From Litoreibacter roseus (GTDB lineage: Bacteria > Pseudomonadota > Alphaproteobacteria > Rhodobacterales > Rhodobacteraceae), in contig NZ_BLJE01000006.1 in assembly GCF_009811795.1 (NCBI RefSeq), forward strand, positions 124,001 to 188,000: a DNA stretch of 64,000 bases, written 5' to 3'. Positions 1-64,000 of this stretch are shown in pieces. Position 1 is the first letter of the stretch. Every line of letters begins with the position of its first letter. The translations under genes and the position numbers were made by a program. Under the pieces are notes generated by a model, which saw only the letters and a list, made by a program, of their open reading frames with translations, was not told where the DNA came from and did not search any database.

Positions 1-1346
1 CCGATCACTTCGGGGAAGTCGTCTTCCCGCGCCTGAGTGGCGGCGCGGCGGAACTCGGCGTAGCCTGAAATTCGCGCTGTGGAGTCCGCGCTATAGTCAA
101 TGGTTTCAACCTGCATGTCGGTTTCTGTGGCAAGTTCCTCAAGGGTCACGCCGCCGGCAAGAAGGTCGTCAATCGCCTCGACTTCGCCCTCAATGGCACG
201 CCGTGCGCTGTCCAATGAGGTTTCTGCCAGTAACTCGTCCCGCACATCTTCAAACGACCGCGAGGTCGCTTCCAACACCGCGTTGACGCGGTAGAGCGCT
301 GGACCAAAGGAGGTCTCGATCGGATCGGTCAGACCCGGTTCGGTCAGACCAAAAACCGCATCTGCAACCGGGCTCGCCAGATCCGAGCGGGCCACTTCCC
401 CCTGATTGACGTCATTCAGCGTCAGGCCCCGTTCTTCAACCAAGACTTCAAATGTTGTCTCACCCGCCTCAATCCGGGCCTTTGCGTCAGCCGCGGCTTC
501 GACATCAGAGAACCCCAACCGTTCCACCAACCGGCGGGCGGGCTGGCTGTATTCACTTTCCCGATCCTCGTAGATGGCGCGAAGCTCTTCCTCGGGAACG
601 TTGACCTCGGGCAGCAGCATCTCTGGCGTCAGCCATGCGTAGGTGATGCGTCTGATTTCCGGGCGTTCGAACCGGTCGCTGTTCTCCTCGTAGTACTCGG
701 AGAGATCCGCGTCGGTCGGCTCGTCGTTTGGTGTGTCGAGCAAATCGGCGCCGAGCGGGGCCCATGTAAAGCCGCGACGTTCGCCGATGAATTCATAGAG
801 GGTTTGGGCATGGGTTGGGTTTGCCGTCAGCCCGCCTGCGACTGCCTGCTGCAAAAGATCACGCGCGGCGGCGTTGCGCAGATTGTCTTCAAACTCGCGC
901 GGGGTGAGGTTGTTTTGCTGGAGCGCAAATTCATAGGCATCGCGATCAAAACCGCCGCCCGGTCCCTGAAGCTGCGGAACCAGCTCCAGCTGACGCCGTA
1001 CTTCTTCGTCGCCAACGGATAACCCCATCACACGGGTCTCTTCAATTAAGGTGGCGTCCGCAACAAGACGGCTGCGGGCACGCCGGTCGATGCCCAGAGC
1101 CTGAATATCAGCCGCAGAAACAGGCTGTCCGATCTGCTGTTGGGTCAAGGCGATTTCCTGACGCAAGGCCCCCACATACTGATCGACAGAAATCTTTGTC
1201 TGACCGACGGATCCGACGCTGGAGATTGTTCCGCCAAGCCCGCTTGCGCCAAAGCCTGCAAGGCCCAGAATAAGTAGCACAAGGATCACCCAGACAAATG
1301 CTTTGGATGCGCTTTTGCCTTTTGGTTTACCGGTGTCCGTTGCCAT
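1..1346 (-). CDS. PpiD/SurA-like periplasmic peptidyl-prolyl isomerase, C-terminus cut by window edge
   Basis: Membrane-anchored periplasmic foldase that would help outer-membrane and secreted proteins fold. The first 448 codons are visible; the rest lies beyond base 1. The start ATG at 1346 is followed by a short Lys-rich cytoplasmic tail, one membrane segment (about residues 16-36) and then a long charged helical region with the SurA N-terminal chaperone pattern (QTKISVDQYV, then a run rich in Arg, Glu and Gln). A parvulin-like region should follow at about residues 240-350. Family members are about 610-630 residues long, so roughly 170 are missing. It is the last gene visible of a minus-strand run. 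The assignment to the PpiD family rests on architecture and motif memory. Confidence 0.82.
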   Translation of the reverse strand, partial: MATDTGKPKGKSASKAFVWVILVLLILGLAGFGASGLGGTISSVGSVGQTKISVDQYVGALRQEIALTQQQIGQPVSAADIQALGIDRRARSRLVADATLIEETRVMGLSVGDEEVRRQLELVPQLQGPGGGFDRDAYEFALQQNNLTPREFEDNLRNAAARDLLQQAVAGGLTANPTHAQTLYEFIGERRGFTWAPLGADLLDTPNDEPTDADLSEYYEENSDRFERPEIRRITYAWLTPEMLLPEVNVPEEELRAIYEDRESEYSQPARRLVERLGFSDVEAAADAKARIEAGETTFEVLVEERGLTLNDVNQGEVARSDLASPVADAVFGLTEPGLTDPIETSFGPALYRVNAVLEATSRSFEDVRDELLAETSLDSARRAIEGEVEAIDDLLAGGVTLEELATETDMQVETIDYSADSTARISGYAEFRRAATQAREDDFPEVI

Positions 1347-1418
1347 GATCTCGCCTCTCCCACGTGACGGCTTTTACGCCTTGAGGGGTGGTAAACTTTT
1401 GTCCCAGAGGGGGCAAGG

Positions 1419-2594
1419 CTAACTGAGCGTTTCCAGCCGTTTGTAAAGCGTCTCAATCCCGTCCGTGTCAATGTTTGCAAAGGCAATGCGCAAGGTGGCT
1501 GGCCCCGTTGGATCATCGGGGGGCACGAACATCGTTCCCGGCAGGCACAAAACGCCGATGTCACGGACCATGCGTTGCGCCAATAGGTTGGACGCTTGCG
1601 CGAATGGATGTCGCATATAGGCGAAGTATGCGCCGCAGCCATGAAGATGCCAGCCGCGCTCGGTCAAAGCTGGAAACCCGCTTGTGATCGCGTCGCGGCG
1701 GTTCAGGATTTCAGTGCGCTGCTCTGCCACCCATGGCCCAAGATTTTGCATACCCCAAAGCGCTGCCCGTTGGCCCAGCTGGTTTGGACAGATAGTGACA
1801 GTGTCCAGAAACTTTTCGGCCTCCGCCAGCAGGTTCGGGGACGCGATCAAAGCACCAACCCGATGACCGGTCAGGCGGTAGGTCTTCGAGAAGGAATAGA
1901 GGTGGATCAGCGTATCGTCCCAATCGTCTTGGAACAGCGTGTGTGGTGCGCCGTCCCGGCTGTCGAAATCCCGGTAGGTTTCGTCCACGATCAGGGCGAT
2001 GCCACGGGTGCGGCACAGATCGCGAAACTCTGTCAGGACCTCGGCAGGATATTCCACGCCGCCGGGATTGTTGGGGGAAACCAGCGCGATGGCGCGTGTT
2101 CTTGATGTCAGCAAGCGCGCCGCGTCTTCTGCCGAAGGCATCAGGTTTTGATCCGTTGGCAGCGGCACAGCGGTCACGCCGCTCATATCGAGCCACATCT
2201 TGTGATTGAAGTACCAAGGCGTTGGCAGGATCACCTCATCCCCCGGCGCCGCAAGCAAGGCTATGGACGCGGCAAAGGCTTGATTGCACCCTGACGTAAT
2301 TGCGACCTGATCCGTGGAGATCTTGCCACCATATGCAGCGGACCATGTTTCGGCGATCTCGGTGCGCAATGCCTCCAGCCCCAAAACCGGGCCGTATAGA
2401 TGCGTGCCGTCGTCCTCCATCACCATTTCGGCCATCGCCGCCCGCAACGGTGCCGGAGGCGGGTCAACGGGTGCTGCTTGAGACACGTTCAGAAGCGGTG
2501 TGTCGGCGGAGAACTCCACCCCTTCAAGCCAACGCCGCGCCTCCATCACAGGAGGCGCGAAGGTCGCGGCCATGTTCGGGTTCAGGGATGTCAT
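1419..2594 (-). CDS. class I/II pyridoxal-phosphate aminotransferase
   Basis: A 391-residue fold-type I aminotransferase. The PLP-binding set is readable: NNPGG at 175-179, D204 and Y207 in the VDETYRDF stretch, and the Schiff-base lysine K237 in [14 protein letters not shown]. The substrate cannot be told from sequence; aspartate/aromatic-type or a promiscuous transaminase is likely. I chose ATG 2594 rather than the longer frame from 2651, because it forms an ATGA overlap with the stop of the preceding gpt gene, which points to translational coupling. The longer version would add 19 residues that lie inside gpt. Confidence 0.85.
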
Positions 2595-3091
2595 GTCCCG
2601 CGGTAGGGCTCGACATATTGCAATGCCATGTCCCACGGGAAAAAGATCCACGTGTCCTGCGACACTTCCGTGATGAACGTATCCACCTGCGGACGCCCCT
2701 TTGGTTTGGCGTACACCGTGGCGAAATGAGCCTTGGGATAGATCTCGCGAACAACTTCGAGCGTTTTGCCACTGTCTACGAGGTCGTCGATGATCAGGAT
2801 CCCGGTGCCGTCGCCCATAAGCGTGTCATCGGGCCGCTTGAGAACCTTCGCCTCGGACTGAGTCTGGTTGTCGTAGGATTTGATCGAGATCGTGTCGACC
2901 GTGCGAATGTCCAGTTCCCGCGCAGCGATCATCGCAGGCGCCATGCCGCCCCGCGTGATTGCCACGACTGCGCGCCAAGCGCCATTGTCGGGCCCATGGC
3001 CGTCCAGTCTCCAGGCCAGCGCGCGGCTGTCCCTGTGGATTTGATCCCAACTGATGTGGAAGCCTTTTTCGTGGGGCAGGCGGTCAGTCAT
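2591..3091 (-). CDS. gpt: xanthine-guanine phosphoribosyltransferase
   Basis: Purine salvage enzyme that converts guanine or xanthine plus PRPP to the nucleotide, in the cytoplasm or at the inner membrane face. The 166 residues match the short Gpt family closely in length. The PRPP-binding motif [14 protein letters not shown] is at 97-110, and the KSYD and KPKGRPQVD segments are as in E. coli Gpt. Start ATG 3091 has GAGGAG upstream at a good distance; the longer frame to 3244 has unrelated sequence. The stop overlaps the aminotransferase start (ATGA). The gene sits 10 bases downstream of the LysE gene and probably shares its transcript. Confidence 0.95.
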
Positions 3092-3101
3092 CGGAGGCTC
3101 C

Positions 3102-3713
3102 TCAAGGTAGTGCGATGCGGGCGCCAAGCGCCATGACAATGCCGCCGAACAGACGGTCCAGCCAGCTCTTTGCCCGGGCATAGGCTCTGCGTGGTGCCGG
3201 ACGCGAGAACACCAGCGCAAGCGTACAATACCATGTGAATTCAATCGCGAAGATCACAAGTATGATCAGGGCGGCCCACCCAAGCGATGCGTCCGCTGGC
3301 ATGATGCCCGTGAACACCGCCGCGAAATAGGCCAGCGCCTTGGGGTTGGCGATGTTGGTCCAAAGACCAAGGCGGATCAGGGCCAGGGGGCGTTTCACGG
3401 CTGCCGCGGACACGTCCGGCATCGGTTCTTTCGCGTGACGCCAGAGTGTGAACCCGATCCAGATCAGGAACGCTGCGCCCACGATGCGCAATGCGGTTTG
3501 CAAGAATGGTGCGATCTCGAATAGCAAAGACAGCCCGGCCAATGCGGACACCGCCCAGATGACAATTGCGATGGCCAAACCGAGACTGAGCAGAATGCCA
3601 GCGCGCGCGCCATCCGCCGCGGCGGTCTTGATAGTAAGCACGCCTGCCGGCCCAGGGCTCATTGCGATGAGAACTTGCAGACCCATCAACGTCAGAAGTG
3701 CGGCTAGCGTCAC
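3102..3713 (-). CDS. LysE/RhtB family amino-acid exporter
   Basis: Inner-membrane exporter of 203 residues with about six hydrophobic segments and the family hallmark MSPGPAG near residues 18-24. LysE/RhtB proteins export amino acids or their derivatives; the substrate is not predictable here. The start is GTG at 3713, which overlaps the fabI stop as GTGA, so translation is probably coupled to fabI. The pairing with a fatty-acid gene has no obvious functional logic and may only reflect compact gene packing. Confidence 0.9.
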
Positions 3714-4513
3714 TTCTCGATATCCGGTGCGTCTACGGCCTTCATGCCGACCACATGATAGCCCGCGTCCACATGAAGCACTTCACCCGTGACCGCGCTG
3801 CCGAGGTCAGACAGGAGGTAAAGCGCCGAGTTGCCAACTTCCTCCTGCGTCACCGTCCGGCGCAAGGGGGCGTTGTACTCGTTCCACTTCAGGATGTAGC
3901 GGAAATCGCCAATGCCAGAGGCCGCAAGTGTCTTGATCGTCCCGGCACTGATCGCATTCACGCGGATGCCGTCCTTGCCCAGATCTTCGGCCATGTACTT
4001 GACGGACGCCTCCAATGCAGCCTTCGCAACACCCATAACGTTGTAATGGGGCATAACTTTCTCGGCCCCGTAATAGGTCAAGGTTAGCAGGGAACCCCCG
4101 TCGGGCATCATCTTTTCGGCTCTTTGTGCAACAGCCGTGAAAGAATAAACCGAAATGTCCATCGACATACGGAAGTTTTCGGGGGATGTATCAACATACC
4201 GACCCCGTAACTCGTTTTTGTCAGAAAAACCAATCGCATGCACGACGAAGTCAAGTTTCCCCCAGTCGGCGGCCAATGTCTCGAACAACGCGTCTATCGA
4301 GGCGGGCGTGCCGACGTCGCACGGCAGCACGTGCTTGGCACCAATACTGTCGGCCAATGGACGTACGCGCTTCAGCAAAGCTTCGCCCTGATAAGAGAAT
4401 GCAAGCTCGGCGCCTTGATCCGCGCAAGCCTTCGCGATGCCCCAGGCAATCGACTTGTCGTTCGCCACGCCCATGATCAGGCCACGCTTGCCTGCCATCA
4501 AACCATTTGCCAT
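3710..4513 (-). CDS. fabI: enoyl-[acyl-carrier-protein] reductase (NADH)
   Basis: Last reductive step of each fatty-acid elongation cycle and the classic triclosan target. The 267 residues belong to the short-chain dehydrogenase superfamily. The FabI-type cofactor region reads GVANDKSIAWGIA (15-27), and the catalytic pair is Y157 and K164 in YNVMGVAK. Start ATG 4513 is preceded by GAGGGG; the frame extends upstream to 4564 without a better site. It is the first gene of the minus-strand run fabI-lysE-gpt-aminotransferase, and the 155-base gap to pdxH must hold two divergent promoters. Confidence 0.96.
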   Translation of the reverse strand: MANGLMAGKRGLIMGVANDKSIAWGIAKACADQGAELAFSYQGEALLKRVRPLADSIGAKHVLPCDVGTPASIDALFETLAADWGKLDFVVHAIGFSDKNELRGRYVDTSPENFRMSMDISVYSFTAVAQRAEKMMPDGGSLLTLTYYGAEKVMPHYNVMGVAKAALEASVKYMAEDLGKDGIRVNAISAGTIKTLAASGIGDFRYILKWNEYNAPLRRTVTQEEVGNSALYLLSDLGSAVTGEVLHVDAGYHVVGMKAVDAPDIEK

Positions 4514-4668
4514 TTCGCCCCTCGGACCCATCTTTATGTTTGGTTTCCGGTCTATGCGAAACAAGTTTGGGCTTCAAGGCGGCGTCGTAGGGTCGAATTG
4601 AATGCAAGGTCGCACTTGTTTCGTGGCAGCGGCTTGGTTGGTGAGATGTTTCGCGTTTTGGGGGTGTG

Positions 4669-5274
4669 ATGAGCGACAGAACTGGCATTTTTGCGGGCGA
4701 AGATCCGTTTGTGATCGTCAAGGATTGGATGGCTGAGGCCGAGGCGTCCGAACCGAATGATCCCAATGCGATCGCTTTGTCGACCGTCGATGATGATGGG
4801 ATGCCTAACGCCCGGATGGTGCTCTTGAAGGGCATCGAAGAGGACGGGTTTGTGTTCTACACCAACTACGGCTCAGTTAAGTCACGTGAATGCGGGACTG
4901 CGGGCAAGGCCGCTTTTGTGATACATTGGAAATCTCTGAGGCGGCAGGTTCGCGTCAGGGGGCACGTGACGAAAGAGGATGGACCTAAGGCGGATGAATA
5001 CTATGCGTCTCGATCGCTGAAAAGCCGGTTGGGGGCCTGGGCTTCCGAGCAGTCCAAACCGATGGCGTCGCGGGCAAGTCTGATGGCCAAAGTTGCGAAG
5101 GTGACTGCGGAACATGGGACGAACCCGGCACGGCCGCCCTTCTGGGGTGGCTTTAAGATCACGCCGGTGGAAATAGAGTTCTGGGCAGACGGTGCATTCC
5201 GCCTGCACGATAGGTTTCGATGGACCCGTCCATCAAAGGATGAAAAGTGGGCAGTATCTCGCCTAAACCCATAG
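4669..5274 (+). CDS. pdxH: pyridoxamine 5'-phosphate oxidase
   Basis: FMN enzyme that oxidises pyridoxine or pyridoxamine phosphate to pyridoxal phosphate, the last step of vitamin B6 synthesis and salvage. The 201 residues are the usual length. Typical segments are [21 protein letters not shown], the [12 protein letters not shown] stretch for FMN/PLP binding, and the C-terminal FRWTR and WAVSRLNP. An alternative GTG start lies one codon earlier at 4666; I prefer the ATG. It is divergent from fabI. Confidence 0.95.
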
Positions 5275-5368
5275 GAAAAGCCTGGATTTGGGCGAATACA
5301 GGAAACACTTACTTTCAATGAACGTAAAACCGTGAAACCTTTTTTGAATGTAGCATGACGAGGTTGCC

Positions 5369-5941
5369 ATGGGCAGGCATGGAGGCGTCGATGAATTCGG
5401 CGCAATTCTAATGAACGAAACAACGAGTGTGTCAGAAAGCGATTTCTGTATTGTGGGCCGCGTAAAGTGGTTTGATGCAGTGAAAGGCTTTGGATTTGTC
5501 GTCGCCGATACTGGCGGGCCAGACATCCTTTTGCATGCGAATGTGTTGCGGAATTTCGGACAGGGTTCTGTCGCGGATAACAGCGAGGTTGAGCTTCGGG
5601 TCCAGCAGACAGATCGCGGTTTGCAGGCTGTCGAAGTTCTGTCGCTGACACCGCCGACACTTGACCCAGAAACCAGCGCTTTGCCCATCATGGACGTCAA
5701 CCTTGACGGCATCGGCCTGACACCGGCCCGGGTGAAATGGTTCGACAAGGCAAAAGGTTTCGGCTTCGCAAATGCCTACGGCACGTCTGAGGATATCTTC
5801 CTCCATGTCGAAGTCTTGCACAGATGTGGTCTCGCGGACCTGCAATCCGGTGAAGCCGTGTGCTTGCGGATTGTCGAGGGTGACCGGGGTAAGCTTGCTG
5901 CCGAAGTGCATGCGTGGGATTACGCGACCACCAACACCTGA
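5369..5941 (+). CDS. protein with two cold-shock domains
   Basis: A 190-residue protein with two cold-shock (OB-fold) domains. Domain 1 begins at about residue 30 with RVKWFDAVKGFGFV, and domain 2 at about 119 with ARVKWFDKAKGFGFA; these are the RNP1-like nucleic-acid binding strands. Such proteins bind single-stranded RNA or DNA and act as RNA chaperones. Start ATG 5369 has GAGG five bases upstream; ATG 5411 lacks a good site. The RNP2-like strands are less canonical (DILLHANV and DIFLHVEV, with Leu in place of Phe or Val). It is followed after three bases by the DUF192 gene, probably co-transcribed. Confidence 0.88.
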   Translation: MGRHGGVDEFGAILMNETTSVSESDFCIVGRVKWFDAVKGFGFVVADTGGPDILLHANVLRNFGQGSVADNSEVELRVQQTDRGLQAVEVLSLTPPTLDPETSALPIMDVNLDGIGLTPARVKWFDKAKGFGFANAYGTSEDIFLHVEVLHRCGLADLQSGEAVCLRIVEGDRGKLAAEVHAWDYATTNT

Positions 5942-5944
5942 ACT

Positions 5945-6421
5945 ATGACCTTCAGAATTTCTACGACGGCGACGATCTTTGCGCTGGCTTTTTTATCGGG
6001 GCCAGCGTTTGCGTCTTGTCAGCCGGACCGAGTGTCTTTGAAAGGCGATTGGGGGCAGGCGGACTTTTCTGTCGAGATTGCCGATGAGCCGGACGAGCGC
6101 AGTCTCGGGTTGATGAACCGCCCCGAGATGCCGCAGCAGGCCGGCATGTTGTTCATTTATGAACGCCCGCAAAGCGTCTCATTTTGGATGCGGAACACAT
6201 TGATTCCTTTGGATATGATCTTCATCGATGAAGACGGCCAGGTGCAAAAGGTGCACGAAAACGCCGTTCCGCTGGATGAGACGCCTATTTTTGGGGGGGC
6301 GGACATTCTCGCCGTTCTCGAGATTAACGGGGGGCTGGCCAGCAAACTCGGCATTGCTGAAGGGACCTTGGTGCGCCATCAGGACCTTCCGCAGGACAGC
6401 GCCGCGTGGGCGTGCGAATAA
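5945..6421 (+). CDS. secreted DUF192 domain protein
   Basis: A 158-residue exported protein. It has a signal peptide (about residues 1-24, cleaved after AFA) and then a DUF192 domain with the conserved ERSLGLMNRPEM, GMLFIYE and FWMRNTLIPLDMIFID stretches. The family is widespread and its biochemical role is not established. It starts three bases after the cold-shock gene stop. Two cysteines (near residue 25 and at the C-terminus) could form a disulfide in the periplasm, which is only inference. Confidence 0.85.
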   Translation: MTFRISTTATIFALAFLSGPAFASCQPDRVSLKGDWGQADFSVEIADEPDERSLGLMNRPEMPQQAGMLFIYERPQSVSFWMRNTLIPLDMIFIDEDGQVQKVHENAVPLDETPIFGGADILAVLEINGGLASKLGIAEGTLVRHQDLPQDSAAWACE

Positions 6422-6502
6422 TGCGGCGGCCCATAGTTCAAAAAGCCGTTTTTGCACTTTTCAAACCGCTCAACACTCGCTAGGAACGCCGTCACAGATG
6501 GA

Positions 6503-6579
6503 CGGGGCGTGGCGCAGCCTGGTAGCGCACCTGTTTTGGGTACAGGGGGTCGGAAGTTCGAATCTTCTCGCCCCGACCA
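6503..6579 (+). tRNA. tRNA-Pro (anticodon TGG)
   Basis: A 77-base cloverleaf. The acceptor arms CGGGGCG (6503-6509) and CGCCCCG (6569-6575) pair fully. The anticodon stem CCTGT/ACAGG encloses loop TTTGGGT with anticodon TGG at 6537-6539. The T-arm has the GTTCGAATC loop pattern, and the discriminator A is followed by an encoded CCA (6577-6579). UGG reads proline codons, including CCA and CCG by wobble. Confidence 0.97.
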
Positions 6580-6696
6580 TCTGGTGATTTCCCACACATT
6601 CTCAAAAGATGATGCTACGATACGGCTCATGACCGCAACGTTTGAGCCGTTTGATGGTATCAACGCGAAGCAGTCTGTGACGGGCACAGGGTATTT

Positions 6697-7443
6697 ATGT
6701 CGCTGGATAAGAAATTTTACGACTTTATAAATATCTGCCAACAATCGAATGATGTCCGCGACGTTTGGATGGGGCTTGTCGACTTTCTGTTTTGCCGCGG
6801 CATGAAGATGGTGTCCTACCACCATTACGATCCGCAGCTGGCGGGCGACGCCACGATGATCTACGCCGAGGGGTTTCCCAAGGACTGGGTCAACACCTAC
6901 ATCGCTCAGAAACTCTACCGCATTGATCCGATCCCAGGCCTTGCCGCAACGCGATCTTCGCCTTTTCGATGGTCTGAAATCCGCAAGCTGACGAAGCTGC
7001 TGGAGGATGAAGACAAGTATATGAAGGATCTTGAGGCTGCGGAGCTGGGCGATGGTCTGGCAATGCGTGTCTTCGGACCAAGTCAGCGCACCGGATATGT
7101 GGGCATCGGATTTGGGTCAGATGTGCGCAGCACGCCATCCGCGCTGGATATTCTGGAATTTCAATGTGCGGCCCAGATTGCGCATCTACGCTATTGCGAG
7201 ATTACGACCGAGGAGCGCGAAGAGCGCCCCACGCTCTCGGCCCGCGAACGGGAAATTCTGCAGTGGATCGCACGTGGTAAGAGCAACTCGGTCATTGCTG
7301 AAATTCTCGACCTGTCGCCGCACACGGTTGACACGATGCTGCGTCGGATTTTTGAAAAGCTGGAAGTGTCTGACCGGACGACCGCTGCCATTCGTGGGTT
7401 GGGGGCGGGACTTTTGAACTACGAGCGACTCGGTCGCGACTAG
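6697..7443 (+). CDS. LuxR-type autoinducer-binding transcriptional regulator (solo)
   Basis: A 248-residue regulator. The N-terminal autoinducer-binding domain covers about 1-165 and keeps the family signature around FPKDWVNTYIAQKLYRIDPI (Trp, Tyr and the Asp-Pro that line the acyl-homoserine lactone pocket). A C-terminal LuxR helix-turn-helix begins LSAREREILQWIARGKSN (about 180) and ends near 240. No luxI-type synthase is found in the window, so it is a solo or acts with a distant synthase. The ribosome site AGGG lies upstream of ATG 6697. It stands alone 118 bases after tRNA-Pro. Confidence 0.9.
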   Translation: MSLDKKFYDFINICQQSNDVRDVWMGLVDFLFCRGMKMVSYHHYDPQLAGDATMIYAEGFPKDWVNTYIAQKLYRIDPIPGLAATRSSPFRWSEIRKLTKLLEDEDKYMKDLEAAELGDGLAMRVFGPSQRTGYVGIGFGSDVRSTPSALDILEFQCAAQIAHLRYCEITTEEREERPTLSAREREILQWIARGKSNSVIAEILDLSPHTVDTMLRRIFEKLEVSDRTTAAIRGLGAGLLNYERLGRD

Positions 7444-7761
7444 ATAAGGGGTCAATGTCGCCTTCTTATAGGGCGCCGAACTATATCTGGTGGCGGGTAT
7501 GGCAAAAAAGACAACATCCTGAAGTCGTTAATTCGAATCTCTCGCGGCTTCACGTAAACCACCAATTTCGGCAGATAACCGCCTGCGTTTTTTTCATTTT
7601 TCCCGGACGTGTCTGAGCCTGCTGCAGTTAACACTTCCGAGGATCTGTACAGACCCACCGAGCGGCGTTTTCAGTCAAGTCGGAAAATTGCAAAATCTCG
7701 GTAAAAAATCCGTTGACCCAGAGTGAGCAAATACGTCAAGTTGTGTGGGCTGACGGGTTCG
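7444..7761. other. intergenic region before the nrdJ control region
   Basis: No gene is seen here. It holds a 10-base palindrome TCTGTACAGA (7645-7654), a stretch resembling a tRNA T-arm but without stems (around 7530), and a possible -35 hexamer TTGACC at 7713-7718 whose matching -10 is weak. No convincing terminator follows the LuxR gene. The nrdJ transcript probably begins somewhere in its last 60 bases. Confidence 0.5.
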
Positions 7762-7810
7762 ACACCATATATGGGGTTGCACCCTAGGGACGGGACACAA
7801 AATACCGAAG
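7762..7810 (+). promoter_or_regulatory. two NrdR-type operator boxes upstream of nrdJ
   Basis: Box 1 (7762-7777, ACACCATATATGGGGT) fits the NrdR consensus ACACwATATATwGTGT at about 13 of 16 positions and is a near palindrome. Box 2 (7795-7810, ACACAAAATACCGAAG) keeps the left half well and the right half poorly. Their centres are 33 bases apart, about three helical turns, which is the usual arrangement for the NrdR repressor of ribonucleotide reductase genes. The consensus is known; occupancy here is inferred. Confidence 0.62.
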
Positions 7811-7813
7811 ATG

Positions 7814-7949
7814 ACAGAGCATCGAAAGATGCCGAGCTGTGCTGCTGTTGGCGGTGCAAGCGGTGGAGTTCTGCGCCTGATAAAGGCAGCGGGTCGTGCG
7901 GAGGCAGGCCAAGACGAAAGACATGCGCACCGGCGTTGGACGCCAACGC
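7814..7949 (+). ncRNA. structured 5' leader of nrdJ (candidate cis-regulatory RNA)
   Basis: The leader can fold into several stems. ACAG/CTGT (7814-7817/7837-7840) encloses GCATC-GAAA-GATGC (7819-7832). GCTGC/GCAGC (7841-7845/7886-7890) encloses a GGCG/CGCC stem. GTGCG/CGCAC pairs 7896-7900 with 7926-7930. A perfect 7-bp hairpin GCGTTGG-ACG-CCAACGC spans 7933-7949 just ahead of the start. I do not see the conserved B12 box of a cobalamin riboswitch. From memory, a candidate RNA motif called nrdJ has been described upstream of such genes; I could not compare it. Confidence 0.5.
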
Positions 7950-7973
7950 TACAAAGGATGGGACAACCGTAAG

Positions 7974-10900
7974 ATGAAGATTGATCGCAAGCTGACCGTT
8001 GCAGGAAAAGACGCCTACGACGCCCTGGAATTCACCACCACCGCATCCGAGATCCGGAATCCGGATGGGACGATCGTCTTTCAACTGAATGAGGTGGAAG
8101 TCCCGGCTGGCTGGAGCCAGGTCGCCAGCGACGTGATTGCGCAAAAATACTTCCGGAAAGCGGGCGTCCCTGCACGCACCAAGAAAGTTGCAGAAAAGGG
8201 TGTACCGTCCTTCTTGAATCGCTCGGTTCCCGATGAGGCCGCGCTGAAGAAACTGCCTGAAGATCAGCGTTTTGGCGGCGAAACTTCCTCCAAGCAGGTC
8301 TTCGACCGGTTGGCAGGGGCATGGTGCTACTGGGGTTGGAAAGGTGGTTACTTCTCCACCGAGGCCGACGCGCAGGCGTATTTCGACGAGATGCGCGTCA
8401 TGCTGGCCAAACAGATGGCCGCGCCGAACTCCCCCCAATGGTTCAACACGGGCTTGCATTGGGCCTACGGCATCGATGGTCCTGCGCAGGGCCATCACTA
8501 CGTCGATTACAAGACCGGCGTTCTGACAAAATCAAAATCGTCCTATGAACATCCCCAGCCGCACGCCTGCTTCATCCAGTCCGTGGCCGATGATCTGGTC
8601 AACGATGGCGGTATCATGGATCTGTGGGTCCGCGAAGCACGCCTGTTTAAGTATGGCTCCGGCACCGGTACCAACTTTTCCAGCCTGCGGGCAGAGGGCG
8701 AGAAGCTGTCCGGCGGTGGCAAATCCTCGGGTCTGATGGGCTTCCTGAAAATCGGTGACCGGGCAGCGGGCGCGATTAAGTCCGGCGGCACCACACGGCG
8801 CGCGGCCAAGATGGTCATCGTCGACGCAGACCATCCGGATATCGAGGAATTCATCAACTGGAAGGTGCTGGAAGAGCAGAAGGTGGCGTCCATCGTCGCA
8901 GGCTCCAAAATGCACGAGCAAAAGCTCAACGCAATTTTCGCGGCAATCAAGGGCTGGGATGGCAAGACCGAAGATGCGGTTGATCCCAAGTCGAACCCGC
9001 AACTGAAAGACGCGATCCGCGACGCAAAGAAAGTCGCGATCCCGGAAACCTACGTGAAGCGCGTGCTGGACTACGCCCGCCAAGGGTATGACAGCATCGA
9101 GTTTCCGACATACGACACTGATTGGGACAGTGAAGCCTACAACTCGGTCTCGGGCCAGAACTCCAACAATTCGATCCGGGTCACGGATGCCTTCCTGAAG
9201 GCCGTCGAAAATGACGATGATTGGGAGTTGAAAAACCGCCGCGACGGCACCGTGTCCAAAACCATCAAGGCCCGCGATCTGTGGGAGCAGGTCGGCCATG
9301 CGGCATGGGCCTGTGCCGACCCAGGCATCCAGTATCACGACACGGTAAACGCGTGGCACACATGCCCGGAAGACGGCGCGATCCGCGGATCGAACCCATG
9401 TTCCGAGTACATGTTCCTTGATGACACGGCGTGCAATCTGGCCTCCATGAACCTGCTCACGTACTTTGCGGACGGCAAGTTCGACGCCGAGCTTTACATG
9501 CACGCCACGCGGCTCTGGACGCTGACGCTGGAAATCTCGGTTATGATGGCGCAGTTCCCGTCGCCAGCGATCGCACAGCGGTCCTACGACTTCCGCACGC
9601 TGGGTCTGGGCTACGCCAACATCGGCGGTCTGCTGATGAACATGGGGCTGGGCTACGACAGCGCCGAAGGCCGGGCTTTGTGCGGTGCACTGACCGCCCT
9701 AATGACGGGGGTCAGCTACGCGACATCCGCGGAAATCGCGAAAGAACTGGGGCCGTTCCCCGGCTACGAGAAAAATGCGAGCCACATGTTGCGGGTGATG
9801 CGCAATCACCGGAATGCAGCATATGGCAACAGCGACGGGTACGAAGCGCTGGACGTCAAGCCTGTCGCGCTTGATATCGACGGCTGCCCGGACGACACGC
9901 TTGTCGGACTTGCGCAAGCCGCGTGGGACGAGGCGCTGGATCTGGGTGAAAAGCACGGCTACCGCAACGCACAGGCCACAGTGATTGCGCCGACAGGCAC
10001 CATCGGTTTGGTCATGGATTGTGACACCACCGGGATCGAGCCTGACTTTGCGCTGGTCAAATTCAAGAAACTGGCCGGTGGCGGATACTTCAAGATCATC
10101 AACCAGTCGGTGCCGGCTGCCTTGGAAACCCTTGGCTACGGTTCCGCCCATGTCGAAGAGATCGTGTCCTACGCTGTGGGCCACGCAACGCTTGGCAATG
10201 CGCCCGGGATCAACCACACGTCGCTGGTTGGACACGGGTTTGGCGAGGCGGAACTGGCCAAGATCGAAGCAGCGCTTCCGTCGGCCTTCGACATTCGCTT
10301 TGTCTTCAATCAGTGGACGCTGGGTGAAGAGTTCTGCACCGGCACGCTGGGTATCCCAGCGGCCCAATTGAATGACCCGAGCTTTGACATGCTCAAGCAT
10401 CTCGGCTTCTCGAAAGATCAGATCGAGAGCGCGAACGACCATGTCTGCGGGACAATGACCTTGGAGGGCGCGCCCCATCTGAAGGAAGAGCACTACCATG
10501 TGTTCGACTGTGCCAACCCATGCGGGAAGAAGGGGAAGCGCTTCCTGAGTGTCGACAGCCACATCTATATGATGGCCGCGGCGCAAAGCTTCATCTCCGG
10601 CGCAATCTCCAAGACGATCAACATGCCGAACGACGCGACTATCGAGGACTGCCAGAAGGCATATGAACTCAGCTGGTCGCTCGGTGTGAAGGCCAATGCG
10701 CTCTACCGTGACGGCTCCAAGCTGTCGCAACCCCTTGCCGCGGCGTTGGTCGAGGACGATGAGGATGCGCAAGAGGTTCTGGAAAGCGGGACGAACACCG
10801 AAAAGGCGCAGGTTTTGGCCGAAAAGATCATCGAGAAGGTGATCGTGAAGGAAATCGTCCGCTCGCACCGGGAGAAGATGCCGGAGCGCCGGAAAGGCTA

Positions 10901-11657
10901 CACGCAGAAGGCCGTTGTCGGAGGACACAAGGTTTACCTGCGCACGGGTGAGTACGAAGATGGCCAGTTGGGCGAGATCTTCATCGACATGCACAAGGAA
11001 GGCGCGGGCTTCCGCGCGATGATGAACAACTTCGCCATCGCAGTGTCCGTCGGGCTTCAATACGGTGTACCGCTGGAAGAATTCGTGGATGCGTTCACCT
11101 TCACCAAATTCGAGCCGGCCGGGATGGTGCAAGGCAATGACAGCATCAAAAACGCGACCTCGATCCTCGACTACATCTTCCGGGAACTTGCCGTGTCCTA
11201 TCTGGACCGCACCGATCTGGCCCATGTGAAACCAACGGGCGAGACCTTTGACGATCTTGGTCGGGGCGAAGAAGAGGGTGTGCGCAACTTTGACGATGTG
11301 TCCGAGACCGCTGCATCCAAATCCCTCGAAGTGCTCAAGCAGATCAGCTCCACGGGATATCTGCGCAAACGCGTTCCGCAAGAACTGAAGGTCTTGCAGG
11401 GTGGCATGTCGGGCGTGACGGCAATGGGGGCAGTCGCCTTGGACGGCGCGGTTGATCCGGTGGGCGCGCTCCAGACACTGGTGCCCGAAGTGTCAACGGC
11501 ACTTTCAAGCGGAACGGTCAGCCTGACCGCCCGCGATAAGGCCAAGATGCAAGGGTACGAGGGCGATCCGTGCGGCGAATGCGGCAACTACACGCTGGTG
11601 CGCAACGGTACCTGCATGAAGTGCAACACCTGCGGCGGTACGAGTGGCTGTAGCTGA
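7974..11657 (+). CDS. nrdJ: vitamin B12-dependent (class II) ribonucleotide reductase
   Basis: Reduces ribonucleotides to deoxyribonucleotides using adenosylcobalamin, with or without oxygen. The 1227 residues carry a long N-terminal part, the catalytic NPCSE motif at 474-478 (Cys476, Glu478), CNLAS about ten residues later, and IAPTGT near 671. The C-terminus is Cys-rich with CGECGNYTL (from 1200), CMKCNTCGG and a final GCS; these cysteines shuttle reducing power or bind zinc. I chose ATG 7974 because the protein then starts [15 protein letters not shown] as homologues do and because the leader upstream is a folded RNA. Its stop overlaps the next gene (ATGA). Confidence 0.95.
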
Positions 11658-11878
11658 TGAATACCGTTGCTAGAAGAATGAAAGGGAAGATTTCAGGCCT
11701 GTATCCGTTAGACAGTTTTGTTGATCAGGATGCCTGGCGAATTCTAATGCTACCCTATCTCAACCAGCCATGTTCGCATTGCGGAAGCTATACGCTATCG
11801 AAAGAGGATGCGATTTCCTTCTGCAATCATTGTGGAGAAGAAGAAGTCTTAGCCGAGGAGGGTTTGGACTGGGGGTAG
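11657..11878 (+). CDS. small zinc-ribbon protein coupled to nrdJ
   Basis: A 73-residue basic-then-acidic protein whose ATG (11657) overlaps the nrdJ stop. It has two CxxC pairs, in PCSHCGSYTLSKED and FCNHCGEEE, which should bind one zinc. The first pair and the following YTL match the NrdJ C-terminal segment [14 protein letters not shown], so the two look related in sequence. A possible role is as a partner or redox/zinc accessory of NrdJ, or as a remnant of a duplicated NrdJ tail; this is inference. I do not recognise a named family. Confidence 0.65.
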   Translation: MNTVARRMKGKISGLYPLDSFVDQDAWRILMLPYLNQPCSHCGSYTLSKEDAISFCNHCGEEEVLAEEGLDWG

Positions 11879-11900
11879 TATCGCGCTTTCTAGCATATGG

Positions 11901-12060
11901 GTTGGACTCCGCAGGTTTTCTTTAAAACCAACTTTGTCCAACGCGGCGTATCTTTCTTCCAGAAAGATACGCCGGAGTTCCGGGGCGGGTGCGCTCGCCC
12001 TAGACGCGGATCAGGCCGCAGGCAAAAAAACTAACGGGCGGTAGAATGATGAGCCTGATC
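11901..12060 (+). other. cluster of RNA hairpins downstream of nrdJ
   Basis: The stretch contains GTTGGAC/GTCCAAC (11901-11907/11936-11942) around GGTTTT-CTTT-AAAACC (11914-11929). A perfect 13-bp hairpin with a 3-base loop follows (11945-11957/11961-11973). Then comes a small GGGCG/CGCCC stem and GATCAGGC/GCCTGATC (12009-12016/12053-12060). None has a T-run; the true terminator follows at 12071. It may be a structured 3' UTR, an mRNA-stabilising element or a small RNA. The longest hairpin alone could be a repeat element. Confidence 0.55.
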
Positions 12061-12070
12061 AGCGAAACTA

Positions 12071-12095
12071 GGGGTCCCTTCGGGGGCCCTTTTTT
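12071..12095 (+). terminator. rho-independent terminator of the nrdJ transcript
   Basis: Stem GGGTCCC/GGGGCCC (12072-12078/12083-12089) has a TTCG tetraloop and is followed by six T (12090-12095). It ends transcripts coming from nrdJ and the zinc-ribbon gene. Confidence 0.9.
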
Positions 12096-12152
12096 ATGGC
12101 TGTTTCGCGGGCGGCAGACGGCCCGACGGTGAGTATTTTCGCCAGAAAGAAA

Positions 12153-12365
12153 TCAACTGTCCCGTCCCTGTGCCACCAGCCGTGATTTCAAACCGGCGAA
12201 CCGGGGATCGCCGATTTCCAATGCATAGACATACGCGTGGGTCAGGTAGAAGGCCTGCGCGTCGGAGGAGGGTGCGCAGTCTGCTGCCTCTACATAGAGT
12301 GTTATGAGGGCATCCAGATCATTTGCGCGGTGGGCCGCCAAAAGTCGCGCGTCCAGATCGCTCAT
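12153..12365 (-). CDS. small helical protein coupled to a Rieske oxygenase
   Basis: A 70-residue protein with alternating small and charged residues (LDARLLAAHRANDLDALITLY) suggestive of one or two TPR/Sel1-like helical hairpins. Its ATG 12365 overlaps the stop of the Rieske gene as ATGA, so it is probably made together with the oxygenase. No enzymatic motif is visible. A longer frame to 12431 lies inside the Rieske gene and is unlikely. Function unknown. Confidence 0.65.
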   Translation of the reverse strand: MSDLDARLLAAHRANDLDALITLYVEAADCAPSSDAQAFYLTHAYVYALEIGDPRFAGLKSRLVAQGRDS

Positions 12366-13516
12366 TCGGCGGTGCGGCTGTGTCCCTGGCGATGTGCAAG
12401 GATCTGATCGGCCAACCAATCGTGGAAGCAATGGGTCGGGCCATCCATGGCAGGTGAAAACCGCCCGCCGTCAAATCCCGGTGAATGGCGCCCGCGTTGC
12501 ATCCCTTCAACGACAAAAATGTCTTCTTCGAAGACGCCGCGCCAGAGTTCTGTGTTACGCGCCAGCATATCCGGGGCGACTTCGGGGGTGGCATAGTAGA
12601 TGTGGACATGCTCAGACGTGTGAGCGAGGCTCTTCGGTTCCAGAATAATGGCGTAGCTGTGATCCCGCTGGGCCGCGAGAAGTACATTCGGATAAAGTGC
12701 GATGTACTCCGCGCCTTCGTCCCATTTCTTCGAAAGGTCGGCGAAATCTGCGAAGGTCGCCCCGGTTGAGCTTTCGAATTGCCGGTAGACCAAAGTTCCC
12801 TGACCGGAATACTTGCTCGGTTCCACAATGTTGTAGTGATCCTCCAGCCGGGAGTAGCTGTTGAGACCGGGATGGACCCACGGCAGATGATAGCTCTCGC
12901 AATAGTTCTCAACCGCGAGCTTCCAGTTGGTTTCAGCCTTCAGCGTAAAGGTGGCCTTGGGGCCGCCATGGTAGATGGGTTGATCGAATTCGCGCCAGCG
13001 ATCGATAAGATCGGCGTGAACCTCCTCGAAGGGGGCGGCGTTACCTGAGACGTTGATAAATACGACATCGCGCCAGACATGGCTTCGAACTTCGAGAAGA
13101 CCGAGCGTGTCGCGATCCATATCTGCGTGGCTGTTTTGTCCCGGCCCACCTACGTGAGGGGTCGCGACAAGTTTGCCCTCGGTCGAGTAGCACCAGGAGT
13201 GGTAGGGGCACCGAATTGCGCCTTCGATTTTGCGGGGTCCATCAACCAGGATCATACCGCGGTGACGGCAGATATTCTGAAAGACGCGCACCTGACCTGT
13301 CCGGTCGCGCAGGAGCAGAAAGGGCAGCCCCAGAAATTCCACAGGTTTTGCGTCACACGGCTCGGGCAGGTCAGTCGCAACCGCAAGACCGGTCCAGTTT
13401 GCAAAGAGGACCGCGTGCTTTTCTTCCTCAAACACCGTCGGGTCCGTGTAATGGGCATTTGGCAGGCCATTTGCCTGCGCCAGAGGGCGCTTGATGGCGG
13501 ACAAATCAGTACTCAT
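12362..13516 (-). CDS. Rieske non-heme iron oxygenase, alpha subunit
   Basis: Cytoplasmic 384-residue oxygenase. The Rieske cluster ligands are in CRHRG (about 83-87) and CPYHSW (103-108). The mononuclear iron site is in ENYCESYHLPWVHPGL, with His of SYH and WVH as ligands. A Glu stands where most ring-hydroxylating dioxygenases have a bridging Asp, as in oxygenases that act on quaternary amines (GbcA, CntA and stachydrine demethylase types); a betaine-like substrate is therefore plausible but unproven. No reductase partner is in the window. GGAGG lies upstream of ATG 13516. Confidence 0.88.
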   Translation of the reverse strand: MSTDLSAIKRPLAQANGLPNAHYTDPTVFEEEKHAVLFANWTGLAVATDLPEPCDAKPVEFLGLPFLLLRDRTGQVRVFQNICRHRGMILVDGPRKIEGAIRCPYHSWCYSTEGKLVATPHVGGPGQNSHADMDRDTLGLLEVRSHVWRDVVFINVSGNAAPFEEVHADLIDRWREFDQPIYHGGPKATFTLKAETNWKLAVENYCESYHLPWVHPGLNSYSRLEDHYNIVEPSKYSGQGTLVYRQFESSTGATFADFADLSKKWDEGAEYIALYPNVLLAAQRDHSYAIILEPKSLAHTSEHVHIYYATPEVAPDMLARNTELWRGVFEEDIFVVEGMQRGRHSPGFDGGRFSPAMDGPTHCFHDWLADQILAHRQGHSRTAE

Positions 13517-13865
13517 CGGGGCCTCCTTTGCGTCAGTCTTTTGTCAATCTTGGAAGATTCGGAGCGTTTCGACCCGTTTCCCCGCGACATAGAAAGTTCC
13601 GCCATGTCGCTCTGATGCTGAAAATCGGTCACCTCCCGCCGATTGTGTGCGTAGACTTGGGAAAGCTTTCGCCGATTTTCGCGGGTTTCGGATAAACAGG
13701 TTTGCGCGGGCGGGCCGTCGCCTGTGGCTGAAATCTGTTCTAGCGGAAAACGGCAGCTTTTCGGCCTGATTGCCTGACCCCCTGCACACCCGCGCGGTGC
13801 ACTGCCATGTGTATCTCCACGCCAGACACGTAGTCGGGCGTCACATCTCACTGAAGGAGACCATT
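13517..13865. other. divergent intergenic region, Rieske gene / EF-hand gene
   Basis: There is no convincing gene in these 349 bases; the frames open here lack ribosome sites and family features. Near the Rieske start is a compact inverted repeat AATCTT-GG-AAGATT (13546-13559) that could be an operator. An AAGGAG site at the right end serves the EF-hand gene. Two divergent promoters are expected but I cannot place them. Confidence 0.45.
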
Positions 13866-14105
13866 ATGAAGAAAGTACTTATCGCGACTGCAGCTACACT
13901 TTTCGCAACAGCTTCATTCGCCGCCGTTGCAGACATGGATACAGACGGTGATGGCGTCGTGTCCTTCACCGAAATGCTGGCAGCTTACCCAACGCTGACA
14001 GAAGACGGCTTTGCAGCCGTTGACACAAACAGCGACGGTGTTGTCGATGACAGCGAAATCACTGCTGCTGAAGAAGGTGGGTTGATCCCGACTTCTGACG
14101 GCTAA
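13866..14105 (+). CDS. secreted EF-hand calcium-binding peptide
   Basis: A 79-residue protein with a clean signal peptide (about 1-19, cleaved near SFA) and two EF-hand loops, DTDGDGVVSFTE and DTNSDGVVDDSE. The mature part is very acidic, so it should bind calcium in the periplasm or outside. ATG 13866 has AAGGAG upstream. The gene stands alone, ahead of a strong terminator. The target of the calcium signal is unknown. Confidence 0.85.
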   Translation: MKKVLIATAATLFATASFAAVADMDTDGDGVVSFTEMLAAYPTLTEDGFAAVDTNSDGVVDDSEITAAEEGGLIPTSDG

Positions 14106-14170
14106 AAGCACTTGCGCGCGGGCCGGAACTCGAGCCTCCCCTTACGCGATACCGGACCGCGCCACATGCT

Positions 14171-14219
14171 CCCCCGCCTTTGATCGGCTGCCTCTCGGTC
14201 GGATTAAGGCGGGGGTTTT
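14171..14219 (+). terminator. terminator after the EF-hand gene
   Basis: Stem CCCCCGCCTT (14171-14180) pairs with AAGGCGGGGG (14206-14215) and is followed by TTTT. The 25-base loop is long, but the 10-bp stem is perfect. Confidence 0.8.
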
Positions 14220-14229
14220 CTATTTCGGA

Positions 14230-14799
14230 TCAGGTCTCGGCCGGTCCCCGGGCAAGCGCGGCGACCCCGGTGCGCGCAAGTTCTTGCAGCCCAAGCGGGC
14301 GCATCAGGTCGGCGAAGGCGTCAATCTTCTCCGACGTACCGGTCATTTCGAAAACAAAGCTTTCCAGTGTGGAATCCACGACATTTGCGCGGAAGATATC
14401 CGCCAGCCTGAGGGCTTCAACACGCTTGTCCCCGTGACCTGCGACCTTGAACAATGCAAGCTCCCGTTCCACGGAAGGGCCTTCTTCGGTCAGGTCGTGG
14501 ACCTCGTGAACGGGCACCATCCGACCGAGCTGCGCCTTGATCTGCGTGATCACCGCAGGCGTTCCGGTCGTTACAATCGTAATCCGGGACGTGTGACCTT
14601 CATGATCTATCTCGGCGACGGTCAGGCTTTCGATGTTGTAACCTCGGCCGGAAAACAACCCGATCACCCGCGCGAGAACGCCCGCCTCGTTCGTCACGAT
14701 GACTGTCAGCGTATGCGTCTCTATGATATCGGCATTGGGGTCCTTGAGATCATAGGCCGAATGCTTCGACGTGCCTTTTTTGATTTTCAGCGTGGACAT
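14230..14799 (-). CDS. ilvH: acetolactate synthase, small regulatory subunit
   Basis: Regulatory subunit of acetohydroxyacid synthase; it confers valine feedback control on the catalytic subunit encoded just upstream. The 189 residues contain an ACT domain starting near residue 30 (THTLTVIVTNEAGVLARVIG, then FSGRGYNIESL) and a typical C-terminal domain. I chose ATG 14799; the frame to 14889 would run into ilvI. The 40-base gap from ilvI and shared orientation make an ilvIH operon. The name ilvN is also used in alphaproteobacteria. Confidence 0.94.
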   Translation of the reverse strand: MSTLKIKKGTSKHSAYDLKDPNADIIETHTLTVIVTNEAGVLARVIGLFSGRGYNIESLTVAEIDHEGHTSRITIVTTGTPAVITQIKAQLGRMVPVHEVHDLTEEGPSVERELALFKVAGHGDKRVEALRLADIFRANVVDSTLESFVFEMTGTSEKIDAFADLMRPLGLQELARTGVAALARGPAET

Positions 14800-14839
14800 A
14801 TGCGTCTTACTTTCCTGCGGCGGTCTGAGTTGACTGTTA

Positions 14840-16597
14840 TCACACCAAAACCGCGCCTTTCGTGTCGATGGCGTCCTCGGTCGAGGCATCGCCCATCAGC
14901 ATTTCGTTGTGCGCCGCGCCAGACGGGATCATGGGAAAACAGTTCTCATGCTTTTCTACAAGGCAATCGAACACAACCGGTCCGTCATGGGCCAGCATGT
15001 CGCGGATCGCGTCGTCCAGATCAGCTGGGTCGGAACAGATAATACCCTTGGCGCCGAACGCTTCGGCCAACTTCACGAAATCGGGCAAAGCCTCTGACCA
15101 AGAGTGGGAATAGCGGTTGGCGTGCAGCAGTTCCTGCCATTGGCGCACCATGCCCAGACGCTCATTGTTCAGGATGAATTGTTTGACCGGCAGGTCGTAT
15201 TGCCGCGCGGTGCCCATCTCCTGCATATTCATCAGCCAGGAGGCTTCGCCCGCCACGTTAATAACCAACGCGTCCGGATGGGCCACCTGAACACCAACGG
15301 ACGCGGGCAGGCCATAGCCCATCGTTCCCAAGCCGCCCGATGTCATCCAGCGGTTTGGTTCATCAAAACCAAGATACTGCGCGGCCCACATCTGGTGCTG
15401 ACCCACCTCAGTCGTGATATATCGGTCCTTGCGATCTTTCGTCAGCGCTTCCAAACGTTGCAGTGCATATTGCGGTTTGACTACGGTTTCCGAATTTTTG
15501 TAGGAAAGACAGCGCACTGCACGCCATTCTTCAATCTTCGTCCACCACTTTGCCAAACCCTCCTTGTGGGTCTTGCGGCCCCGCGATTTCCAGATGCGCA
15601 GCAGATCCTCCAGCACGTGGCCGACATCGCCGATGATCGGAATATCCACGTGGATCACCTTGTTGATGGAAGACGGATCGATATCGATATGTGCCTTCTT
15701 GGATTTCGGGCTGAACGCGTCGACGCGGCCGGTGATCCGGTCGTCAAAGCGTGCCCCGATATTGATCATCAGATCGCAGTCATGCATCGCCATGTTGGCC
15801 TCGTAGAGCCCATGCATGCCCAGCATTCCCAGCCATTGCGGACCAGAGGCCGGATAACACCCCAAACCCATGAGTGTCGAGGTGACGGGAAAGCCCGTGG
15901 CCTTGGCCAGTTCGCGCAGCAGCTGCGTCGCAGCATCGCCGGAGTTTATGACCCCGCCGCCGGTATAGAGGATCGGGCGTTGCGCCTTCTCCATCAGCTC
16001 GGCCAGGGCGGTGATCGCGTCTATGTCGCCCTTCACGCGCGGGGCGTAGTGTTTGGTGTCCGCTTGCTGCGGCCCGACATAGGAGCCCTTTGCGAACTGA
16101 ACGTCCTTCGGGATATCAACCAGAACGGGACCGGGCCTGCCATTTGTGGCCACATGGAACGCCTGATGGATCGTATCGCCCAGCTTGTCCGTCTCTTTGA
16201 CCAGCCAATTGTGTTTCGTACAGGGGCGCGTGATACCGACGGTGTCCGCCTCCTGAAAAGCATCGTTGCCGATCATGAAGGTGGGCACCTGTCCCGACAG
16301 AACGATCATCGGGATCGAATCCATTAGCGCGTCGGTCAGACCAGTCACCGCATTGGTTGCACCTGGTCCAGAGGTAACCAGAACCACGCCAGGTTTGCCG
16401 GTGGCGCGGGCGTAGCCCTCTGCCGCGTGGGTCGCGCCCTGTTCGTGGCGGACGAGGATATGCTTGATCTCCGTCTGCTGAAAAATCTCATCGTAAATCG
16501 GAAGGACAGCGCCGCCGGGATATCCAAAGATCGTATCCACGCCCTGATCGATCAGAGCCTGAACCACCATTTGCGCACCTGTCATTTGACGTGTCAT
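14840..16597 (-). CDS. ilvI: acetolactate synthase, large catalytic subunit
   Basis: Thiamine-diphosphate enzyme that makes acetolactate or acetohydroxybutyrate, the first common step of branched-chain amino-acid synthesis. The 585 residues start with FGYPGGAVLPIYDE and HEQGATHAAEGYARATG, where the catalytic Glu sits. FAD and ThDP binding regions follow, ending in GEASWLMNMQEMGTA and LNNERLGMVRQW. ATG 16597 has GGAGA upstream; the longer frame reads through the attenuator hairpin and is wrong. Expression is likely controlled by the attenuator at 16635-16738. Confidence 0.96.
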   Translation of the reverse strand: MTRQMTGAQMVVQALIDQGVDTIFGYPGGAVLPIYDEIFQQTEIKHILVRHEQGATHAAEGYARATGKPGVVLVTSGPGATNAVTGLTDALMDSIPMIVLSGQVPTFMIGNDAFQEADTVGITRPCTKHNWLVKETDKLGDTIHQAFHVATNGRPGPVLVDIPKDVQFAKGSYVGPQQADTKHYAPRVKGDIDAITALAELMEKAQRPILYTGGGVINSGDAATQLLRELAKATGFPVTSTLMGLGCYPASGPQWLGMLGMHGLYEANMAMHDCDLMINIGARFDDRITGRVDAFSPKSKKAHIDIDPSSINKVIHVDIPIIGDVGHVLEDLLRIWKSRGRKTHKEGLAKWWTKIEEWRAVRCLSYKNSETVVKPQYALQRLEALTKDRKDRYITTEVGQHQMWAAQYLGFDEPNRWMTSGGLGTMGYGLPASVGVQVAHPDALVINVAGEASWLMNMQEMGTARQYDLPVKQFILNNERLGMVRQWQELLHANRYSHSWSEALPDFVKLAEAFGAKGIICSDPADLDDAIRDMLAHDGPVVFDCLVEKHENCFPMIPSGAAHNEMLMGDASTEDAIDTKGAVLV

Positions 16598-16634
16598 CTG
16601 TTTGTCTCCGCTGACGTCTTCGTCCGTTTCCCAC

Positions 16635-16707
16635 AAAAAAGCCCCCGATCCTGCTGGGCGGGGGCGCATGGTTTCCGATATGGATGTCGTTTAACGACCC
16701 ATGCACC
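16635..16707 (-). promoter_or_regulatory. ilv attenuator: terminator with competing antiterminator
   Basis: On the minus strand a stem GCCCCCG/CGGGGGC (16665-16659/16647-16641) with an 11-base loop is followed by six U (16640-16635); this is an intrinsic terminator between the leader peptide and ilvI. An alternative 9-bp helix pairs GGTGCATGG (16707-16699, inside the leader peptide reading frame) with CCATGCGCC (16671-16663) and would take the first bases of the terminator stem. When a ribosome stalls on the Ile/Leu/Val codons, the antiterminator can form and ilvIH is read. This is standard amino-acid attenuation. Confidence 0.88.
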
Positions 16708-16738
16708 ACTTCTCCACAATGACGACGAGGATAGGCAT
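16691..16738 (-). CDS. ilv leader peptide
   Basis: A 15-residue peptide MPILVVIVEKWCMGR, too short for usual gene finding. ATG 16738 is preceded by GGAG and GAGG motifs, and the stop is TAA at 16693-16691. Six consecutive branched-chain residues (Ile-Leu-Val-Val-Ile-Val) are exactly what ribosome-mediated attenuation of a branched-chain operon needs. The codons that would be exposed by stalling overlap the antiterminator strand. It corresponds in role to the ilv leader peptides of enterobacteria but shares no length or sequence with them beyond composition. Confidence 0.88.
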   Translation of the reverse strand: MPILVVIVEKWCMGR

Positions 16739-16767
16739 TTTCCTCAAGCTCCTTTGCAAGTGCAGCG

Positions 16768-16795
16768 ACATTAGCAAAGGAAAAGTGGGCGTCAA
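16768..16795 (-). promoter_or_regulatory. possible promoter of the ilv leader
   Basis: On the minus strand TTGACG (16795-16790) stands 16 bases from TAATGT (16773-16768). The -35 is good and the -10 is weak. It would start RNA near 16761, about 23 bases before the leader peptide ATG, a sensible distance for an attenuated operon. Confidence 0.4.
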
Positions 16796-16956
16796 CAGCC
16801 AAAGTATAAATTTTCTGTCGCTGGGCGGTGCTTTTGCGACTTTTTCTTTCGCAATTCGGGTCAGGCTCGGAATTTTCGAAATTTGTGCGCTTTAAGTTGT
16901 GTATCGCGCGCCCCTCTTTCATCGTGGCGCTGAGCGAATATAGGAAAGGTGCGGGC

Positions 16957-17307
16957 ATGGCGAAGACGCGGATGGTTCATCAGTTCGGGATGGGAACATC
17001 GCTGCGGCGAATGGATTATACGGAGGCCGCTTGCCGTGCGGTGCGGGACGCCTTGTGGCACAATTCGCTGAGCGTCGCAGAAGCGTTCGGCGTCGAGAAA
17101 AGCGCAATGATCATTGAGGCCGAGATTGGAGTGCAAAATCCAGACGCGGTCGATCTGGACAAGGTGCGCGCGATCTTTCCCTACGGTCAGGCGAAGGTCT
17201 CGGTTCGGGCAGGCGGGCTGGATGTTCCAAAACCGGATAGCGACGCGGTGACGGTTATTGCGAACGCCGCCATCATCGTTTCGTTTGATATGGAGCCTGC
17301 ATCATGA
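16957..17307 (+). CDS. Lin0512 family protein, first of a tandem pair
   Basis: A 116-residue protein of the Lin0512 family. The hallmark is GMGTSLRRMDYTEAACRAVRDAL, followed by a hydrophobic strand that reads IIEAEIGVQNPDAVD. Family members are small, widespread in actinobacteria and alphaproteobacteria, and of unknown function. ATG 16957 is chosen over the longer frame, which starts within the ilv control region. Its stop overlaps the start of the next gene, a clear paralogue (ATGA). Confidence 0.85.
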   Translation: MAKTRMVHQFGMGTSLRRMDYTEAACRAVRDALWHNSLSVAEAFGVEKSAMIIEAEIGVQNPDAVDLDKVRAIFPYGQAKVSVRAGGLDVPKPDSDAVTVIANAAIIVSFDMEPAS

Positions 17308-17666
17308 AGCGGATCATTCTTGAGATGGGGACCGGCAATGACCTGTATGGAATGGACTATACGAAAGCCGCCAGGCGGGCCATTCAGGACGCGCTGCACC
17401 ATTCCTCGCTGGTGATGTTCAAATCCCTCGGTCTGGATCATGTGCAGATGAGCGTTCGCGTGACGGTTGCCGTGCAAGACCCTGCCAAGCTGGACCTTGA
17501 GGCGCTGAAGGCCGAACTGCCGCGGGGCAGGGCAGAGGTCAAAGCCGTCAAGGGGGGGCTGAACGTGGAAGATCCGGACAACGCCACCACCCATGTCATC
17601 GCAACCGCGGCGGTCGAGGCTTTTTTGCCGGTCGACGCATCCGACTGGCGGATATCCGGCGGCTAA
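17304..17666 (+). CDS. Lin0512 family protein, second of a tandem pair
   Basis: A 120-residue paralogue of the gene before it. The two share GMGTS/EMGTG, a D-Y-T-A-A-R-A-DAL-H core and a V-DP/DL pattern. They are translationally coupled, which fits a heteromeric pair. The gene ends in a 4-base convergent overlap with the response regulator (17663-17666). No catalytic motif is known for the family. Confidence 0.87.
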   Translation: MKRIILEMGTGNDLYGMDYTKAARRAIQDALHHSSLVMFKSLGLDHVQMSVRVTVAVQDPAKLDLEALKAELPRGRAEVKAVKGGLNVEDPDNATTHVIATAAVEAFLPVDASDWRISGG

Positions 17667-18301
17667 AGTGCGTTGCCTGTTCCTTGCAGTACACCATGTT
17701 CCATTGCATAGCGGGTCAGGCCTGCGGTCGAGGTGATCCCAAGCTTGCGCTTGATATTCTTGCGGTGCGTCTCGACTGTATGGACCGAGATATCGAGATC
17801 GCGCGCGACTTCCTTGTTGGACTTCCCCTGCGCCAGCTGCAGCAGAACGGTCTGTTCGCGGGCGGTGAGCATTTCCCGTCCACCTGTGTTCAACGGCTCG
17901 AGCGCCGTCGTCGCACCGGTGCAGAGATAGGTCTGTCCCTTCATCACCGTGGTGATCGCGGTGTAAATCTCTTCGATGGGTACGTCTTTCAGAACATATC
18001 CGCGGGCGCCGTGGCTCATCGCGGTCGAGACGTATTCCGGGGCATTGTGCATGGACAGGATCAGAATTCGGGTCTCTGGATTGCGTTCAAGCAATTGTTC
18101 CGTGGCCGACAGCCCGCCCAGCTGCGGCATGTTCAGGTCCATCAGGATGACATCCGGCGCCAGATCCGCGACGTTGTCGAGCGCGTCTTGTCCGTTTCCG
18201 AGCAGACCCACGACTTCAATCTCGTCATAGGTGTCAAGGATGGCGCGGATCCCCTCGGCGACCATGGGGTGGTCATCGACGATCAGAACGCGAATTGTCA
18301 T
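17663..18301 (-). CDS. NarL/FixJ-type response regulator
   Basis: A 212-residue regulator. The receiver domain (1-120) has the acidic pair DD at 9-10, the phospho-acceptor D55 in VILMDLNMP and a Lys in YVLKD. The LuxR-type helix-turn-helix is at about 145-205 (LTAREQTVLLQLAQGKSNKEVA). Its ATG 18301 overlaps the stop of the sensor kinase, so the two are a matched pair. The neighbouring divergent TRAP transporter is the likely target, by position only. Confidence 0.92.
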   Translation of the reverse strand: MTIRVLIVDDHPMVAEGIRAILDTYDEIEVVGLLGNGQDALDNVADLAPDVILMDLNMPQLGGLSATEQLLERNPETRILILSMHNAPEYVSTAMSHGARGYVLKDVPIEEIYTAITTVMKGQTYLCTGATTALEPLNTGGREMLTAREQTVLLQLAQGKSNKEVARDLDISVHTVETHRKNIKRKLGITSTAGLTRYAMEHGVLQGTGNAL

Positions 18302-19731
18302 GCGGTTTTCCTTGTGTCTGACCGGTTGATGGATTGTTCCGGCGGAAGCATATGGCTGAGCGGGACGGAGGCTTCAACCATTGTGCCTTTTTCCGAGGAC
18401 AGGACGCGGAGCGTGCCGTTCAACTGATCGATCCGCTCCTGCATGTTCCGCAGCCCCAGACCGCCGGATCCGCCGCCGGGAGTCGTGAGACCCCGCCCAT
18501 TGTCCTGAATTCGGAGGGTCGCGCCCTTGCGGTGGCCGAACACATCGACCTTCACTTCGGTTGCATCAGCGTGCCGCTCCACATTGGTCAGAGCTTCCTG
18601 GGCGATGCGGTAAAGCGCGATCTTGGCGTCATCGTCCAACCTGTTGCGGAACACGACCGTTTCAAAATACGTGTCGATCCCTGTTCGTGCGCGAAATGCA
18701 TCGATCAGCGATTTCAACGCAGGACCAAGGCCCAGATCATCTAGCACGCCGGGACGCAGATCCGCCGAAATGCGCCGCACTTCGTGGATCGCGCCGGTCA
18801 GTCCGTCAATGCCTTGATCCAGATTGTCCGACGCGCCCTGATCGCCTGATTTCAGTCGGCGGCGGGCCAGCTCGAGCGTATAGCGCACGCCGATCAGAAT
18901 TTGGCTGATGCTGTCGTGCAATTCGCGCGCCACGCGGCCCCGTTCTTCCTCTTGCGTGTCCAGAATGCGTTCGGTCAACGCTTTGAGCTTGGTGTCGGCC
19001 AAGCGCCGTTCCCGTAGGTTCAGAAGAAGTCCGGTGACGAAAACGGCGACAAGTGCGGCGATGGTAATGAGCACGATGATTACGAAGGTCTCGCGGATCC
19101 GCGCCGTGGTGTCGGCTCGTGCTGTGCTGACGGTTTCTAGCACATCGTCGATAAAGATACCTGTGCCCAATGCCCATCGCCAGTCCTGCAATCCGATCAC
19201 ATAGGTGACCATGCGGGCCGTCTCCCCGGTGGATGGCTTGGTCCAGTCATAGGTGTGATAGCCGCCGCCCGACCGCGCGGTCTCAATGAGGGCGTCCACA
19301 ACCGGAACACCGTTATGGTCGCTGAGACCGGACCAGTTTTGGCCAATTAGAGAGGTTTGGCGCGGGCTCACCAGATTGTTGCCGTCATAGTCGTAGACGA
19401 AAAAGAAGCCGTCCTGACCGTACAGCATAGCACTGAGGACCTGCGTCGCCTCAAGCTTAGCCCCTTCATCAAAGGGAGAAGCGTTGCCGTAGATCGACCC
19501 GATCGCCGTGCGTGCAAGCGACAGGTAGTTTTTCAACTCTGCCCGCTTGGCCTCAATCAACTGTGTCTCAAGTTCCCGGATTTCCGTCTCGGCCAGAATG
19601 CGCGACTGATTGGTCACCACCACGGCAATCGCGCCGACAGCAAGAACAAGCGGCAGGGTGGCCAGCAGAAAAATCTTCTGGCCGTAGCTCAGGGTGCGCC
19701 GGCGCACAAATTTTGTCTTCAACAGGGTCAC
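18298..19731 (-). CDS. sensor histidine kinase with periplasmic Cache domain
   Basis: Membrane kinase of 477 residues. There is a first membrane segment at about 18-40 and a periplasmic single-Cache-like domain at 41-214 (GQDGFFFVYDYDGNNLVSP and WALGTGIFIDDV are typical). A second membrane segment lies at 215-238, followed by a HisKA_3 domain with phospho-acceptor H272 in ARELHDSISQ and an ATP-binding domain with NGRG and GGLGLRNM. Cache sensors of this type bind small organic acids. It is divergent from the TRAP genes, so it may sense their substrate; this is inference. Confidence 0.92.
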   Translation of the reverse strand: MTLLKTKFVRRRTLSYGQKIFLLATLPLVLAVGAIAVVVTNQSRILAETEIRELETQLIEAKRAELKNYLSLARTAIGSIYGNASPFDEGAKLEATQVLSAMLYGQDGFFFVYDYDGNNLVSPRQTSLIGQNWSGLSDHNGVPVVDALIETARSGGGYHTYDWTKPSTGETARMVTYVIGLQDWRWALGTGIFIDDVLETVSTARADTTARIRETFVIIVLITIAALVAVFVTGLLLNLRERRLADTKLKALTERILDTQEEERGRVARELHDSISQILIGVRYTLELARRRLKSGDQGASDNLDQGIDGLTGAIHEVRRISADLRPGVLDDLGLGPALKSLIDAFRARTGIDTYFETVVFRNRLDDDAKIALYRIAQEALTNVERHADATEVKVDVFGHRKGATLRIQDNGRGLTTPGGGSGGLGLRNMQERIDQLNGTLRVLSSEKGTMVEASVPLSHMLPPEQSINRSDTRKTA

Positions 19732-19825
19732 TACCCGAGCTTACGCCTTCGAATCGCCAACGGAGGCAGCCGTTGGCCGCAGATATGTGTACTCCGCTTG
19801 GGCGAAAACGTGCAAATTGGTAAAT

Positions 19826-19837
19826 TTTGTTAACAAA
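19826..19837. promoter_or_regulatory. palindrome between sensor kinase and TRAP operon
   Basis: TTTGTTAACAAA is a perfect 12-base palindrome in the 234-base divergent spacer. It lies 106 bases after the kinase start and 129 before the dctP start. It could be a regulator site for either operon; there is no direct proof, and AT-rich palindromes can occur by chance. Confidence 0.35.
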
Positions 19838-19965
19838 TCGGGACCGTCTACCGGCCATTGGGTATTTCACCTTATCCCGCGTCTCGCTACAAACAGCGCA
19901 CTGTAAACGATCCGGGTCGTTCCAATCGCACGTGGAACGAGTCGAATATTTGGGAGGAGACACCT

Positions 19966-21048
19966 ATGGATCGTCGTTCATTCTTGAAAAATTCCGCATT
20001 GGGCGGAACCGCTGCAGCGGCAACCACTCTGGCCGCACCAGCGTACGCACAAGGCAACCGCACACTGACCATGGTCACCACGTGGGGCCGTGGTCTGGCT
20101 GGTGTGTTCGACAGCGCACAAAAAGTCGCTGAAGACATCACTTCCATGTCCGACGGTCAGTTGACCGTTGATGTGAAGGCCGCCGGTGAGCTGGTTGGCG
20201 CATTCGAAGTTTTTGACGCCGTGACTGCAGGTCAGGCCGATATGTATCACGCGGCTGACTATTACTTCGTAGGTCAGCACCCAGCCTATGCCTTCTTCAC
20301 GTCCGTACCGTTTGGTATGACCGCGCAAGAGCTGGTCAACTGGTACCACCACGGCAACGGTGCGGCCCTGCATGACGAGTTGGGTCAGATCTTCGGTCTG
20401 AAATCCTTCCTTGCCGGTAATACGGGCGCACAGGCCGGTGGCTGGTTCCGCAAGGAAATCGCAGGCCCAGAAGACTTCAACGGTCTGAAATTCCGCATGC
20501 CCGGTCTGGGCGGTAAAGCCCTTGGTAAACTGGGCGCATCCGTTCAGAACCTTCCCGGCGCGGAAGTGTACCAGGCGCTGGCCTCCGGTGCGATCGACGG
20601 CACCGAATGGATCGGCCCTTGGGCAGATGAAAAGGCGGGCTTCCAGGAAATCACGAAGACTTACTACACCGCTGGCTTCCACGAGCCGGGCGCGGGTCTG
20701 TCCCTTGCGACCAACCGCGACGTCTTTGATAGCCTGACACCTGCACAGCAGAAAATCATCGAAATCGCATCTGCCAGCACACACCAGTGGAACCTCGCAC
20801 AGTTCCTCAATAACAACGGTGCAGCGCTTCAACGTCTGCAATCCTCCGGTGTGAAAACGCTCGAATTCCCTGACTCCGTCTGGGATGCCTTCGGCCGCGC
20901 CTCGCAGGAAGTCCATGACGAGAACATGGGCGACGAGCTCTACAAGAAAGTCTATGACGACTACCAAGTGTCGCTCAAGGCGTCTTCTGGCTGGATCGTG
21001 AAGTCCGATGGCGCATACCGCGCACAGCGCGACCGCGTTCTGGGCTAA
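19966..21048 (+). CDS. TRAP transporter substrate-binding protein (DctP, TakP-like)
   Basis: Periplasmic binding protein of 360 residues. It begins with MDRRSFLKN and a twin-arginine-type signal followed by a hydrophobic stretch ending APAYAQ. Ligand-pocket hallmarks of the TakP group are present: GNTGAQAGGWFRKEI, KFRMPG and GTEWIGPWADE. TakP binds 2-oxoacids such as pyruvate, and a related Thermus protein binds lactate, so a 2-oxo or 2-hydroxy acid is the best guess. ATG 19966 has GGGAGGAGA upstream. It is the first gene of dctPQM. Confidence 0.92.
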   Translation: MDRRSFLKNSALGGTAAAATTLAAPAYAQGNRTLTMVTTWGRGLAGVFDSAQKVAEDITSMSDGQLTVDVKAAGELVGAFEVFDAVTAGQADMYHAADYYFVGQHPAYAFFTSVPFGMTAQELVNWYHHGNGAALHDELGQIFGLKSFLAGNTGAQAGGWFRKEIAGPEDFNGLKFRMPGLGGKALGKLGASVQNLPGAEVYQALASGAIDGTEWIGPWADEKAGFQEITKTYYTAGFHEPGAGLSLATNRDVFDSLTPAQQKIIEIASASTHQWNLAQFLNNNGAALQRLQSSGVKTLEFPDSVWDAFGRASQEVHDENMGDELYKKVYDDYQVSLKASSGWIVKSDGAYRAQRDRVLG

Positions 21049-21080
21049 ACCTTCGGGCGTTTCGTCGCCTTTAGAAAACC

Positions 21081-21108
21081 GGGTCTGCCCATAGCGTAGG
21101 GCAGACCC
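21081..21108 (+). other. intercistronic stem-loop between dctP and dctQ
   Basis: GGGTCTGCCC (21081-21090) and GGGCAGACCC (21099-21108) form a 10-bp stem with an 8-base loop and no T-run. Such hairpins often protect the binding-protein mRNA and lower expression of the membrane genes; partial termination is the alternative. Confidence 0.7.
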
Positions 21109-21210
21109 CACCGCTTATCCCGGCCTGATGTGTCGCACCACAGAAGGTCAGACGGGACAGGGCAATCTGCACCAAACGTGCAGGAATTCTACGCAGGGGG
21201 AGTGACCATC

Positions 21211-22122
21211 ATGGATGGGATCGTCTGGTTTTTCACCAACATCGCTATGGCGTTTTACAACCTGTTCTACGCCATCACGCATCCGATGCTGTGGCTGGAC
21301 TGGCTGACATGGGCCAACACCACTGAAGACAAAGAATCCCTCATGCGGGTGATTTATTACGGGGGCTCGGTCGAGTTCTTCTTCGTGATCTTCACGGTCT
21401 TCCTTGTGCTGACGATCTTTGGCCTCATTTACAATAGGTTCATGTGGGGCTGTGTGCAGGTGCTGGAAGGTATCGCCAATGGCATTGGCCGCTTCTTTGC
21501 GTGGGCCGGCCTTCTGATGGTGCTCCAGCAGATCGTCATCATCTTCATGCAACGTATCTTCACCCGGGCGGATATTTCCCTTGGGTTCGGGATGAGTTTT
21601 GCCAAAGACATCAGCTGGTGGGCCGAGGAACTGAAGCTGTATAACGCGCTCGTCGTGACGCTTTGTTGTACCTACACGTTTGTGCAAGGCGGCCATGTGC
21701 GGGTCGATCTGGTCTATTCTGCCGTCAAGTATCGCACCAAGAAGGTTATCGACATGTTTGGGTCGGTCTTCTTCATGATGCCAGCGGCGGTCCTGACGTG
21801 GATGTATGGCTGGTACTTCCTCTGGCGTCATCTCGTGGTTCCGAAGCCATCGGCCTCGGACACATTGGACCGGCTGCTCTTGAAGGCGCGGGCTGTGCGC
21901 TGGAACGTCGAGACAATTGGCTTCTCACCGAACGGCTTCAATGCCTACTTCCTCTTCAAGATCCTTCTGTGTGCGTTCACCGCCTTGGTGTTCCTGCAGG
22001 CCATCGCGTTCCTCTACCGGTCGTATCTGGAGTGGAAAGAAGGCCCCGCCGCCGAAGGCGACTACCTCGATAAAGACGTGTTGGGCGATGAAAACGCCGA
22101 ACGCGTCGCAGAAATTCACTAA
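21211..22122 (+). CDS. TRAP transporter small membrane subunit (DctQ)
   Basis: A 303-residue inner-membrane protein with about four main hydrophobic segments plus an extra N-terminal pair. DctQ proteins are normally 160-200 residues; this is a longer variant. The QGGHVRVDL motif near residue 170 is characteristic. ATG 21211 follows GGGGGAG; the longer frame from 21130 lies within the intergenic region. The C-terminus is acidic. It forms the transporter with the next gene. Confidence 0.88.
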   Translation: MDGIVWFFTNIAMAFYNLFYAITHPMLWLDWLTWANTTEDKESLMRVIYYGGSVEFFFVIFTVFLVLTIFGLIYNRFMWGCVQVLEGIANGIGRFFAWAGLLMVLQQIVIIFMQRIFTRADISLGFGMSFAKDISWWAEELKLYNALVVTLCCTYTFVQGGHVRVDLVYSAVKYRTKKVIDMFGSVFFMMPAAVLTWMYGWYFLWRHLVVPKPSASDTLDRLLLKARAVRWNVETIGFSPNGFNAYFLFKILLCAFTALVFLQAIAFLYRSYLEWKEGPAAEGDYLDKDVLGDENAERVAEIH

Positions 22123-22134
22123 GGGACGAGAGCG

Positions 22135-24489
22135 ATGTTGTTTGGACTTGATGGCGTCGAGATCGGCCTGATCATTGTGTTTCTCTGCCTGTTCGCGGGC
22201 ATTCTGTCTGGCTTCCCTGTGGCATTCGCCATTGGCGGCTCGGCGGTGATCTCCTTCGGGATCATCGCGGCGCTCGACAGCTCTGGCCTGCTTATTCACC
22301 AGGCCATTGATACAAGTTCCGCACAATACGCGGCCTTGTTGTCAGAAGGGCTGAAGCCGGAAACCATATCCATCTTCCGATACCCGGATTTGCCGAGGAT
22401 CGGGGAGCCTGTCTTTGTTCAGGGCTGGGAAATGGCGCTGGACCGGAACGTTTCGTTCATTGTGAACCGGATCAACGAGCGTGTTCTGGCAGGGCAGTCC
22501 ATCGAAACGCTTCTGGCCGTTCTGATGTTCGTTCTCATGGGCATCACGCTCGAACGCTCAAAGATCGCCAATGATCTGCTGACAACCATGGCGCGTGTCT
22601 TCGGTCCACTTCCGGGCGGCCTGGCTGTGTCGGTCGTGGTTGTGGGGGCTTTCCTTGCGGCGTCTACAGGGATCGTCGGAGCCACGGTTGTGACCATGGG
22701 TCTGCTTTCCCTGCCAACAATGCTGCGGAACAACTATTCCCCCGAACTGGCAACCGGCGTCATCGCGGCGTCGGGTACATTGGGACAGATCATCCCGCCG
22801 TCTATCGTGATTGTTCTGCTGGGAACGTTGGCCGGTGACCTCTATTCCGCCGCGCAGGAAGCGCGTGCGCAGGAGGTTGGCTGTACGGATGCGTTGACGT
22901 ATCTGGGCGAGCCTGCCGTTGTGTCCGTGGGCACGTTGTTCCAAGCGGCGCTGTTGCCGGGCATTCTGCTGGCGGCCCTCTATGCGGCCTATGCGTTCGG
23001 CTATGCTGTTGTGAACCCGTCCAAGGCCCCCGCGGTTGAAATGGGTTCGGCCAATGGTGAGCCGATCCGGCGGGGCGAGGCGCTGACATGGTTCCTCTTC
23101 GCACCGATTGGTTTGATCGCGGGTTTCTTCCTCCTGATCCAAGTGGGACTTATCGGCTCTCAGAACATCACGGTCGACAGCTTCTCCGACGCGGGTCAGA
23201 GTGCATCGTTGCGGACGAATGTTGCGCCGGATTGCGCGGAAGCGATGATCGAACTGCACGGACAGCAGGCCTGGGATGCCGCAGTGGCCGAGCAAGAGAC
23301 GATCAACGAAGCCGGCGGCGTTGCCCAGAGCGTCAGGCTCACACCGGAAGAGTATGAGGCCGCTGTAATCGCCAAGATCGAGAACGCGGCGCCTATTGGC
23401 ACGGGTATCGCAGTCGGATTTCTGCTGATCGGTCTGATCTTGACGACGGCGCGCGGGGTTTCCCCGTCTGCCAACAGTTCGGCGCTGCTGATGGGGGCTG
23501 CAGGCATCGGGCTTGGTCTTTTGATCGATGCGGTCTTTATTTCGCCCCTGACAACGCCGGGGACGACGGTCCTGCTGATGCTGGTACCGCTAATCTTCAT
23601 CTACGTGGGCGGCAAGTTCGCCGCGCGGCTTCTGGGCCAGAACGAGCTTTTGCGGGTGGTGTTCCCGCCGCTCATGCTGATCGTGGCGGTGTTGGGATCG
23701 ATCCTTGGCGGGATCACGAACCCCACGCCCGCAGCGGCGCTTGGGGCAGGGGGGGCCATCCTGCTGGCGGCCTACCGGAGATTGAAGGACGAAAACAAGT
23801 CCGGCCGGATTATCATTCAGGCAACCTTTGCGATCCTTCTGATGATCCTTGTGGGCGTGAACTTCGATCTTCGCGTAAACACATCAGATATCTCGTTCGA
23901 GAACCTCGTCGCGTTCCTCTTCGCCAAGGGCATGTACCTGTTTGCGATGTTTGGCATCCTCTACGCCTGCTGGACGCTGTTCGCCTATGGGGTGCTTAGT
24001 CCGGTGGTGCGGGAAACGGCCAAGGTCACGTCGATGGTATTCACCATCCTCATTGGTTCGCAACTTCTGAACCTTGTGGTGATCAGCTTCGGCGGGGAAC
24101 ACTACATCCAGCAGTTCCTCAGGAGCTTCGACAGTGAGTTCAAGGTCTTCATTATTGTGATGCTGGTCTTGTTCGTCTTGGGCTTCGTGCTCGACTTCCT
24201 CGAGATCATCTACATTGTGATCCCGATCGTTGGGCCGGTTATCTATGGCGGCACGATGGACCCGAAATGGGTGACGATCATGATTGCGGTGAACCTGCAG
24301 ACGTCGTTCCTGACGCCGCCATTCGGATTTGCGCTGTTCTATCTCAGGGGCGTGGCACCGAAGGAGGTCACGACAGGACATATCTACCGCGGGATCATAC
24401 CATTCGTGTTGATCCAGGTGGCAGGACTGGGGCTTTTGGCCCTGTTCCCCTCCGTGGTGACGATCTTACCGAACTTGATCGGAAACTGA
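22135..24489 (+). CDS. TRAP transporter large membrane subunit (DctM), extended form
   Basis: A 784-residue inner-membrane protein, against about 430 in ordinary DctM. The transport core is split. An N-terminal block ends near residue 300 with TGIVGATVVTMG and GTLGQIIPPSIVIV. A polar insert with an acidic soluble stretch follows (about 345-420), then extra membrane segments. The final block restores the DctM C-terminus (FLDFLEI, LQTSFLTPPFGFALFYL). Similar long versions are known in Rhodobacterales TRAP systems of the TakP type. It starts 12 bases after dctQ. Confidence 0.88.
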   Translation: MLFGLDGVEIGLIIVFLCLFAGILSGFPVAFAIGGSAVISFGIIAALDSSGLLIHQAIDTSSAQYAALLSEGLKPETISIFRYPDLPRIGEPVFVQGWEMALDRNVSFIVNRINERVLAGQSIETLLAVLMFVLMGITLERSKIANDLLTTMARVFGPLPGGLAVSVVVVGAFLAASTGIVGATVVTMGLLSLPTMLRNNYSPELATGVIAASGTLGQIIPPSIVIVLLGTLAGDLYSAAQEARAQEVGCTDALTYLGEPAVVSVGTLFQAALLPGILLAALYAAYAFGYAVVNPSKAPAVEMGSANGEPIRRGEALTWFLFAPIGLIAGFFLLIQVGLIGSQNITVDSFSDAGQSASLRTNVAPDCAEAMIELHGQQAWDAAVAEQETINEAGGVAQSVRLTPEEYEAAVIAKIENAAPIGTGIAVGFLLIGLILTTARGVSPSANSSALLMGAAGIGLGLLIDAVFISPLTTPGTTVLLMLVPLIFIYVGGKFAARLLGQNELLRVVFPPLMLIVAVLGSILGGITNPTPAAALGAGGAILLAAYRRLKDENKSGRIIIQATFAILLMILVGVNFDLRVNTSDISFENLVAFLFAKGMYLFAMFGILYACWTLFAYGVLSPVVRETAKVTSMVFTILIGSQLLNLVVISFGGEHYIQQFLRSFDSEFKVFIIVMLVLFVLGFVLDFLEIIYIVIPIVGPVIYGGTMDPKWVTIMIAVNLQTSFLTPPFGFALFYLRGVAPKEVTTGHIYRGIIPFVLIQVAGLGLLALFPSVVTILPNLIGN

Positions 24490-24498
24490 TGTGAAGAA

Positions 24499-24521
24499 GG
24501 GGGCATCGGCCCCCTTTTTTT
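24499..24521 (+). terminator. terminator of the TRAP operon
   Basis: GGGGGC/GCCCCC stem (24499-24504/24509-24514) with a 4-base loop and seven T. It lies ten bases after the dctM stop. Confidence 0.9.
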
Positions 24522-24533
24522 CTGGCATCTGGC

Positions 24534-24923
24534 TCAGGTGAGCTGAAGCAGGTCCCAACGGTTGCCCCAAGGATCGCGCCACACAGCGACCTTGCCATAG
24601 GTCTCTGTCCGGGGGGCTTCTTCAAAGACCACGCCCTTGGCCAGCATCGCCTTGTGGCTTGCGTCGAAATCATCTGTATGCAGGAAAAACCCGACCCGAC
24701 CGCCTGTTTGATTGCCAATCGCCTGCGTCTGGTCCGGACCATCCGCGCGGGCCAGCAGAATGCGCGTACCAGCGGCAGCGTCCGGCGCAATCAAAACCCA
24801 GCGTTTCGTTTCGCTCAGGCTTGTGTCTTCGACTAAGGTGAACCCGGCCTGATCCACATAGAACGCGATGCCCGCGTCATAGTCAGGCACGAGAATGGCA
24901 AACGCATGGATGTGCTTGCTCAA
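24534..24923 (-). CDS. VOC-superfamily (glyoxalase-like) protein
   Basis: A 129-residue single-domain protein of the vicinal oxygen chelate fold. Recognisable parts are the N-terminal [17 protein letters not shown] strand-helix and the C-terminal [16 protein letters not shown]. One metal or substrate ligand set per domain is expected; function is unknown. The start is TTG at 24923, overlapping the bpt stop (TTGA). It is probably the second gene of a bpt operon. Confidence 0.86.
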
Positions 24924-25786
24924 GGGGTCGTTTTGGAGGGGATGTCCGTGACCCGCTTCGGGTCGGTCGGTCGGGAGTCTGGCAGACTGATACGTGCAAC
25001 TTGCTCTGCAATCGGATCAACCGACAACGGGTGGGTGTCGGCGGAATAGTCTTCCACGTCGCCAAGATCCTGCCACGTGCCGCCCCGGAAAATCTCGAGC
25101 GGGTTGAAACTGGCCTTGTAGCCCATCTTGGAGGATTGCGGCACCCAGTAGCCCAGATAGACATAGGGCAATCCAGCTTCCTGCGCGATGCGAACATGGT
25201 CAAGGATGATATATGTCCCCAGGCTTTCACGGGTGCGCAGAGGGTCATAGAACGAATAAACCATGCTGAGACCGTCATCGAGCACATCGGTCAGGCAAGT
25301 TGCGATCAGTTCCGGCCCTTCAGGCAGGGTTCGGTCCCAGTATTCGATGACGCGACTTTTGACCGGTGTCTCCTCGATCATCGCCGCAAACTCGAAGATA
25401 TCCATATCCGCCATTCCGCCATCTGCATGACGACTGTCGAGGTAACGGCGGAACAAGTGATATTGCTCTTCAGTGGCCCAGGGCGATGTCGCTTCGCGTT
25501 CCAGCACGGCGTTCCGTTTCATCACCCGGCGTTGACTTTTCGACGGTTGGAAGTCTGCGACACGGATTCTGGCTGACAAGCAGGCAGAGCAATCGGCACA
25601 GGACGGGCGATACAGCACATTCTGAGAGCGACGGAAGCCCTGTTTGCTGAGTGTGTTGTTCAGAGTGTTTGCGTGTTCTCCTTGCAGCGCAGTGAACAGC
25701 TTCCGTTCCCGCCGCCCATCAAGATAGGGGCAGGTCTGAGGCGCGGTCACATAGAATTGCGGCGCAATGGGAAGGGTATGACGCAT
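24920..25786 (-). CDS. bpt: aspartate/glutamate leucyltransferase (N-end rule)
   Basis: Transfers leucine from leucyl-tRNA to proteins beginning with Asp or Glu, marking them for the ClpS/ClpAP route. The 288 residues show the cysteine-rich N-terminus [14 protein letters not shown] and the [12 protein letters not shown] segment, as in the Ate/Bpt family, and a GNAT-like C-terminal half with YLGYWV and [11 protein letters not shown] 25786 is the first start. It is followed by the overlapping VOC gene. The start lies 89 bases from the RDD-gene terminator. Confidence 0.93.
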
Positions 25787-25874
25787 TTTTAATGTTCTTA
25801 GCTGCTATTCCGAGACAAGCTAGCAAGCCCCGCCTGCTACGTGCAAACTCTTTTTCATAGAGGTTAACAATTGC

Positions 25875-25912
25875 TTAAAGGGACACCGGATGTTGACCCG
25901 GTGTCCCTTTAA
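25875..25912 (-). terminator. terminator of the RDD-protein gene
   Basis: A 15-bp perfect stem TTAAAGGGACACCGG/CCGGTGTCCCTTTAA with an 8-base loop (25890-25897). T-runs are present in both readings, but only the minus strand has a gene just upstream (25943). It separates that gene from bpt. Confidence 0.85.
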
Positions 25913-25942
25913 AAACAGGTTGAATATAGAATTGTGGCTTTA

Positions 25943-26425
25943 TTAGTACCGTGCGGGGCGATTGATTGCGGCCGTGCCAATCAGAAGGTCGTGCAGACCT
26001 TGCCCGCGTCCACCCAGAAGCATCATCAAAAGAGAGATCATCTGCGGCAGGAAAAACGCGCTGGCAACCAGATATCCGATAGTGTGTAGCGCTGCGGTTC
26101 CTCCATCAAGGCGCGCGCCTTGATGATCTCGCAGTTCAATGTTGAAAAGGCGCATACCTAAAGTTGCGGATCGGGCTGAAATGGTGGTCACCCGGTAGAC
26201 GACAGCGATCCCCAGATAGATGATGGGAAAGAAAAACCATCCGATAAAAAGGGGAAGCGTTGCCACGATCGCAGACAGTGTGCCGATCAGAATGACATCG
26301 ACAATCCATGCCAGAAATCGCTTGAACGTGACCCCGACGTAGAACTCGGGCTGGGCCACCGGGTCGGGCAGCGCCGTTGTTGAGGCGGTCGTCTGTGGAT
26401 CGAAATTCGTCATGAGACTGGACAT
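25943..26425 (-). CDS. RDD-family membrane protein
   Basis: A 160-residue inner-membrane protein with about four hydrophobic segments. The RDD signature appears in VTFKRFLAWIVDVILIG (Arg and Asp in the first segment), and GLHDLLIGT ends the domain. RDD proteins are of mixed and mostly unknown function; some take part in transport or ion homeostasis. It has a nonpolar N-terminal tail of about 28 residues. The neighbour upstream is another small membrane protein, 71 bases away. Confidence 0.86.
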   Translation of the reverse strand: MSSLMTNFDPQTTASTTALPDPVAQPEFYVGVTFKRFLAWIVDVILIGTLSAIVATLPLFIGWFFFPIIYLGIAVVYRVTTISARSATLGMRLFNIELRDHQGARLDGGTAALHTIGYLVASAFFLPQMISLLMMLLGGRGQGLHDLLIGTAAINRPARY

Positions 26426-26496
26426 GGGGCTCCTCTCGGGCGCTGTAAAGGGGGATCCGCCCGATGGAACCGGGCGGGGATGTTTATCGCGGGCAA

Positions 26497-26898
26497 TCAG
26501 CCTTCGTCAGATCGCGTTTTCTTGGCGGTATCTGCGCGTTCGTTCATGAAGGCGTCAAATTCTGACTTGTCTTTTGCTTCACGCAGCCGTTCGAGAAAGG
26601 CCTCAAAAGCTTGCTGCTCGTCTTCAAGACGCTTCAGCATATCGGCCTTGTAACTGTCGAAGGCGGAGTTGCCGGACGACTTGAAAGCCTGTGGGGACGA
26701 AAAGCGACGACGGGACGTGCAGGGGGCGGAAAACATGCGTTTACTCCAGATCATATAGGCGAGAAGGGCGAGACCGACGGGCCATACGAAAATAAAGCCC
26801 AAAACCATGGCGGCGATCCATGCACCCTTTCCACGTTCATCCAACCATGCTTCGCTGCGCGCGAACCATGATCTGTTTGTGCTGGCGATAGTGTTCAT
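26497..26898 (-). CDS. DUF2852 membrane protein
   Basis: A 133-residue protein with one strong membrane segment (about 25-50, AWIAAMVLGFIFVWPVGLAL) and a polar helical tail rich in Glu, Lys and Asp. The pattern is that of DUF2852, a family almost confined to Rhodobacterales and relatives and of unknown role. I chose ATG 26898 (GAGGAG upstream) over a TTG one codon earlier. It is divergent from the gene at 27103. Confidence 0.85.
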   Translation of the reverse strand: MNTIASTNRSWFARSEAWLDERGKGAWIAAMVLGFIFVWPVGLALLAYMIWSKRMFSAPCTSRRRFSSPQAFKSSGNSAFDSYKADMLKRLEDEQQAFEAFLERLREAKDKSEFDAFMNERADTAKKTRSDEG

Positions 26899-27102
26899 CA
26901 AATGCTCCTCACTGTGTTGCGTTCATGTGAATGTTATTCACATTTACATAGATGGAGATGACGGTTTTGTGTTTCAAGATAAAAACATCCGATTTACGTA
27001 AAAATCCGAAAATGCATCGATATAGGCAAAAACTGCAATTCGTGGTACATTATATAGGGGCCTGGACCCCATTTGTTGATGTTTATTGAGTGAGGTATTG
27101 CC

Positions 27103-27516
27103 ATGTTGTCGCGAACAGCCGCCGTTTTTCTTTGTGGATTTGGATCTCTTTCGATGGGGCCGCTGCCCGCAATCGCCCATGATTACCAAACCTGCATGTC
27201 CTTCCATCTCGCTGATTGTCAGATGTCCGGCGGAGGGGATCCCCTTGGCATCTGTCAGGCACAAGCCGACGCATTTTGCTCGAACCACGGGCATGGCGGG
27301 GGCGGGGGCTTTGATCCGTTCGACGAGCCGGTCCTGGCCATCGAAGACCGCGATGATCAGTTTATCGTCACGTATACTTTCTCGGTTGAAAGCCTGCCGG
27401 ATGACAGCCGCAGGCTGCTGATGCAGACTATCAAGCAAAAGTCGCAGGGGATCGCGCGGGATGTCGCGCTACGGAACATGAGGTTCCGGCACTTCTCAAG
27501 CCGCACGGATCCTTAA
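27103..27516 (+). CDS. secreted hypothetical protein with His/Gly-rich stretch
   Basis: A 137-residue exported protein. The signal peptide covers about 1-25 (ending AIA), and four cysteines (CMSFHLADCQ and CQAQADAFCS) could form two disulfides. A HGHGGGGG run is followed by a beta-rich C-terminal half. I recognise no domain. Histidines and cysteines near one another suggest metal binding, which is speculation. It is transcribed alone; the downstream terminator at 27526-27555 faces the other strand. Confidence 0.75.
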   Translation: MLSRTAAVFLCGFGSLSMGPLPAIAHDYQTCMSFHLADCQMSGGGDPLGICQAQADAFCSNHGHGGGGGFDPFDEPVLAIEDRDDQFIVTYTFSVESLPDDSRRLLMQTIKQKSQGIARDVALRNMRFRHFSSRTDP

Positions 27517-27525
27517 CGCAGCGGT

Positions 27526-27555
27526 AAAAAAGGCCCGCGTTGCGGCGCGGGCCTT
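27526..27555 (-). terminator. terminator of amtB
   Basis: AAGGCCCGCG/CGCGGGCCTT stem (27530-27539/27546-27555) with six T on the minus strand (27531-27526). The reading on the plus strand has only a weak T-run, so it may also stop the gene at 27103. Confidence 0.85.
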
Positions 27556-27576
27556 CTGCTTCTTATGGTAAGCGCC

Positions 27577-28758
27577 TTAAGATGATATGTCGTAGGCCCG
27601 CTCGCCGTGAACAGTCAGGTCGAGGCCGGTCCGCTCCGTCTCTTCATCCACGCGAAGGGGCGTGATCAGAGCTGTAGTCTTGGCGAGAACGAAGGTCACG
27701 ACCACCGTAAAGACACCGACGATGGCGAGGCTTCCAAGTTGTGCCGCCCACGCGCCTTGCCCGAAAGCTGCAATCATGATGGTGCCAAAAATCCCGCCGA
27801 CGCCGTGAACAGCGAACACGTCCAGGGTGTCGTCGATTTTGAAGGTGTTCCGGATGAGGTTCACCGCCTCCTGGCAGAGTACGCCCGCGACCGCGCCGAT
27901 GATCAGTGCCTCAACCGGGCCGACAAAGCCGGATGCGGGCGTAATTGAGGCGAGACCCGCGATTGTCCCGGTGACAAGTCCGACAAGAGAGGCTTTGCCG
28001 TATTTGATCCGTTCCCACGCAGCCCATGTCAGCGATGCGGTTGCCGCAGAGATATGTGTGACGGTCAGCGCCATCGCCGCACCCCCATCTGCGGCCAATT
28101 GCGAGCCACCGTTGAAGCCAAACCAGCCAACCCACAACAGTGCTGCGCCGATCATGACCAGACCGGGGGAATGTGGTGGCTTCGAATGATCGGACCGGGC
28201 GCCCAACATCACAGCCAGAACAAGTGCGGCCAGACCTGCGGTCTCGTGAACAACGATACCGCCCGCGAAATCGCGCACCCCCGTCTCGCCAAAGATACCT
28301 CCATCCGCCAGCATCCCGCCGCCCCAGACCCAATGGACAACCGGCGCATAGCACAAGAGCATCCAAAGCCCAGAGAAGATCATGACAAAGCCAAAGCCGA
28401 TCCGTTCGACATAGGCGCCGACGATCAAGGCCGGGGTGATGATGGCAAACGTCATCTGAAAGGCGAAGAACAGAACCTCAGGTAGGGTTCCACTGAGGCT
28501 GTCAGGGGTGACGCCGCTGAGGAACATCTTGTCCAGACCGCCCCAATAGCCGCTTGTTCCGCTGCCAAACGCGATGGAATAACCCGCGATCAGCCACAGC
28601 AGGCTCATGAGGCACGCGATGGCATAGCAGTGCATAAAGACGCTCAGCACATTCCGCGCGCGCACCAGCCCGCCATAGAACAATGCCAGACCTGGCAGGG
28701 TCATCAACAAAACCAAGGCCGTGGCCACGATGATCCACGCGGTGTCCGCTCCGTTCAT
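27577..28758 (-). CDS. amtB: ammonium transporter
   Basis: Trimeric inner-membrane channel for ammonium of 393 residues with about eleven membrane segments. The twin-histidine pore is present: H171 in VVHETAG and H316 in VFAVHGVGG. The N-terminus begins TAWIIVATALVLLMTLPGLALFYGGL, as in the mature Amt proteins; there is no long signal peptide. No glnK lies next to it in this window, which is unusual. The ntr genes that normally control it sit about 2.4 kb away. Confidence 0.94.
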   Translation of the reverse strand: MNGADTAWIIVATALVLLMTLPGLALFYGGLVRARNVLSVFMHCYAIACLMSLLWLIAGYSIAFGSGTSGYWGGLDKMFLSGVTPDSLSGTLPEVLFFAFQMTFAIITPALIVGAYVERIGFGFVMIFSGLWMLLCYAPVVHWVWGGGMLADGGIFGETGVRDFAGGIVVHETAGLAALVLAVMLGARSDHSKPPHSPGLVMIGAALLWVGWFGFNGGSQLAADGGAAMALTVTHISAATASLTWAAWERIKYGKASLVGLVTGTIAGLASITPASGFVGPVEALIIGAVAGVLCQEAVNLIRNTFKIDDTLDVFAVHGVGGIFGTIMIAAFGQGAWAAQLGSLAIVGVFTVVVTFVLAKTTALITPLRVDEETERTGLDLTVHGERAYDISS

Positions 28759-28915
28759 CTTTCTCTCCGTTTTTTTCTACTGTCCCGATCGGGTCAAAAG
28801 CGGAAACAAGATGCCGGGAAAAGATGCAGGCGTTCGAAAAACCGCACATCAAATAAGCAAAATAAGATTTGCGCGGTTTTTGCACACCTTCCAGTCAGGG
28901 TGCGCAATTTTTAAT

Positions 28916-29398
28916 CTAAATAGAAATCATCTGGGACAACAGCATATCGAACGCGTGCTTCACGGTTGCCGCGCGAACGTGCGATCTGCCAATCGCGCCG
29001 AACTCCACTGTTTCCAAAACCAGACCTTTCGGACCAAGACAGCCGAAGCAGACGCGCCCTTCAGGCTTGTGCTCTGATCCGCCGGGGCCTGCGATGCCTG
29101 TGACAGAAACGCAAAGCGACGCGCCTGACATTTTTGCCGCGCCTTCCACCATCTCCTGCGCCACAGCTTCCGACACTGCGCCATAGGTTTCTAGGGTGTC
29201 AGACGACACATGCAGCATCTGCATCTTTGCCGCGTTAGAGTATGTGACAAAGCCGCGGTCGACCACGTCCGAGCTTCCGGCGATCTCTGTCAGCGCTGCA
29301 GTGATCAGTCCACCAGTGCAGCTTTCTGCCGTGGCAAGTGTAAGCCCTGCCGTTCGGGCAGCATCCAACACGTCGCGGGCGCGCGCATCAAAGTCCAT
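28916..29398 (-). CDS. pncC: CinA C-terminal domain protein / nicotinamide-nucleotide amidohydrolase
   Basis: A 160-residue enzyme that deamidates nicotinamide mononucleotide to recycle the pyridine ring. The conserved core is ATAESCTGGLI near residues 22-32 and VTGIAGPGGSEHKPEGRVCFG. Only the C-terminal CinA domain is present, as in PncC of many bacteria. I chose ATG 29398; it overlaps the pgpA stop by 11 bases, so it follows pgpA in one transcript. Confidence 0.9.
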   Translation of the reverse strand: MDFDARARDVLDAARTAGLTLATAESCTGGLITAALTEIAGSSDVVDRGFVTYSNAAKMQMLHVSSDTLETYGAVSEAVAQEMVEGAAKMSGASLCVSVTGIAGPGGSEHKPEGRVCFGCLGPKGLVLETVEFGAIGRSHVRAATVKHAFDMLLSQMISI

Positions 29399-29870
29399 GG
29401 GCGATCCACGCACCGGCCATCACACAAAGTGCTGCGCCAAACCCGGCAATAACATCGTCAAGCATCACCCCAAGCGCGTCACCGCGTCTGTCGGCCCAAC
29501 CGACCGGGCCGGGCTTCCAGATATCGAACAAACGAAAGGCAATAAACGCGGTGACCACGCCGGGCCAGAGCTGCCAGAACCCGGCTTGCGCATGGGTCGC
29601 CCCAATTGCGACCGGCAAAAGGGCAATCCACTGGCCCGCAAGTTCGTCGATTACAATGTAGCTGGGGTCTTTGTCGGTTCCGGACTGGGTCAGCTTGAGG
29701 GTCGCCCACCAGCCGATTGCAAATGACGCGACGCATCCGACAGCCAGCGCCAACCAGCCGCCCGCAAGAAACACGAGCCACGCCAAAGGGATCGCTGCAA
29801 GGGAGCCCCATGTACCGGGGGCAGGCTTTATCAGCCCGACATAGCCGACAGTGGCAATTGCGCGGATCAT
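29388..29870 (-). CDS. pgpA: phosphatidylglycerophosphatase A
   Basis: Removes the terminal phosphate of phosphatidylglycerol phosphate in membrane lipid synthesis. The 160 residues have about four membrane segments and the family motifs [12 protein letters not shown] near the N-terminus, IDELAGQW in the middle and [10 protein letters not shown] towards the end. Its ATG overlaps the ispDF stop (ATGA). The order ispDF-pgpA-cinA is common in alphaproteobacteria. Confidence 0.93.
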
Positions 29871-31042
29871 GGGCGCACCAAAGTTGCAGTCGCCATGCAG
29901 GCAATGCCCTCACCGCGCCCGGTAAAACCTAGTCGCTCGGACGTTGTTGCCTTGACGCTTACACGGTCAACCGGGATCTCAAGCAGCGTCGCCACGTTTT
30001 CCCGCATCGCGGTTGCATGGGGGCCGATCTTTGGGAGCTCACAGATCAGCGTGCAATCCACATGGGTCAGACGAAACCCCGTTTGCCGGGCCAAATCGCG
30101 GGCATGTTCCAGAAACACATGGCTTGCGGTGCCTTTCCATTTGTCATCAGAGGGCGGAAAGTGTTGGCCGATATCGCCTTGGCACAAAGCGCCATAAATT
30201 GCATCGGTGATCGTATGCAGGCCGACATCCGCATCGGAATGGCCTTGCAGACCGCGATCATGGGCGACCTCGATCCCGCACAGCATCACGTGATCGCCAG
30301 GGCCAAACCGATGCACATCAAATCCGTTGCCGGTGCGTATGTCGGGAAGAGTTGCCATGGTTCCGTCCAAAATCCGTTCGGCCCGCTCGAAATCCTCGGG
30401 CAGCGTTATCTTCAGATTGTCCTCCGAGCCGGGCACGATGGCGATGGTCAGCCCGGCGCTCAGCGCAACCTCTACGTCGTCTGCAGCTACTTCGGAATAA
30501 GTGTCATGGGCCGCAATGATCTTATCAAGATGGAAACCCTGCGGCGTTTGGGCCCGTGCAAGGTGGTCGCGGCTCGTCTTGCCCGTCACTTTGGTGTCGC
30601 TGACAGTCCAGAGTGCGTCCGTTACGGCAAGCCCGGGGGCCGCGCCGTCATGGGTCTTCAACGCGGCGATCACGTCACCGATGATCTTCTGGCTGACGCA
30701 CGGGCGGGCCACGTCATGTATCAGGACATTCCTCGTGGTCGGATCTACGGCAGCAAGTCCGTTACGGACCGAGCCCGCGCGATCTGTGCCGCCATCCACC
30801 AGCTTGACGCCAGCATCCGAGAAGCCGCTGGCGTGTGCAGTGTCATCCGGGTGAATGACCAGAATGATCTCATCGATCTGCGGCATCGTTTCAAAAACGG
30901 AAACAGTATGAGCCACAACACTCTGCCGACCGATCTTTTGCCATTGCTTTGGCAGATCGCCGCCAGCTCTGGTCCCGCGACCCGCCGCGACAATGAGCGC
31001 GGCTGTCTTGATAGGCTGCTCGGGATAGTCCTGTGTATTCAT
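29867..31042 (-). CDS. ispDF: bifunctional IspD/IspF enzyme (MEP pathway)
   Basis: A 391-residue fusion. Residues 12-230 are IspD (CDP-ME synthase, with AAGRGTRAG near the N-terminus and HDVARP in the middle). Residues from about 233 are IspF (cyclodiphosphate synthase, with [26 protein letters not shown] and [15 protein letters not shown]). The fusion is typical of alphaproteobacteria. It makes isoprenoid precursors for ubiquinone and carotenoids. It is the first gene of the ispDF-pgpA-pncC run and is divergent from dusB. Confidence 0.96.
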
Positions 31043-31202
31043 GGTATTCGTCTAAGGGATGGGATGATCGCCTACAATGGCTCGCCGCCACGTGACTAAA
31101 AATTAGGCAGTTGCGGTTTGGCGCCGATTTACGCCCCCCGTAGAATTGCAAAATTGTCCATATAGCGGTAGCGCTTTACCCGATTGCACAAGGATTAATC
31201 AA

Positions 31203-32186
31203 TTGACCATCCGGTTGGCAGATCATGTTCTGACACCTCCCGTTTTTCTGGCACCCTTGGCCGGAATTACAGATTTGCCGTTCCGCAGGCTGGTGTCCCG
31301 TTTTGGGGCGGGGCTGGTGGTCAGCGAAATGGTGGCCAGTCAAGAGATGGTGCAGGCTAAACCGGGCGTGCGAGAGCGGGCGGAGCTTGGACTAGAATTT
31401 GCCAACACTTCTGTACAGCTTGCGGGCCGGGAAGCCGTCTGGATGGCAGAGGCCGCCCGGGTCGTCGAGGCAAAAGGCGCCCGGTTCATTGATATCAACA
31501 TGGGGTGCCCCGCGAAGAAAGTCGTGAATGGCTATTCTGGGTCCGCACTTCTCAAGGATCTCGATCATGCGCTTGGGCTGATCGAGGCGGTCGTTGGGGC
31601 TGTTTCGGTTCCGGTGACGCTCAAGACAAGGCTGGGCTGGGACGATGCGTTGATGAATGCGCCAGAGTTGGCAAAACGTGCGGAAAACGCTGGCGTTCAA
31701 ATGATCACAATCCACGGGCGGACCCGTTGCCAATTTTACAAGGGGCGTGCGGATTGGGCGGCGATCCGGCACGTCAAGGACACGGTAGATATTCCGGTGA
31801 TTGCCAATGGCGATATTACGGATGAGAAAACGGCCCAAGCCGCCCTCAAGCTGTCGGGGGCGGACGGTGTCATGATCGGTCGGGGCGCGCAGGGTAGGCC
31901 GTGGCGTCTCGCCCAGGTCGCTGCTTCGCTTTATGACTCGTCAGCGCCCACCGTTCCCGAGGGAGATGCACTCTCTGACATGGTCATTGCCCATTACGAG
32001 GACATGCTGTCTTTCTACGGAACCATGCTTGGCCTTCGCGTCGCACGCAAGCATCTTGGGTGGTACATGGATGAGGTAGGCACACCGCCCGACATCCGGC
32101 GCACCGTGCTCGTGGAGCGTGATCCGAGCCGTGTTATAGCTCTTCTACCTGGTGCGCTTGCGGGCAGCGCGGCGATCGCTGCATGA
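31203..32186 (+). CDS. dusB: tRNA-dihydrouridine synthase (NifR3)
   Basis: FMN enzyme that reduces uridines in tRNA, historically nifR3 in this operon. The 327 residues form a TIM barrel: [16 protein letters not shown] at the N-terminus, [10 protein letters not shown] with the active-site Cys, [11 protein letters not shown] and ANGDI. The frame opens at TTG 31146, but I prefer TTG 31203 because it starts at [10 protein letters not shown] like homologues and has AAGGA nine bases ahead. No ATG is available nearby. It heads the dusB-ntrB-ntrC cluster. Confidence 0.9.
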
Positions 32187-33283
32187 CCGGATCCGTCTTC
32201 GACACTCTGTGGGCTTCGCTGCCCATTCCGGCGCTCATCATTGATGGGGACGATCGGATCTGCGAGGTGAACCCAAGCGCAGAGACGTTTCTCAACAGTT
32301 CCACGAAGCATCTCAAAAATGCACCGGTGTGGGACAGGCTCTACGTGAACGCACCTCTGGAAGAAGCGGTCATTCGCGTGCGCCGCGACGAAGCCCCGCT
32401 ATTTGTGAATACGGTCGACGTGGGCTCGGGTGAACGCCGGCCCAAGCTTTGCAACATTCAAATCTCTACGTTGGCCGACCAACCGGGCTTCGTTCTTATC
32501 CTGCTGGAACCCCGTGAGATCGCGGACCGCATGGGCCGTGCAATGCAAACCAAGACTGCCGCCAAATCTGCCATCGGGATGGCCGAAATGCTGGCCCATG
32601 AGATCAAGAACCCGCTCGCAGGGATTACGGGTGCCGCGCAGCTTCTCAGCATGAGCCTGAGCGGTGACGACATCGAATTGACCGATCTCATCGTGACCGA
32701 AACCCGCCGCGTGGTGAAGCTGTTGGAACAGGTGGAGCAATTCGGCAATCTGCGACCGCCTGCACGCAAGCCGGTGAACCTGCACGATGTTCTGGATAGG
32801 GCGCTGAAATCAGCCGCTGTGGGCTTCGCTGCACATATGAGGATCGTTGACTCCTACGACCCGTCGTTGCCCCCGACATTTGCCGACAGTGATCAGTTGT
32901 TGCAGGTGTTCCAGAACCTCTTGCGAAACGCAGCGCAGGCGTCGGGCGGGCAGGACGGTACGATCACCGTGCGCACCTTCTATGAGATGTCGTTGCGGGT
33001 GGAGCGCCCGGACGGGTCCCGCGGCGCAGTCCCTCTTCAGGTCGAAATCGTCGATGATGGACCGGGTCTGCCGCCCGATCTGGCGTCAGAGGTCTTTGAG
33101 CCTTTCGTGTCAGGGCGTGAAAACGGAACCGGGCTTGGCTTGGCGCTGGTCTCGAAAATCATTGCGGAACATGATGGCTGGATTGCCGTGGACTCGGTCC
33201 CCGGACGAACCGTCTTTCGCATATCCTTGCCTGTCGCGCCGAAGGACAGCATCCCCCAAGATACCCCAAAAAGCGGAGATTAA
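32183..33283 (+). CDS. ntrB: nitrogen-regulation sensor kinase NtrB
   Basis: Cytoplasmic kinase/phosphatase of 366 residues that sets the phosphorylation state of NtrC in response to GlnB/PII. It has a PAS domain (about 10-115), phospho-acceptor H139 in LAHEIKNPL, and an ATP-binding domain with [19 protein letters not shown] and GTGLGLALV. It overlaps dusB by ATGA. The dusB-ntrB-ntrC order is classic in Rhodobacterales. Confidence 0.95.
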
Positions 33284-33286
33284 CCG

Positions 33287-34654
33287 ATGGACGGAACAGT
33301 TCTTGTCGCAGATGACGACCGCACGATCAGGACCGTGTTGACCCAAGCGCTGACACGGGCCGGGTGCAAAGTTCACGCGACCAGTTCCTTGACGACGCTC
33401 ATGCGGTGGGTCGCCGAAGGGAAGGGCGATCTCGTGATCTCTGATGTAATCATGCCCGATGGAAATGGTCTCGACGCCTTGCCAGAGATCTCAGCACAGC
33501 GCCCATCTTTGCCAGTCATCGTTATCTCTGCGCAGAATACCATCATGACGGCCATTCAGGCGACCGAGGCCGATGCCTACGATTACTTACCCAAACCCTT
33601 CGACTTGCCAGACCTGATGAAGCGCGCCTCCCGCGCGTTGGAGAAGAAGCGGGTCGTGCGCGCGCCCAAGGAAGAGGTGGCGGTCGAGACCGGGGATGAT
33701 CTGCCGCTGGTCGGCCGGACGCCTGCGATGCAGGCTCTCTATCGCTTGGTCGCGCGGGTTATGAACACGGATTTGTCGGTCATGATCACGGGCGAGAGCG
33801 GAACGGGCAAAAGCCTGATCGCGCGGGCAATCCACGATTTTTCCGATCGTCGCAACCTTCCATTTGTCACAGCGACCCCCTCTGACCTTGCAACGATCGA
33901 AGGACCAGCGACAGTTCTCAGCCGGGCGCGGGGTGGGGCGATCCTGTTTGACAAGATCGGCGACATGGATGCTGAGGCGCAGGCGCGCATCGTCCGGATG
34001 CTGGACAGCTTCACCGATGATGCCCCACGGATCCTTGCCACCAGCCAGCAGGATTTGATGGAAAAGATGGAAAGCGGCCTCTTTCGTCAGGACCTGTTCT
34101 ACCGGCTTAGCGGCGTGACCATCACCGTGCCATCTTTACGGGAGCGGGTTGAAGACATCCCGCTTCTGACCGAGCATTTTCTGCTGCGGGCTGAACGGGA
34201 CGGCGCGCCGGGACGCAGGTTTGCTGGCGACGCGATGGAGATGATCCGCGCTTACAGCTGGCCCGGAAATGTGCGCCAGCTGGAAAATACGGTCAAACGG
34301 CTGATCGTGACCAGCCCGGAAGAAGAAATCGGCCGTACTGAGGTTCAGCAGGTGCTGGGCAATCAACCCGAGATCGAACCGCTGATGGGCGGTGGTGATA
34401 CCGAAAAGCTGTCCGCCTCAGTCTATAAACACCTGCGTCGATACTTCGATCTGCACGGCGGAGTGTTGCCTCCGCCGGGGCTATATCAGCGGATTCTGCG
34501 CGAAATTGAGCTTCCACTTATCGAGATCTCGCTGGAGGCGACGGGGGGTAATCAGGCTAAATGTGCTGATTTACTTGGGATCAACCGCAATACGTTGCGG
34601 AAAAAAGTCAGTGACCTCGATATTCACGTGACACGACGCCGCAAGTTGATGTAA
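33287..34654 (+). CDS. ntrC: nitrogen-regulation response regulator NtrC, lacking GAFTGA
   Basis: A 455-residue regulator with receiver domain (phospho-acceptor D53 in VISDVIMP), AAA+ domain and C-terminal Fis-type helix-turn-helix ([19 protein letters not shown]). The Walker A is GESGTGKS (169-176). The loop with GAFTGA that contacts sigma-54 is missing: about 40 residues separate the Walker A lysine from [10 protein letters not shown], where E. coli NtrC has about 60. The Walker B reads FDKIGDM, with Lys after the Asp instead of Glu. The Rhodobacter capsulatus NtrC likewise lacks GAFTGA and works with the housekeeping RNA polymerase. The start is three bases after the ntrB stop, with GGAG ahead. 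Confidence 0.94.
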
Positions 34655-34738
34655 AACCGCCACAGTCACCGTGGCGAATGGGCGTCAATGCCGTCCTGAG
34701 ATCACATAAACAAGAAGTGGCATGGCGGTAGTAAGCAG

Positions 34739-37003
34739 ATGAACACCCGAACGCGTCCAGCGTCTTGGGAGCGGTTGAACCAGTGGCGCAGGCGCCGCCG
34801 CGTGCAAAACGCGGCGACGTTGGGGCTTGTGGCACTCGGTCCCATTCTGGCGGTCCTGACCTATATTGGTATGGGCCCGTCCGAGCTTGATCCCTCGTCT
34901 CGCGGTATTCGCCTGATCCTGCTCGCTGACCTTGTCTATGCGCTGGTTGTCTCCAGTCTCGTGGCGCAGAAGATCGCCCGGATGATCGCCGCGCGGCGTG
35001 TACGCTCAGCCGGGTCCCAGTTGCACTTGCGCCTGACTGGTGTCTTTGCCCTTGTGGCGTTGATCCCGACGGTTCTGGTTGCCATTTTCGCCGTCATCAC
35101 CCTGAACTTCGGGCTTGAGGGATGGTTCTCTGAACGTGTCCGTGACGTTGTCGGCTCTTCCTTGTCGGCAGCGCAGGCCTATGAGGAAGAACAGCGCGAA
35201 GATCTACGCGACGATACTGTCTTGCTGTCCCGGTACATTGATGCAGCGCGACAAAACATTGCTTTTGTTCAGGATTCTGATTTTCGGCAACTGCTTAGCC
35301 AAGCTCAGGCACAGGTTCAGCGTGGTCTGAAGGAAGCGTTCATCATTGATGGCGCAGGTGCCCTCAAGACACGCGGGGATCGCAGTTATCTTTTCGACTA
35401 CGAGACGCCGAGCCCCGAGGATTTGGCGAATGCTGCAAACGGCAAATTGGTTGTCATTGAAGACTGGGCCAACAACGAATTCCGGGCGTTGCTGCGCCTT
35501 GCCGATTTTCCGGACCGCTATCTCTATATCAGTCGGGAGGTCGACGGGGAGATCCTGAGCTTGCTGGATGATACGCAGGAAAATGTACGGCTTTACGAAC
35601 AATTAGAAGATGATCGCGGGCGGCTGCTGTTTGAATTCGGACTTCTCTATCTGGGGTTCGCGGTCATTCTGATCCTCGCGGCCATCTGGCTGGGACTTTG
35701 GTTCGCTGAACGCTTGTCCCGTCCCGTGGGACGGCTGGCGGGCGCGGCGCAGCGTGTCGGCGCAGGCGATCTGGATGTCAGGGTGACGGAGTCGCGTGGC
35801 GATGATGAGATCGCGATGTTGGGGCGCCTCTTCAACCAGATGACACAGCAATTGAAGGCGCAGCGCACCAGTCTCATTCAGAACACCGAGCAGATTGAGC
35901 GGCGGCGGCGACTTTTTGACTCAGTCCTGTCATCTGTGACCGCAGGTGTAATCGGCGTCGACACGACGGGACAGGTGACCTTCGTCAACCGTGCAGCGGA
36001 ACGTCTTTTGAGCTTACCCAAGGACGATCATACGGGCGAGCCACTCGGCCAGATCGCCCCCGAGTTCGTTGATCTTTTTGAAAAGCAATGCATAGGCCAC
36101 CGCGATACGGCGCAAGATGAGATTAGGCTGGTCCGGCGGGGTAAACTGGAGACGCTCCTTGTCCGGATCGCCACACGACGCGCGGATGATGATGCCAGAG
36201 AAGGCTATGTGATCGCCTTTGATGATGTGACCGATCTGGTCTCTGCCCAGAAGATGGCTGCATGGGGCGATGTGGCACGGCGGATTGCCCACGAGATTAA
36301 GAACCCGCTGACGCCGATCCAGCTATCGGCGGAACGGCTCAAGCGGAAATTCATGCCGTTGGCAGGGGACGAAGCAGAGGCGCTGGAACAATACACTGGC
36401 GTCATTATCCGGCAGACCGGCGACCTGCGGCGGATTGTAGACGAGTTCTCAAAGTTTGCCCGGATGCCAGAGCCGGAACGACGCCCGGCGGATCTGATCA
36501 ATCTCGTCAGGGACGCCGTGATCTTGCAACGGTCCGGCCAACCGGACGTCACCATCTCGCTGGAGACAGATGTTGACGCGCTGACTTTGGATATCGACCA
36601 AACCATGCTGAGCCAGGCAATGACAAACTTGATCAAGAATGCCGGGGAAGCGACTGAAACGTATCAGGAAAAGTATACTATCGCCGACTATCATCCGGCA
36701 ATTAGGGTTGATGTCACGACAACTGACATCGCGGTGGAAATTTCGATTGCAGACAATGGCACGGGGCTTCCCGCAGACCGGGCGCGCTTGTTTGAGCCCT
36801 ATGTGACGACCCGCGAAAAAGGGACAGGGCTGGGGCTGCCCATCGTGAAGAAGATCATCGAAGAACACGGGGGCACACTGGCCTTGATGGATGCCCCTAT
36901 TTTTGACGGAAACACACATCATGGGGCGATGGCGGTGATCTCACTGCCCCGCCTGACCACCGAAAAACAAGATACCGAAAACGTGGCGGCAGCCGCTGAG
37001 TAA
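34739..37003 (+). CDS. ntrY: sensor kinase NtrY
   Basis: Membrane kinase of 754 residues, partner of NtrX. It has two N-terminal membrane segments near 25-85, another at about 105-125, a periplasmic or extracytoplasmic loop, a further segment near 300-325, a HAMP linker (about 325-380), a PAS domain and the kinase core. Phospho-acceptor H518 is in [13 protein letters not shown]. The last third has NLIKNAGEA, DNGTGLP and GTGLGLPIV. NtrYX senses redox or nitrogen status in alphaproteobacteria. A small stem CGCCAC/GTGGCG (34658-34676) lies between ntrC and this gene. Confidence 0.93.
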   Translation: MNTRTRPASWERLNQWRRRRRVQNAATLGLVALGPILAVLTYIGMGPSELDPSSRGIRLILLADLVYALVVSSLVAQKIARMIAARRVRSAGSQLHLRLTGVFALVALIPTVLVAIFAVITLNFGLEGWFSERVRDVVGSSLSAAQAYEEEQREDLRDDTVLLSRYIDAARQNIAFVQDSDFRQLLSQAQAQVQRGLKEAFIIDGAGALKTRGDRSYLFDYETPSPEDLANAANGKLVVIEDWANNEFRALLRLADFPDRYLYISREVDGEILSLLDDTQENVRLYEQLEDDRGRLLFEFGLLYLGFAVILILAAIWLGLWFAERLSRPVGRLAGAAQRVGAGDLDVRVTESRGDDEIAMLGRLFNQMTQQLKAQRTSLIQNTEQIERRRRLFDSVLSSVTAGVIGVDTTGQVTFVNRAAERLLSLPKDDHTGEPLGQIAPEFVDLFEKQCIGHRDTAQDEIRLVRRGKLETLLVRIATRRADDDAREGYVIAFDDVTDLVSAQKMAAWGDVARRIAHEIKNPLTPIQLSAERLKRKFMPLAGDEAEALEQYTGVIIRQTGDLRRIVDEFSKFARMPEPERRPADLINLVRDAVILQRSGQPDVTISLETDVDALTLDIDQTMLSQAMTNLIKNAGEATETYQEKYTIADYHPAIRVDVTTTDIAVEISIADNGTGLPADRARLFEPYVTTREKGTGLGLPIVKKIIEEHGGTLALMDAPIFDGNTHHGAMAVISLPRLTTEKQDTENVAAAAE

Positions 37004-37019
37004 TTGAGGGAGCAAGGAC

Positions 37020-38450
37020 ATGGGCGACATTCTGATCGTTGACGATGAGCGGGACATTCGGGAGTTGATCTCCGATATCCTGAAGGACGAGGGCTATACG
37101 ACGCGACTGGCGGGCACGTCCGACAAATGCATGGCCGAGATCAACGCAGAGGCGCCCGCGTTGATGATCCTCGATATCTGGCTCAAAGACAGCAACATGG
37201 ATGGCATCGACATCTTGAAATGCGTCAAGCGCGATAACCCGGACGTGCCGGTCGTCATTATCTCGGGTCACGGCAATGTCGAGATTGCGGTCGCGGCGAT
37301 CAAGCAGGGGGCCTACGACTTCATCGAGAAGCCGTTCAACATTGACCAATTGATGGTTGTGGTCCACCGCGCCATGGAAACCGCACGTCTGCGTCGCGAG
37401 AACAACGCCCTGAAACGCGGTGACGTCGCGAGTGCCGAGATGATCGGGGAAAGCACCGGTTTCAAAGCGCTGCAAGGTCAGTTAGACAAGGTCACGGGCT
37501 CCAACGGGCGGGTCATGCTGACCGGTCCCGCCGGTTCGGGCAAAGACGTTGCGGCGCATTACATTCACGCCAATTCGAACCGATCCCACGCGGCGTTTGT
37601 GACCGTGAACTGCGCCACCGTAGAGCCGGAGCGGATGGAAGAGGTCTTATTTGGTCGCGAAACGGCGGATCGAGGGGTCGAACCCGGTCTGCTGGAACAG
37701 GCCCATGGCGGGATCATCTTCTTTGACGAGGTTGCGGACATGCCGCTCGGAACCCAGTCGAAGATATTGCGCGTTCTGGTTGAGCAGCAATTCCAGCGGG
37801 TCGGCGGTAATGATAAGGTTCGTGTGGATCTCCGCGTTATATCCAGCACAAACAGGGATTTAACAGATGAAATTAAAGAGGGTCGCTTTCGGGAAGAGCT
37901 TTACCACCGGCTGAACGTTGTCCCGATTGAGGTGCCCAGCCTTGAGGAGCGCCGCGAGGACATTCCGAAATTGGCCGAGTTCTTCATCGCCAGCTTCAAC
38001 AAGTCCCAAGGACTGCCTGCCCGTGACCTGTCGGATGAAGCGATCACGCTTTTGCAGACGATGCAGTGGCCTGGAAACATAAGGCAGCTTAAAAACGTGA
38101 TCGAGCGGGTTTTGATCCTTGGTCCTGAGAAGGGCGAGGTCAGCGCGAAGGAACTGCCGCAATCCGAAAGCGAAACAAGCGGCGATGCGGTGAAGATCGG
38201 AGGCAATCTCGCGACGTTGCCGCTTCGGGAGGCGCGCGAGCTCTTTGAGCGCGAATATCTCATGACCCAGATTAATCGGTTCGGAGGCAATATCTCCCGT
38301 ACGGCAGCGTTCGTCGGGATGGAGCGGTCTGCGTTGCATCGTAAGCTGAAGTCTCTGGGCGTCGTGACGTCCAGCAAGGCAGGTGCGCGCGTGGCGCGTG
38401 TCGAAGACGAAGAAGGGGAAGATATGATGGAACAGTCTAAAGCGTCCTAG
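37020..38450 (+). CDS. ntrX: response regulator NtrX, GAFTGA replaced
   Basis: A 476-residue regulator with receiver (D52 in ILDIWLKD), AAA+ domain and Fis-type helix-turn-helix (GNISRTAAFVGMERSALHRK). Walker A is GPAGSGKD (169-176) and Walker B is IFFDEVADM. Where other activators have GAFTGA, this one reads FGRETADRGVEPGLLEQ, so it probably cannot open promoters with sigma-54. The Rhodobacterales NtrX proteins known to me are similar. ATG 37020 has GAGGGAG upstream, 16 bases after ntrY. Confidence 0.93.
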   Translation: MGDILIVDDERDIRELISDILKDEGYTTRLAGTSDKCMAEINAEAPALMILDIWLKDSNMDGIDILKCVKRDNPDVPVVIISGHGNVEIAVAAIKQGAYDFIEKPFNIDQLMVVVHRAMETARLRRENNALKRGDVASAEMIGESTGFKALQGQLDKVTGSNGRVMLTGPAGSGKDVAAHYIHANSNRSHAAFVTVNCATVEPERMEEVLFGRETADRGVEPGLLEQAHGGIIFFDEVADMPLGTQSKILRVLVEQQFQRVGGNDKVRVDLRVISSTNRDLTDEIKEGRFREELYHRLNVVPIEVPSLEERREDIPKLAEFFIASFNKSQGLPARDLSDEAITLLQTMQWPGNIRQLKNVIERVLILGPEKGEVSAKELPQSESETSGDAVKIGGNLATLPLREARELFEREYLMTQINRFGGNISRTAAFVGMERSALHRKLKSLGVVTSSKAGARVARVEDEEGEDMMEQSKAS

Positions 38451-38553
38451 GCGGCGCTGCGTGCCGCTTGAATCCGCTTGCCGCTCATGTCATTCACCGT
38501 GGGTCTCGGTCCTTCGTGAGTGACGGGGACAGCAGCAGCGCAAGGCGAGGCAG

Positions 38554-39930
38554 ATGAAAGTCATCATATGTGGGGCGGGTCAGGTTGGCTGGCAGATTGC
38601 CCGGCACCTGTCCGGCGAGCAAAACGATGTGACCGTCGTTGACAATAATCCCGAACTCGTGCGCCGCGCAACGGACACGCTTGATGTACAGGGCATCACC
38701 GGTTTTGCCAGTTACCCCGACATTTTAGACCGTGCAGGCGCACGGGACGCGGACATGATCATCGCCGCGACCTTCTCGGACGAGGTCAACATGGTCACCT
38801 GTCAGGTAGCCCATTCGGTTTTTGCGATCCCGCGGAAGATCGCCCGACTGCGCAGCCAATCCTATCTGACAGCGATCTACTCTGACCTCTACAGGCGCGA
38901 TCACATGCCAATTGATGTCGTGATCAGCCCCGAGAAGGAGGTTGCTGAAGCTGCTCTGCAAAGGCTCGCGGCGCCAGCCGCGTTCGATACGGAAAATTTC
39001 CTTGCGGGCAAAGCGCAGGTCCTTGGTATCGTTCTGGACGAAGATTGTCCGGTTCTGAACACACCGTTGCGCCAGCTGACCGACCTCTTCTCAACGCTGC
39101 GCGCGATTGTTGTCGGTGTACGGCGGGAGGGAACGTTGTTCGCACCGGATGCGGGCGATCAGCTTTTCGCCGGCGATCAGGTCTACCTCTGCACCCATCG
39201 AGAAGATGTCCCGCGCGCGATGGACATCTTCGGCAAAAAGCAACGCAAACAGGAACGTGTCGTGATCATTGGCGGCGGCAATGTGGGGCTTGCCGTGGCC
39301 CACGCACTTGAGGCCAGCCCAGAGCGGATCCGGGCCAAGGTCATCGAGAAGAACCGCAAATGCGCGGAACTGGCTGCGAATGCCTTGGAAAAGACCATCG
39401 TCTTGAACGGCGACGGGTTGAACACAGATCTTCTGGCCGAGGCGAGTATCTCCCGCGCGGATGCTGTTCTCTGCGTGACGGATGACGACAAGACGAACCT
39501 TCTGTCGGCCGTCCGCGCAAAGGCCAGTGGCTGCCCGATGGCAATCTGTCTCGTCAATGATCCGACCCTTGTGCCGTTGATGGGGCCTTTGGATATCGAT
39601 GCCTATATCAATCCGCGGGCCACAACGGTCAGCTCGATCCTGCGCCACATTCGGCATGGGCGTGTGCGGCAAATTTATTCTATCGGCGATGCCGAAGCGG
39701 AAGTGATCGAGGCGCAGGTTCTGTCGACCTCGCCTATCGCCGGCCAAACCATTCGCGATATTGATTTTCCCGAAGGTGTGCTTGTCGGCATGTTGGAAAA
39801 GGGCGGCAAGGCTGTGCGGCCCACCGGCACGACCCGGGTGGAGGAGGGGGACGTGATCGTCATCTTCTCCATGGCGAATGATGTTCCTGAGGTTGAGCGG
39901 CTCCTGCAGGTGTCGATCGACTTCTTCTGA
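38554..39930 (+). CDS. trkA: potassium uptake regulatory protein TrkA
   Basis: Peripheral gating subunit of the Trk potassium channel: 458 residues, with two NAD-binding RCK units. The first begins GAGQVGWQIARHLSG at about residue 5, the second GGGNVGLAVAHAL at about 239. Each is followed by a TrkA-C domain. The trkA-trkH gene pair follows ntrX, as in many Rhodobacterales. ATG 38554 has a purine-rich site (AAGGCGAGG). Confidence 0.95.
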   Translation: MKVIICGAGQVGWQIARHLSGEQNDVTVVDNNPELVRRATDTLDVQGITGFASYPDILDRAGARDADMIIAATFSDEVNMVTCQVAHSVFAIPRKIARLRSQSYLTAIYSDLYRRDHMPIDVVISPEKEVAEAALQRLAAPAAFDTENFLAGKAQVLGIVLDEDCPVLNTPLRQLTDLFSTLRAIVVGVRREGTLFAPDAGDQLFAGDQVYLCTHREDVPRAMDIFGKKQRKQERVVIIGGGNVGLAVAHALEASPERIRAKVIEKNRKCAELAANALEKTIVLNGDGLNTDLLAEASISRADAVLCVTDDDKTNLLSAVRAKASGCPMAICLVNDPTLVPLMGPLDIDAYINPRATTVSSILRHIRHGRVRQIYSIGDAEAEVIEAQVLSTSPIAGQTIRDIDFPEGVLVGMLEKGGKAVRPTGTTRVEEGDVIVIFSMANDVPEVERLLQVSIDFF

Positions 39931-39942
39931 CGGGGAACTTTA

Positions 39943-41451
39943 ATGTCTTGGCTGCGCCGCCTGCCTCTCTTTGTGATCTTGATGGCGATTGCCTCACTGG
40001 CGATGGTGGTACCGAGCATCCACGCCACAGCCGTTGACGCTCACCGCGTCGCTCAACCATTCTTCTATGGCGCAGTCCTCTTTGGAATTCTGAGCGCGCT
40101 TTTGGGACTGGCCACGCTGGACTACACGCCGCGCAATACCGCCCGCAGCCATCTTCTGACACTGGTCGCGGCCTTCGGTCTGCTTCCCCTGATGCTCGCC
40201 ATGCCAATGCGGGAGGCGATTGCCGACACCACATTGATCAACGCCTATTTCGAGATGGTCTCAAGCCTGACAACGACCGGGGCCACCGTGTTCGACGGAG
40301 CAGACCGTCTGCCTGAAACGATCCATCTGTGGCGGGCTCTTGTGGGTTGGCTGGGCGGCTTTCTTATTCTGCTGTCGGCCATCGCGATCCTTGCGCCGCT
40401 GAACCTTGGTGGGTTTGAGGTCCTGCAGCCGGCGATACCCGCCATTGATGTGGGGCATGCAACCCAATCCATCGATCCTGGGACGCGGGTTCTGCGGTTC
40501 GCGCAAAGCCTATTTCCGCTTTACTTCGGGGCGACGATGATCTTGTGGCTTGCTCTGATCCTGTCCGGCATGACGCCATTCGAGGGCATCTGTCTTGCCT
40601 TCTCGACCATGGCGACAAGCGGCATCACCCCTGGCGAGGGCCTACAGACGAATGCAGTCGGTTGGGGTGCCGAGGCTTTGATATTGGTCTTCTTGCTGCT
40701 CGCGATGTCGCGGCAGATCCTATCGCGCGATGGGCGCGGTTCTTTCTTCGGTCGTATGTCACATGACAAGGAGATTCAGATCGCCCTTGTGATCATAGCG
40801 GCGGTCACAGTGGCGCTTTTCGTACGTCACTGGATCGGGGCGCTGGAGGTTGACGAGGAAGGCAATCTTATCGCCGCCGCCCGAGCTCTCTGGGGCAGCG
40901 TTTTCACGACTGCCTCTTTTTTGACCACGACCGGGTTCGTCTCGGCGGACTGGGATACTTCACAAATGTGGTCTGGCCTGTCCACACCGGGCCTTCTTCT
41001 GGCGGGGCTTGCGATTTTCGGCGGCGGCGTGGCGACGACGGCGGGTGGCGTGAAGCTCTTGCGGGTCTACGCGCTCTACAAGCACGGATTGCGGGAGCTG
41101 GAACGCCTGGTGCGCCCGTCATCCATAGGATCCGGCGGGGGCATGGGGCGATCACTTCGCCGCGAAGGGGCTTTTGTGGCTTGGATTTTTTTCATGCTGT
41201 TCGCCATTTCGATTGCCGGTGTCATTCTTGCCCTGACGCTGACCGGGATGGATTTCGATGCGGCTATCATCTTTGCAATTGCCGCGCTCAGCACCACCGG
41301 GCCTTTGATCACCGTGACGGCCGAAAACATCGGAACCTACGGCGATCTGGGGTCGGCCGCAAAATCGATCTTGATTGCCGCTATGGTTCTGGGACGGCTC
41401 GAAACTCTGGCAATGATTGCGCTGTTCAACCCTGATTTCTGGCGGGCGTAG
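39943..41451 (+). CDS. trkH: potassium channel subunit TrkH
   Basis: Inner-membrane potassium translocator of 502 residues. The four pore loops carry the selectivity-filter glycines in SLTTTGATV, STMATSGITP, FLTTTGFVSADW and ALSTTGPLITV. It starts 12 bases after trkA. The two proteins form one complex that responds to osmotic and nucleotide signals. Confidence 0.95.
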   Translation: MSWLRRLPLFVILMAIASLAMVVPSIHATAVDAHRVAQPFFYGAVLFGILSALLGLATLDYTPRNTARSHLLTLVAAFGLLPLMLAMPMREAIADTTLINAYFEMVSSLTTTGATVFDGADRLPETIHLWRALVGWLGGFLILLSAIAILAPLNLGGFEVLQPAIPAIDVGHATQSIDPGTRVLRFAQSLFPLYFGATMILWLALILSGMTPFEGICLAFSTMATSGITPGEGLQTNAVGWGAEALILVFLLLAMSRQILSRDGRGSFFGRMSHDKEIQIALVIIAAVTVALFVRHWIGALEVDEEGNLIAAARALWGSVFTTASFLTTTGFVSADWDTSQMWSGLSTPGLLLAGLAIFGGGVATTAGGVKLLRVYALYKHGLRELERLVRPSSIGSGGGMGRSLRREGAFVAWIFFMLFAISIAGVILALTLTGMDFDAAIIFAIAALSTTGPLITVTAENIGTYGDLGSAAKSILIAAMVLGRLETLAMIALFNPDFWRA

Positions 41452-41588
41452 CGACAGATCGGCACCCTGATGCCGATTTCGACCATTTCGGGGCTGGAAA
41501 CTTTCTCAATCCCAATACATAGTCCCCCCCAAGCTGGGACAGGGCACCGGATTACAGGTGCGCAGGAACAAAAAAGGCAAAGAAAAGA

Positions 41589-41822
41589 ATGGCCTCCGAG
41601 AAGCAAAATTTGCAGGATGTATTTCTCAATCACGTCCGGAAAGAGAAGATTCCGGTAACGATATTTTTGATCAATGGTGTGAAATTGCAGGGTGTCATCA
41701 CGTGGTTCGACAACTTCTGTGTTCTTTTGCGCCGCGACGGACAGTCACAGCTGGTCTTCAAAGGGGCCATCTCGACCATTATGCCATCGCAACCGATCAG
41801 CCTTTACGACGGTGACGCCTAA
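41589..41822 (+). CDS. hfq: RNA chaperone Hfq with variant Sm2 motif
   Basis: Hexameric RNA chaperone that brings small RNAs and mRNAs together. The 77 residues fit alphaproteobacterial Hfq ([32 protein letters not shown]). The Sm2 motif reads VFKGAIST (from about residue 56), where other Hfq have VYKHAIST. The lysine is kept but the histidine becomes Gly59 and the tyrosine becomes Phe57. The DNA reads TTC AAA GGG clearly. These residues line the proximal pore that holds small-RNA 3' U-tails. It is followed by hflX, as is usual. Confidence 0.95.
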
Positions 41823-41860
41823 TTCTTGAGACTGAACAGGCCAGCACGACCCGCGCATGG

Positions 41861-43099
41861 GTGCTGCATCCGGATCTGAAAAGCTCTGACAAGACCCGCG
41901 GCCCGCAGCATGCGCTGGCGGAAGCCATTTCGCTTGCCGATGCGTTACCCGGGCTTGAGGTCATTGGCGCGGATGTCGTGCCGCTGCCGACAGCGCGCCC
42001 GGGCACGTTGTTTGGTACGGGCAAGCTTGACGAACTCGCGCAGATTTTGAAGGCGGAAGAGATCGAGCTGGTCTTGATTGACGGACCGGTGACACCGGTT
42101 CAGCAACGCAATCTTGAGCGGGAATGGAAAGTTAAAATCCTTGATCGAACCGGATTGATCCTTGAGATCTTTTCGGACCGTGCTGCGACCCGAGAGGGCG
42201 TGTTGCAGGTCGAACTTGCGGCCCTCAGCTATCAGCGGACACGACTGGTTCGGGCATGGACGCACCTTGAGCGGCAGCGCGGCGGGTTGGGCTTTGTCGG
42301 CGGGCCGGGCGAAACCCAGATCGAGGCGGATAGGCGTGCTATCGATGACGCGATCACCCGCATTCGCCGCCAACTCGGCAAAGTGGTCAAAACGCGAGAG
42401 CTTCACCGGGCGGCCCGTGCGAAAGTACCTTACCCGGTGGTTGCGCTGGTGGGCTATACCAATGCAGGCAAATCGACGCTGTTCAACCGCCTGACTGGGG
42501 CCGACGTGATGGCGAAAGATATGCTCTTCGCGACGCTTGATCCAACCATGCGATCTGTGACACTGCCGGACGGGATCGATATCATTCTCAGCGACACCGT
42601 GGGCTTCATCAGTGATCTGCCCACGCAGCTTGTCGCCGCATTCCGGGCAACATTGGAAGAGGTGCTGAGCGCCGATCTGATCGTCCATGTGCGCGATATT
42701 TCTCACCCCGAAACGGATGGTCAGGCGCGGGATGTCGCGAAGATCCTCGCCGATCTGGGTGTGTCGGAGACCACACCGCAGCTGACCGTATGGAACAAGA
42801 TGGATCAGGTCACGGGTGAAGCATCCGAGACACTGAAAAACATTGCGGCGCGGGACGATGCGATCTTCATGACCTCTGCTGTGACCGGCGAAGGGCTTGA
42901 TGCACTGTTGGACGAGATCTCTGCCCGCGTACAGGCCGAGCGAGCGCAGGAAACACTTGAGTTGCCGTTTTCCGCGGGCAAAGCGCGTGCATGGCTCTTT
43001 GAGCAAGAGGTCGTCGAAGACGAAAAGCAGACCGACGAGGGGTTCGTACTCACGGTCAACTGGACCGCTCGACAGAAGGCGCGGTTTGCGAAGCTGTGA
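41861..43099 (+). CDS. hflX: ribosome-associated GTPase HflX
   Basis: GTPase that splits or rescues ribosomes, typical partner of hfq. The GTPase motifs are GYTNAGKST (about residue 198), DTVGFI and NKMD; the N-terminal HflX domain holds PGTLFGTGKLDEL and ERQRGGLGFVGGPGE. From GTG 41861 it has 412 residues. The open frame continues upstream through LETEQASTTRAW, which looks like genuine HflX sequence, but has no ATG, GTG or TTG. ATT at 41822, overlapping the hfq stop, could be the true start. Confidence 0.9.
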   Translation: MLHPDLKSSDKTRGPQHALAEAISLADALPGLEVIGADVVPLPTARPGTLFGTGKLDELAQILKAEEIELVLIDGPVTPVQQRNLEREWKVKILDRTGLILEIFSDRAATREGVLQVELAALSYQRTRLVRAWTHLERQRGGLGFVGGPGETQIEADRRAIDDAITRIRRQLGKVVKTRELHRAARAKVPYPVVALVGYTNAGKSTLFNRLTGADVMAKDMLFATLDPTMRSVTLPDGIDIILSDTVGFISDLPTQLVAAFRATLEEVLSADLIVHVRDISHPETDGQARDVAKILADLGVSETTPQLTVWNKMDQVTGEASETLKNIAARDDAIFMTSAVTGEGLDALLDEISARVQAERAQETLELPFSAGKARAWLFEQEVVEDEKQTDEGFVLTVNWTARQKARFAKL

Positions 43100-43151
43100 A
43101 CCAAACGGTGCATGGCTGCGTTGAGGCCTCGTATATCGAAGGAATATCCCA

Positions 43152-43556
43152 ATGCTGCCGTTAGTCATCGCCTATGTCGTTACCGTCGTCGTGTTCCTTG
43201 CCGTCGATTTCGTGGGGCTCAGTTACATCGTGAAGCCCACATTTGAGCGCTACATCAGTGACTGGCTGCTTGAAGATCTGAGGCTTGGACCGGCGCTGGC
43301 ATTCTATCTGTTTTTCGTGATTGGCGTGATCTGGTTCGTGTCTGCGCCGGCGATTTTCAACGATAAGACGCTTGTTTGGGTCTTTCTGAACGCAGCCTTT
43401 CTTGGGGCGCTGGCCTATGGAACCTATGAATTCACCAATCTTGCCACATTGCGAGACTGGAGCTGGACCATGGTCGCGACAGATCTGACCTGGGGGACGT
43501 TTCTGACGGGGTTTTCGGCGACGGTCGGTGTGGCCGTCACCCGTGCGCTGACCTAG
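43152..43556 (+). CDS. DUF2177 membrane protein
   Basis: A 134-residue inner-membrane protein with four hydrophobic segments; DUF2177 features are FLAVDFVGLSYI near the N-terminus and GTYEFTNLATLRDWSW near residue 90. The function is unknown. Its stop overlaps the stop of the penicillin-acylase-type gene in a 4-base convergent CTAG. Confidence 0.87.
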   Translation: MLPLVIAYVVTVVVFLAVDFVGLSYIVKPTFERYISDWLLEDLRLGPALAFYLFFVIGVIWFVSAPAIFNDKTLVWVFLNAAFLGALAYGTYEFTNLATLRDWSWTMVATDLTWGTFLTGFSATVGVAVTRALT

Positions 43557-46012
43557 TTTCTTGGGATCAATGTCGTGATGCCGACGGCGGCCGCCCGCGC
43601 CAATTGCGGGTCGAGTGTCATCGGGATGTACTCGCCCCTACGCCACAGCACCCCAAGATTGTCGTAGTGCCGCGACAGCGGATGGCCCGACTGCCCCGTT
43701 GAAATCACAAAGACCGAGCTATCGGGATCGGCGAAATCATAGACCCCTCGGTAGCCAGCGGCGTGAACGTTATGAAATGGATGTTCGCCGCTTCCTTTGG
43801 TGCGTCCACGTAGAAGCGTGTTGTCGCCGCCGCTGGTGGACTGGCGGATATTCACGATCCAGCTGAGGATCGGAATTTGTCCCAGAACCTGATGGTCATG
43901 CGTTGCCTCATGGGCGTCGCCCCAACGCCAGCTTTCGATGGTCTGACCATAGCGTTCCTCCAACCACAAAAGCGCGTCGTCCAAGGCAGCCCGACTGACG
44001 TCCGTGCACGTTTCCTTGGGCGCTGATTGCTGGACATCACACCACACCGCGGCCCCATCAACGTCGCGATATACCCGCTCGATGAAGAGCGGCTCTACAT
44101 GGGTGAATTCGCTGGTCAGCGGCCCCAGATCATCCCGGATCAGGCGGTTCTGCAGAGCGCGCAGCCATGCTGCATAGATCAGCGGTTCAGGCAGATGCTC
44201 TGACATTTCGCCGTTCCATTCGGCCATCAGAGCCAAGGCGCGTTGCCGCTGGCGCTCGCGGGTCCCTTCTGGCGCTGCTTCCCCCGTGAACCACAAATCC
44301 GCTGCGATAAGCGGCAAGAGTGAGCGCGCCGTGTAGCTGACCGTGTCCAATTGCGCCTCGATAAAGCTGTCGCGCGTGTGGACCTGTCGGTTCTGCATCA
44401 GCCGCTTCCATCGTTGGACACGCTGTGTGTCGCCATAGGTGAAACTGACGTGATCGGGAAACGGGCGGCTGACGGTCTTGTTGTTCGTATTGCCAACGAT
44501 GCCACCGTCTGGTCCGCGAAACTCCGGATTGCTGGCGTAGGGCATGATGCCCCGCCATTTGTTTTCCGGGATCCACCCGGGGGCAGGGATGCGGCCTTCG
44601 GATTGGTGCAGCGGATGCCGACGGGGCACATGGCCGATGGTTTTCATGGCGATCATGTCCTGATCGGCGATTGTCAGGTTCTGGGCGGGCGCCACGTAGT
44701 CTTTCATCGCTTCCAGAACATCGTCCACGGACTGGGACCGCATCATCTTGAACCCAGCCTGCAATGACGTGTCGTTGGGTGTCAGCACGGTCCAAGACAG
44801 GCTGGCCACATGGCCGGGCGGGGTGATGGTGCCAAGGTTAAAGTGCTCGCCGGGCAGGACCGGGCCGTTCTCTGTCCATTTCAGATCAATCGTAACAGGA
44901 TCGCTACCTTCCACCTGGATGATCGAGCGTTGTGCGCGGAAAGGTTTGTAGCCATCGGGGGTGAGATATTCATCCGGGTTTTCGGGGTTTACGCGCTCAA
45001 TGTGGATGTCCTGATCATCAACATAAGCGGTGGTCAGGCCCCAACCCACCTTATCGCTGCGCCCGGTCAGGAAGATTGGCATTCCGGGGATGGTGCCCCC
45101 AATAACTCCGCCGCTTTGTAGCTGAACACGGGCGAGATACCAGATCGCCGGTGCGCTCAGGCCGAGATGCGGATCGTTGGCCAGAAGGGTTCCCCCCGCA
45201 GCAGAGCGTTCGGGCGCCGCGGCAAATGCATTTGATGCGCCCGCGAGTTCCCGCGGCTTGACGGGCGACAAGGGATCAAGAGGGGGTGATGTATTGGCCG
45301 CGAACTGAGGCAGATCCTTAAACAGCCCCGCGTAATCAAGTGCGGCTGTTCCCAGCCCCGGACTGTCAGGCAGGATATCCTTTATGCGGTCCTCATCCAA
45401 CATCAGTGACGTGCGCGCGCGGATAACTTCTTCGCTGACGTGACCGGACAGCTGGAGGCCCATAACCTTTACGATGGCGATGCTATCGGCTGGCTTCCAG
45501 GGCGCGATCTCGGGCGAGAAGAGAAAGAACTCCGGTGCGCCGCGGCCAAGGGCCTCTTCATTGACTGTGCGCAGCCAAGCGTTCACGCCGCTGGCATAGG
45601 CCTCAAGCGCCGCCTTCGTCTCGTTGTCCTGCGCCGCTACAGATCGCTGTGCCAATCCGTAGATGTCCAACCTCCGAAGAAGTTTGTCTATCTCCAGCGT
45701 CCGTTCCCCGAACAGTTCGCTCAGGCGCCCCTGTGCCGTTCGACGCAGCATTGTCATTTGCCACAACCGGTCCTGAGCATGGACGAAGCCGAGCCCATAA
45801 TAGGCATCGTTGTCTGTTTCCCCGAAAATATGGGGCAGGTTTGAGTTGTTCCGGACAATTTCGACGGGCGCTGTCAGGCCTGGCACTTGGTAGCTGCCGT
45901 CGTAGTCGGGCAGGGATCGTCCCGCGAGGTAGTACACAGCCCACAGCGCAAGGCCTGCCAGAATGACAAGCCCGAGGAACAGCCTGAGTGTCCATCTGAA
46001 AATCAATGCCAT
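43553..46012 (-). CDS. penicillin acylase family Ntn-hydrolase, membrane-anchored
   Basis: An 819-residue enzyme with an N-terminal membrane anchor (about 8-30). Proteins of this family are cut autocatalytically so that a serine becomes the new N-terminus of the beta chain: here S260 in ELAGASNAFAAAPERS, with LLANDPHLGLSAP following as expected. The conserved Asn of the oxyanion hole is in GGIVGNTNNKTV. Substrates may be acyl-homoserine lactones, penicillins or other amides; the sequence does not tell. A LuxR solo is elsewhere in the window. Confidence 0.88.
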   Translation of the reverse strand: MALIFRWTLRLFLGLVILAGLALWAVYYLAGRSLPDYDGSYQVPGLTAPVEIVRNNSNLPHIFGETDNDAYYGLGFVHAQDRLWQMTMLRRTAQGRLSELFGERTLEIDKLLRRLDIYGLAQRSVAAQDNETKAALEAYASGVNAWLRTVNEEALGRGAPEFFLFSPEIAPWKPADSIAIVKVMGLQLSGHVSEEVIRARTSLMLDEDRIKDILPDSPGLGTAALDYAGLFKDLPQFAANTSPPLDPLSPVKPRELAGASNAFAAAPERSAAGGTLLANDPHLGLSAPAIWYLARVQLQSGGVIGGTIPGMPIFLTGRSDKVGWGLTTAYVDDQDIHIERVNPENPDEYLTPDGYKPFRAQRSIIQVEGSDPVTIDLKWTENGPVLPGEHFNLGTITPPGHVASLSWTVLTPNDTSLQAGFKMMRSQSVDDVLEAMKDYVAPAQNLTIADQDMIAMKTIGHVPRRHPLHQSEGRIPAPGWIPENKWRGIMPYASNPEFRGPDGGIVGNTNNKTVSRPFPDHVSFTYGDTQRVQRWKRLMQNRQVHTRDSFIEAQLDTVSYTARSLLPLIAADLWFTGEAAPEGTRERQRQRALALMAEWNGEMSEHLPEPLIYAAWLRALQNRLIRDDLGPLTSEFTHVEPLFIERVYRDVDGAAVWCDVQQSAPKETCTDVSRAALDDALLWLEERYGQTIESWRWGDAHEATHDHQVLGQIPILSWIVNIRQSTSGGDNTLLRGRTKGSGEHPFHNVHAAGYRGVYDFADPDSSVFVISTGQSGHPLSRHYDNLGVLWRRGEYIPMTLDPQLARAAAVGITTLIPRN

Positions 46013-46113
46013 GGTCGCAGCCCTACATTGCTTGGACTGTGGGGTACAGTTACCGCGCGTCTAGGGCAAATCGGATTTGCCTGTCTGACGCAGCGGCAGT
46101 CCGTCATGGGTCC

Positions 46114-46674
46114 CTACGGAATGATGCGGGTGTACTTGTTGCCTTCGATCGTGGCGCCTGCAATCAGGCCAGCCTGACCAAATACGATGGCAATCACGGG
46201 TGACAGGGCTGTTGTCGTGTCGACGCTCAGATTGCCTGCATCGTTTGCCACAGCGTAGCGGGCATCTGCGCCGACTGACCAGCCCGGTGCGCGGCGGAAA
46301 TCGCTGAGTGCCGCGGGTGTCATGAAGAACAGCGCGTGGGCGTATTGTTGCGCGCCAATCTGTAGACCGAAGGATGCTGCGGTCGTGTTGTAGTAGTCCA
46401 CCGTGACATCGTTGACCCGCAGTGCGCCACGTCCGTAAGAACCGCCGAACCCAAACCCGGCCTCAGAAACCAGAGGCATGATCAACACGCCAGAGGCTTT
46501 GTCAGCCAGTTCCCGGGTTCCGCTGACGTTATTGTAGAGAAAATCGAGTGCCTGATCTGCACGTGCGTCAATCTTTTGCCCGCCCTGCGAGCCGACGCCA
46601 TTGCCGCAAGCCGCCAAGGCCCCCGTGCTTGCGCCCACCGAAACGAGAAAACCGCGTCGCGTAAAACTGCTCAT
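46114..46674 (-). CDS. SYLF/Ysc84 domain lipoprotein
   Basis: A 186-residue protein with an RRGFLVS twin-arginine-like start and a lipobox LAAC at about 19-22. After this comes the SYLF domain: ASGVLIMPLVSEAGFGFGG near residue 60 and DVTVDYYNTTAASFGLQIGAQ. SYLF domains bind lipids or actin in eukaryotes; the bacterial role is unknown. It lies between the acylase gene and hemB, both on the same strand with gaps of about 100 bases. Confidence 0.86.
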   Translation of the reverse strand: MSSFTRRGFLVSVGASTGALAACGNGVGSQGGQKIDARADQALDFLYNNVSGTRELADKASGVLIMPLVSEAGFGFGGSYGRGALRVNDVTVDYYNTTAASFGLQIGAQQYAHALFFMTPAALSDFRRAPGWSVGADARYAVANDAGNLSVDTTTALSPVIAIVFGQAGLIAGATIEGNKYTRIIP

Positions 46675-46785
46675 GATATCCGCCTGTATCTTGTATGTGT
46701 TACTTGCTCGACCCCTGTATATCCGGGGCTATTGCGTTAAACATACGTCAGTTTACGGACGGTGTCACGTCGTTATGCGGCGTGC

Positions 46786-47784
46786 CTATTCATGAAGGGC
46801 GCGGGCCACGCGCGGCGCAAAGTAAGTCAGAATGCCGTCGCATCCGGCCCGTTTGAACGCCATCACGCTTTCCATCATCACCGCATCTTCATCGATCCAA
46901 CCTTGAGCACCTGCAGCCAGAGCCATCGCGTACTCACCGCTGACCTGATAGGCGTAAGTGGGGGCGCCAAATGTCTCTTTCACCCGGCGACAGATATCCA
47001 GATAGGGCAGTCCGGGCTTGACCATCACCATATCCGCACCTTCCTCCAGATCTCGGGCGACGAGACGCAAGGCTTCATCGGAATTGCCGGGGTTCATCTG
47101 GTAGGTCTTCTTGTCGCCAACCAAGGCGCCGGAGGCCCCGACAGCGTCCCGGAACGGACCATAGAACGCAGAGGCATATTTTGCGGCGTAGCTCATGATC
47201 GTCACGTCCTTGTGACCTGCCGCCTCAAGCCCCGCGCGCATGGCGCCAATCCGACCGTCCATCATGTCGGATGGCCCGAGAATGTCAGCCCCTGCTGCCG
47301 CCTGCGCCAAGGCCATACGTGCGAGCGCTTCGACACTTTCATCGTTTAAAATAACGCCGTCTCGCACGATGCCGTCGTGCCCGTTAATGTTGTAAGGATC
47401 GAGTGCCACATCCGTCATCACCGCAATGTCAGGCACGGCGTCTTTTATCGCGCGGACAGCGCGGTTGGACAGGTTATCGGGATTCCAGGCCTCTTCGCAG
47501 AATTCAGTCTTCAGCTTGGGGTCCGTATAGGGAAAGATGCAGACCGCTGGGATATCAAGAGCTTGGGCCTCTTTCACCTGATCCACCAGCTTGTCGATGG
47601 TCAGCCGTGATACGCCCGGCATAGAGGGCACCGGCATCTCCTCCCCTTCGCCGTCCATGACAAACATTGGCCAAATCAGATCGCTTGGGCTCAGCACGTT
47701 TTCCTGGGTCAGCGCCCGCAAGGCGGCCGTGCGACGCGCGCGCCGAAACCGGGTGATCGGGTGGGGACCGGGCTTGGGATACAT
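46786..47784 (-). CDS. hemB: delta-aminolevulinic acid dehydratase (porphobilinogen synthase)
   Basis: Condenses two aminolevulinates to porphobilinogen for heme and bacteriochlorophyll. The 332 residues include the two active-site lysines K202 (SYAAKYASAFYGP) and K256 (MVMVKPGLPY). The zinc-site cysteines of the E. coli/yeast type are replaced (DVALDPYNINGHDG), so this is a magnesium-dependent enzyme, as known for Rhodobacterales. I chose ATG 47784, with AAAGGAG ahead; six more codons upstream are possible. Confidence 0.95.
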   Translation of the reverse strand: MYPKPGPHPITRFRRARRTAALRALTQENVLSPSDLIWPMFVMDGEGEEMPVPSMPGVSRLTIDKLVDQVKEAQALDIPAVCIFPYTDPKLKTEFCEEAWNPDNLSNRAVRAIKDAVPDIAVMTDVALDPYNINGHDGIVRDGVILNDESVEALARMALAQAAAGADILGPSDMMDGRIGAMRAGLEAAGHKDVTIMSYAAKYASAFYGPFRDAVGASGALVGDKKTYQMNPGNSDEALRLVARDLEEGADMVMVKPGLPYLDICRRVKETFGAPTYAYQVSGEYAMALAAGAQGWIDEDAVMMESVMAFKRAGCDGILTYFAPRVARALHE

Positions 47785-47905
47785 GAAACTCTCCTTTAAC
47801 ACGTCGCAGGTTACGTGGTGGCATGGACGGCGCAGGTTCTCAAGGCTGGCCTTCCCCGAAGACGAGCGCTAGGTTGCGCCGAAACGAGAGCAGAGGCCGC
47901 GGGCG

Positions 47906-48427
47906 TTGAGTTTTTATCAGACTGTTTTTGAACTGATCGATTTGCGGTCTTTTTCCAACCTGTGGTTCTGGATCATGCTTGCGGTCTTGTGGTCGACGGC
48001 CAGCCACTTTGTCATCGGCGTACCATTTGATATGGTCACACGGGCCAACCGTGTAGGCGGGCAGGCCGAGACCGACTTGCGGGATCTGGTGCGGATCAAT
48101 GCGAACCGCCTGACCTACATTGCCGACACCGCTGGCAGTTGGCTGACAGGCTTTGTCTTCTTCATTATCAGCGGGCTGATCATCCTCGGATTCTCCTATG
48201 AGGTAGAGTTCTGCCAAGCGCTTACTTTCATCTTCGGACCAATGGCACTTGTCTTTGCTCTTTCGATCCGCACAGCGCGACGGGTACATGGACAGGAGAT
48301 AGCAACTATAAAGACCCGCCTGAAACGACATAGGCTTTCGGTTCAGATCATTGGTCTCTTTTCGATCCTCGCCACCTCCATGTGGGGGATGTATTTCAAC
48401 CTTACGACAAGCTCGCTTGGCGGCTAG
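47906..48427 (+). CDS. hypothetical inner-membrane protein
   Basis: A 173-residue protein with four hydrophobic segments (about 20-38, 80-98, 103-118 and 148-165) separated by short polar loops. The start is TTG 47906, after AGAGG. The stretch WSTASHFVIGVPFDMVTRA is distinctive. I do not recognise a named family. It is divergent from hemB and ends 57 bases before mfd. Confidence 0.72.
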   Translation: MSFYQTVFELIDLRSFSNLWFWIMLAVLWSTASHFVIGVPFDMVTRANRVGGQAETDLRDLVRINANRLTYIADTAGSWLTGFVFFIISGLIILGFSYEVEFCQALTFIFGPMALVFALSIRTARRVHGQEIATIKTRLKRHRLSVQIIGLFSILATSMWGMYFNLTTSSLGG

Positions 48428-48484
48428 TTCCGCCGTCATGGCTGAAGGTTGACAAGCGCGCTCCACGGCGTAGGTCATGCGCGG

Positions 48485-51400
48485 ATGACGAACACCTCCC
48501 ACATTACAGTCAGCGGCGCGCCCGAGGGCTTCGACGCCAAGCTTTTGATCGACGAAGTTCGATCGAATACAGGCGCCGTCTTGCATGTTGCGCGTGACGA
48601 CAAGCGGCTGAAAGCGATGCGGGGGGCGCTTGAGTTCTTCGCCCCTGACATGCCTGTGCTGGAGTTTCCGGCCTGGGATTGCCTGCCTTATGATCGCGTG
48701 TCGCCAAACGCGGACGTCGCGGCGGCCCGGATGGCAACGCTGGCGGCCCTCACCAAGACAATGCCATCCGCATTTGTGGTGCTGACCACACTCAACGCCG
48801 CGACACAGCGGATCCCGGCGCGGGAGGTTCTGGCGCAATCCAGTTTCACGGCGACGGTTGGTCAGCAAATCGACGAAGCGGCACTGCGGGCGTTTCTGGT
48901 TCGGATGGGGTTCACGCAGAGCCCAACCGTGATGGAGCCGGGCGATTACGCCGTGCGTGGTGGGATCATTGACATCTTCCCGCCGGGTGAAAGCGGTCCG
49001 GTGCGGCTTGATCTCTTTGGCGATGTGCTGGACGGCGCGCGGCGGTTTGATCCGGCGACACAGCGGACGACCGAGAAGTTGGGCCGAATTGAATTGGCGC
49101 CCGTCTCGGAGGTCATTCTTGATGATCCAGCGATCACCCGGTTCCGGCAGAACTACAGGATCGAATTCGGCGCGGCTGGAACGGATGATCCGCTCTACGA
49201 GGCTATAAGCGCGGGCCGCAAGCATCAGGGCATTGAGCATTGGTTGCCGTTTTTTCATGAAAAGCTGGAAACTCTGTTCGACTACCTGCCGGACTCAACC
49301 GTTTCGCTTGATGATCAGGTCACGCCTGCGCATTTGGCGCGGTGGGATGGCATTGCGGATCAGTACGACAACCGGCGGGAGGCGATGACGCAGAAATCCC
49401 GCCTTGATACAGTTTACAAGCCTGTTCCCCCGGCGCTTCTGTATCTTGACTCCACGGCCTTGGATGCAGCTCTGAAAGGCAAGCGTGTTCTTCAGCTGTC
49501 ACCCCTGCCGCAGGCAACTGGGCCGGGCGTTATCGACGCCAGCGGGCGGATCGGACGGAATTTTGCACCGGAACGACAAGCCGAAAATGTAAATATATTT
49601 GAGGCGTTGGCCGATCATGTTCGCGCCGAGCGGAAGCGACACAACGTGGTCATCGCAAGCTTCTCAGACGGCGCGCGGGACCGGCTGCAGGGACTGTTGG
49701 AAGACCAGGACATTCACGACGCCCGCCTGATCAAGACAGCAAAGGACATTTCACAGGGAACCGGCGGTGTCTTCCTGTCAGTCTGGGCGCTGGAGCAAGG
49801 GTTCAGCGCGCCGGGGCTCACAGTCATCTCCGAACAGGATGTGCTGGGGGACCGCTTGATCCGCGGAGCGCGCAAGAAACGGAAGGCCGAGAACTTCCTG
49901 ACCGAAGCACAGGGGTTGAGCCAAGGTGATTTGATCGTCCACGTCGATCACGGGATCGGGCGGTATGTCGGCCTTGAGACGGTTACAGCTGCCGGCGCAC
50001 CTCACGAATGCATCTTGCTGGAATACGCGGGCGGGGATCGGTTGTACCTGCCGGTCGAAAATATCGAACTGCTCAGCCGCTACGGCCACGAAGAAGGATT
50101 GCTCGACAAACTCGGTGGCGGTGCGTGGCAAGCCAAGAAGGCGCGACTGAAGCAACGCATTCGCGATATGGCCGACAGGCTCATCCGGATCGCTGCGGAG
50201 CGCGAGCTACGCAAGGCACCAATTCTTGAGGCGCCCGACGACATGTGGGACGCCTTCTGCGCGCGCTTTCCCTACGAGGAAACCGAAGACCAGTTGGCAA
50301 CAATCGAAGCGGTGCTGGATGATCTGGCGATGGGTCGCCCGATGGACAGGCTCGTCTGCGGCGACGTGGGCTTCGGTAAAACCGAGGTGGCCATGCGGGC
50401 CGCGTTTGTGGCTGCGGCCTCTGGCCTGCAGGTCGCGGTGGTCGCGCCGACGACACTTTTGTCGCGGCAACACACGAAGTCCTTTGAAGACCGATTTCGG
50501 GGATTTCCATTGAGTGTCAGACAGTTGTCCCGGTTCGTGAATGCAAAGGATGCTGCGTTGACCAGAGATGGGTTGCGTGATGGATCAATTGACATCGTCG
50601 TGGGCACCCATGCGTTGTTGTCCAAGCAGGTCAAATTCAAGAACCTCGGTCTTCTGATTGTCGATGAGGAACAACACTTCGGTGTGCAGCATAAGGAGCG
50701 ATTGAAGCAGATGCGCTCGGACGTGCACGTCCTGACTCTGTCGGCCACGCCGATCCCGCGGACCTTGCAGCTGTCTCTGTCCGGCGTGCGCGAGTTGAGT
50801 ATCATTGGAACCCCGCCTGTGGATCGCCTGGCCATCCGGACTTATGTCAGTGAATTTGATGCGTTCACCGTCCGGGAAGCACTCTTGCGGGAACACTATC
50901 GCGGCGGTCAAAGCTTCTACGTTGTCCCGCGCGTCGCGGACTTGCCCGAAATCGAAGAGTTCCTACGCGAGCAGGTGCCAGAGATCACCTATGTCGTCGG
51001 CCACGGCCAATTGGCACCGGGCGATCTCGATCAACGCATGAACGCGTTCTATGACGGGAAGTACGACGTCCTTCTGGCAACAACCATCGTGGAGTCCGGC
51101 ATCGATATTCCGACGGCAAACACGATGATCATTCATCGGGCCGACATGTTCGGCCTCAGCCAGCTCTATCAGATCAGAGGCCGGGTGGGGCGTTCGAAAA
51201 CGCGGGCCTATGCGTACCTGACAACCCGCCCGCGGCAAAAGCTGACCGCGACGGCAGAGAAGCGTTTAAGGGTCTTGGGCAGCATAGACAGCCTGGGCGC
51301 TGGCTTTAACATCGCGAGCCAAGACCTTGATATCAGGGGCGCCGGCAACATTCTGGGAGAAGAGCAGTCGGGCAATGTCCGTGAGGTCGGCTATGAGCTT

Positions 51401-51955
51401 TACCAGTCCATGCTGGAGGAAGCGATTGCCAAAATCCGCTCCGGTCAGATCGATGGGTTGACGGACGATGACGATCAATGGGCGCCAACCATCAATCTGG
51501 GCGTGCCCGTTTTGATTCCGGAAGACTATGTGCCAGATCTGGACGTTCGGCTTGGCCTCTATCGCAGGTTGTCCGGTTTGACGACAAAGGTAGAGCTTGA
51601 AGGGTTTGCCGCGGAACTGATCGACCGGTTTGGAGCGCTGCCCAAAGAGGTGAACACGCTACTTCTGGTCGTTCGGATCAAGGCGATGTGCAAGCGGGCC
51701 GGGATCGCAAAGCTGAACGGCGGTGATAAGGGCGCCACGGTCGAGTTCCATAACGACAAGTTCGCGCGGCCCGAGGGATTGGTCGAGTTCATCAATGACC
51801 AGCGCGGTTTGGCCAAGGTCAAGGACAACAAGATCGTCATCAAGCGCGATTGGGCCAAAGACAGCGACAAGATAAAAGGGGCATTTGCGATTGCTCGGGA
51901 TTTGGCCGAGAAGGCCGGAACGTTCAAACCCAAGGCTAAGGCTGCGGGCGCTTAA
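48485..51955 (+). CDS. mfd: transcription-repair coupling factor Mfd
   Basis: Removes stalled RNA polymerase and recruits UvrA. The 1156 residues contain a UvrB-homology region, the RNA-polymerase interaction domain (HVDHGIGRYVGLETV), a helicase core with Walker A GDVGFGKTE (about 626) and DEEQ (about 727), and a C-terminal TRCF domain. I prefer ATG 48485 over TTG 48449, twelve codons earlier. It ends in a 4-base overlap with the exporter gene on the other strand. Confidence 0.95.
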   Translation: MTNTSHITVSGAPEGFDAKLLIDEVRSNTGAVLHVARDDKRLKAMRGALEFFAPDMPVLEFPAWDCLPYDRVSPNADVAAARMATLAALTKTMPSAFVVLTTLNAATQRIPAREVLAQSSFTATVGQQIDEAALRAFLVRMGFTQSPTVMEPGDYAVRGGIIDIFPPGESGPVRLDLFGDVLDGARRFDPATQRTTEKLGRIELAPVSEVILDDPAITRFRQNYRIEFGAAGTDDPLYEAISAGRKHQGIEHWLPFFHEKLETLFDYLPDSTVSLDDQVTPAHLARWDGIADQYDNRREAMTQKSRLDTVYKPVPPALLYLDSTALDAALKGKRVLQLSPLPQATGPGVIDASGRIGRNFAPERQAENVNIFEALADHVRAERKRHNVVIASFSDGARDRLQGLLEDQDIHDARLIKTAKDISQGTGGVFLSVWALEQGFSAPGLTVISEQDVLGDRLIRGARKKRKAENFLTEAQGLSQGDLIVHVDHGIGRYVGLETVTAAGAPHECILLEYAGGDRLYLPVENIELLSRYGHEEGLLDKLGGGAWQAKKARLKQRIRDMADRLIRIAAERELRKAPILEAPDDMWDAFCARFPYEETEDQLATIEAVLDDLAMGRPMDRLVCGDVGFGKTEVAMRAAFVAAASGLQVAVVAPTTLLSRQHTKSFEDRFRGFPLSVRQLSRFVNAKDAALTRDGLRDGSIDIVVGTHALLSKQVKFKNLGLLIVDEEQHFGVQHKERLKQMRSDVHVLTLSATPIPRTLQLSLSGVRELSIIGTPPVDRLAIRTYVSEFDAFTVREALLREHYRGGQSFYVVPRVADLPEIEEFLREQVPEITYVVGHGQLAPGDLDQRMNAFYDGKYDVLLATTIVESGIDIPTANTMIIHRADMFGLSQLYQIRGRVGRSKTRAYAYLTTRPRQKLTATAEKRLRVLGSIDSLGAGFNIASQDLDIRGAGNILGEEQSGNVREVGYELYQSMLEEAIAKIRSGQIDGLTDDDDQWAPTINLGVPVLIPEDYVPDLDVRLGLYRRLSGLTTKVELEGFAAELIDRFGALPKEVNTLLLVVRIKAMCKRAGIAKLNGGDKGATVEFHNDKFARPEGLVEFINDQRGLAKVKDNKIVIKRDWAKDSDKIKGAFAIARDLAEKAGTFKPKAKAAGA

Positions 51956-53166
51956 TCCCGCGACATCCCAAACCGGATGATCAAAACTCCGAGTGCCGAC
52001 AGGACAAGTGTTCCGAAGGCAAGGGGCAGGGGTGTGCCGTTGAACGCCAGACCGATGGGAACGGCGATGCATACGCCGAGAACGGTCGCGACGGCGCCAA
52101 TCACCGAGGCTGCAAGCCCCGCAATATGGCCCAAGGGCTCCATCGCGAGCGCATTGAGGTTGCCGATGACCATTCCGGCCATGAAGAAGATGCTGGTTGT
52201 CCAGATTAGATACGGAAGGAACGGAACATCAATGACTGTGGCAAGGGCGACGATACCGACCGAGAAGGTCAACTGCGCAACGAAACCCGCCATAATCATC
52301 AATCGCATACCAAGCAGGAGGACGAGCCGGGCGTTCAGAATACTTCCTGTCCCGGCGACAAGCGCGATGCCAGCAAACCAAAGCGGAAAGCTGTCCCCGC
52401 GGCCATATACCTGGTCAAAGATCTGCTGTGTCGAGCTGAGGCACCCGAACAGCATGCCGAAGCTCAGGGCTTGGGTTGCTGTTGAGAGAACAAAGATGCG
52501 GCATCTGAAGCACTCTATCACTGCTGCCTTCAGCGCTTTGATCCGAAACGGTCGCCGCGCTTCTGGTGGCAGCGTTTCGGGTTGGCGCAAACTGATCCAG
52601 ACGACAAGAATTGCAGCAAACAGGACGAAGGCCGCAAAGATCGCACGCCAGCCTGCAAGGTTGATAATGCCCAGGCCAATCAGGGGGGCGACGGCCGGAA
52701 AGAGTGTGAAGATCATCATGGCGTAGGACATGATGCGCGCCATCTGCCGCCCTTCGTAAAGATCACGGATTATCGCGACGGCAACAACCCGGGGACCTGC
52801 AGCGCCCAGCCCTTGCAGCACACGTGATGCGATCAACACCTCGATGGTCTGAGCCTGCGCTGCCAGTATGGCCCCCGCAACATACAGTGCCGCGCCGCCC
52901 AAAATCACCGGCTTACGTCCCAGACTGTCGGACAAGGGGCCGGTGAAAAACGTGCCGATGCCCAAACCGAAAACAAAGCTCGTCAGCACGAGCTGGGCAT
53001 TATTGACGTTCTCAGGTGAAATCTCGGCGGCGATATCGGGCAAGGCTGGCAACATCGCATCGATAGAGAACGCGACCATGGCGAAGCTCATCGCAATCAG
53101 GGCGATGAATTCCGGAAGGGGCAGGCGTTTTGCGGGGGCGGTGGGCGCGATATCGGCGTTGCTCAT
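51952..53166 (-). CDS. Bcr/CflA-type multidrug efflux transporter
   Basis: Major facilitator of 404 residues with twelve predicted membrane segments. The N-terminal half has TGPLSDSLGRKPVILGG (motif A) and a Bcr-type FSIDAMLPALPDI start. The family exports drugs such as bicyclomycin or sulfonamides; the real substrate is unknown. Transcription is opposite to mfd. Confidence 0.88.
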   Translation of the reverse strand: MSNADIAPTAPAKRLPLPEFIALIAMSFAMVAFSIDAMLPALPDIAAEISPENVNNAQLVLTSFVFGLGIGTFFTGPLSDSLGRKPVILGGAALYVAGAILAAQAQTIEVLIASRVLQGLGAAGPRVVAVAIIRDLYEGRQMARIMSYAMMIFTLFPAVAPLIGLGIINLAGWRAIFAAFVLFAAILVVWISLRQPETLPPEARRPFRIKALKAAVIECFRCRIFVLSTATQALSFGMLFGCLSSTQQIFDQVYGRGDSFPLWFAGIALVAGTGSILNARLVLLLGMRLMIMAGFVAQLTFSVGIVALATVIDVPFLPYLIWTTSIFFMAGMVIGNLNALAMEPLGHIAGLAASVIGAVATVLGVCIAVPIGLAFNGTPLPLAFGTLVLSALGVLIIRFGMSRD

Positions 53167-53220
53167 TACCTCGCCGTATCAGCTATTTCGCCGCCCCGCT
53201 ATAGCCCATGTCGAGGTGTT

Positions 53221-53874
53221 TTAGCTTTGGGCAGACTGAGCATCCAGTTGCGTTTGGATCTCGCCAATCACCTGTTTCCAAAGCTCCGGTTGTTGCGCGC
53301 CCGGAAGCACATGCTGGTTCGCCACAACGAATGTCGGCACACCTGTCACACCCCGCTCGCGCGCATGAGCGTCCCGCTCGGCAACATCTGCTGCATCTGC
53401 GTCGCTGGACAACAGACGGGCGGTCATCTCACGGTCCATACCAGCGGTTTCGGCGATGGTCAGAAGGACATCCGCATCGCCAATATCCTTGCCTTCCCTA
53501 AAATAGGCTTTGAAGAGCATGGACACCACGGCTGTTTGACGCCCCTCTAATCCTGCCCAATGGATCAGTCTATGGGCATCCAGTGTGTTTGGCGTCCGCT
53601 GTATCGCGGCAAAGTCGATCTCCAGCCCGGCTGCCTGCGCGGCTTCCGCGATCTGAGCATAGACCCGCACGGCGTTGTCTTTCCCACCAAATTTCGTTTC
53701 GAGATATGTCCGGCGATCCATGCCGTCCTTGGGCATGTCGGGGTTCAATTGAAATGGATGCCATTCAATCGCGAAAGGATGGTCCGGATTAACCTCGAGC
53801 GCACGGTCCAGATGGGCCTTACCGATATAACACCAAGGACAGATCGGATCGGACAGAATATCAAGTTTGACCAT
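53221..53874 (-). CDS. DsbA-family (FrnE-like) oxidoreductase
   Basis: A 217-residue thioredoxin-fold protein with CPWC (Cys12, Cys15) near the N-terminus and the cis-Pro segment GVTGVPTFV near residue 185. There is no signal peptide, so it is cytoplasmic, as FrnE is. I chose ATG 53874 (MVKLDILSDP); the frame to 53904 overlaps the ligase gene further. It overlaps the stop of that gene by 14 bases, so the two may share a transcript. Confidence 0.88.
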   Translation of the reverse strand: MVKLDILSDPICPWCYIGKAHLDRALEVNPDHPFAIEWHPFQLNPDMPKDGMDRRTYLETKFGGKDNAVRVYAQIAEAAQAAGLEIDFAAIQRTPNTLDAHRLIHWAGLEGRQTAVVSMLFKAYFREGKDIGDADVLLTIAETAGMDREMTARLLSSDADAADVAERDAHARERGVTGVPTFVVANQHVLPGAQQPELWKQVIGEIQTQLDAQSAQS

Positions 53875-55366
53875 GTTCAGCCTCGTAGTCTCGCGCAAGG
53901 GCACGCCGGTTCAGTTTTCCATTCGGCCCTTTAGGCAGGACGTCCTTGCGGATGTAAAGGCGGGGTCGCTTATAGGTCGCAAGATGGGTTTCGGCGCGAT
54001 CTGCCAGATCGTTTGCAGGGCCGGTATGGAAAAGAGCGATGACTGTGACGTCCGCCTTCACGGTGACAGCGGTGGCGGCGACGTCCCCAACGGAAGGATG
54101 ATCGGCGAAGGCCGCCTCGACCTCCAGCGGGGAGACACGGACGCCGCCCGCATTCATCATGTCGTCTGCGCGTCCCAAGTAAGTGACATCTCCGGTTGCA
54201 CTCATCGAGACAAGATCGCCTGTCATGAACCAATCGCCAGTCAAATGTGCGCCTTCCGGCTGGTTCAGGTATCCGATCATCAGTCCCGGGTCGTCCTTAT
54301 GGACAGCAAGTTCGCCCGCGGTGTTGTAACCAACCGGCTTACCGCCCTCTAGGACGGCAACGCGGCGGCCCGTCTGCGGCCTGCCGCTTGCACCGTCGAC
54401 AAGTGCCACCCCAGGTGCGCCGGAAATAAATGTGGAGCATTCCGACATGCCCAACGCCTCGTGGACATCGGTCCCGGTCGCGCGGACCCAGGCAGCTCGG
54501 GTGCGGGCAGGCATCTTTTCACCTGCCGACAGGCCATGACGAAGCTGATCTGCGCGAATGGTCGGGTTGTCTGCGAGCATCTGGCGATAAACCCCGGGGG
54601 CTGCGGCAAAAATCGTGACATCATGCGTGCCGAGCAATGTCGGCAAATCCTTAGCTGGCGTACCTGCTGCCGGGATCAAAGCGGTCGCCCCGATTGTCCA
54701 CGGATCTACAAGTCCCGTACCAAGGGTGTAGGTCCAGTTGAAGGCGCCTGCGTGCAACAACCTGTCGGAGGACTGCAGACCATACCAGCCTTCGAACATT
54801 ATCTGACGGGCCCAAACGGCGCGATGGGCGTGACGGACACCGCGCGGCGTGCACGAGGTGCCGGAGGTGAAGATCGTATACGCGTGGGCGTGTGGCGTGC
54901 TGCGGCGCGGTTCAAGATCAGACGGTATATTCTCCATGTTCAAATCACTGACCGAAAGTACCGGGCAATCGATCTTCTCCGGCAGCGAGACGCCTGGGCT
55001 GTGCAGGATCAAGCGGCCACCGACCATGTCCGTGACCACAGTGACCTCGCGCGATGTCAGTTGCGACGAGAGCGGGACAGGTACGAGACCAACATAGATG
55101 CAGGCCAGATAAGCGATGGGGAACTCAACGCAACTGTCGAGGCGGAAGAGAACGCTGTCGCCAGGCGATAGCCCGATAGACAGCAGCTGCCCCGCCATTG
55201 ATCGAACCGCGTTCCGCAAAGCGCCGTGGGACATTTTGCGATCCGATCCAAGGACTTCCAGTGCGATCTTATCCGGAGTTTTTTTCCCGGCCTGCAAAAC
55301 ATATTCCGCCATATTGAATGGGTTCGGGCAGGTCGGAGGTGGGCCATGATCAAAGACAGATACCAT
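53861..55366 (-). CDS. AMP-binding acyl-CoA synthetase / benzoate-CoA ligase-like
   Basis: A 501-residue adenylating enzyme. The phosphate-binding loop reads TIFTSGTSCTPRGVRH, a variant of TSGTTGxPKG with Arg for Lys. The aryl/acyl pocket lies near FNWTYTLG, GDL is at about 405, and the catalytic lysine is in LPKGPNGKLNRR. It should activate an aromatic or short carboxylic acid; the substrate is unknown. It is divergent from the XRE-cupin gene, which may regulate it, with only 66 bases between them. Confidence 0.88.
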   Translation of the reverse strand: MVSVFDHGPPPTCPNPFNMAEYVLQAGKKTPDKIALEVLGSDRKMSHGALRNAVRSMAGQLLSIGLSPGDSVLFRLDSCVEFPIAYLACIYVGLVPVPLSSQLTSREVTVVTDMVGGRLILHSPGVSLPEKIDCPVLSVSDLNMENIPSDLEPRRSTPHAHAYTIFTSGTSCTPRGVRHAHRAVWARQIMFEGWYGLQSSDRLLHAGAFNWTYTLGTGLVDPWTIGATALIPAAGTPAKDLPTLLGTHDVTIFAAAPGVYRQMLADNPTIRADQLRHGLSAGEKMPARTRAAWVRATGTDVHEALGMSECSTFISGAPGVALVDGASGRPQTGRRVAVLEGGKPVGYNTAGELAVHKDDPGLMIGYLNQPEGAHLTGDWFMTGDLVSMSATGDVTYLGRADDMMNAGGVRVSPLEVEAAFADHPSVGDVAATAVTVKADVTVIALFHTGPANDLADRAETHLATYKRPRLYIRKDVLPKGPNGKLNRRALARDYEAEHGQT

Positions 55367-55432
55367 GGGCCCGTCGCTATGCCGCGATGCGTCCTATTGC
55401 AAGCCTTGGGCGAGGTCAGTAGGACAGAGGCC

Positions 55433-56056
55433 ATGTCCGATTACGACGAACCGAGCCTTATTCGCCTCGCGCGCGCCAGCGGGGACAGCAGCCATGTGGA
55501 GCCTCTGAACCTAGGGCGCCGCGTGCGTGAATTGCGCAAGGCCCGCGAATGGACATTGGAACGCGCGGCGCAGGAGGCTGGTCTGGCGCGGTCCACCTTG
55601 TCCAAGATCGAAAACGAACAGATGTCCCCGACCTTCGAGCTAATGAAAAAGCTGGCGGACGGGCTGGGCATCGATATGCCTCAACTGTTTACACCACCCC
55701 GCAAGGCTCAGGTGAACGGTCGCATGGACGTGACGCAAAGCGATGGCGGCCAGCCTCATGTCACGCCGACCTATGAGCATGAATTGCTGAACGCAAACCT
55801 GACAAAGAAATCGATGCTGCCCTATCGGGCGCGGATCAGGGCGCGGTCTTTTGAGGAGTTTGATGGCTGGGTGCGCCATGACGGGGAAGAGTTTCTGTAT
55901 GTACTGACCGGGGCCGTCCGACTTTATACAGAGTTCTATGAACCCGTAGAGATGAAGCGCGGCGACAGTGCGTATTACGACGCCTCGATGGGCCACAATG
56001 TGATCTCGGTCAGCGCAGAGGATGCGCTGATTTTGTGGGTCACATCATTGGTTTGA
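55433..56056 (+). CDS. XRE-family regulator with cupin domain
   Basis: A 207-residue regulator. An XRE-type helix-turn-helix (about 26-80, LGRRVRELRKAREWTLERAAQEAG then LARSTLSKIENE) precedes a cupin_2 domain (about 130-205) for a small ligand. I chose ATG 55433 (AGAGG upstream); the longer frame to 55226 overlaps the ligase gene by about 140 bases. Its 3' end overlaps the aquaporin gene by 12 bases. It is a likely regulator of the divergent acyl-CoA synthetase. Confidence 0.88.
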   Translation: MSDYDEPSLIRLARASGDSSHVEPLNLGRRVRELRKAREWTLERAAQEAGLARSTLSKIENEQMSPTFELMKKLADGLGIDMPQLFTPPRKAQVNGRMDVTQSDGGQPHVTPTYEHELLNANLTKKSMLPYRARIRARSFEEFDGWVRHDGEEFLYVLTGAVRLYTEFYEPVEMKRGDSAYYDASMGHNVISVSAEDALILWVTSLV

Positions 56057-56716
56057 CGGTCGATCCTGATGTCTTGAGAAGAGCCAGTTTAGCCCCAGCA
56101 TCCCAAGAACGGTTGCGGTGACCTGCATCGTGACGAACATGGGCACGTGGGCGGGTGAAATCCCCGAAAAAGTGTCAGTGAATGCCCGCGCGATGGTCAC
56201 CGCCGGGTTGGCGAAGCTGGTTGAGGCGGTGAACCAGTAGGCACCCGTGATGTAGAGCGCGACAAGTGTGGGCACAGCTTCTGCCCTGTGCCGCAAGCCG
56301 CCAAAGATCACGAAGAGCAGGCCGAAGGTCGCGACACACTCTGCGATATACTGGGCCGCGCCTGTGCGACTTGTGTTTGAAAACTGGAAGAGTATTTCGC
56401 CGAACATCAGGTGCGTGATCCACACCCCGATCACACCGCCCATTATCTGTAGGATCACGTAGATGGTCGCGCGGCGGACAGCGATCTCCCCGCGCATCAG
56501 AAAGGCGAGCGTCACCGCCGGATTGAAGTGCGCGCCGGAAACAGGCCCGAGTACGGTGATCAGAACGTAGAGCATGCAGCCGGTTGCGATTGCATTTGCC
56601 AGAAGCGCAATCGCGGTGTTTCCAGCCGCCAGGGTTTCGCCCATAATGCCAGAGCCCACCACGCTGATCAAAAGCAGGGCCGTTCCCAGCATTTCCGCGA
56701 CGTAGGCCCTTTTCAT
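56045..56716 (-). CDS. aquaglyceroporin-type channel (AqpS-like)
   Basis: A 223-residue major intrinsic protein with two NPA motifs, HFNPAVT (about 63-69) and FANPAVTIARAFTDTF (about 168-183), and six membrane segments. Its ATG overlaps the arsC-like stop (ATGA). In Sinorhizobium meliloti aqpS lies next to arsC and lets arsenite leave down its gradient. That is the best model, but glycerol or water transport is possible. No arsR is present here. Confidence 0.87.
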   Translation of the reverse strand: MKRAYVAEMLGTALLLISVVGSGIMGETLAAGNTAIALLANAIATGCMLYVLITVLGPVSGAHFNPAVTLAFLMRGEIAVRRATIYVILQIMGGVIGVWITHLMFGEILFQFSNTSRTGAAQYIAECVATFGLLFVIFGGLRHRAEAVPTLVALYITGAYWFTASTSFANPAVTIARAFTDTFSGISPAHVPMFVTMQVTATVLGMLGLNWLFSRHQDRPSNQ

Positions 56717-57168
56717 GAAATTTGACCAATTTCCGAAAGGGTTGGAGGACTGATTTGATCTTCTGGCAGAGCTACAAACGCCCGCGCGCGATTTTGCAAC
56801 GTTTGAAACACGGCCTCAAAGGCGTGGTCTTGCTCTGCACAAGGCTCGGCGGCGGGATCATTTACCCCCCAATGCGCGCACCTCGGTGTTCCGGGCCAGA
56901 TCGGACAGGTTTCCCCCGCGGCGGTCGCACATACCGTGATCACCAGATCCATCTCAGGTGCATCGTCTCCCCCGAACTCATCCCAGCTTTTTGACCTTGG
57001 AGCGGTCGCTTCGATTTTGTGTCTCGCCAAGGTCAAAAGCGCAACTGGATGAACCTGACCCGTTGGTTGAGATCCTGCGGAAAAAGCGTTGAACCCAAGA
57101 TCCTGCAGGATCGCTTCAAGCAGAATGGATCGGGCAGAATTGCCGGTACACAAAACCAGAATGTTCAA
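56713..57168 (-). CDS. arsC: arsenate reductase, low-molecular-weight phosphatase type
   Basis: A 151-residue enzyme with the phosphatase P-loop CTGNSARS (Cys7, Arg13) and the redox pair C80 and C88 in VCATAAGETCP. This is the thioredoxin-coupled ArsC of the S. aureus type. The start is TTG at 57168, only three bases past the T-run of the terminator at 57170-57201. It pairs with the aquaporin gene for arsenic handling. The Asp-Pro loop NDPAAEP near residue 104 is as in the family. Confidence 0.88.
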   Translation of the reverse strand: MNILVLCTGNSARSILLEAILQDLGFNAFSAGSQPTGQVHPVALLTLARHKIEATAPRSKSWDEFGGDDAPEMDLVITVCATAAGETCPIWPGTPRCAHWGVNDPAAEPCAEQDHAFEAVFQTLQNRARAFVALPEDQISPPTLSEIGQIS

Positions 57169-57169
57169 G

Positions 57170-57201
57170 AAAAAGCCCCCATCGCATGTGCTTGGGGGCT
57201 T
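57170..57201 (-). terminator. terminator of the CsbD-like gene
   Basis: AAGCCCCCA (57173-57181) and TGGGGGCTT (57193-57201) form a 9-bp stem; on the minus strand five T follow. It stops the upstream gene right in front of arsC, so arsC must have its own promoter within or past the hairpin or depend on read-through. Confidence 0.8.
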
Positions 57202-57233
57202 AAGAACGGAGTGTAACGGTTTTATGTCAGTGG

Positions 57234-57581
57234 CTAGGCGCGACCAACCGGATTTTCCAGCTTGTTGTCGTCGCCAAAGGTCTTGTCGTCATCCAAAGGA
57301 CCTTCACCCTCAGGTATCTCTTCGGCGCTGCGCAAAATGGCCATATTGTCATTGTGCTCGTCGGCCATGACGTCCGCTGGCATTTCGCTATTGAGCCATT
57401 CCGCAATTTCCTCGTCGGCCTCGATTTCGGATCGGGTGTGTTTGTCTGCGATCTCTGCCGCCAGCAATCTGCGGTCACCCGCAATATTGATCAGACGGTT
57501 CTCGTCAAGTTCTGGCCATCGCTGCAGGATGGGGGCCGAAAATGCGGTCCAATTGTTGGAAACCTGGGTCCATGTCATCAT
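57234..57581 (-). CDS. CsbD-like stress protein with acidic tail
   Basis: A 115-residue protein. The first 65 residues follow the CsbD pattern: Trp (WTAFSAPILQRWPELDENRL), then G-x-R-x-x-L and E-IAEW. The tail is long and acidic (EEIPEGEGPLDDDKTFGDD). CsbD proteins respond to general stress but their function is unknown. ATG 57581 has AAGGAG upstream. The similarity is modest. Confidence 0.6.
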   Translation of the reverse strand: MMTWTQVSNNWTAFSAPILQRWPELDENRLINIAGDRRLLAAEIADKHTRSEIEADEEIAEWLNSEMPADVMADEHNDNMAILRSAEEIPEGEGPLDDDKTFGDDNKLENPVGRA

Positions 57582-57639
57582 CAGTCTGCTCCTTCTTCTG
57601 CTTGCAAGGACAATGCAGACTGACAGGGAGCGGTTCCCT

Positions 57640-58680
57640 TCAGGCGAACATAGAGGCGAGATTGATGCTGCTGCAGTCGTTCAGATCATCAAAATGGTCT
57701 GTCAGAAACTTCTTGGCCGCTCTATGCCCTGCCTCTTTCAACTCACCCAAGACATAACTGTTCGGAATCAGCTTAGTGGCGACGGACAATTGCGTCATCA
57801 GTGCATCGTCAGAGATCATGTGGACGAGCACCTTTTTCATCGCATCTTCTGCGATCTTGTCCTGATCAATGAGGCGCCCTACGAACTCGATTGCGCGCAA
57901 TTCACGCAGCAGCGAGCCGTTGAAGCTGATCTCATTGATCCTGTTCTGGATATCGGAGGCCGATTTTGGAACAGCGTCACGGTAGAGCGGGTTGATATTC
58001 ACAACAACAATGTCGTCCGGCAAGTGCTTGTCAAACAGCGGGAAAAGGGCAGGGTTTCCCATGTAGCCGCCGTCCCAGAATGCTTCGATGGCTCCCGTTT
58101 CTGGATCGTGGAACTCGACAGCTTTAAAGATGGTCGGGAGACATCCGGACGCAAGAATGGAATCCGTCGAGATTTCACTTCCCTTGAAGATCCGGATTTT
58201 ACCTGACCGCACATTCGTTGCGCAGACATAGAGATCGGGGCCCTGCAGCGCGCAGACGCGGTCATAGGAAAACTGTTCTACAACACGCCGCAACGGATTT
58301 TCATAGAGCGGGCCAAAGGCGTAGGGGCTGGCGATCCGCGAAACCGCGTCAAGGGTCATGTAGTAGGGCGACAACTCCAGCGACTTGCTCACATCTGCAG
58401 GGGTCAAACCGGTCATCCACGGCAGCATGGTTGGGTGAGACGTCGCGCCTATTTCAGACCAGAGCCAGTCCAGCTTTTTCATCGCGCCTTCATTGCCGCC
58501 CTCCAGCATGCCGGATTTGAGCGCGGCACCATTCAGGGCACCGGCCGAGGTTCCTGAGATGCCCGCGATCTCGATCCGGCCATCGCCCAACAACGTATCA
58601 AGGACACCCCAAGTGAATGCGCCGTGCGCCCCGCCGCCTTGCAGGGCTAGATTGATCTTTTTGGCGTTCTTCTTGAGCAT
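57640..58680 (-). CDS. patatin-like phospholipase (possible PHB depolymerase)
   Basis: A 346-residue hydrolase with the patatin oxyanion loop GGGAHG (15-20), nucleophile S45 in GTSAG (43-47) and the dyad Asp D203 in WDGGYMGNP. No signal peptide is present, so it acts in the cytoplasm. It lies 21 bases after the 3-hydroxybutyrate dehydrogenase gene, and patatins are frequent next to bdhA in alphaproteobacteria, which suggests a role with polyhydroxybutyrate. Phospholipid hydrolysis is the alternative. Confidence 0.9.
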   Translation of the reverse strand: MLKKNAKKINLALQGGGAHGAFTWGVLDTLLGDGRIEIAGISGTSAGALNGAALKSGMLEGGNEGAMKKLDWLWSEIGATSHPTMLPWMTGLTPADVSKSLELSPYYMTLDAVSRIASPYAFGPLYENPLRRVVEQFSYDRVCALQGPDLYVCATNVRSGKIRIFKGSEISTDSILASGCLPTIFKAVEFHDPETGAIEAFWDGGYMGNPALFPLFDKHLPDDIVVVNINPLYRDAVPKSASDIQNRINEISFNGSLLRELRAIEFVGRLIDQDKIAEDAMKKVLVHMISDDALMTQLSVATKLIPNSYVLGELKEAGHRAAKKFLTDHFDDLNDCSSINLASMFA

Positions 58681-58701
58681 TCGGATTACTCCAAGCTGGT
58701 A

Positions 58702-59487
58702 TTAAAGCGCCGTCCAGCCGCCATCGACGCTGATTGTCGTTCCCGTGATCTGAGCCGCAGCGTCCGAACACAGGAACGTTGCCACGCCACCAAGCTGTTC
58801 GGTCGTGGCAAATTCCTTGGAGGGCTGACGCTCCAGCATGACCTCCTTGATCACGGTTTCCCGATCCATGTCATACTCTTTCATGGTTTCGGGAATTTGG
58901 GCTTCGACCAGTGGCGTCAGTACATAGCCGGGGCAGATCGCGTTGACTGTGATCGGTTCCTGCGCCGTTTCCAAGGCCACGACCTTCGTCATCCCCACGA
59001 CGCCGTGTTTCGCCGAGACATAAGCCGATTTGTAGGGCGAGGCGGTCAATCCATGGGCGGAAGAGATATTGATCACGCGTCCCCAGCCGGATTTCTTCAT
59101 CATCGGGATGGCCGCAGCAGTGGTGTGAAAGACGCTGGACAGCATGATCGCAATGATCGCGTCCCATTTCTCGGTCGGGAAGTCTTGAATGGGGGCGACG
59201 TGCTGGATGCCGGCATTGTTGATCAGGATATCAACATCGCCAGCCTCTTCGATCAGACGGCGTGCGTCATCGCCCTTACTGAGGTCCGCTTTGATATAGC
59301 GCGCCTCGTTGCCGGTGACGTTCGTGATCTCTTCGGCCAGCGCGTGATCTTCCTTTCGATCGGTGTAGGAATTCAACACGACCTGTGCGCCTGCCTTCGC
59401 CAGTTCCTGTGCAATCCCAAGCCCGATGCCGGAGTTGGAGCCAGTGATGACGGCGGTTTTACCGGACAGCGGAGAGGGGAGAGACAT
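58702..59487 (-). CDS. bdhA: 3-hydroxybutyrate dehydrogenase
   Basis: Short-chain dehydrogenase that oxidises D-3-hydroxybutyrate to acetoacetate. The 261 residues show the NAD loop TGSNSGIGLGIA (about 15-26), NNAG, the catalytic triad S142/S143 and Y156-K160 in PYKSAYVSAKHG, and a family-typical C-terminus (SVDGGWTAL). I chose ATG 59487, since the extra upstream residues are Cys-rich and unlike the family. It is probably co-transcribed with the patatin gene. Confidence 0.94.
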   Translation of the reverse strand: MSLPSPLSGKTAVITGSNSGIGLGIAQELAKAGAQVVLNSYTDRKEDHALAEEITNVTGNEARYIKADLSKGDDARRLIEEAGDVDILINNAGIQHVAPIQDFPTEKWDAIIAIMLSSVFHTTAAAIPMMKKSGWGRVINISSAHGLTASPYKSAYVSAKHGVVGMTKVVALETAQEPITVNAICPGYVLTPLVEAQIPETMKEYDMDRETVIKEVMLERQPSKEFATTEQLGGVATFLCSDAAAQITGTTISVDGGWTAL

Positions 59488-59589
59488 GGCAGAGCACCTT
59501 TCTATTTCGCATGCGCAGCAATTTAGAGCGTGCACCCCGCAAGGGAAGCAAAAACGCACCCATTCAGGTGGTGAGCGGTCCGCTGCGGA

Positions 59590-60228
59590 TCAGATGCCTG
59601 CGATGGCACTGCTTGCTGGAAAAGGATCCTGATGGCGCACAAGTTTATGGGTCCGTTTGATGTGCCTCAAATGGGCGGCAAAAAGCACATAAGCCAGCTG
59701 TGTTTCGATAAGGGACAAGGCTGCCACTTTGCGCGCAGAAAACGCAAAAACTTGTGCAAACCCCGCTTGCCGCAAGCGCTTGTCCACACCGACCCTGCAG
59801 AGACCCGCGCCATAGGCATCTTCCCGTGTGACGGAGAAGTGCGCGCCGTTCAATAAGACGTCCAGCCGCAGGACCGCAACGTCTTTCCAGCGAACGCCGA
59901 TCTGTCGTCGAGCAAACCAAGCGCTGCGGGCCTCTTCCATAGCATCATTCGGATCGACCGCAGCAGAACTGTAGGCAAACCGTTGTTCAGGATGTGCTAC
60001 CGCCCAGATCAGCTGTCCGTCGTCGGTGATCGCGCGCCGCGCCGTTGTGACCCCGTGATCATGTTCCACGTGATTTGCGGTATCTATCCAGCCCTGAACA
60101 CCCTCTGCCTGGAAGCGCTGCAGCGCATCTTCGTCCGGATGATCCAAGGTGTTGGACACGGCAAACTGGCGCTGGAGAACCAGCCGGTCCTTAAGAAATT
60201 CTGCTTTGGGTTTCGAGGTCAAAACCAT
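59590..60228 (-). CDS. hypothetical cytoplasmic protein
   Basis: A 212-residue protein of ordinary composition with alternating charged and hydrophobic residues and no signal peptide or membrane segment. Distinct stretches are GVQGWIDTANHVEHDHGVTT and FSARKVAALSLIETQLAYV. I do not recognise a family. ATG 60228 follows AGGAT. It lies upstream of bdhA with a gap of about 100 bases; operon membership is uncertain. A long frame on the other strand (59983-60516) looks like a shadow. Confidence 0.6.
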   Translation of the reverse strand: MVLTSKPKAEFLKDRLVLQRQFAVSNTLDHPDEDALQRFQAEGVQGWIDTANHVEHDHGVTTARRAITDDGQLIWAVAHPEQRFAYSSAAVDPNDAMEEARSAWFARRQIGVRWKDVAVLRLDVLLNGAHFSVTREDAYGAGLCRVGVDKRLRQAGFAQVFAFSARKVAALSLIETQLAYVLFAAHLRHIKRTHKLVRHQDPFPASSAIAGI

Positions 60229-60427
60229 GACGATATCCTACTCATTAAACTCCACGCGGACGCTGCGCGGTTCGAACACAAAAAGAGGGGCAAGGGGAAA
60301 CGCAGGAAAAACGCGTCAGAAACCAAGCACACCAAACGAGCAAGCCAAACATTGGCCCGCACGAAAAGGATGCCGCAAAGCGGAGAATGGATCAAGTTTG
60401 GTAGGTTGTTTTTGGAGCTCTCAGGCC
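60229..60427. other. gene-poor region before the small RNA terminator
   Basis: This is the left half of a 389-base gap. Purine-rich sequence without a convincing gene fills it; a frame on the plus strand is Lys/Arg-rich and has no ribosome site. It may contain the promoter of the unknown gene at 59590-60228. Confidence 0.4.
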
Positions 60428-60503
60428 AAAAAAAACGCCAGCACGAAGCTGGCGTTAAGTTATTGAGGCAGGTTTCATACAGGCAAGAAACCTATCGAGC
60501 AGT
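60428..60503 (-). ncRNA. predicted small RNA of about 76 nt
   Basis: On the minus strand a promoter (60538-60510), a start near 60503, a hairpin AGGTTTC/GAAACCT with a 10-base loop (60493-60470 on the minus strand, both arms 7 bp) and a terminator AACGCCAGC/GCTGGCGTT (60456-60448/60442-60434) with eight U follow one another. No gene upstream on this strand needs the terminator, so an independent short transcript is the best reading. A 7-codon frame (MKPASIT) lies inside but has no good ribosome site. Hfq-binding would fit the U-tail. No family was recognised. Confidence 0.65.
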
Positions 60504-60509
60504 GGTTCC

Positions 60510-60538
60510 TTTATAAGCAATGCGCCGCCTCAGGCCAA
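60510..60538 (-). promoter_or_regulatory. promoter of the predicted small RNA
   Basis: TTGGCC (60538-60533) and TATAAA (60515-60510) are separated by exactly 17 bases on the minus strand. They match the sigma-70 consensus at 4 and 5 of 6 positions. The start would be near 60503. Confidence 0.62.
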
Positions 60539-60617
60539 GCTAAAAGTTTGTATAAACAGACACTTCGGATTATCGTTAACATCAATAATAATAAGGGCAC
60601 GGGGCATTGTTGCTGAT

Positions 60618-62438
60618 ATGAGACCGTATATTTTCCATGAGCTTAAATGGCTTCTTGGTGCTTTGAGTGGCGCGCTGATTCTCTTTGCCTCGCAACTGCT
60701 GGCGGAGCCTCGGCATGGCATAGCTATGTATGGAGAGCCCGCGCTTCCACCTGATTTTGTGTCGCTGCCCTACGCCAACCCGAACGCGCCCACGGGCGGA
60801 ACGTTCATCGCAGGTGAAGTCGGCAGCTTTGATTCGCTCAACCCGCACATCCTCAAGGGGCGGGTTCCATGGCAGTTACAGTATCTCGCCTACGAAAGTC
60901 TGATGGGCCGGTCTTATGACGAGCCCTTTACCCTGTACGGCTTGCTGGCCGAATCGATTGAGACCGATCCCGATCATCAATGGGTCGAATTTGTCCTGCG
61001 GGAGGAGGCACGATTTTCCGACGGAACGCCCGTCTCGATTGAAGATGTGATCTGGTCCTATGAGACGCTCGGCACCATTGGCCATCCGCGGTACCTCGGC
61101 TCGTGGAAGAAAGTGTCCGCCGCAGAGCAGACCGGCCCCCGCAGCGTCCGGTTCACATTCACAGAGCCGGACCGGGAACTGGCGCTTATCATGGGACTTC
61201 GACCGATCCTGAAAAAGGCGCAGTGGGATGGCAAAGACTTCGCGCAGAGCGGCCTCAGCGATATCCCGATTTCCACGGCGCCTTACGTGATCACCGATTT
61301 TGATCCGGGCCGCTTCGTACTTCTGGAGCGTGATGAGGACTATTGGGGCAATGACCTTGCCTTTCGAAATGGAACCCATGTCATTGATCGTATTCGGATG
61401 GAGTTTTTTACCGATGAAACCGCGTGGTTCGAGGCGTTCAAGGCCGGCGAGTTAAGCACAATCCGTGAAACCAATCTTGGCCGCTGGAACACGCGCTATG
61501 ACTTTCCACGCGTGCGGCAGGGCGAGGTCATCAAATCACTGATCCCCCATGGCAGGCCTTCGGGCATGACCGGGTTCGTCATGAATACCCGCAATCCGCT
61601 CTTTGAGGACTGGCGGGTTCGCGAGGCGATGATCCAGGCTTTCAACTTTGAGTTCGTCAACAACACTTTGAATGGCGGGGAGCTTCCTCGGATTACGTCC
61701 TACTTCTCCAACTCGATCCTTGGCATGGAAGAGGGTGAGGCGACGGGTCAGACACGTGAATTGCTTGAACCGTTTGTCGATGACCTCCCACCAGGGGTGT
61801 TGGAGGGATACAGTCTGCCTGTCTCCGATGGGTCGGCGCGCAACCGTCGCAACATTCGCAGCGCCACGGCCTTGCTGGAAGAGGCCGGGTGGGTCGTTCA
61901 GGACGGCGTCCTGACAGGAACAGATGGCGCGCCCTTCGCATTCGAGATCCTTCTCAGTGCTGGCAGTGCCGAAAATCAGGCCATTGCCAACATCTATAAG
62001 GAAGGGTTGGAACGGCTGGGTATCTTCACAACAATCAGCGTGGTGGACGCCGCACAATATAAAGAGCGCACGGATGCGTTCAGCTTTGACATGACCTATT
62101 TCACACGCGGTCTGTCACTGAGCCCCGGCAATGAACAACTGGTCTACTGGGGCTCCGAGGCGGCCGATATTCAAGGGTCGCGCAATCTGATGGGGGTGAA
62201 AAGCCCCGCAGCGGAGGCGATGATCGCCACAATGGTGAACGCGGACAACCTAGAGACATATCGCAGTGCCGTGCGCGCGCTGGACCGTGTTTTGACAGCC
62301 GGACGCTATGTCATCCCCTTCTGGTTCAGCGACAAGTCCAGACTGGCCCATGATGCCGCACTCAGGTTCCCGGATACGATCCCGGTCTATGGGGATTTTC
62401 TGGGCTTTCAGCCAGAGGTGTGGTGGTTCGAAGAGTAG
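60618..62438 (+). CDS. family 5 extracellular solute-binding protein (YejA-like)
   Basis: Peptide- or oligopeptide-type periplasmic binding protein of 606 residues. It has an N-terminal hydrophobic signal (about 10-29, ending LLAEP), followed by the SBP_bac_5 domain with GSFDSLNPHILKG, LYGLLAESIE and a typical RFSDGTPV stretch. The YejA group lacks the usual neighbours here: no permease or ATPase gene follows in this window. ATG 60618 has a weak ribosome site. Confidence 0.88.
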   Translation: MRPYIFHELKWLLGALSGALILFASQLLAEPRHGIAMYGEPALPPDFVSLPYANPNAPTGGTFIAGEVGSFDSLNPHILKGRVPWQLQYLAYESLMGRSYDEPFTLYGLLAESIETDPDHQWVEFVLREEARFSDGTPVSIEDVIWSYETLGTIGHPRYLGSWKKVSAAEQTGPRSVRFTFTEPDRELALIMGLRPILKKAQWDGKDFAQSGLSDIPISTAPYVITDFDPGRFVLLERDEDYWGNDLAFRNGTHVIDRIRMEFFTDETAWFEAFKAGELSTIRETNLGRWNTRYDFPRVRQGEVIKSLIPHGRPSGMTGFVMNTRNPLFEDWRVREAMIQAFNFEFVNNTLNGGELPRITSYFSNSILGMEEGEATGQTRELLEPFVDDLPPGVLEGYSLPVSDGSARNRRNIRSATALLEEAGWVVQDGVLTGTDGAPFAFEILLSAGSAENQAIANIYKEGLERLGIFTTISVVDAAQYKERTDAFSFDMTYFTRGLSLSPGNEQLVYWGSEAADIQGSRNLMGVKSPAAEAMIATMVNADNLETYRSAVRALDRVLTAGRYVIPFWFSDKSRLAHDAALRFPDTIPVYGDFLGFQPEVWWFEE

Positions 62439-62528
62439 CGGAACTTTTTCCAGAACACCGGGTTATGTCATCGGACATAGAGCCGTCCCGGCACTCTGCC
62501 GCGACATGACCAAAGAAAAGGATAACTT

Positions 62529-62651
62529 ATGACCCTTCGTATCACAGCACTTCTCGTGACACTTCTTGCCGTTTCCGCATGCAACACATTGGATGGTGTC
62601 GGTCGCGACGTGGAAGAGGGCGGCGAAGCTATTCAAGACGCTGCAAGCTAA
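62529..62651 (+). CDS. entericidin-like small lipoprotein
   Basis: A 40-residue peptide that starts MTLRITALLVTLLAVSAC, with a lipobox ending at Cys18, and then NTLDGVGRDVEEGGEA, the ecnA/ecnB pattern. Entericidins are small envelope lipoproteins of unclear role that work as toxin-antidote pairs in E. coli; only one is present here. It is shorter than most gene-finder limits. The terminator at 62678 follows. Confidence 0.85.
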   Translation: MTLRITALLVTLLAVSACNTLDGVGRDVEEGGEAIQDAAS

Positions 62652-62677
62652 GCACCGCAGCACACTAAGCGGAATTG

Positions 62678-62699
62678 ACGGCGCCTTCGGGCGCCGTTT
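62678..62699 (+). terminator. terminator after the entericidin-like gene
   Basis: ACGGCGCC/GGCGCCGT stem (62678-62685/62690-62697) with a TTCG loop, then T-rich sequence. It is 27 bases after the stop of the small gene and also lies close to the stop of the opposite gene. Confidence 0.8.
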
Positions 62700-62718
62700 C
62701 TCGTTTCAAGCCAAAGAT

Positions 62719-63444
62719 TTACTGAGCTGCCAAGGCCGGCGGTTCACTAGGGTCTTCGCGGTTCGGGTAGACCAGACCCGCTGAGATAACCAGCTTCGCT
62801 GCGTCCTCGACGCTCATATCCAACTCGATGACGTCAGATTTTGGCACAAACAAAAGAAAGCCCGAGGTGGGGTTCGGGGTCGTCGGCAAGAAAACAGACA
62901 CCTTATCCACCTCATCGGGGACGCGTCGCGCGATTTCGCCCTTTGCGTGCGTGGAGATGAACGCGATGGCCCAAAGACCCTTACGGGGGTATTCGATCAG
63001 ACACGCCTTTTCGAACGATGTTTCCCGCTGGGAAAACACCGTCTCTGAAATCTGTTTGAGGCCGGTATAGATTGATCGCACGACCGGCATCCGCTCGACA
63101 ATGCTTTCACTCCATCTGAGGAAAGAGCGGCCCAAAATACCTTTGGTGACCCACCCGACGATGACGGTGAAGAGCAAGAACAACACGACGCCCACACCAC
63201 GGATGTTCACCGAGACATCCTCGCCGAAGTAACGCTGGATCAGAACTTCGGGATGGTATGGATCCGGCACGAACGGCAGAACGAACCCATCAACCCAGCC
63301 AACGACAGTCCAGATCAGGTATGCGGTCAGTCCGATCGGCGCGATAACGACAAGTCCGGCTAAAAAATTGCCGCGCAATCTTGCGAAAAGACCGGGTTTG
63401 CGATGCGGACGCGCCGCTTCTTCTAGGGCATTTCGGTCTGGCAT
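62719..63444 (-). CDS. DUF502 membrane protein
   Basis: A 241-residue protein with two membrane segments (about 25-55 and 82-100) and a long polar C-terminal region. The DUF502 pattern is NFLAGLVVIAPIGLTAYLIW, then GRSFLRWSESIVERMPVVRSIY and FLPTTPNPTSGFLLFV. The family is unknown, widespread in bacteria and plants (COV-type). It is convergent with the entericidin-like gene. Confidence 0.88.
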   Translation of the reverse strand: MPDRNALEEAARPHRKPGLFARLRGNFLAGLVVIAPIGLTAYLIWTVVGWVDGFVLPFVPDPYHPEVLIQRYFGEDVSVNIRGVGVVLFLLFTVIVGWVTKGILGRSFLRWSESIVERMPVVRSIYTGLKQISETVFSQRETSFEKACLIEYPRKGLWAIAFISTHAKGEIARRVPDEVDKVSVFLPTTPNPTSGFLLFVPKSDVIELDMSVEDAAKLVISAGLVYPNREDPSEPPALAAQ

Positions 63445-63472
63445 AAGATTTGAGCTGCTACTTTATATGATT

Positions 63473-63494
63473 AGGTAGAACCAACGTTCTATCT
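63473..63494. repeat. inverted repeat upstream of the DUF502 gene
   Basis: AGGTAGAAC and GTTCTATCT, with a 4-base spacer CAAC, form a 9-bp arm pair with one G-T match. It lies 29 bases before the DUF502 start and could be an operator or hairpin. Confidence 0.4.
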
Positions 63495-63560
63495 ATGGGG
63501 AAGGTTTCAACCTGACAAGACAGCGGGCGCGGATCGGGTCACATTCCGGGCGCAGACATA

Positions 63561-64000
63561 TCATTCCTTGCACAATTCTGTAGCAATCCTGCTGGCAAGA
63601 CGGGCATTGTTCAAAACGAGCTGAATGTTCGCCTCCAGCGATTTGCCATCGGTTAACTCAAAGATACGCTGCAGCAAAAATGGCGTGACGGACTTGCCCG
63701 TGATCTTTGCCGTTTCGGCCTCGGTCAGCGCCTGTTCGATCAGGGGTGAGAGCGTATCGTGGGGGATCTCATGTGTTTGCGGGATCGGGTTGGCGACCAG
63801 TTGACCTCCGGGAACACCCAGTGCCTTTCGCGCTTGGTGAGCCTTCGCGATGTCCTCGGCGGTGTCCATCCGTAAGGGCGCGTGAAATTCGGACGTCGTG
63901 GACCAGAAGGCAGGCAGCATGTCTTGCCCATAGGCAATGACGGGTACACCCAGCGTTTCCAGCACCTCCCATGTTTTTGGCAAGTCGAGGATGGCCTTTG
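63561..64000 (-). CDS. psuG: pseudouridine-5'-phosphate glycosidase, N-terminus beyond window
   Basis: C-terminal 146 codons of PsuG (indigoidine synthase A-like), which breaks pseudouridine monophosphate to uracil and ribose 5-phosphate. The frame runs in from base 64000 with KAILDLPKTWEVLETLGVPV. Other family stretches are FHAPLRMDTAEDIAKAH, GGQLVANPIP and TPFLLQRIFELTDGKSLEANI. The N-terminal half, which holds the active-site lysine, lies outside the window. A pfkB-type kinase partner (psuK) is not visible. Confidence 0.9.
   Translation of the reverse strand, partial: KAILDLPKTWEVLETLGVPVIAYGQDMLPAFWSTTSEFHAPLRMDTAEDIAKAHQARKALGVPGGQLVANPIPQTHEIPHDTLSPLIEQALTEAETAKITGKSVTPFLLQRIFELTDGKSLEANIQLVLNNARLASRIATELCKE

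Follow-up and report, generated by a model that had tools for sequence, protein, structure and literature searches.

Is the short reading frame that precedes the acetolactate synthase genes ilvI and ilvH in the window (the whole analysed stretch of 64,000 nucleotides, to which all coordinates refer) part of a switch answering to branched-chain amino acids, and is such a switch confined to these genes? The original prediction, made from this one sequence, described a ribosome-mediated attenuator. It is considered here against relatives of the locus, covariance-model searches, and known systems.

The leader region ahead of ilvIH

On the minus strand, the parts follow one another in the order promoter, Shine–Dalgarno sequence, leader frame, 9-bp helix with a nested stop-codon hairpin, terminator, ilvI, and ilvH. 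The frame, the promoter, both helices, and this gene order are observed directly, as are the codon class and the covariation in aligned relatives. The likely ilvIH promoter has the −35 element TTGACG (16790..16795) and, 16 nt after it, the −10-like TAATGT (16768..16773). TTGAC stands before the leader in 72 of 73 aligned sequences, against 4.2 expected from shuffling, and starts 60–68 nt before codon −10 in 66 of these 72; the −10 element of the relatives has TA at 0.85 and 0.99 after a spacer of 17 nt, one nt longer than in the window. The Shine–Dalgarno sequence AAGGAG (16749..16754) lies ten nt upstream of the leader frame MPILVVIVEKWCMGR (16691..16738; 15 residues, ATG to TAA), which holds the control codons ATC CTC GTC GTC ATT GTG (Ile Leu Val Val Ile Val; 16715..16732). 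The predicted 15-residue Ile/Leu/Val leader ahead of ilvIH proved correct to the base, and NCBIfam identified the genes as ilvI (14840..16597; acetolactate synthase 3 large subunit, NF006581, 1131 bits, cut-off 974) and ilvH (14230..14799; acetolactate synthase small subunit, NF008864, 222.5 bits, cut-off 119). The products of these two equivalogs make the amino acids that would be sensed, as is expected of genes under an attenuator.

The 9-bp helix begins, as had been predicted, inside the leader. Its 5′ arm GGTGCATGG (16699..16707) covers leader codons 11–14, and its 3′ arm CCATGCGCC (16663..16671) gives its last three nt to the base of the terminator. A small hairpin of 5 bp, GTCGT-TAA-ACGAC (16686..16698), is nested in this helix and carries the stop codon in its loop. 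The predicted terminator with six U is present at 16665–16635: the hairpin (16641..16665) consists of GCCCCCG (16665–16659), an 11-nt loop, and CGGGGGC (16647–16641), followed by the U run (16635..16640), which is five T or longer in each of the 73 aligned sequences. A consensus terminator scan missed this hairpin, since the scanner limits the loop to 8 nt. Neither the window nor the leader alone matched an Rfam family, apart from one unrelated weak match at E ≤ 10, and the window element does not reach the gathering score of RF02502 (Atu_C8).

A divergent small gene lies on the other side of the promoter from ilvI. Two adjacent overlapping genes (16957–17307 and 17304–17666), both of the Lin0512 family (PF09585), form a tandem pair divergent from ilvIH. 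Further on, a Cache-domain histidine kinase with a LuxR-type response regulator is encoded on the minus strand (17663–19731), and the gene of a DctP-type solute-binding protein (19942–21048) adjoins this locus; as a guess, the kinase is perhaps a sensor of the substrate transported via the DctP-type system.

Conservation in relatives and the proposed mechanism

Eighty named relatives of IlvI, the nearest of them from Litoreibacter (Rhodobacterales), were taken, and up to 450 nt upstream of each was read. One (L013) was left out owing to a truncated contig, and the layout is kept in 72 of the 79 with enough upstream sequence. By eye, two of the seven others (L009 and L045) keep a leader containing branched-chain codons and have a changed stem, and four (L022, L050, L059, and L080) are reduced or unclear. 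The seventh (L026, Nereida sp. MMG025) keeps the TTGAC promoter upstream of ilvI and has seemingly lost leader and terminator, which would make it a natural attenuator-free strain. The window and the 72 relatives form an alignment of 73 sequences (A1). The pattern used to collect it required [AG]TGG[GC]N, three more bases, a stop codon, and a T-run; conservation of these columns, which include part of the MGR-stop motif, is therefore partly by construction, and the fair test is given by the unselected upstream codons, 3′ arm, and terminator arms.

The comparison with relatives, proposed with the original prediction as its check, shows that codons for Ile, Leu, or Val, taken as a class, are kept at set positions. 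Ile, Leu, or Val is encoded by the five codons −9 to −5 preceding MGR in 72, 72, 71, 68, and 63 of the 73 sequences, and the second base of these codons is T in 72, 72, 71, 69, and 64; the first base is variously A, C, or G and is T in no more than 2. The fixed second base together with the varying first one indicates selection for Ile/Leu/Val as a class. In the ten codons before the MGR end, the mean number of such residues is 5.08 against 2.06 after base shuffling, and the other two frames of the same stretch give 1.10 and 0.38. All three amino acids are present in 64 of the 73 leaders, in line with the claim that codons for each of them are included. Two of the 72 relatives depart from this: in L060 the frame is cut short by an earlier stop codon (MATLVVIVGT), and the leader frame of L073 encodes no Ile, Leu, or Val.

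Codon usage within the leaders is also skewed. GTA accounts for 47% of the Val codons in the leaders and for 4.3% of those in the ilvI genes at these loci, and for CTA among Leu codons the figures are 43% and 1.9%; together, 126 were observed where 9.9 are expected from the ilvI usage of each locus. This rare-codon argument is confounded and supportive only, because A in the third position is also common at codons −4 to −2 (0.35 against 0.08 in ilvI) and the window leader itself has neither GTA nor CTA.

Both helices show two-sided changes in the relatives. For the antiterminator with its stop-codon hairpin, 93.2% of cells in the 73 sequences are paired and five pairs are changed on both sides, and none of 500 shuffles reached any of the measures; the stop-codon hairpin, with the consensus CCG-GTAA-CGG, has 93.6% of cells paired and two pairs changed on both sides. 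The terminator has 95.4% of cells paired and five pairs changed on both sides, the latter reached by none of 500 shuffles; a single measure, pair types, was reached by shuffles, once in 500. For both helices, the percentage paired and the covariation score lie above every slid register. The number of cells with two-sided changes behaves differently, with 15 for the antiterminator slid by +1 against 11 in the true register and 19 for the terminator slid by −2 against 17, and the antiterminator slid by +2 gives an equal number (five) of two-sided pairs. RNAalifold recovers both helices unaided. The antiterminator and the terminator overlap by three nt, alignment columns 87–89 serving both, and minimum-energy folds hold the terminator and the antiterminator core together in 59 of the 73 sequences, the window among them. 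The predicted competition between the helices would thus be an overlap of only three nt at the terminator base and not a full swap; given this small overlap and these folds, exclusion must be kinetic, act via the foot of the terminator, or come from another effect of the helix. No conserved protector or pause hairpin was found: the 5′ arm pairs with the upstream leader at 0.439 against 0.419 in shuffled sequences, and above its own null in 45 of the 73. In our view, such a hairpin is a common rather than an essential feature of attenuators.

Since the layout, the Ile/Leu/Val codons, and the covariation of the helices are conserved in relatives, we consider it very probable, on comparative sequence grounds, that the element is a ribosome-mediated transcription attenuator that governs ilvIH according to how fully the tRNAs for Ile, Leu, and Val are charged. 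Translation, stalling, termination, and the direction of the response are what we infer from the parts described. In the proposed course of events, transcription would start from the conserved TTGAC promoter, with a ribosome entering the leader immediately. Given ample charged tRNA, the ribosome would reach the stop codon, covering the 5′ arm of the long helix and opening the stop-codon hairpin, so that the downstream terminator would form and RNA polymerase would stop. When branched-chain amino acids are scarce, the ribosome would stall on a control codon; stalled at codon −5 or earlier, it would leave the 5′ arm free. The long helix would then be the first to form and would occupy the three terminator-foot bases that adjoin the U run; RNA polymerase would proceed into ilvIH. 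From the start of codon −5, the last of the conserved control codons, to the 5′ arm there are about 11 nt, which is approximately how far a ribosome extends downstream of its A site; this would explain why the control codons end there. From the absence of a conserved protector hairpin, readthrough is predicted when the leader is wholly untranslated, unlike in E. coli trp.

Other explanations have to be weighed against this attenuator. To a chance frame beside a chance hairpin we give next to no credence: the leader alone folds only mildly better than shuffled sequences (z −1.96) and terminator-like sites are common in the region according to the consensus terminator scan, so single-sequence energy would not have proved the element, but the conservation and covariation in relatives have already refuted this explanation. 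It is highly improbable that the region is a metabolite-binding riboswitch or a protein-binding leader independent of translation; a terminator with an alternative helix is the output of riboswitches as well, yet the conservation ahead of the helix follows a codon pattern, keeping an amino-acid class and not an aptamer, and the window leader has no Rfam riboswitch match.

The remaining two explanations concern how the same parts would act. We regard it as unlikely, while worth serious consideration, that the helix does not compete with the terminator and that it, or the stop-codon hairpin, acts otherwise, for example as a pause signal, which would keep the ribosome abreast of the polymerase, or through crowding of the RNA exit channel. 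The overlap of only three nt and the folds holding both helices speak for this, as does the Atu_C8-type helix, which ends several nt before the terminator and is kept together with its stop-codon hairpin; the 3′ arm, on the other hand, runs into the terminator foot in the 73 aligned ilvIH elements, as overlap requires. The lack of overlap between helix and terminator in the Atu_C8 type speaks against overlap being the whole mechanism. Action in trans of the terminated leader RNA or of the leader peptide, in the manner of Sinorhizobium rnTrpL/peTrpL and with or without attenuation in cis, seems to us distinctly improbable. Related Rhizobiales elements are catalogued as the sRNA Atu_C8, so such RNAs may accumulate, and peTrpL has been reported to act in trans in an alphaproteobacterium. 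Against this, apart from codons −9 to −5 and the R-MGR end, the majority of leader positions vary, and the C-terminal MGR coincides with an antiterminator arm, so that its conservation is explicable by RNA pairing.

Distribution of the element and its occurrence before efflux genes

A covariance model built from A1 (R1) finds the element in the genome of the window at E 1.5e-20, with no other match below E 0.01; two weak second matches (E 0.013 and 0.52) were dropped as plain terminators by eye. Within the window's family, R1 has a match at E ≤ 0.01 in 135 of 149 genomes and none in the other 14, and the 135 are not all counted via ilvIH: at least three (G289, G292, and G296) are counted solely through an element before an MFS gene, and among matches with E > 1e-3, that of G303 alone was followed. 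One genome (G373) has one element before ilvIH and one before an MFS gene. One match (L124, in G413), which looks decayed, with no open leader and, by eye, no adjoining MFS gene, was left uncounted. Among 52 loci with the downstream gene examined, 21 lie before ilvI, including all 12 of the family matches listed at E 1.5e-20 or better. At class level, L094–L111 were judged by eye to be plain terminators, and L112, which has a TTGAC promoter and a ATGCGCCCC terminator and in which no leader was seen by eye, was dropped; R3, a model of the ilvIH elements without the terminator, finds no leader or helix in L094–L112. Four ilvIH relatives scanned against Rfam (L003, L062, L039, and L073) gave no match. 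The analysis adds to a large marine family a well-supported class of attenuator for which Rfam has no model, and R1 finds this class in most sampled genomes of the window's family.

Beyond the family, six matches below 1e-6 were obtained with R1 in 289 class genomes, all six before an MFS gene; two of the proteins were typed and fall above the cut-off of TIGR00710 (Bcr/CflA). A short leader frame is present in each of the six, and three or more consecutive Val occur in four of them but not in G197 and G034. One of these MFS proteins used as query at E ≤ 1e-80 matched 17 of the 289 class genomes and 136 of the 149 family genomes. Among 48 MFS loci read, which comprise the 18 class matches in full and a further 30 from the family, R1 finds the element in ten, namely 7 of 13 non-family loci and 3 of 35 family loci; L123 is a further family case. 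The best MFS homologue of the window's own genome is without an attenuator. In nine non-family genomes, seven of which carry the MFS element, no such branched-chain leader was found upstream of ilvI, and R3 finds no element there; two of these nine upstream regions have, by eye, a terminator-like hairpin with a T-run. In one non-family genome (G004; L219), ilvI is preceded by a different leader, MTTQLVLIRQPLSGRD, and inverted repeats of its own are visible by eye; this is perhaps an attenuator of another design.

Twenty of 30 plasmid records with the MFS gene were examined, and 15 carry the element: three of the Roseobacter group, two of Burkholderia, and ten of Rhizobiales. One other has a TPP riboswitch instead, and in four neither was found. 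The TPP riboswitch precedes the MFS homologue in Agrobacterium tumefaciens pAt2 (L230, 515–631), where a NUDIX gene lies downstream. In Phaeobacter piscinae, Roseobacter denitrificans, and Leisingera caerulea (L231, L232, and L234), the MFS gene and its attenuator are on plasmids typed as conjugative, with the leaders MSVKFVVVVSRRCMVR, MTVKFVVVVSKRRMVR, and MTFNFVVVVSKRCMVR. All ten Rhizobiales elements and that of G107 exceed the gathering score of RF02502, “Rhizobiales sRNA Atu_C8”, which is above cut-off in one of 385 class genomes (G107), and in the ten Rhizobiales loci the RF02502 match ends 98–134 nt before the start of the MFS match. In L233, L235, L236, L268–L271, L273, L276, L277, and L113/L240, where the RF02502 match precedes a Bcr/CflA-like MFS gene, it includes a short Ile/Leu/Val-rich frame, a stop-codon hairpin, and a terminator. 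Because the ten Rhizobiales versions match RF02502, Atu_C8 is, judged from sequence, probably not a free-standing sRNA but the leader RNA that an efflux-gene attenuator releases on termination.

Are these elements the same scaffold as that of ilvIH? Global identity between MFS and ilvIH elements without their terminators is 0.65–0.80 against shuffled means of 0.64–0.67, with L173 not above; because this excess is modest, R3, which lacks the terminator, was built. It was applied to 69 MFS loci, of which 26 are counted as carrying the element, and gave 25 matches at E ≤ 0.1, from 65.5 bits down; 24 of them are leaders. The remaining one (L184, 16.3 bits), in an MFS locus without the element, was taken as chance, and the weakest leader (L123, 16.5 bits) scores too close to it to be told apart; R3 fails to detect L144 and L173. 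Among 58 control sources (the window, plain-terminator loci, and ilvI loci of other families), the window scores 66.5 bits and otherwise a single stretch appears at 13.5 bits, and the ten Rhizobiales loci score 21.6–33.4 bits against at most 13.5 in the controls other than the window. In the opposite direction, a model from 14 MFS elements only (R2) finds the ilvIH element of the window at 2.3e-18 and marks the same place as R1 in G022, G154, G252, G334, G362, and G363; that ilvI lies downstream of it was checked in G022, G154, and G252. The results of R2 and R3 therefore show sequence and layout in common beyond the terminator. R1 scores the Rhizobiales type at 27.6–34.3 bits in one run and 23.1–29 bits in another, overlapping the best unrelated match of the class scan (L094, 33.5 bits), so for the Rhizobiales link we rely on R3 and the common layout.

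In the 14 MFS elements, 86.7% of the cells of the helix are paired and its covariation does not exceed that of shuffles (342 of 500 were as high), so the case for an MFS antiterminator is one of position and pairing alone. The MFS terminator covaries beyond shuffles, with two of five measures reached by 95 and 134 of 500. Among 398 genomes of the phylum, R2 matched 24 genomes of the window's family and gave one partial match (G771, positions 75–105); a second match in G740 (L267) was rejected as a terminator only. As R2, at E ≤ 1e-5 and with strict filters, found no MFS-type element outside the family in these genomes, the efflux version appears patchy and not widespread in the samples.

The MFS leaders differ in composition: Val makes up 75% of their Ile/Leu/Val residues against 54% in ilvIH leaders, where whole MFS leaders without Met are set against ten codons of the ilvIH leaders, and VVV occurs in 13 of 18 against 11 of 73. 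We think it likely that one attenuator scaffold does two jobs, before ilvIH and before Bcr/CflA efflux genes, with the efflux leader shifted toward Val runs and Atu_C8 as its terminated leader. The scaffold so conceived would comprise a TTGAC promoter, a short hydrophobic leader, a stop-codon hairpin nested in a GGCGCATGG/CCATGCGCC helix, and a terminator; it would serve ilvIH in Rhodobacterales and efflux in some other Alphaproteobacteria, on conjugative plasmids of the Roseobacter group, and in Burkholderia. The efflux gene would be switched on when ribosomes slow at Val codons, either because charged tRNA is lacking or because a drug arrests the ribosome on a peptide of this kind. The plain reading is that the efflux version senses a shortage of charged Val-tRNA. 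A bolder one, by analogy, is that it may sense a drug-stalled nascent peptide, as leaders of the ErmCL type do; the leaders of the Roseobacter-group plasmids read FVVVVS, which we take to resemble macrolide-stalling leaders (ErmCL and ErmAL1). If the proposal is right, amino-acid attenuators can pass between biosynthesis and drug export, and the shared switch offers a direct and cheap test of the signal to which the pump answers. No earlier report of a link between this efflux gene and an attenuator, or of Atu_C8 as such, was found in the open-access papers searched (subscription papers being outside the scope).

Comparison with known systems

Like the window element, the RF02502 Atu_C8 consensus has a GCGCATGGGC...CCCATGCGC helix, a hairpin whose loop holds a stop codon, and a terminator, and an Ile/Leu/Val-rich frame is likewise present at the loci matching it; unlike the window element, Atu_C8 stands before a Bcr/CflA MFS gene, has no overlap of helix and terminator, and is filed as an sRNA. 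The attenuators of E. coli ilvGMEDA, ilvBN, trp, his, and leu combine a leader peptide with control codons, an antiterminator, and an intrinsic terminator. The same three parts are found in the window; its type differs in that no conserved protector hairpin was found, the stop-codon hairpin is nested in the antiterminator, and the overlap of the competing helices is small. Closer to the window, an attenuator of Caulobacter crescentus ilvBN/ilvIH was reportedly described by Tarleton in 1994. According to a later source, attenuation of Caulobacter ilvBN involves a leader with tandem Ile and Val codons, and the terminator is avoided when the ribosome pauses (PMC4117421). As far as this description goes, an alphaproteobacterial acetolactate synthase operon with an attenuated leader is common to Caulobacter and the window, and the window leader has Leu in addition. 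The alphaproteobacterial ilvB/ilvIH leaders of Vitreschak et al. (2004), as cited in PMC1273637 and PMC2573895, concern the same operon and the same inferred mechanism. Within what these sources give, the kind of system present in the window is already known from Caulobacter ilvBN and from the alphaproteobacterial ilvB/ilvIH leaders.
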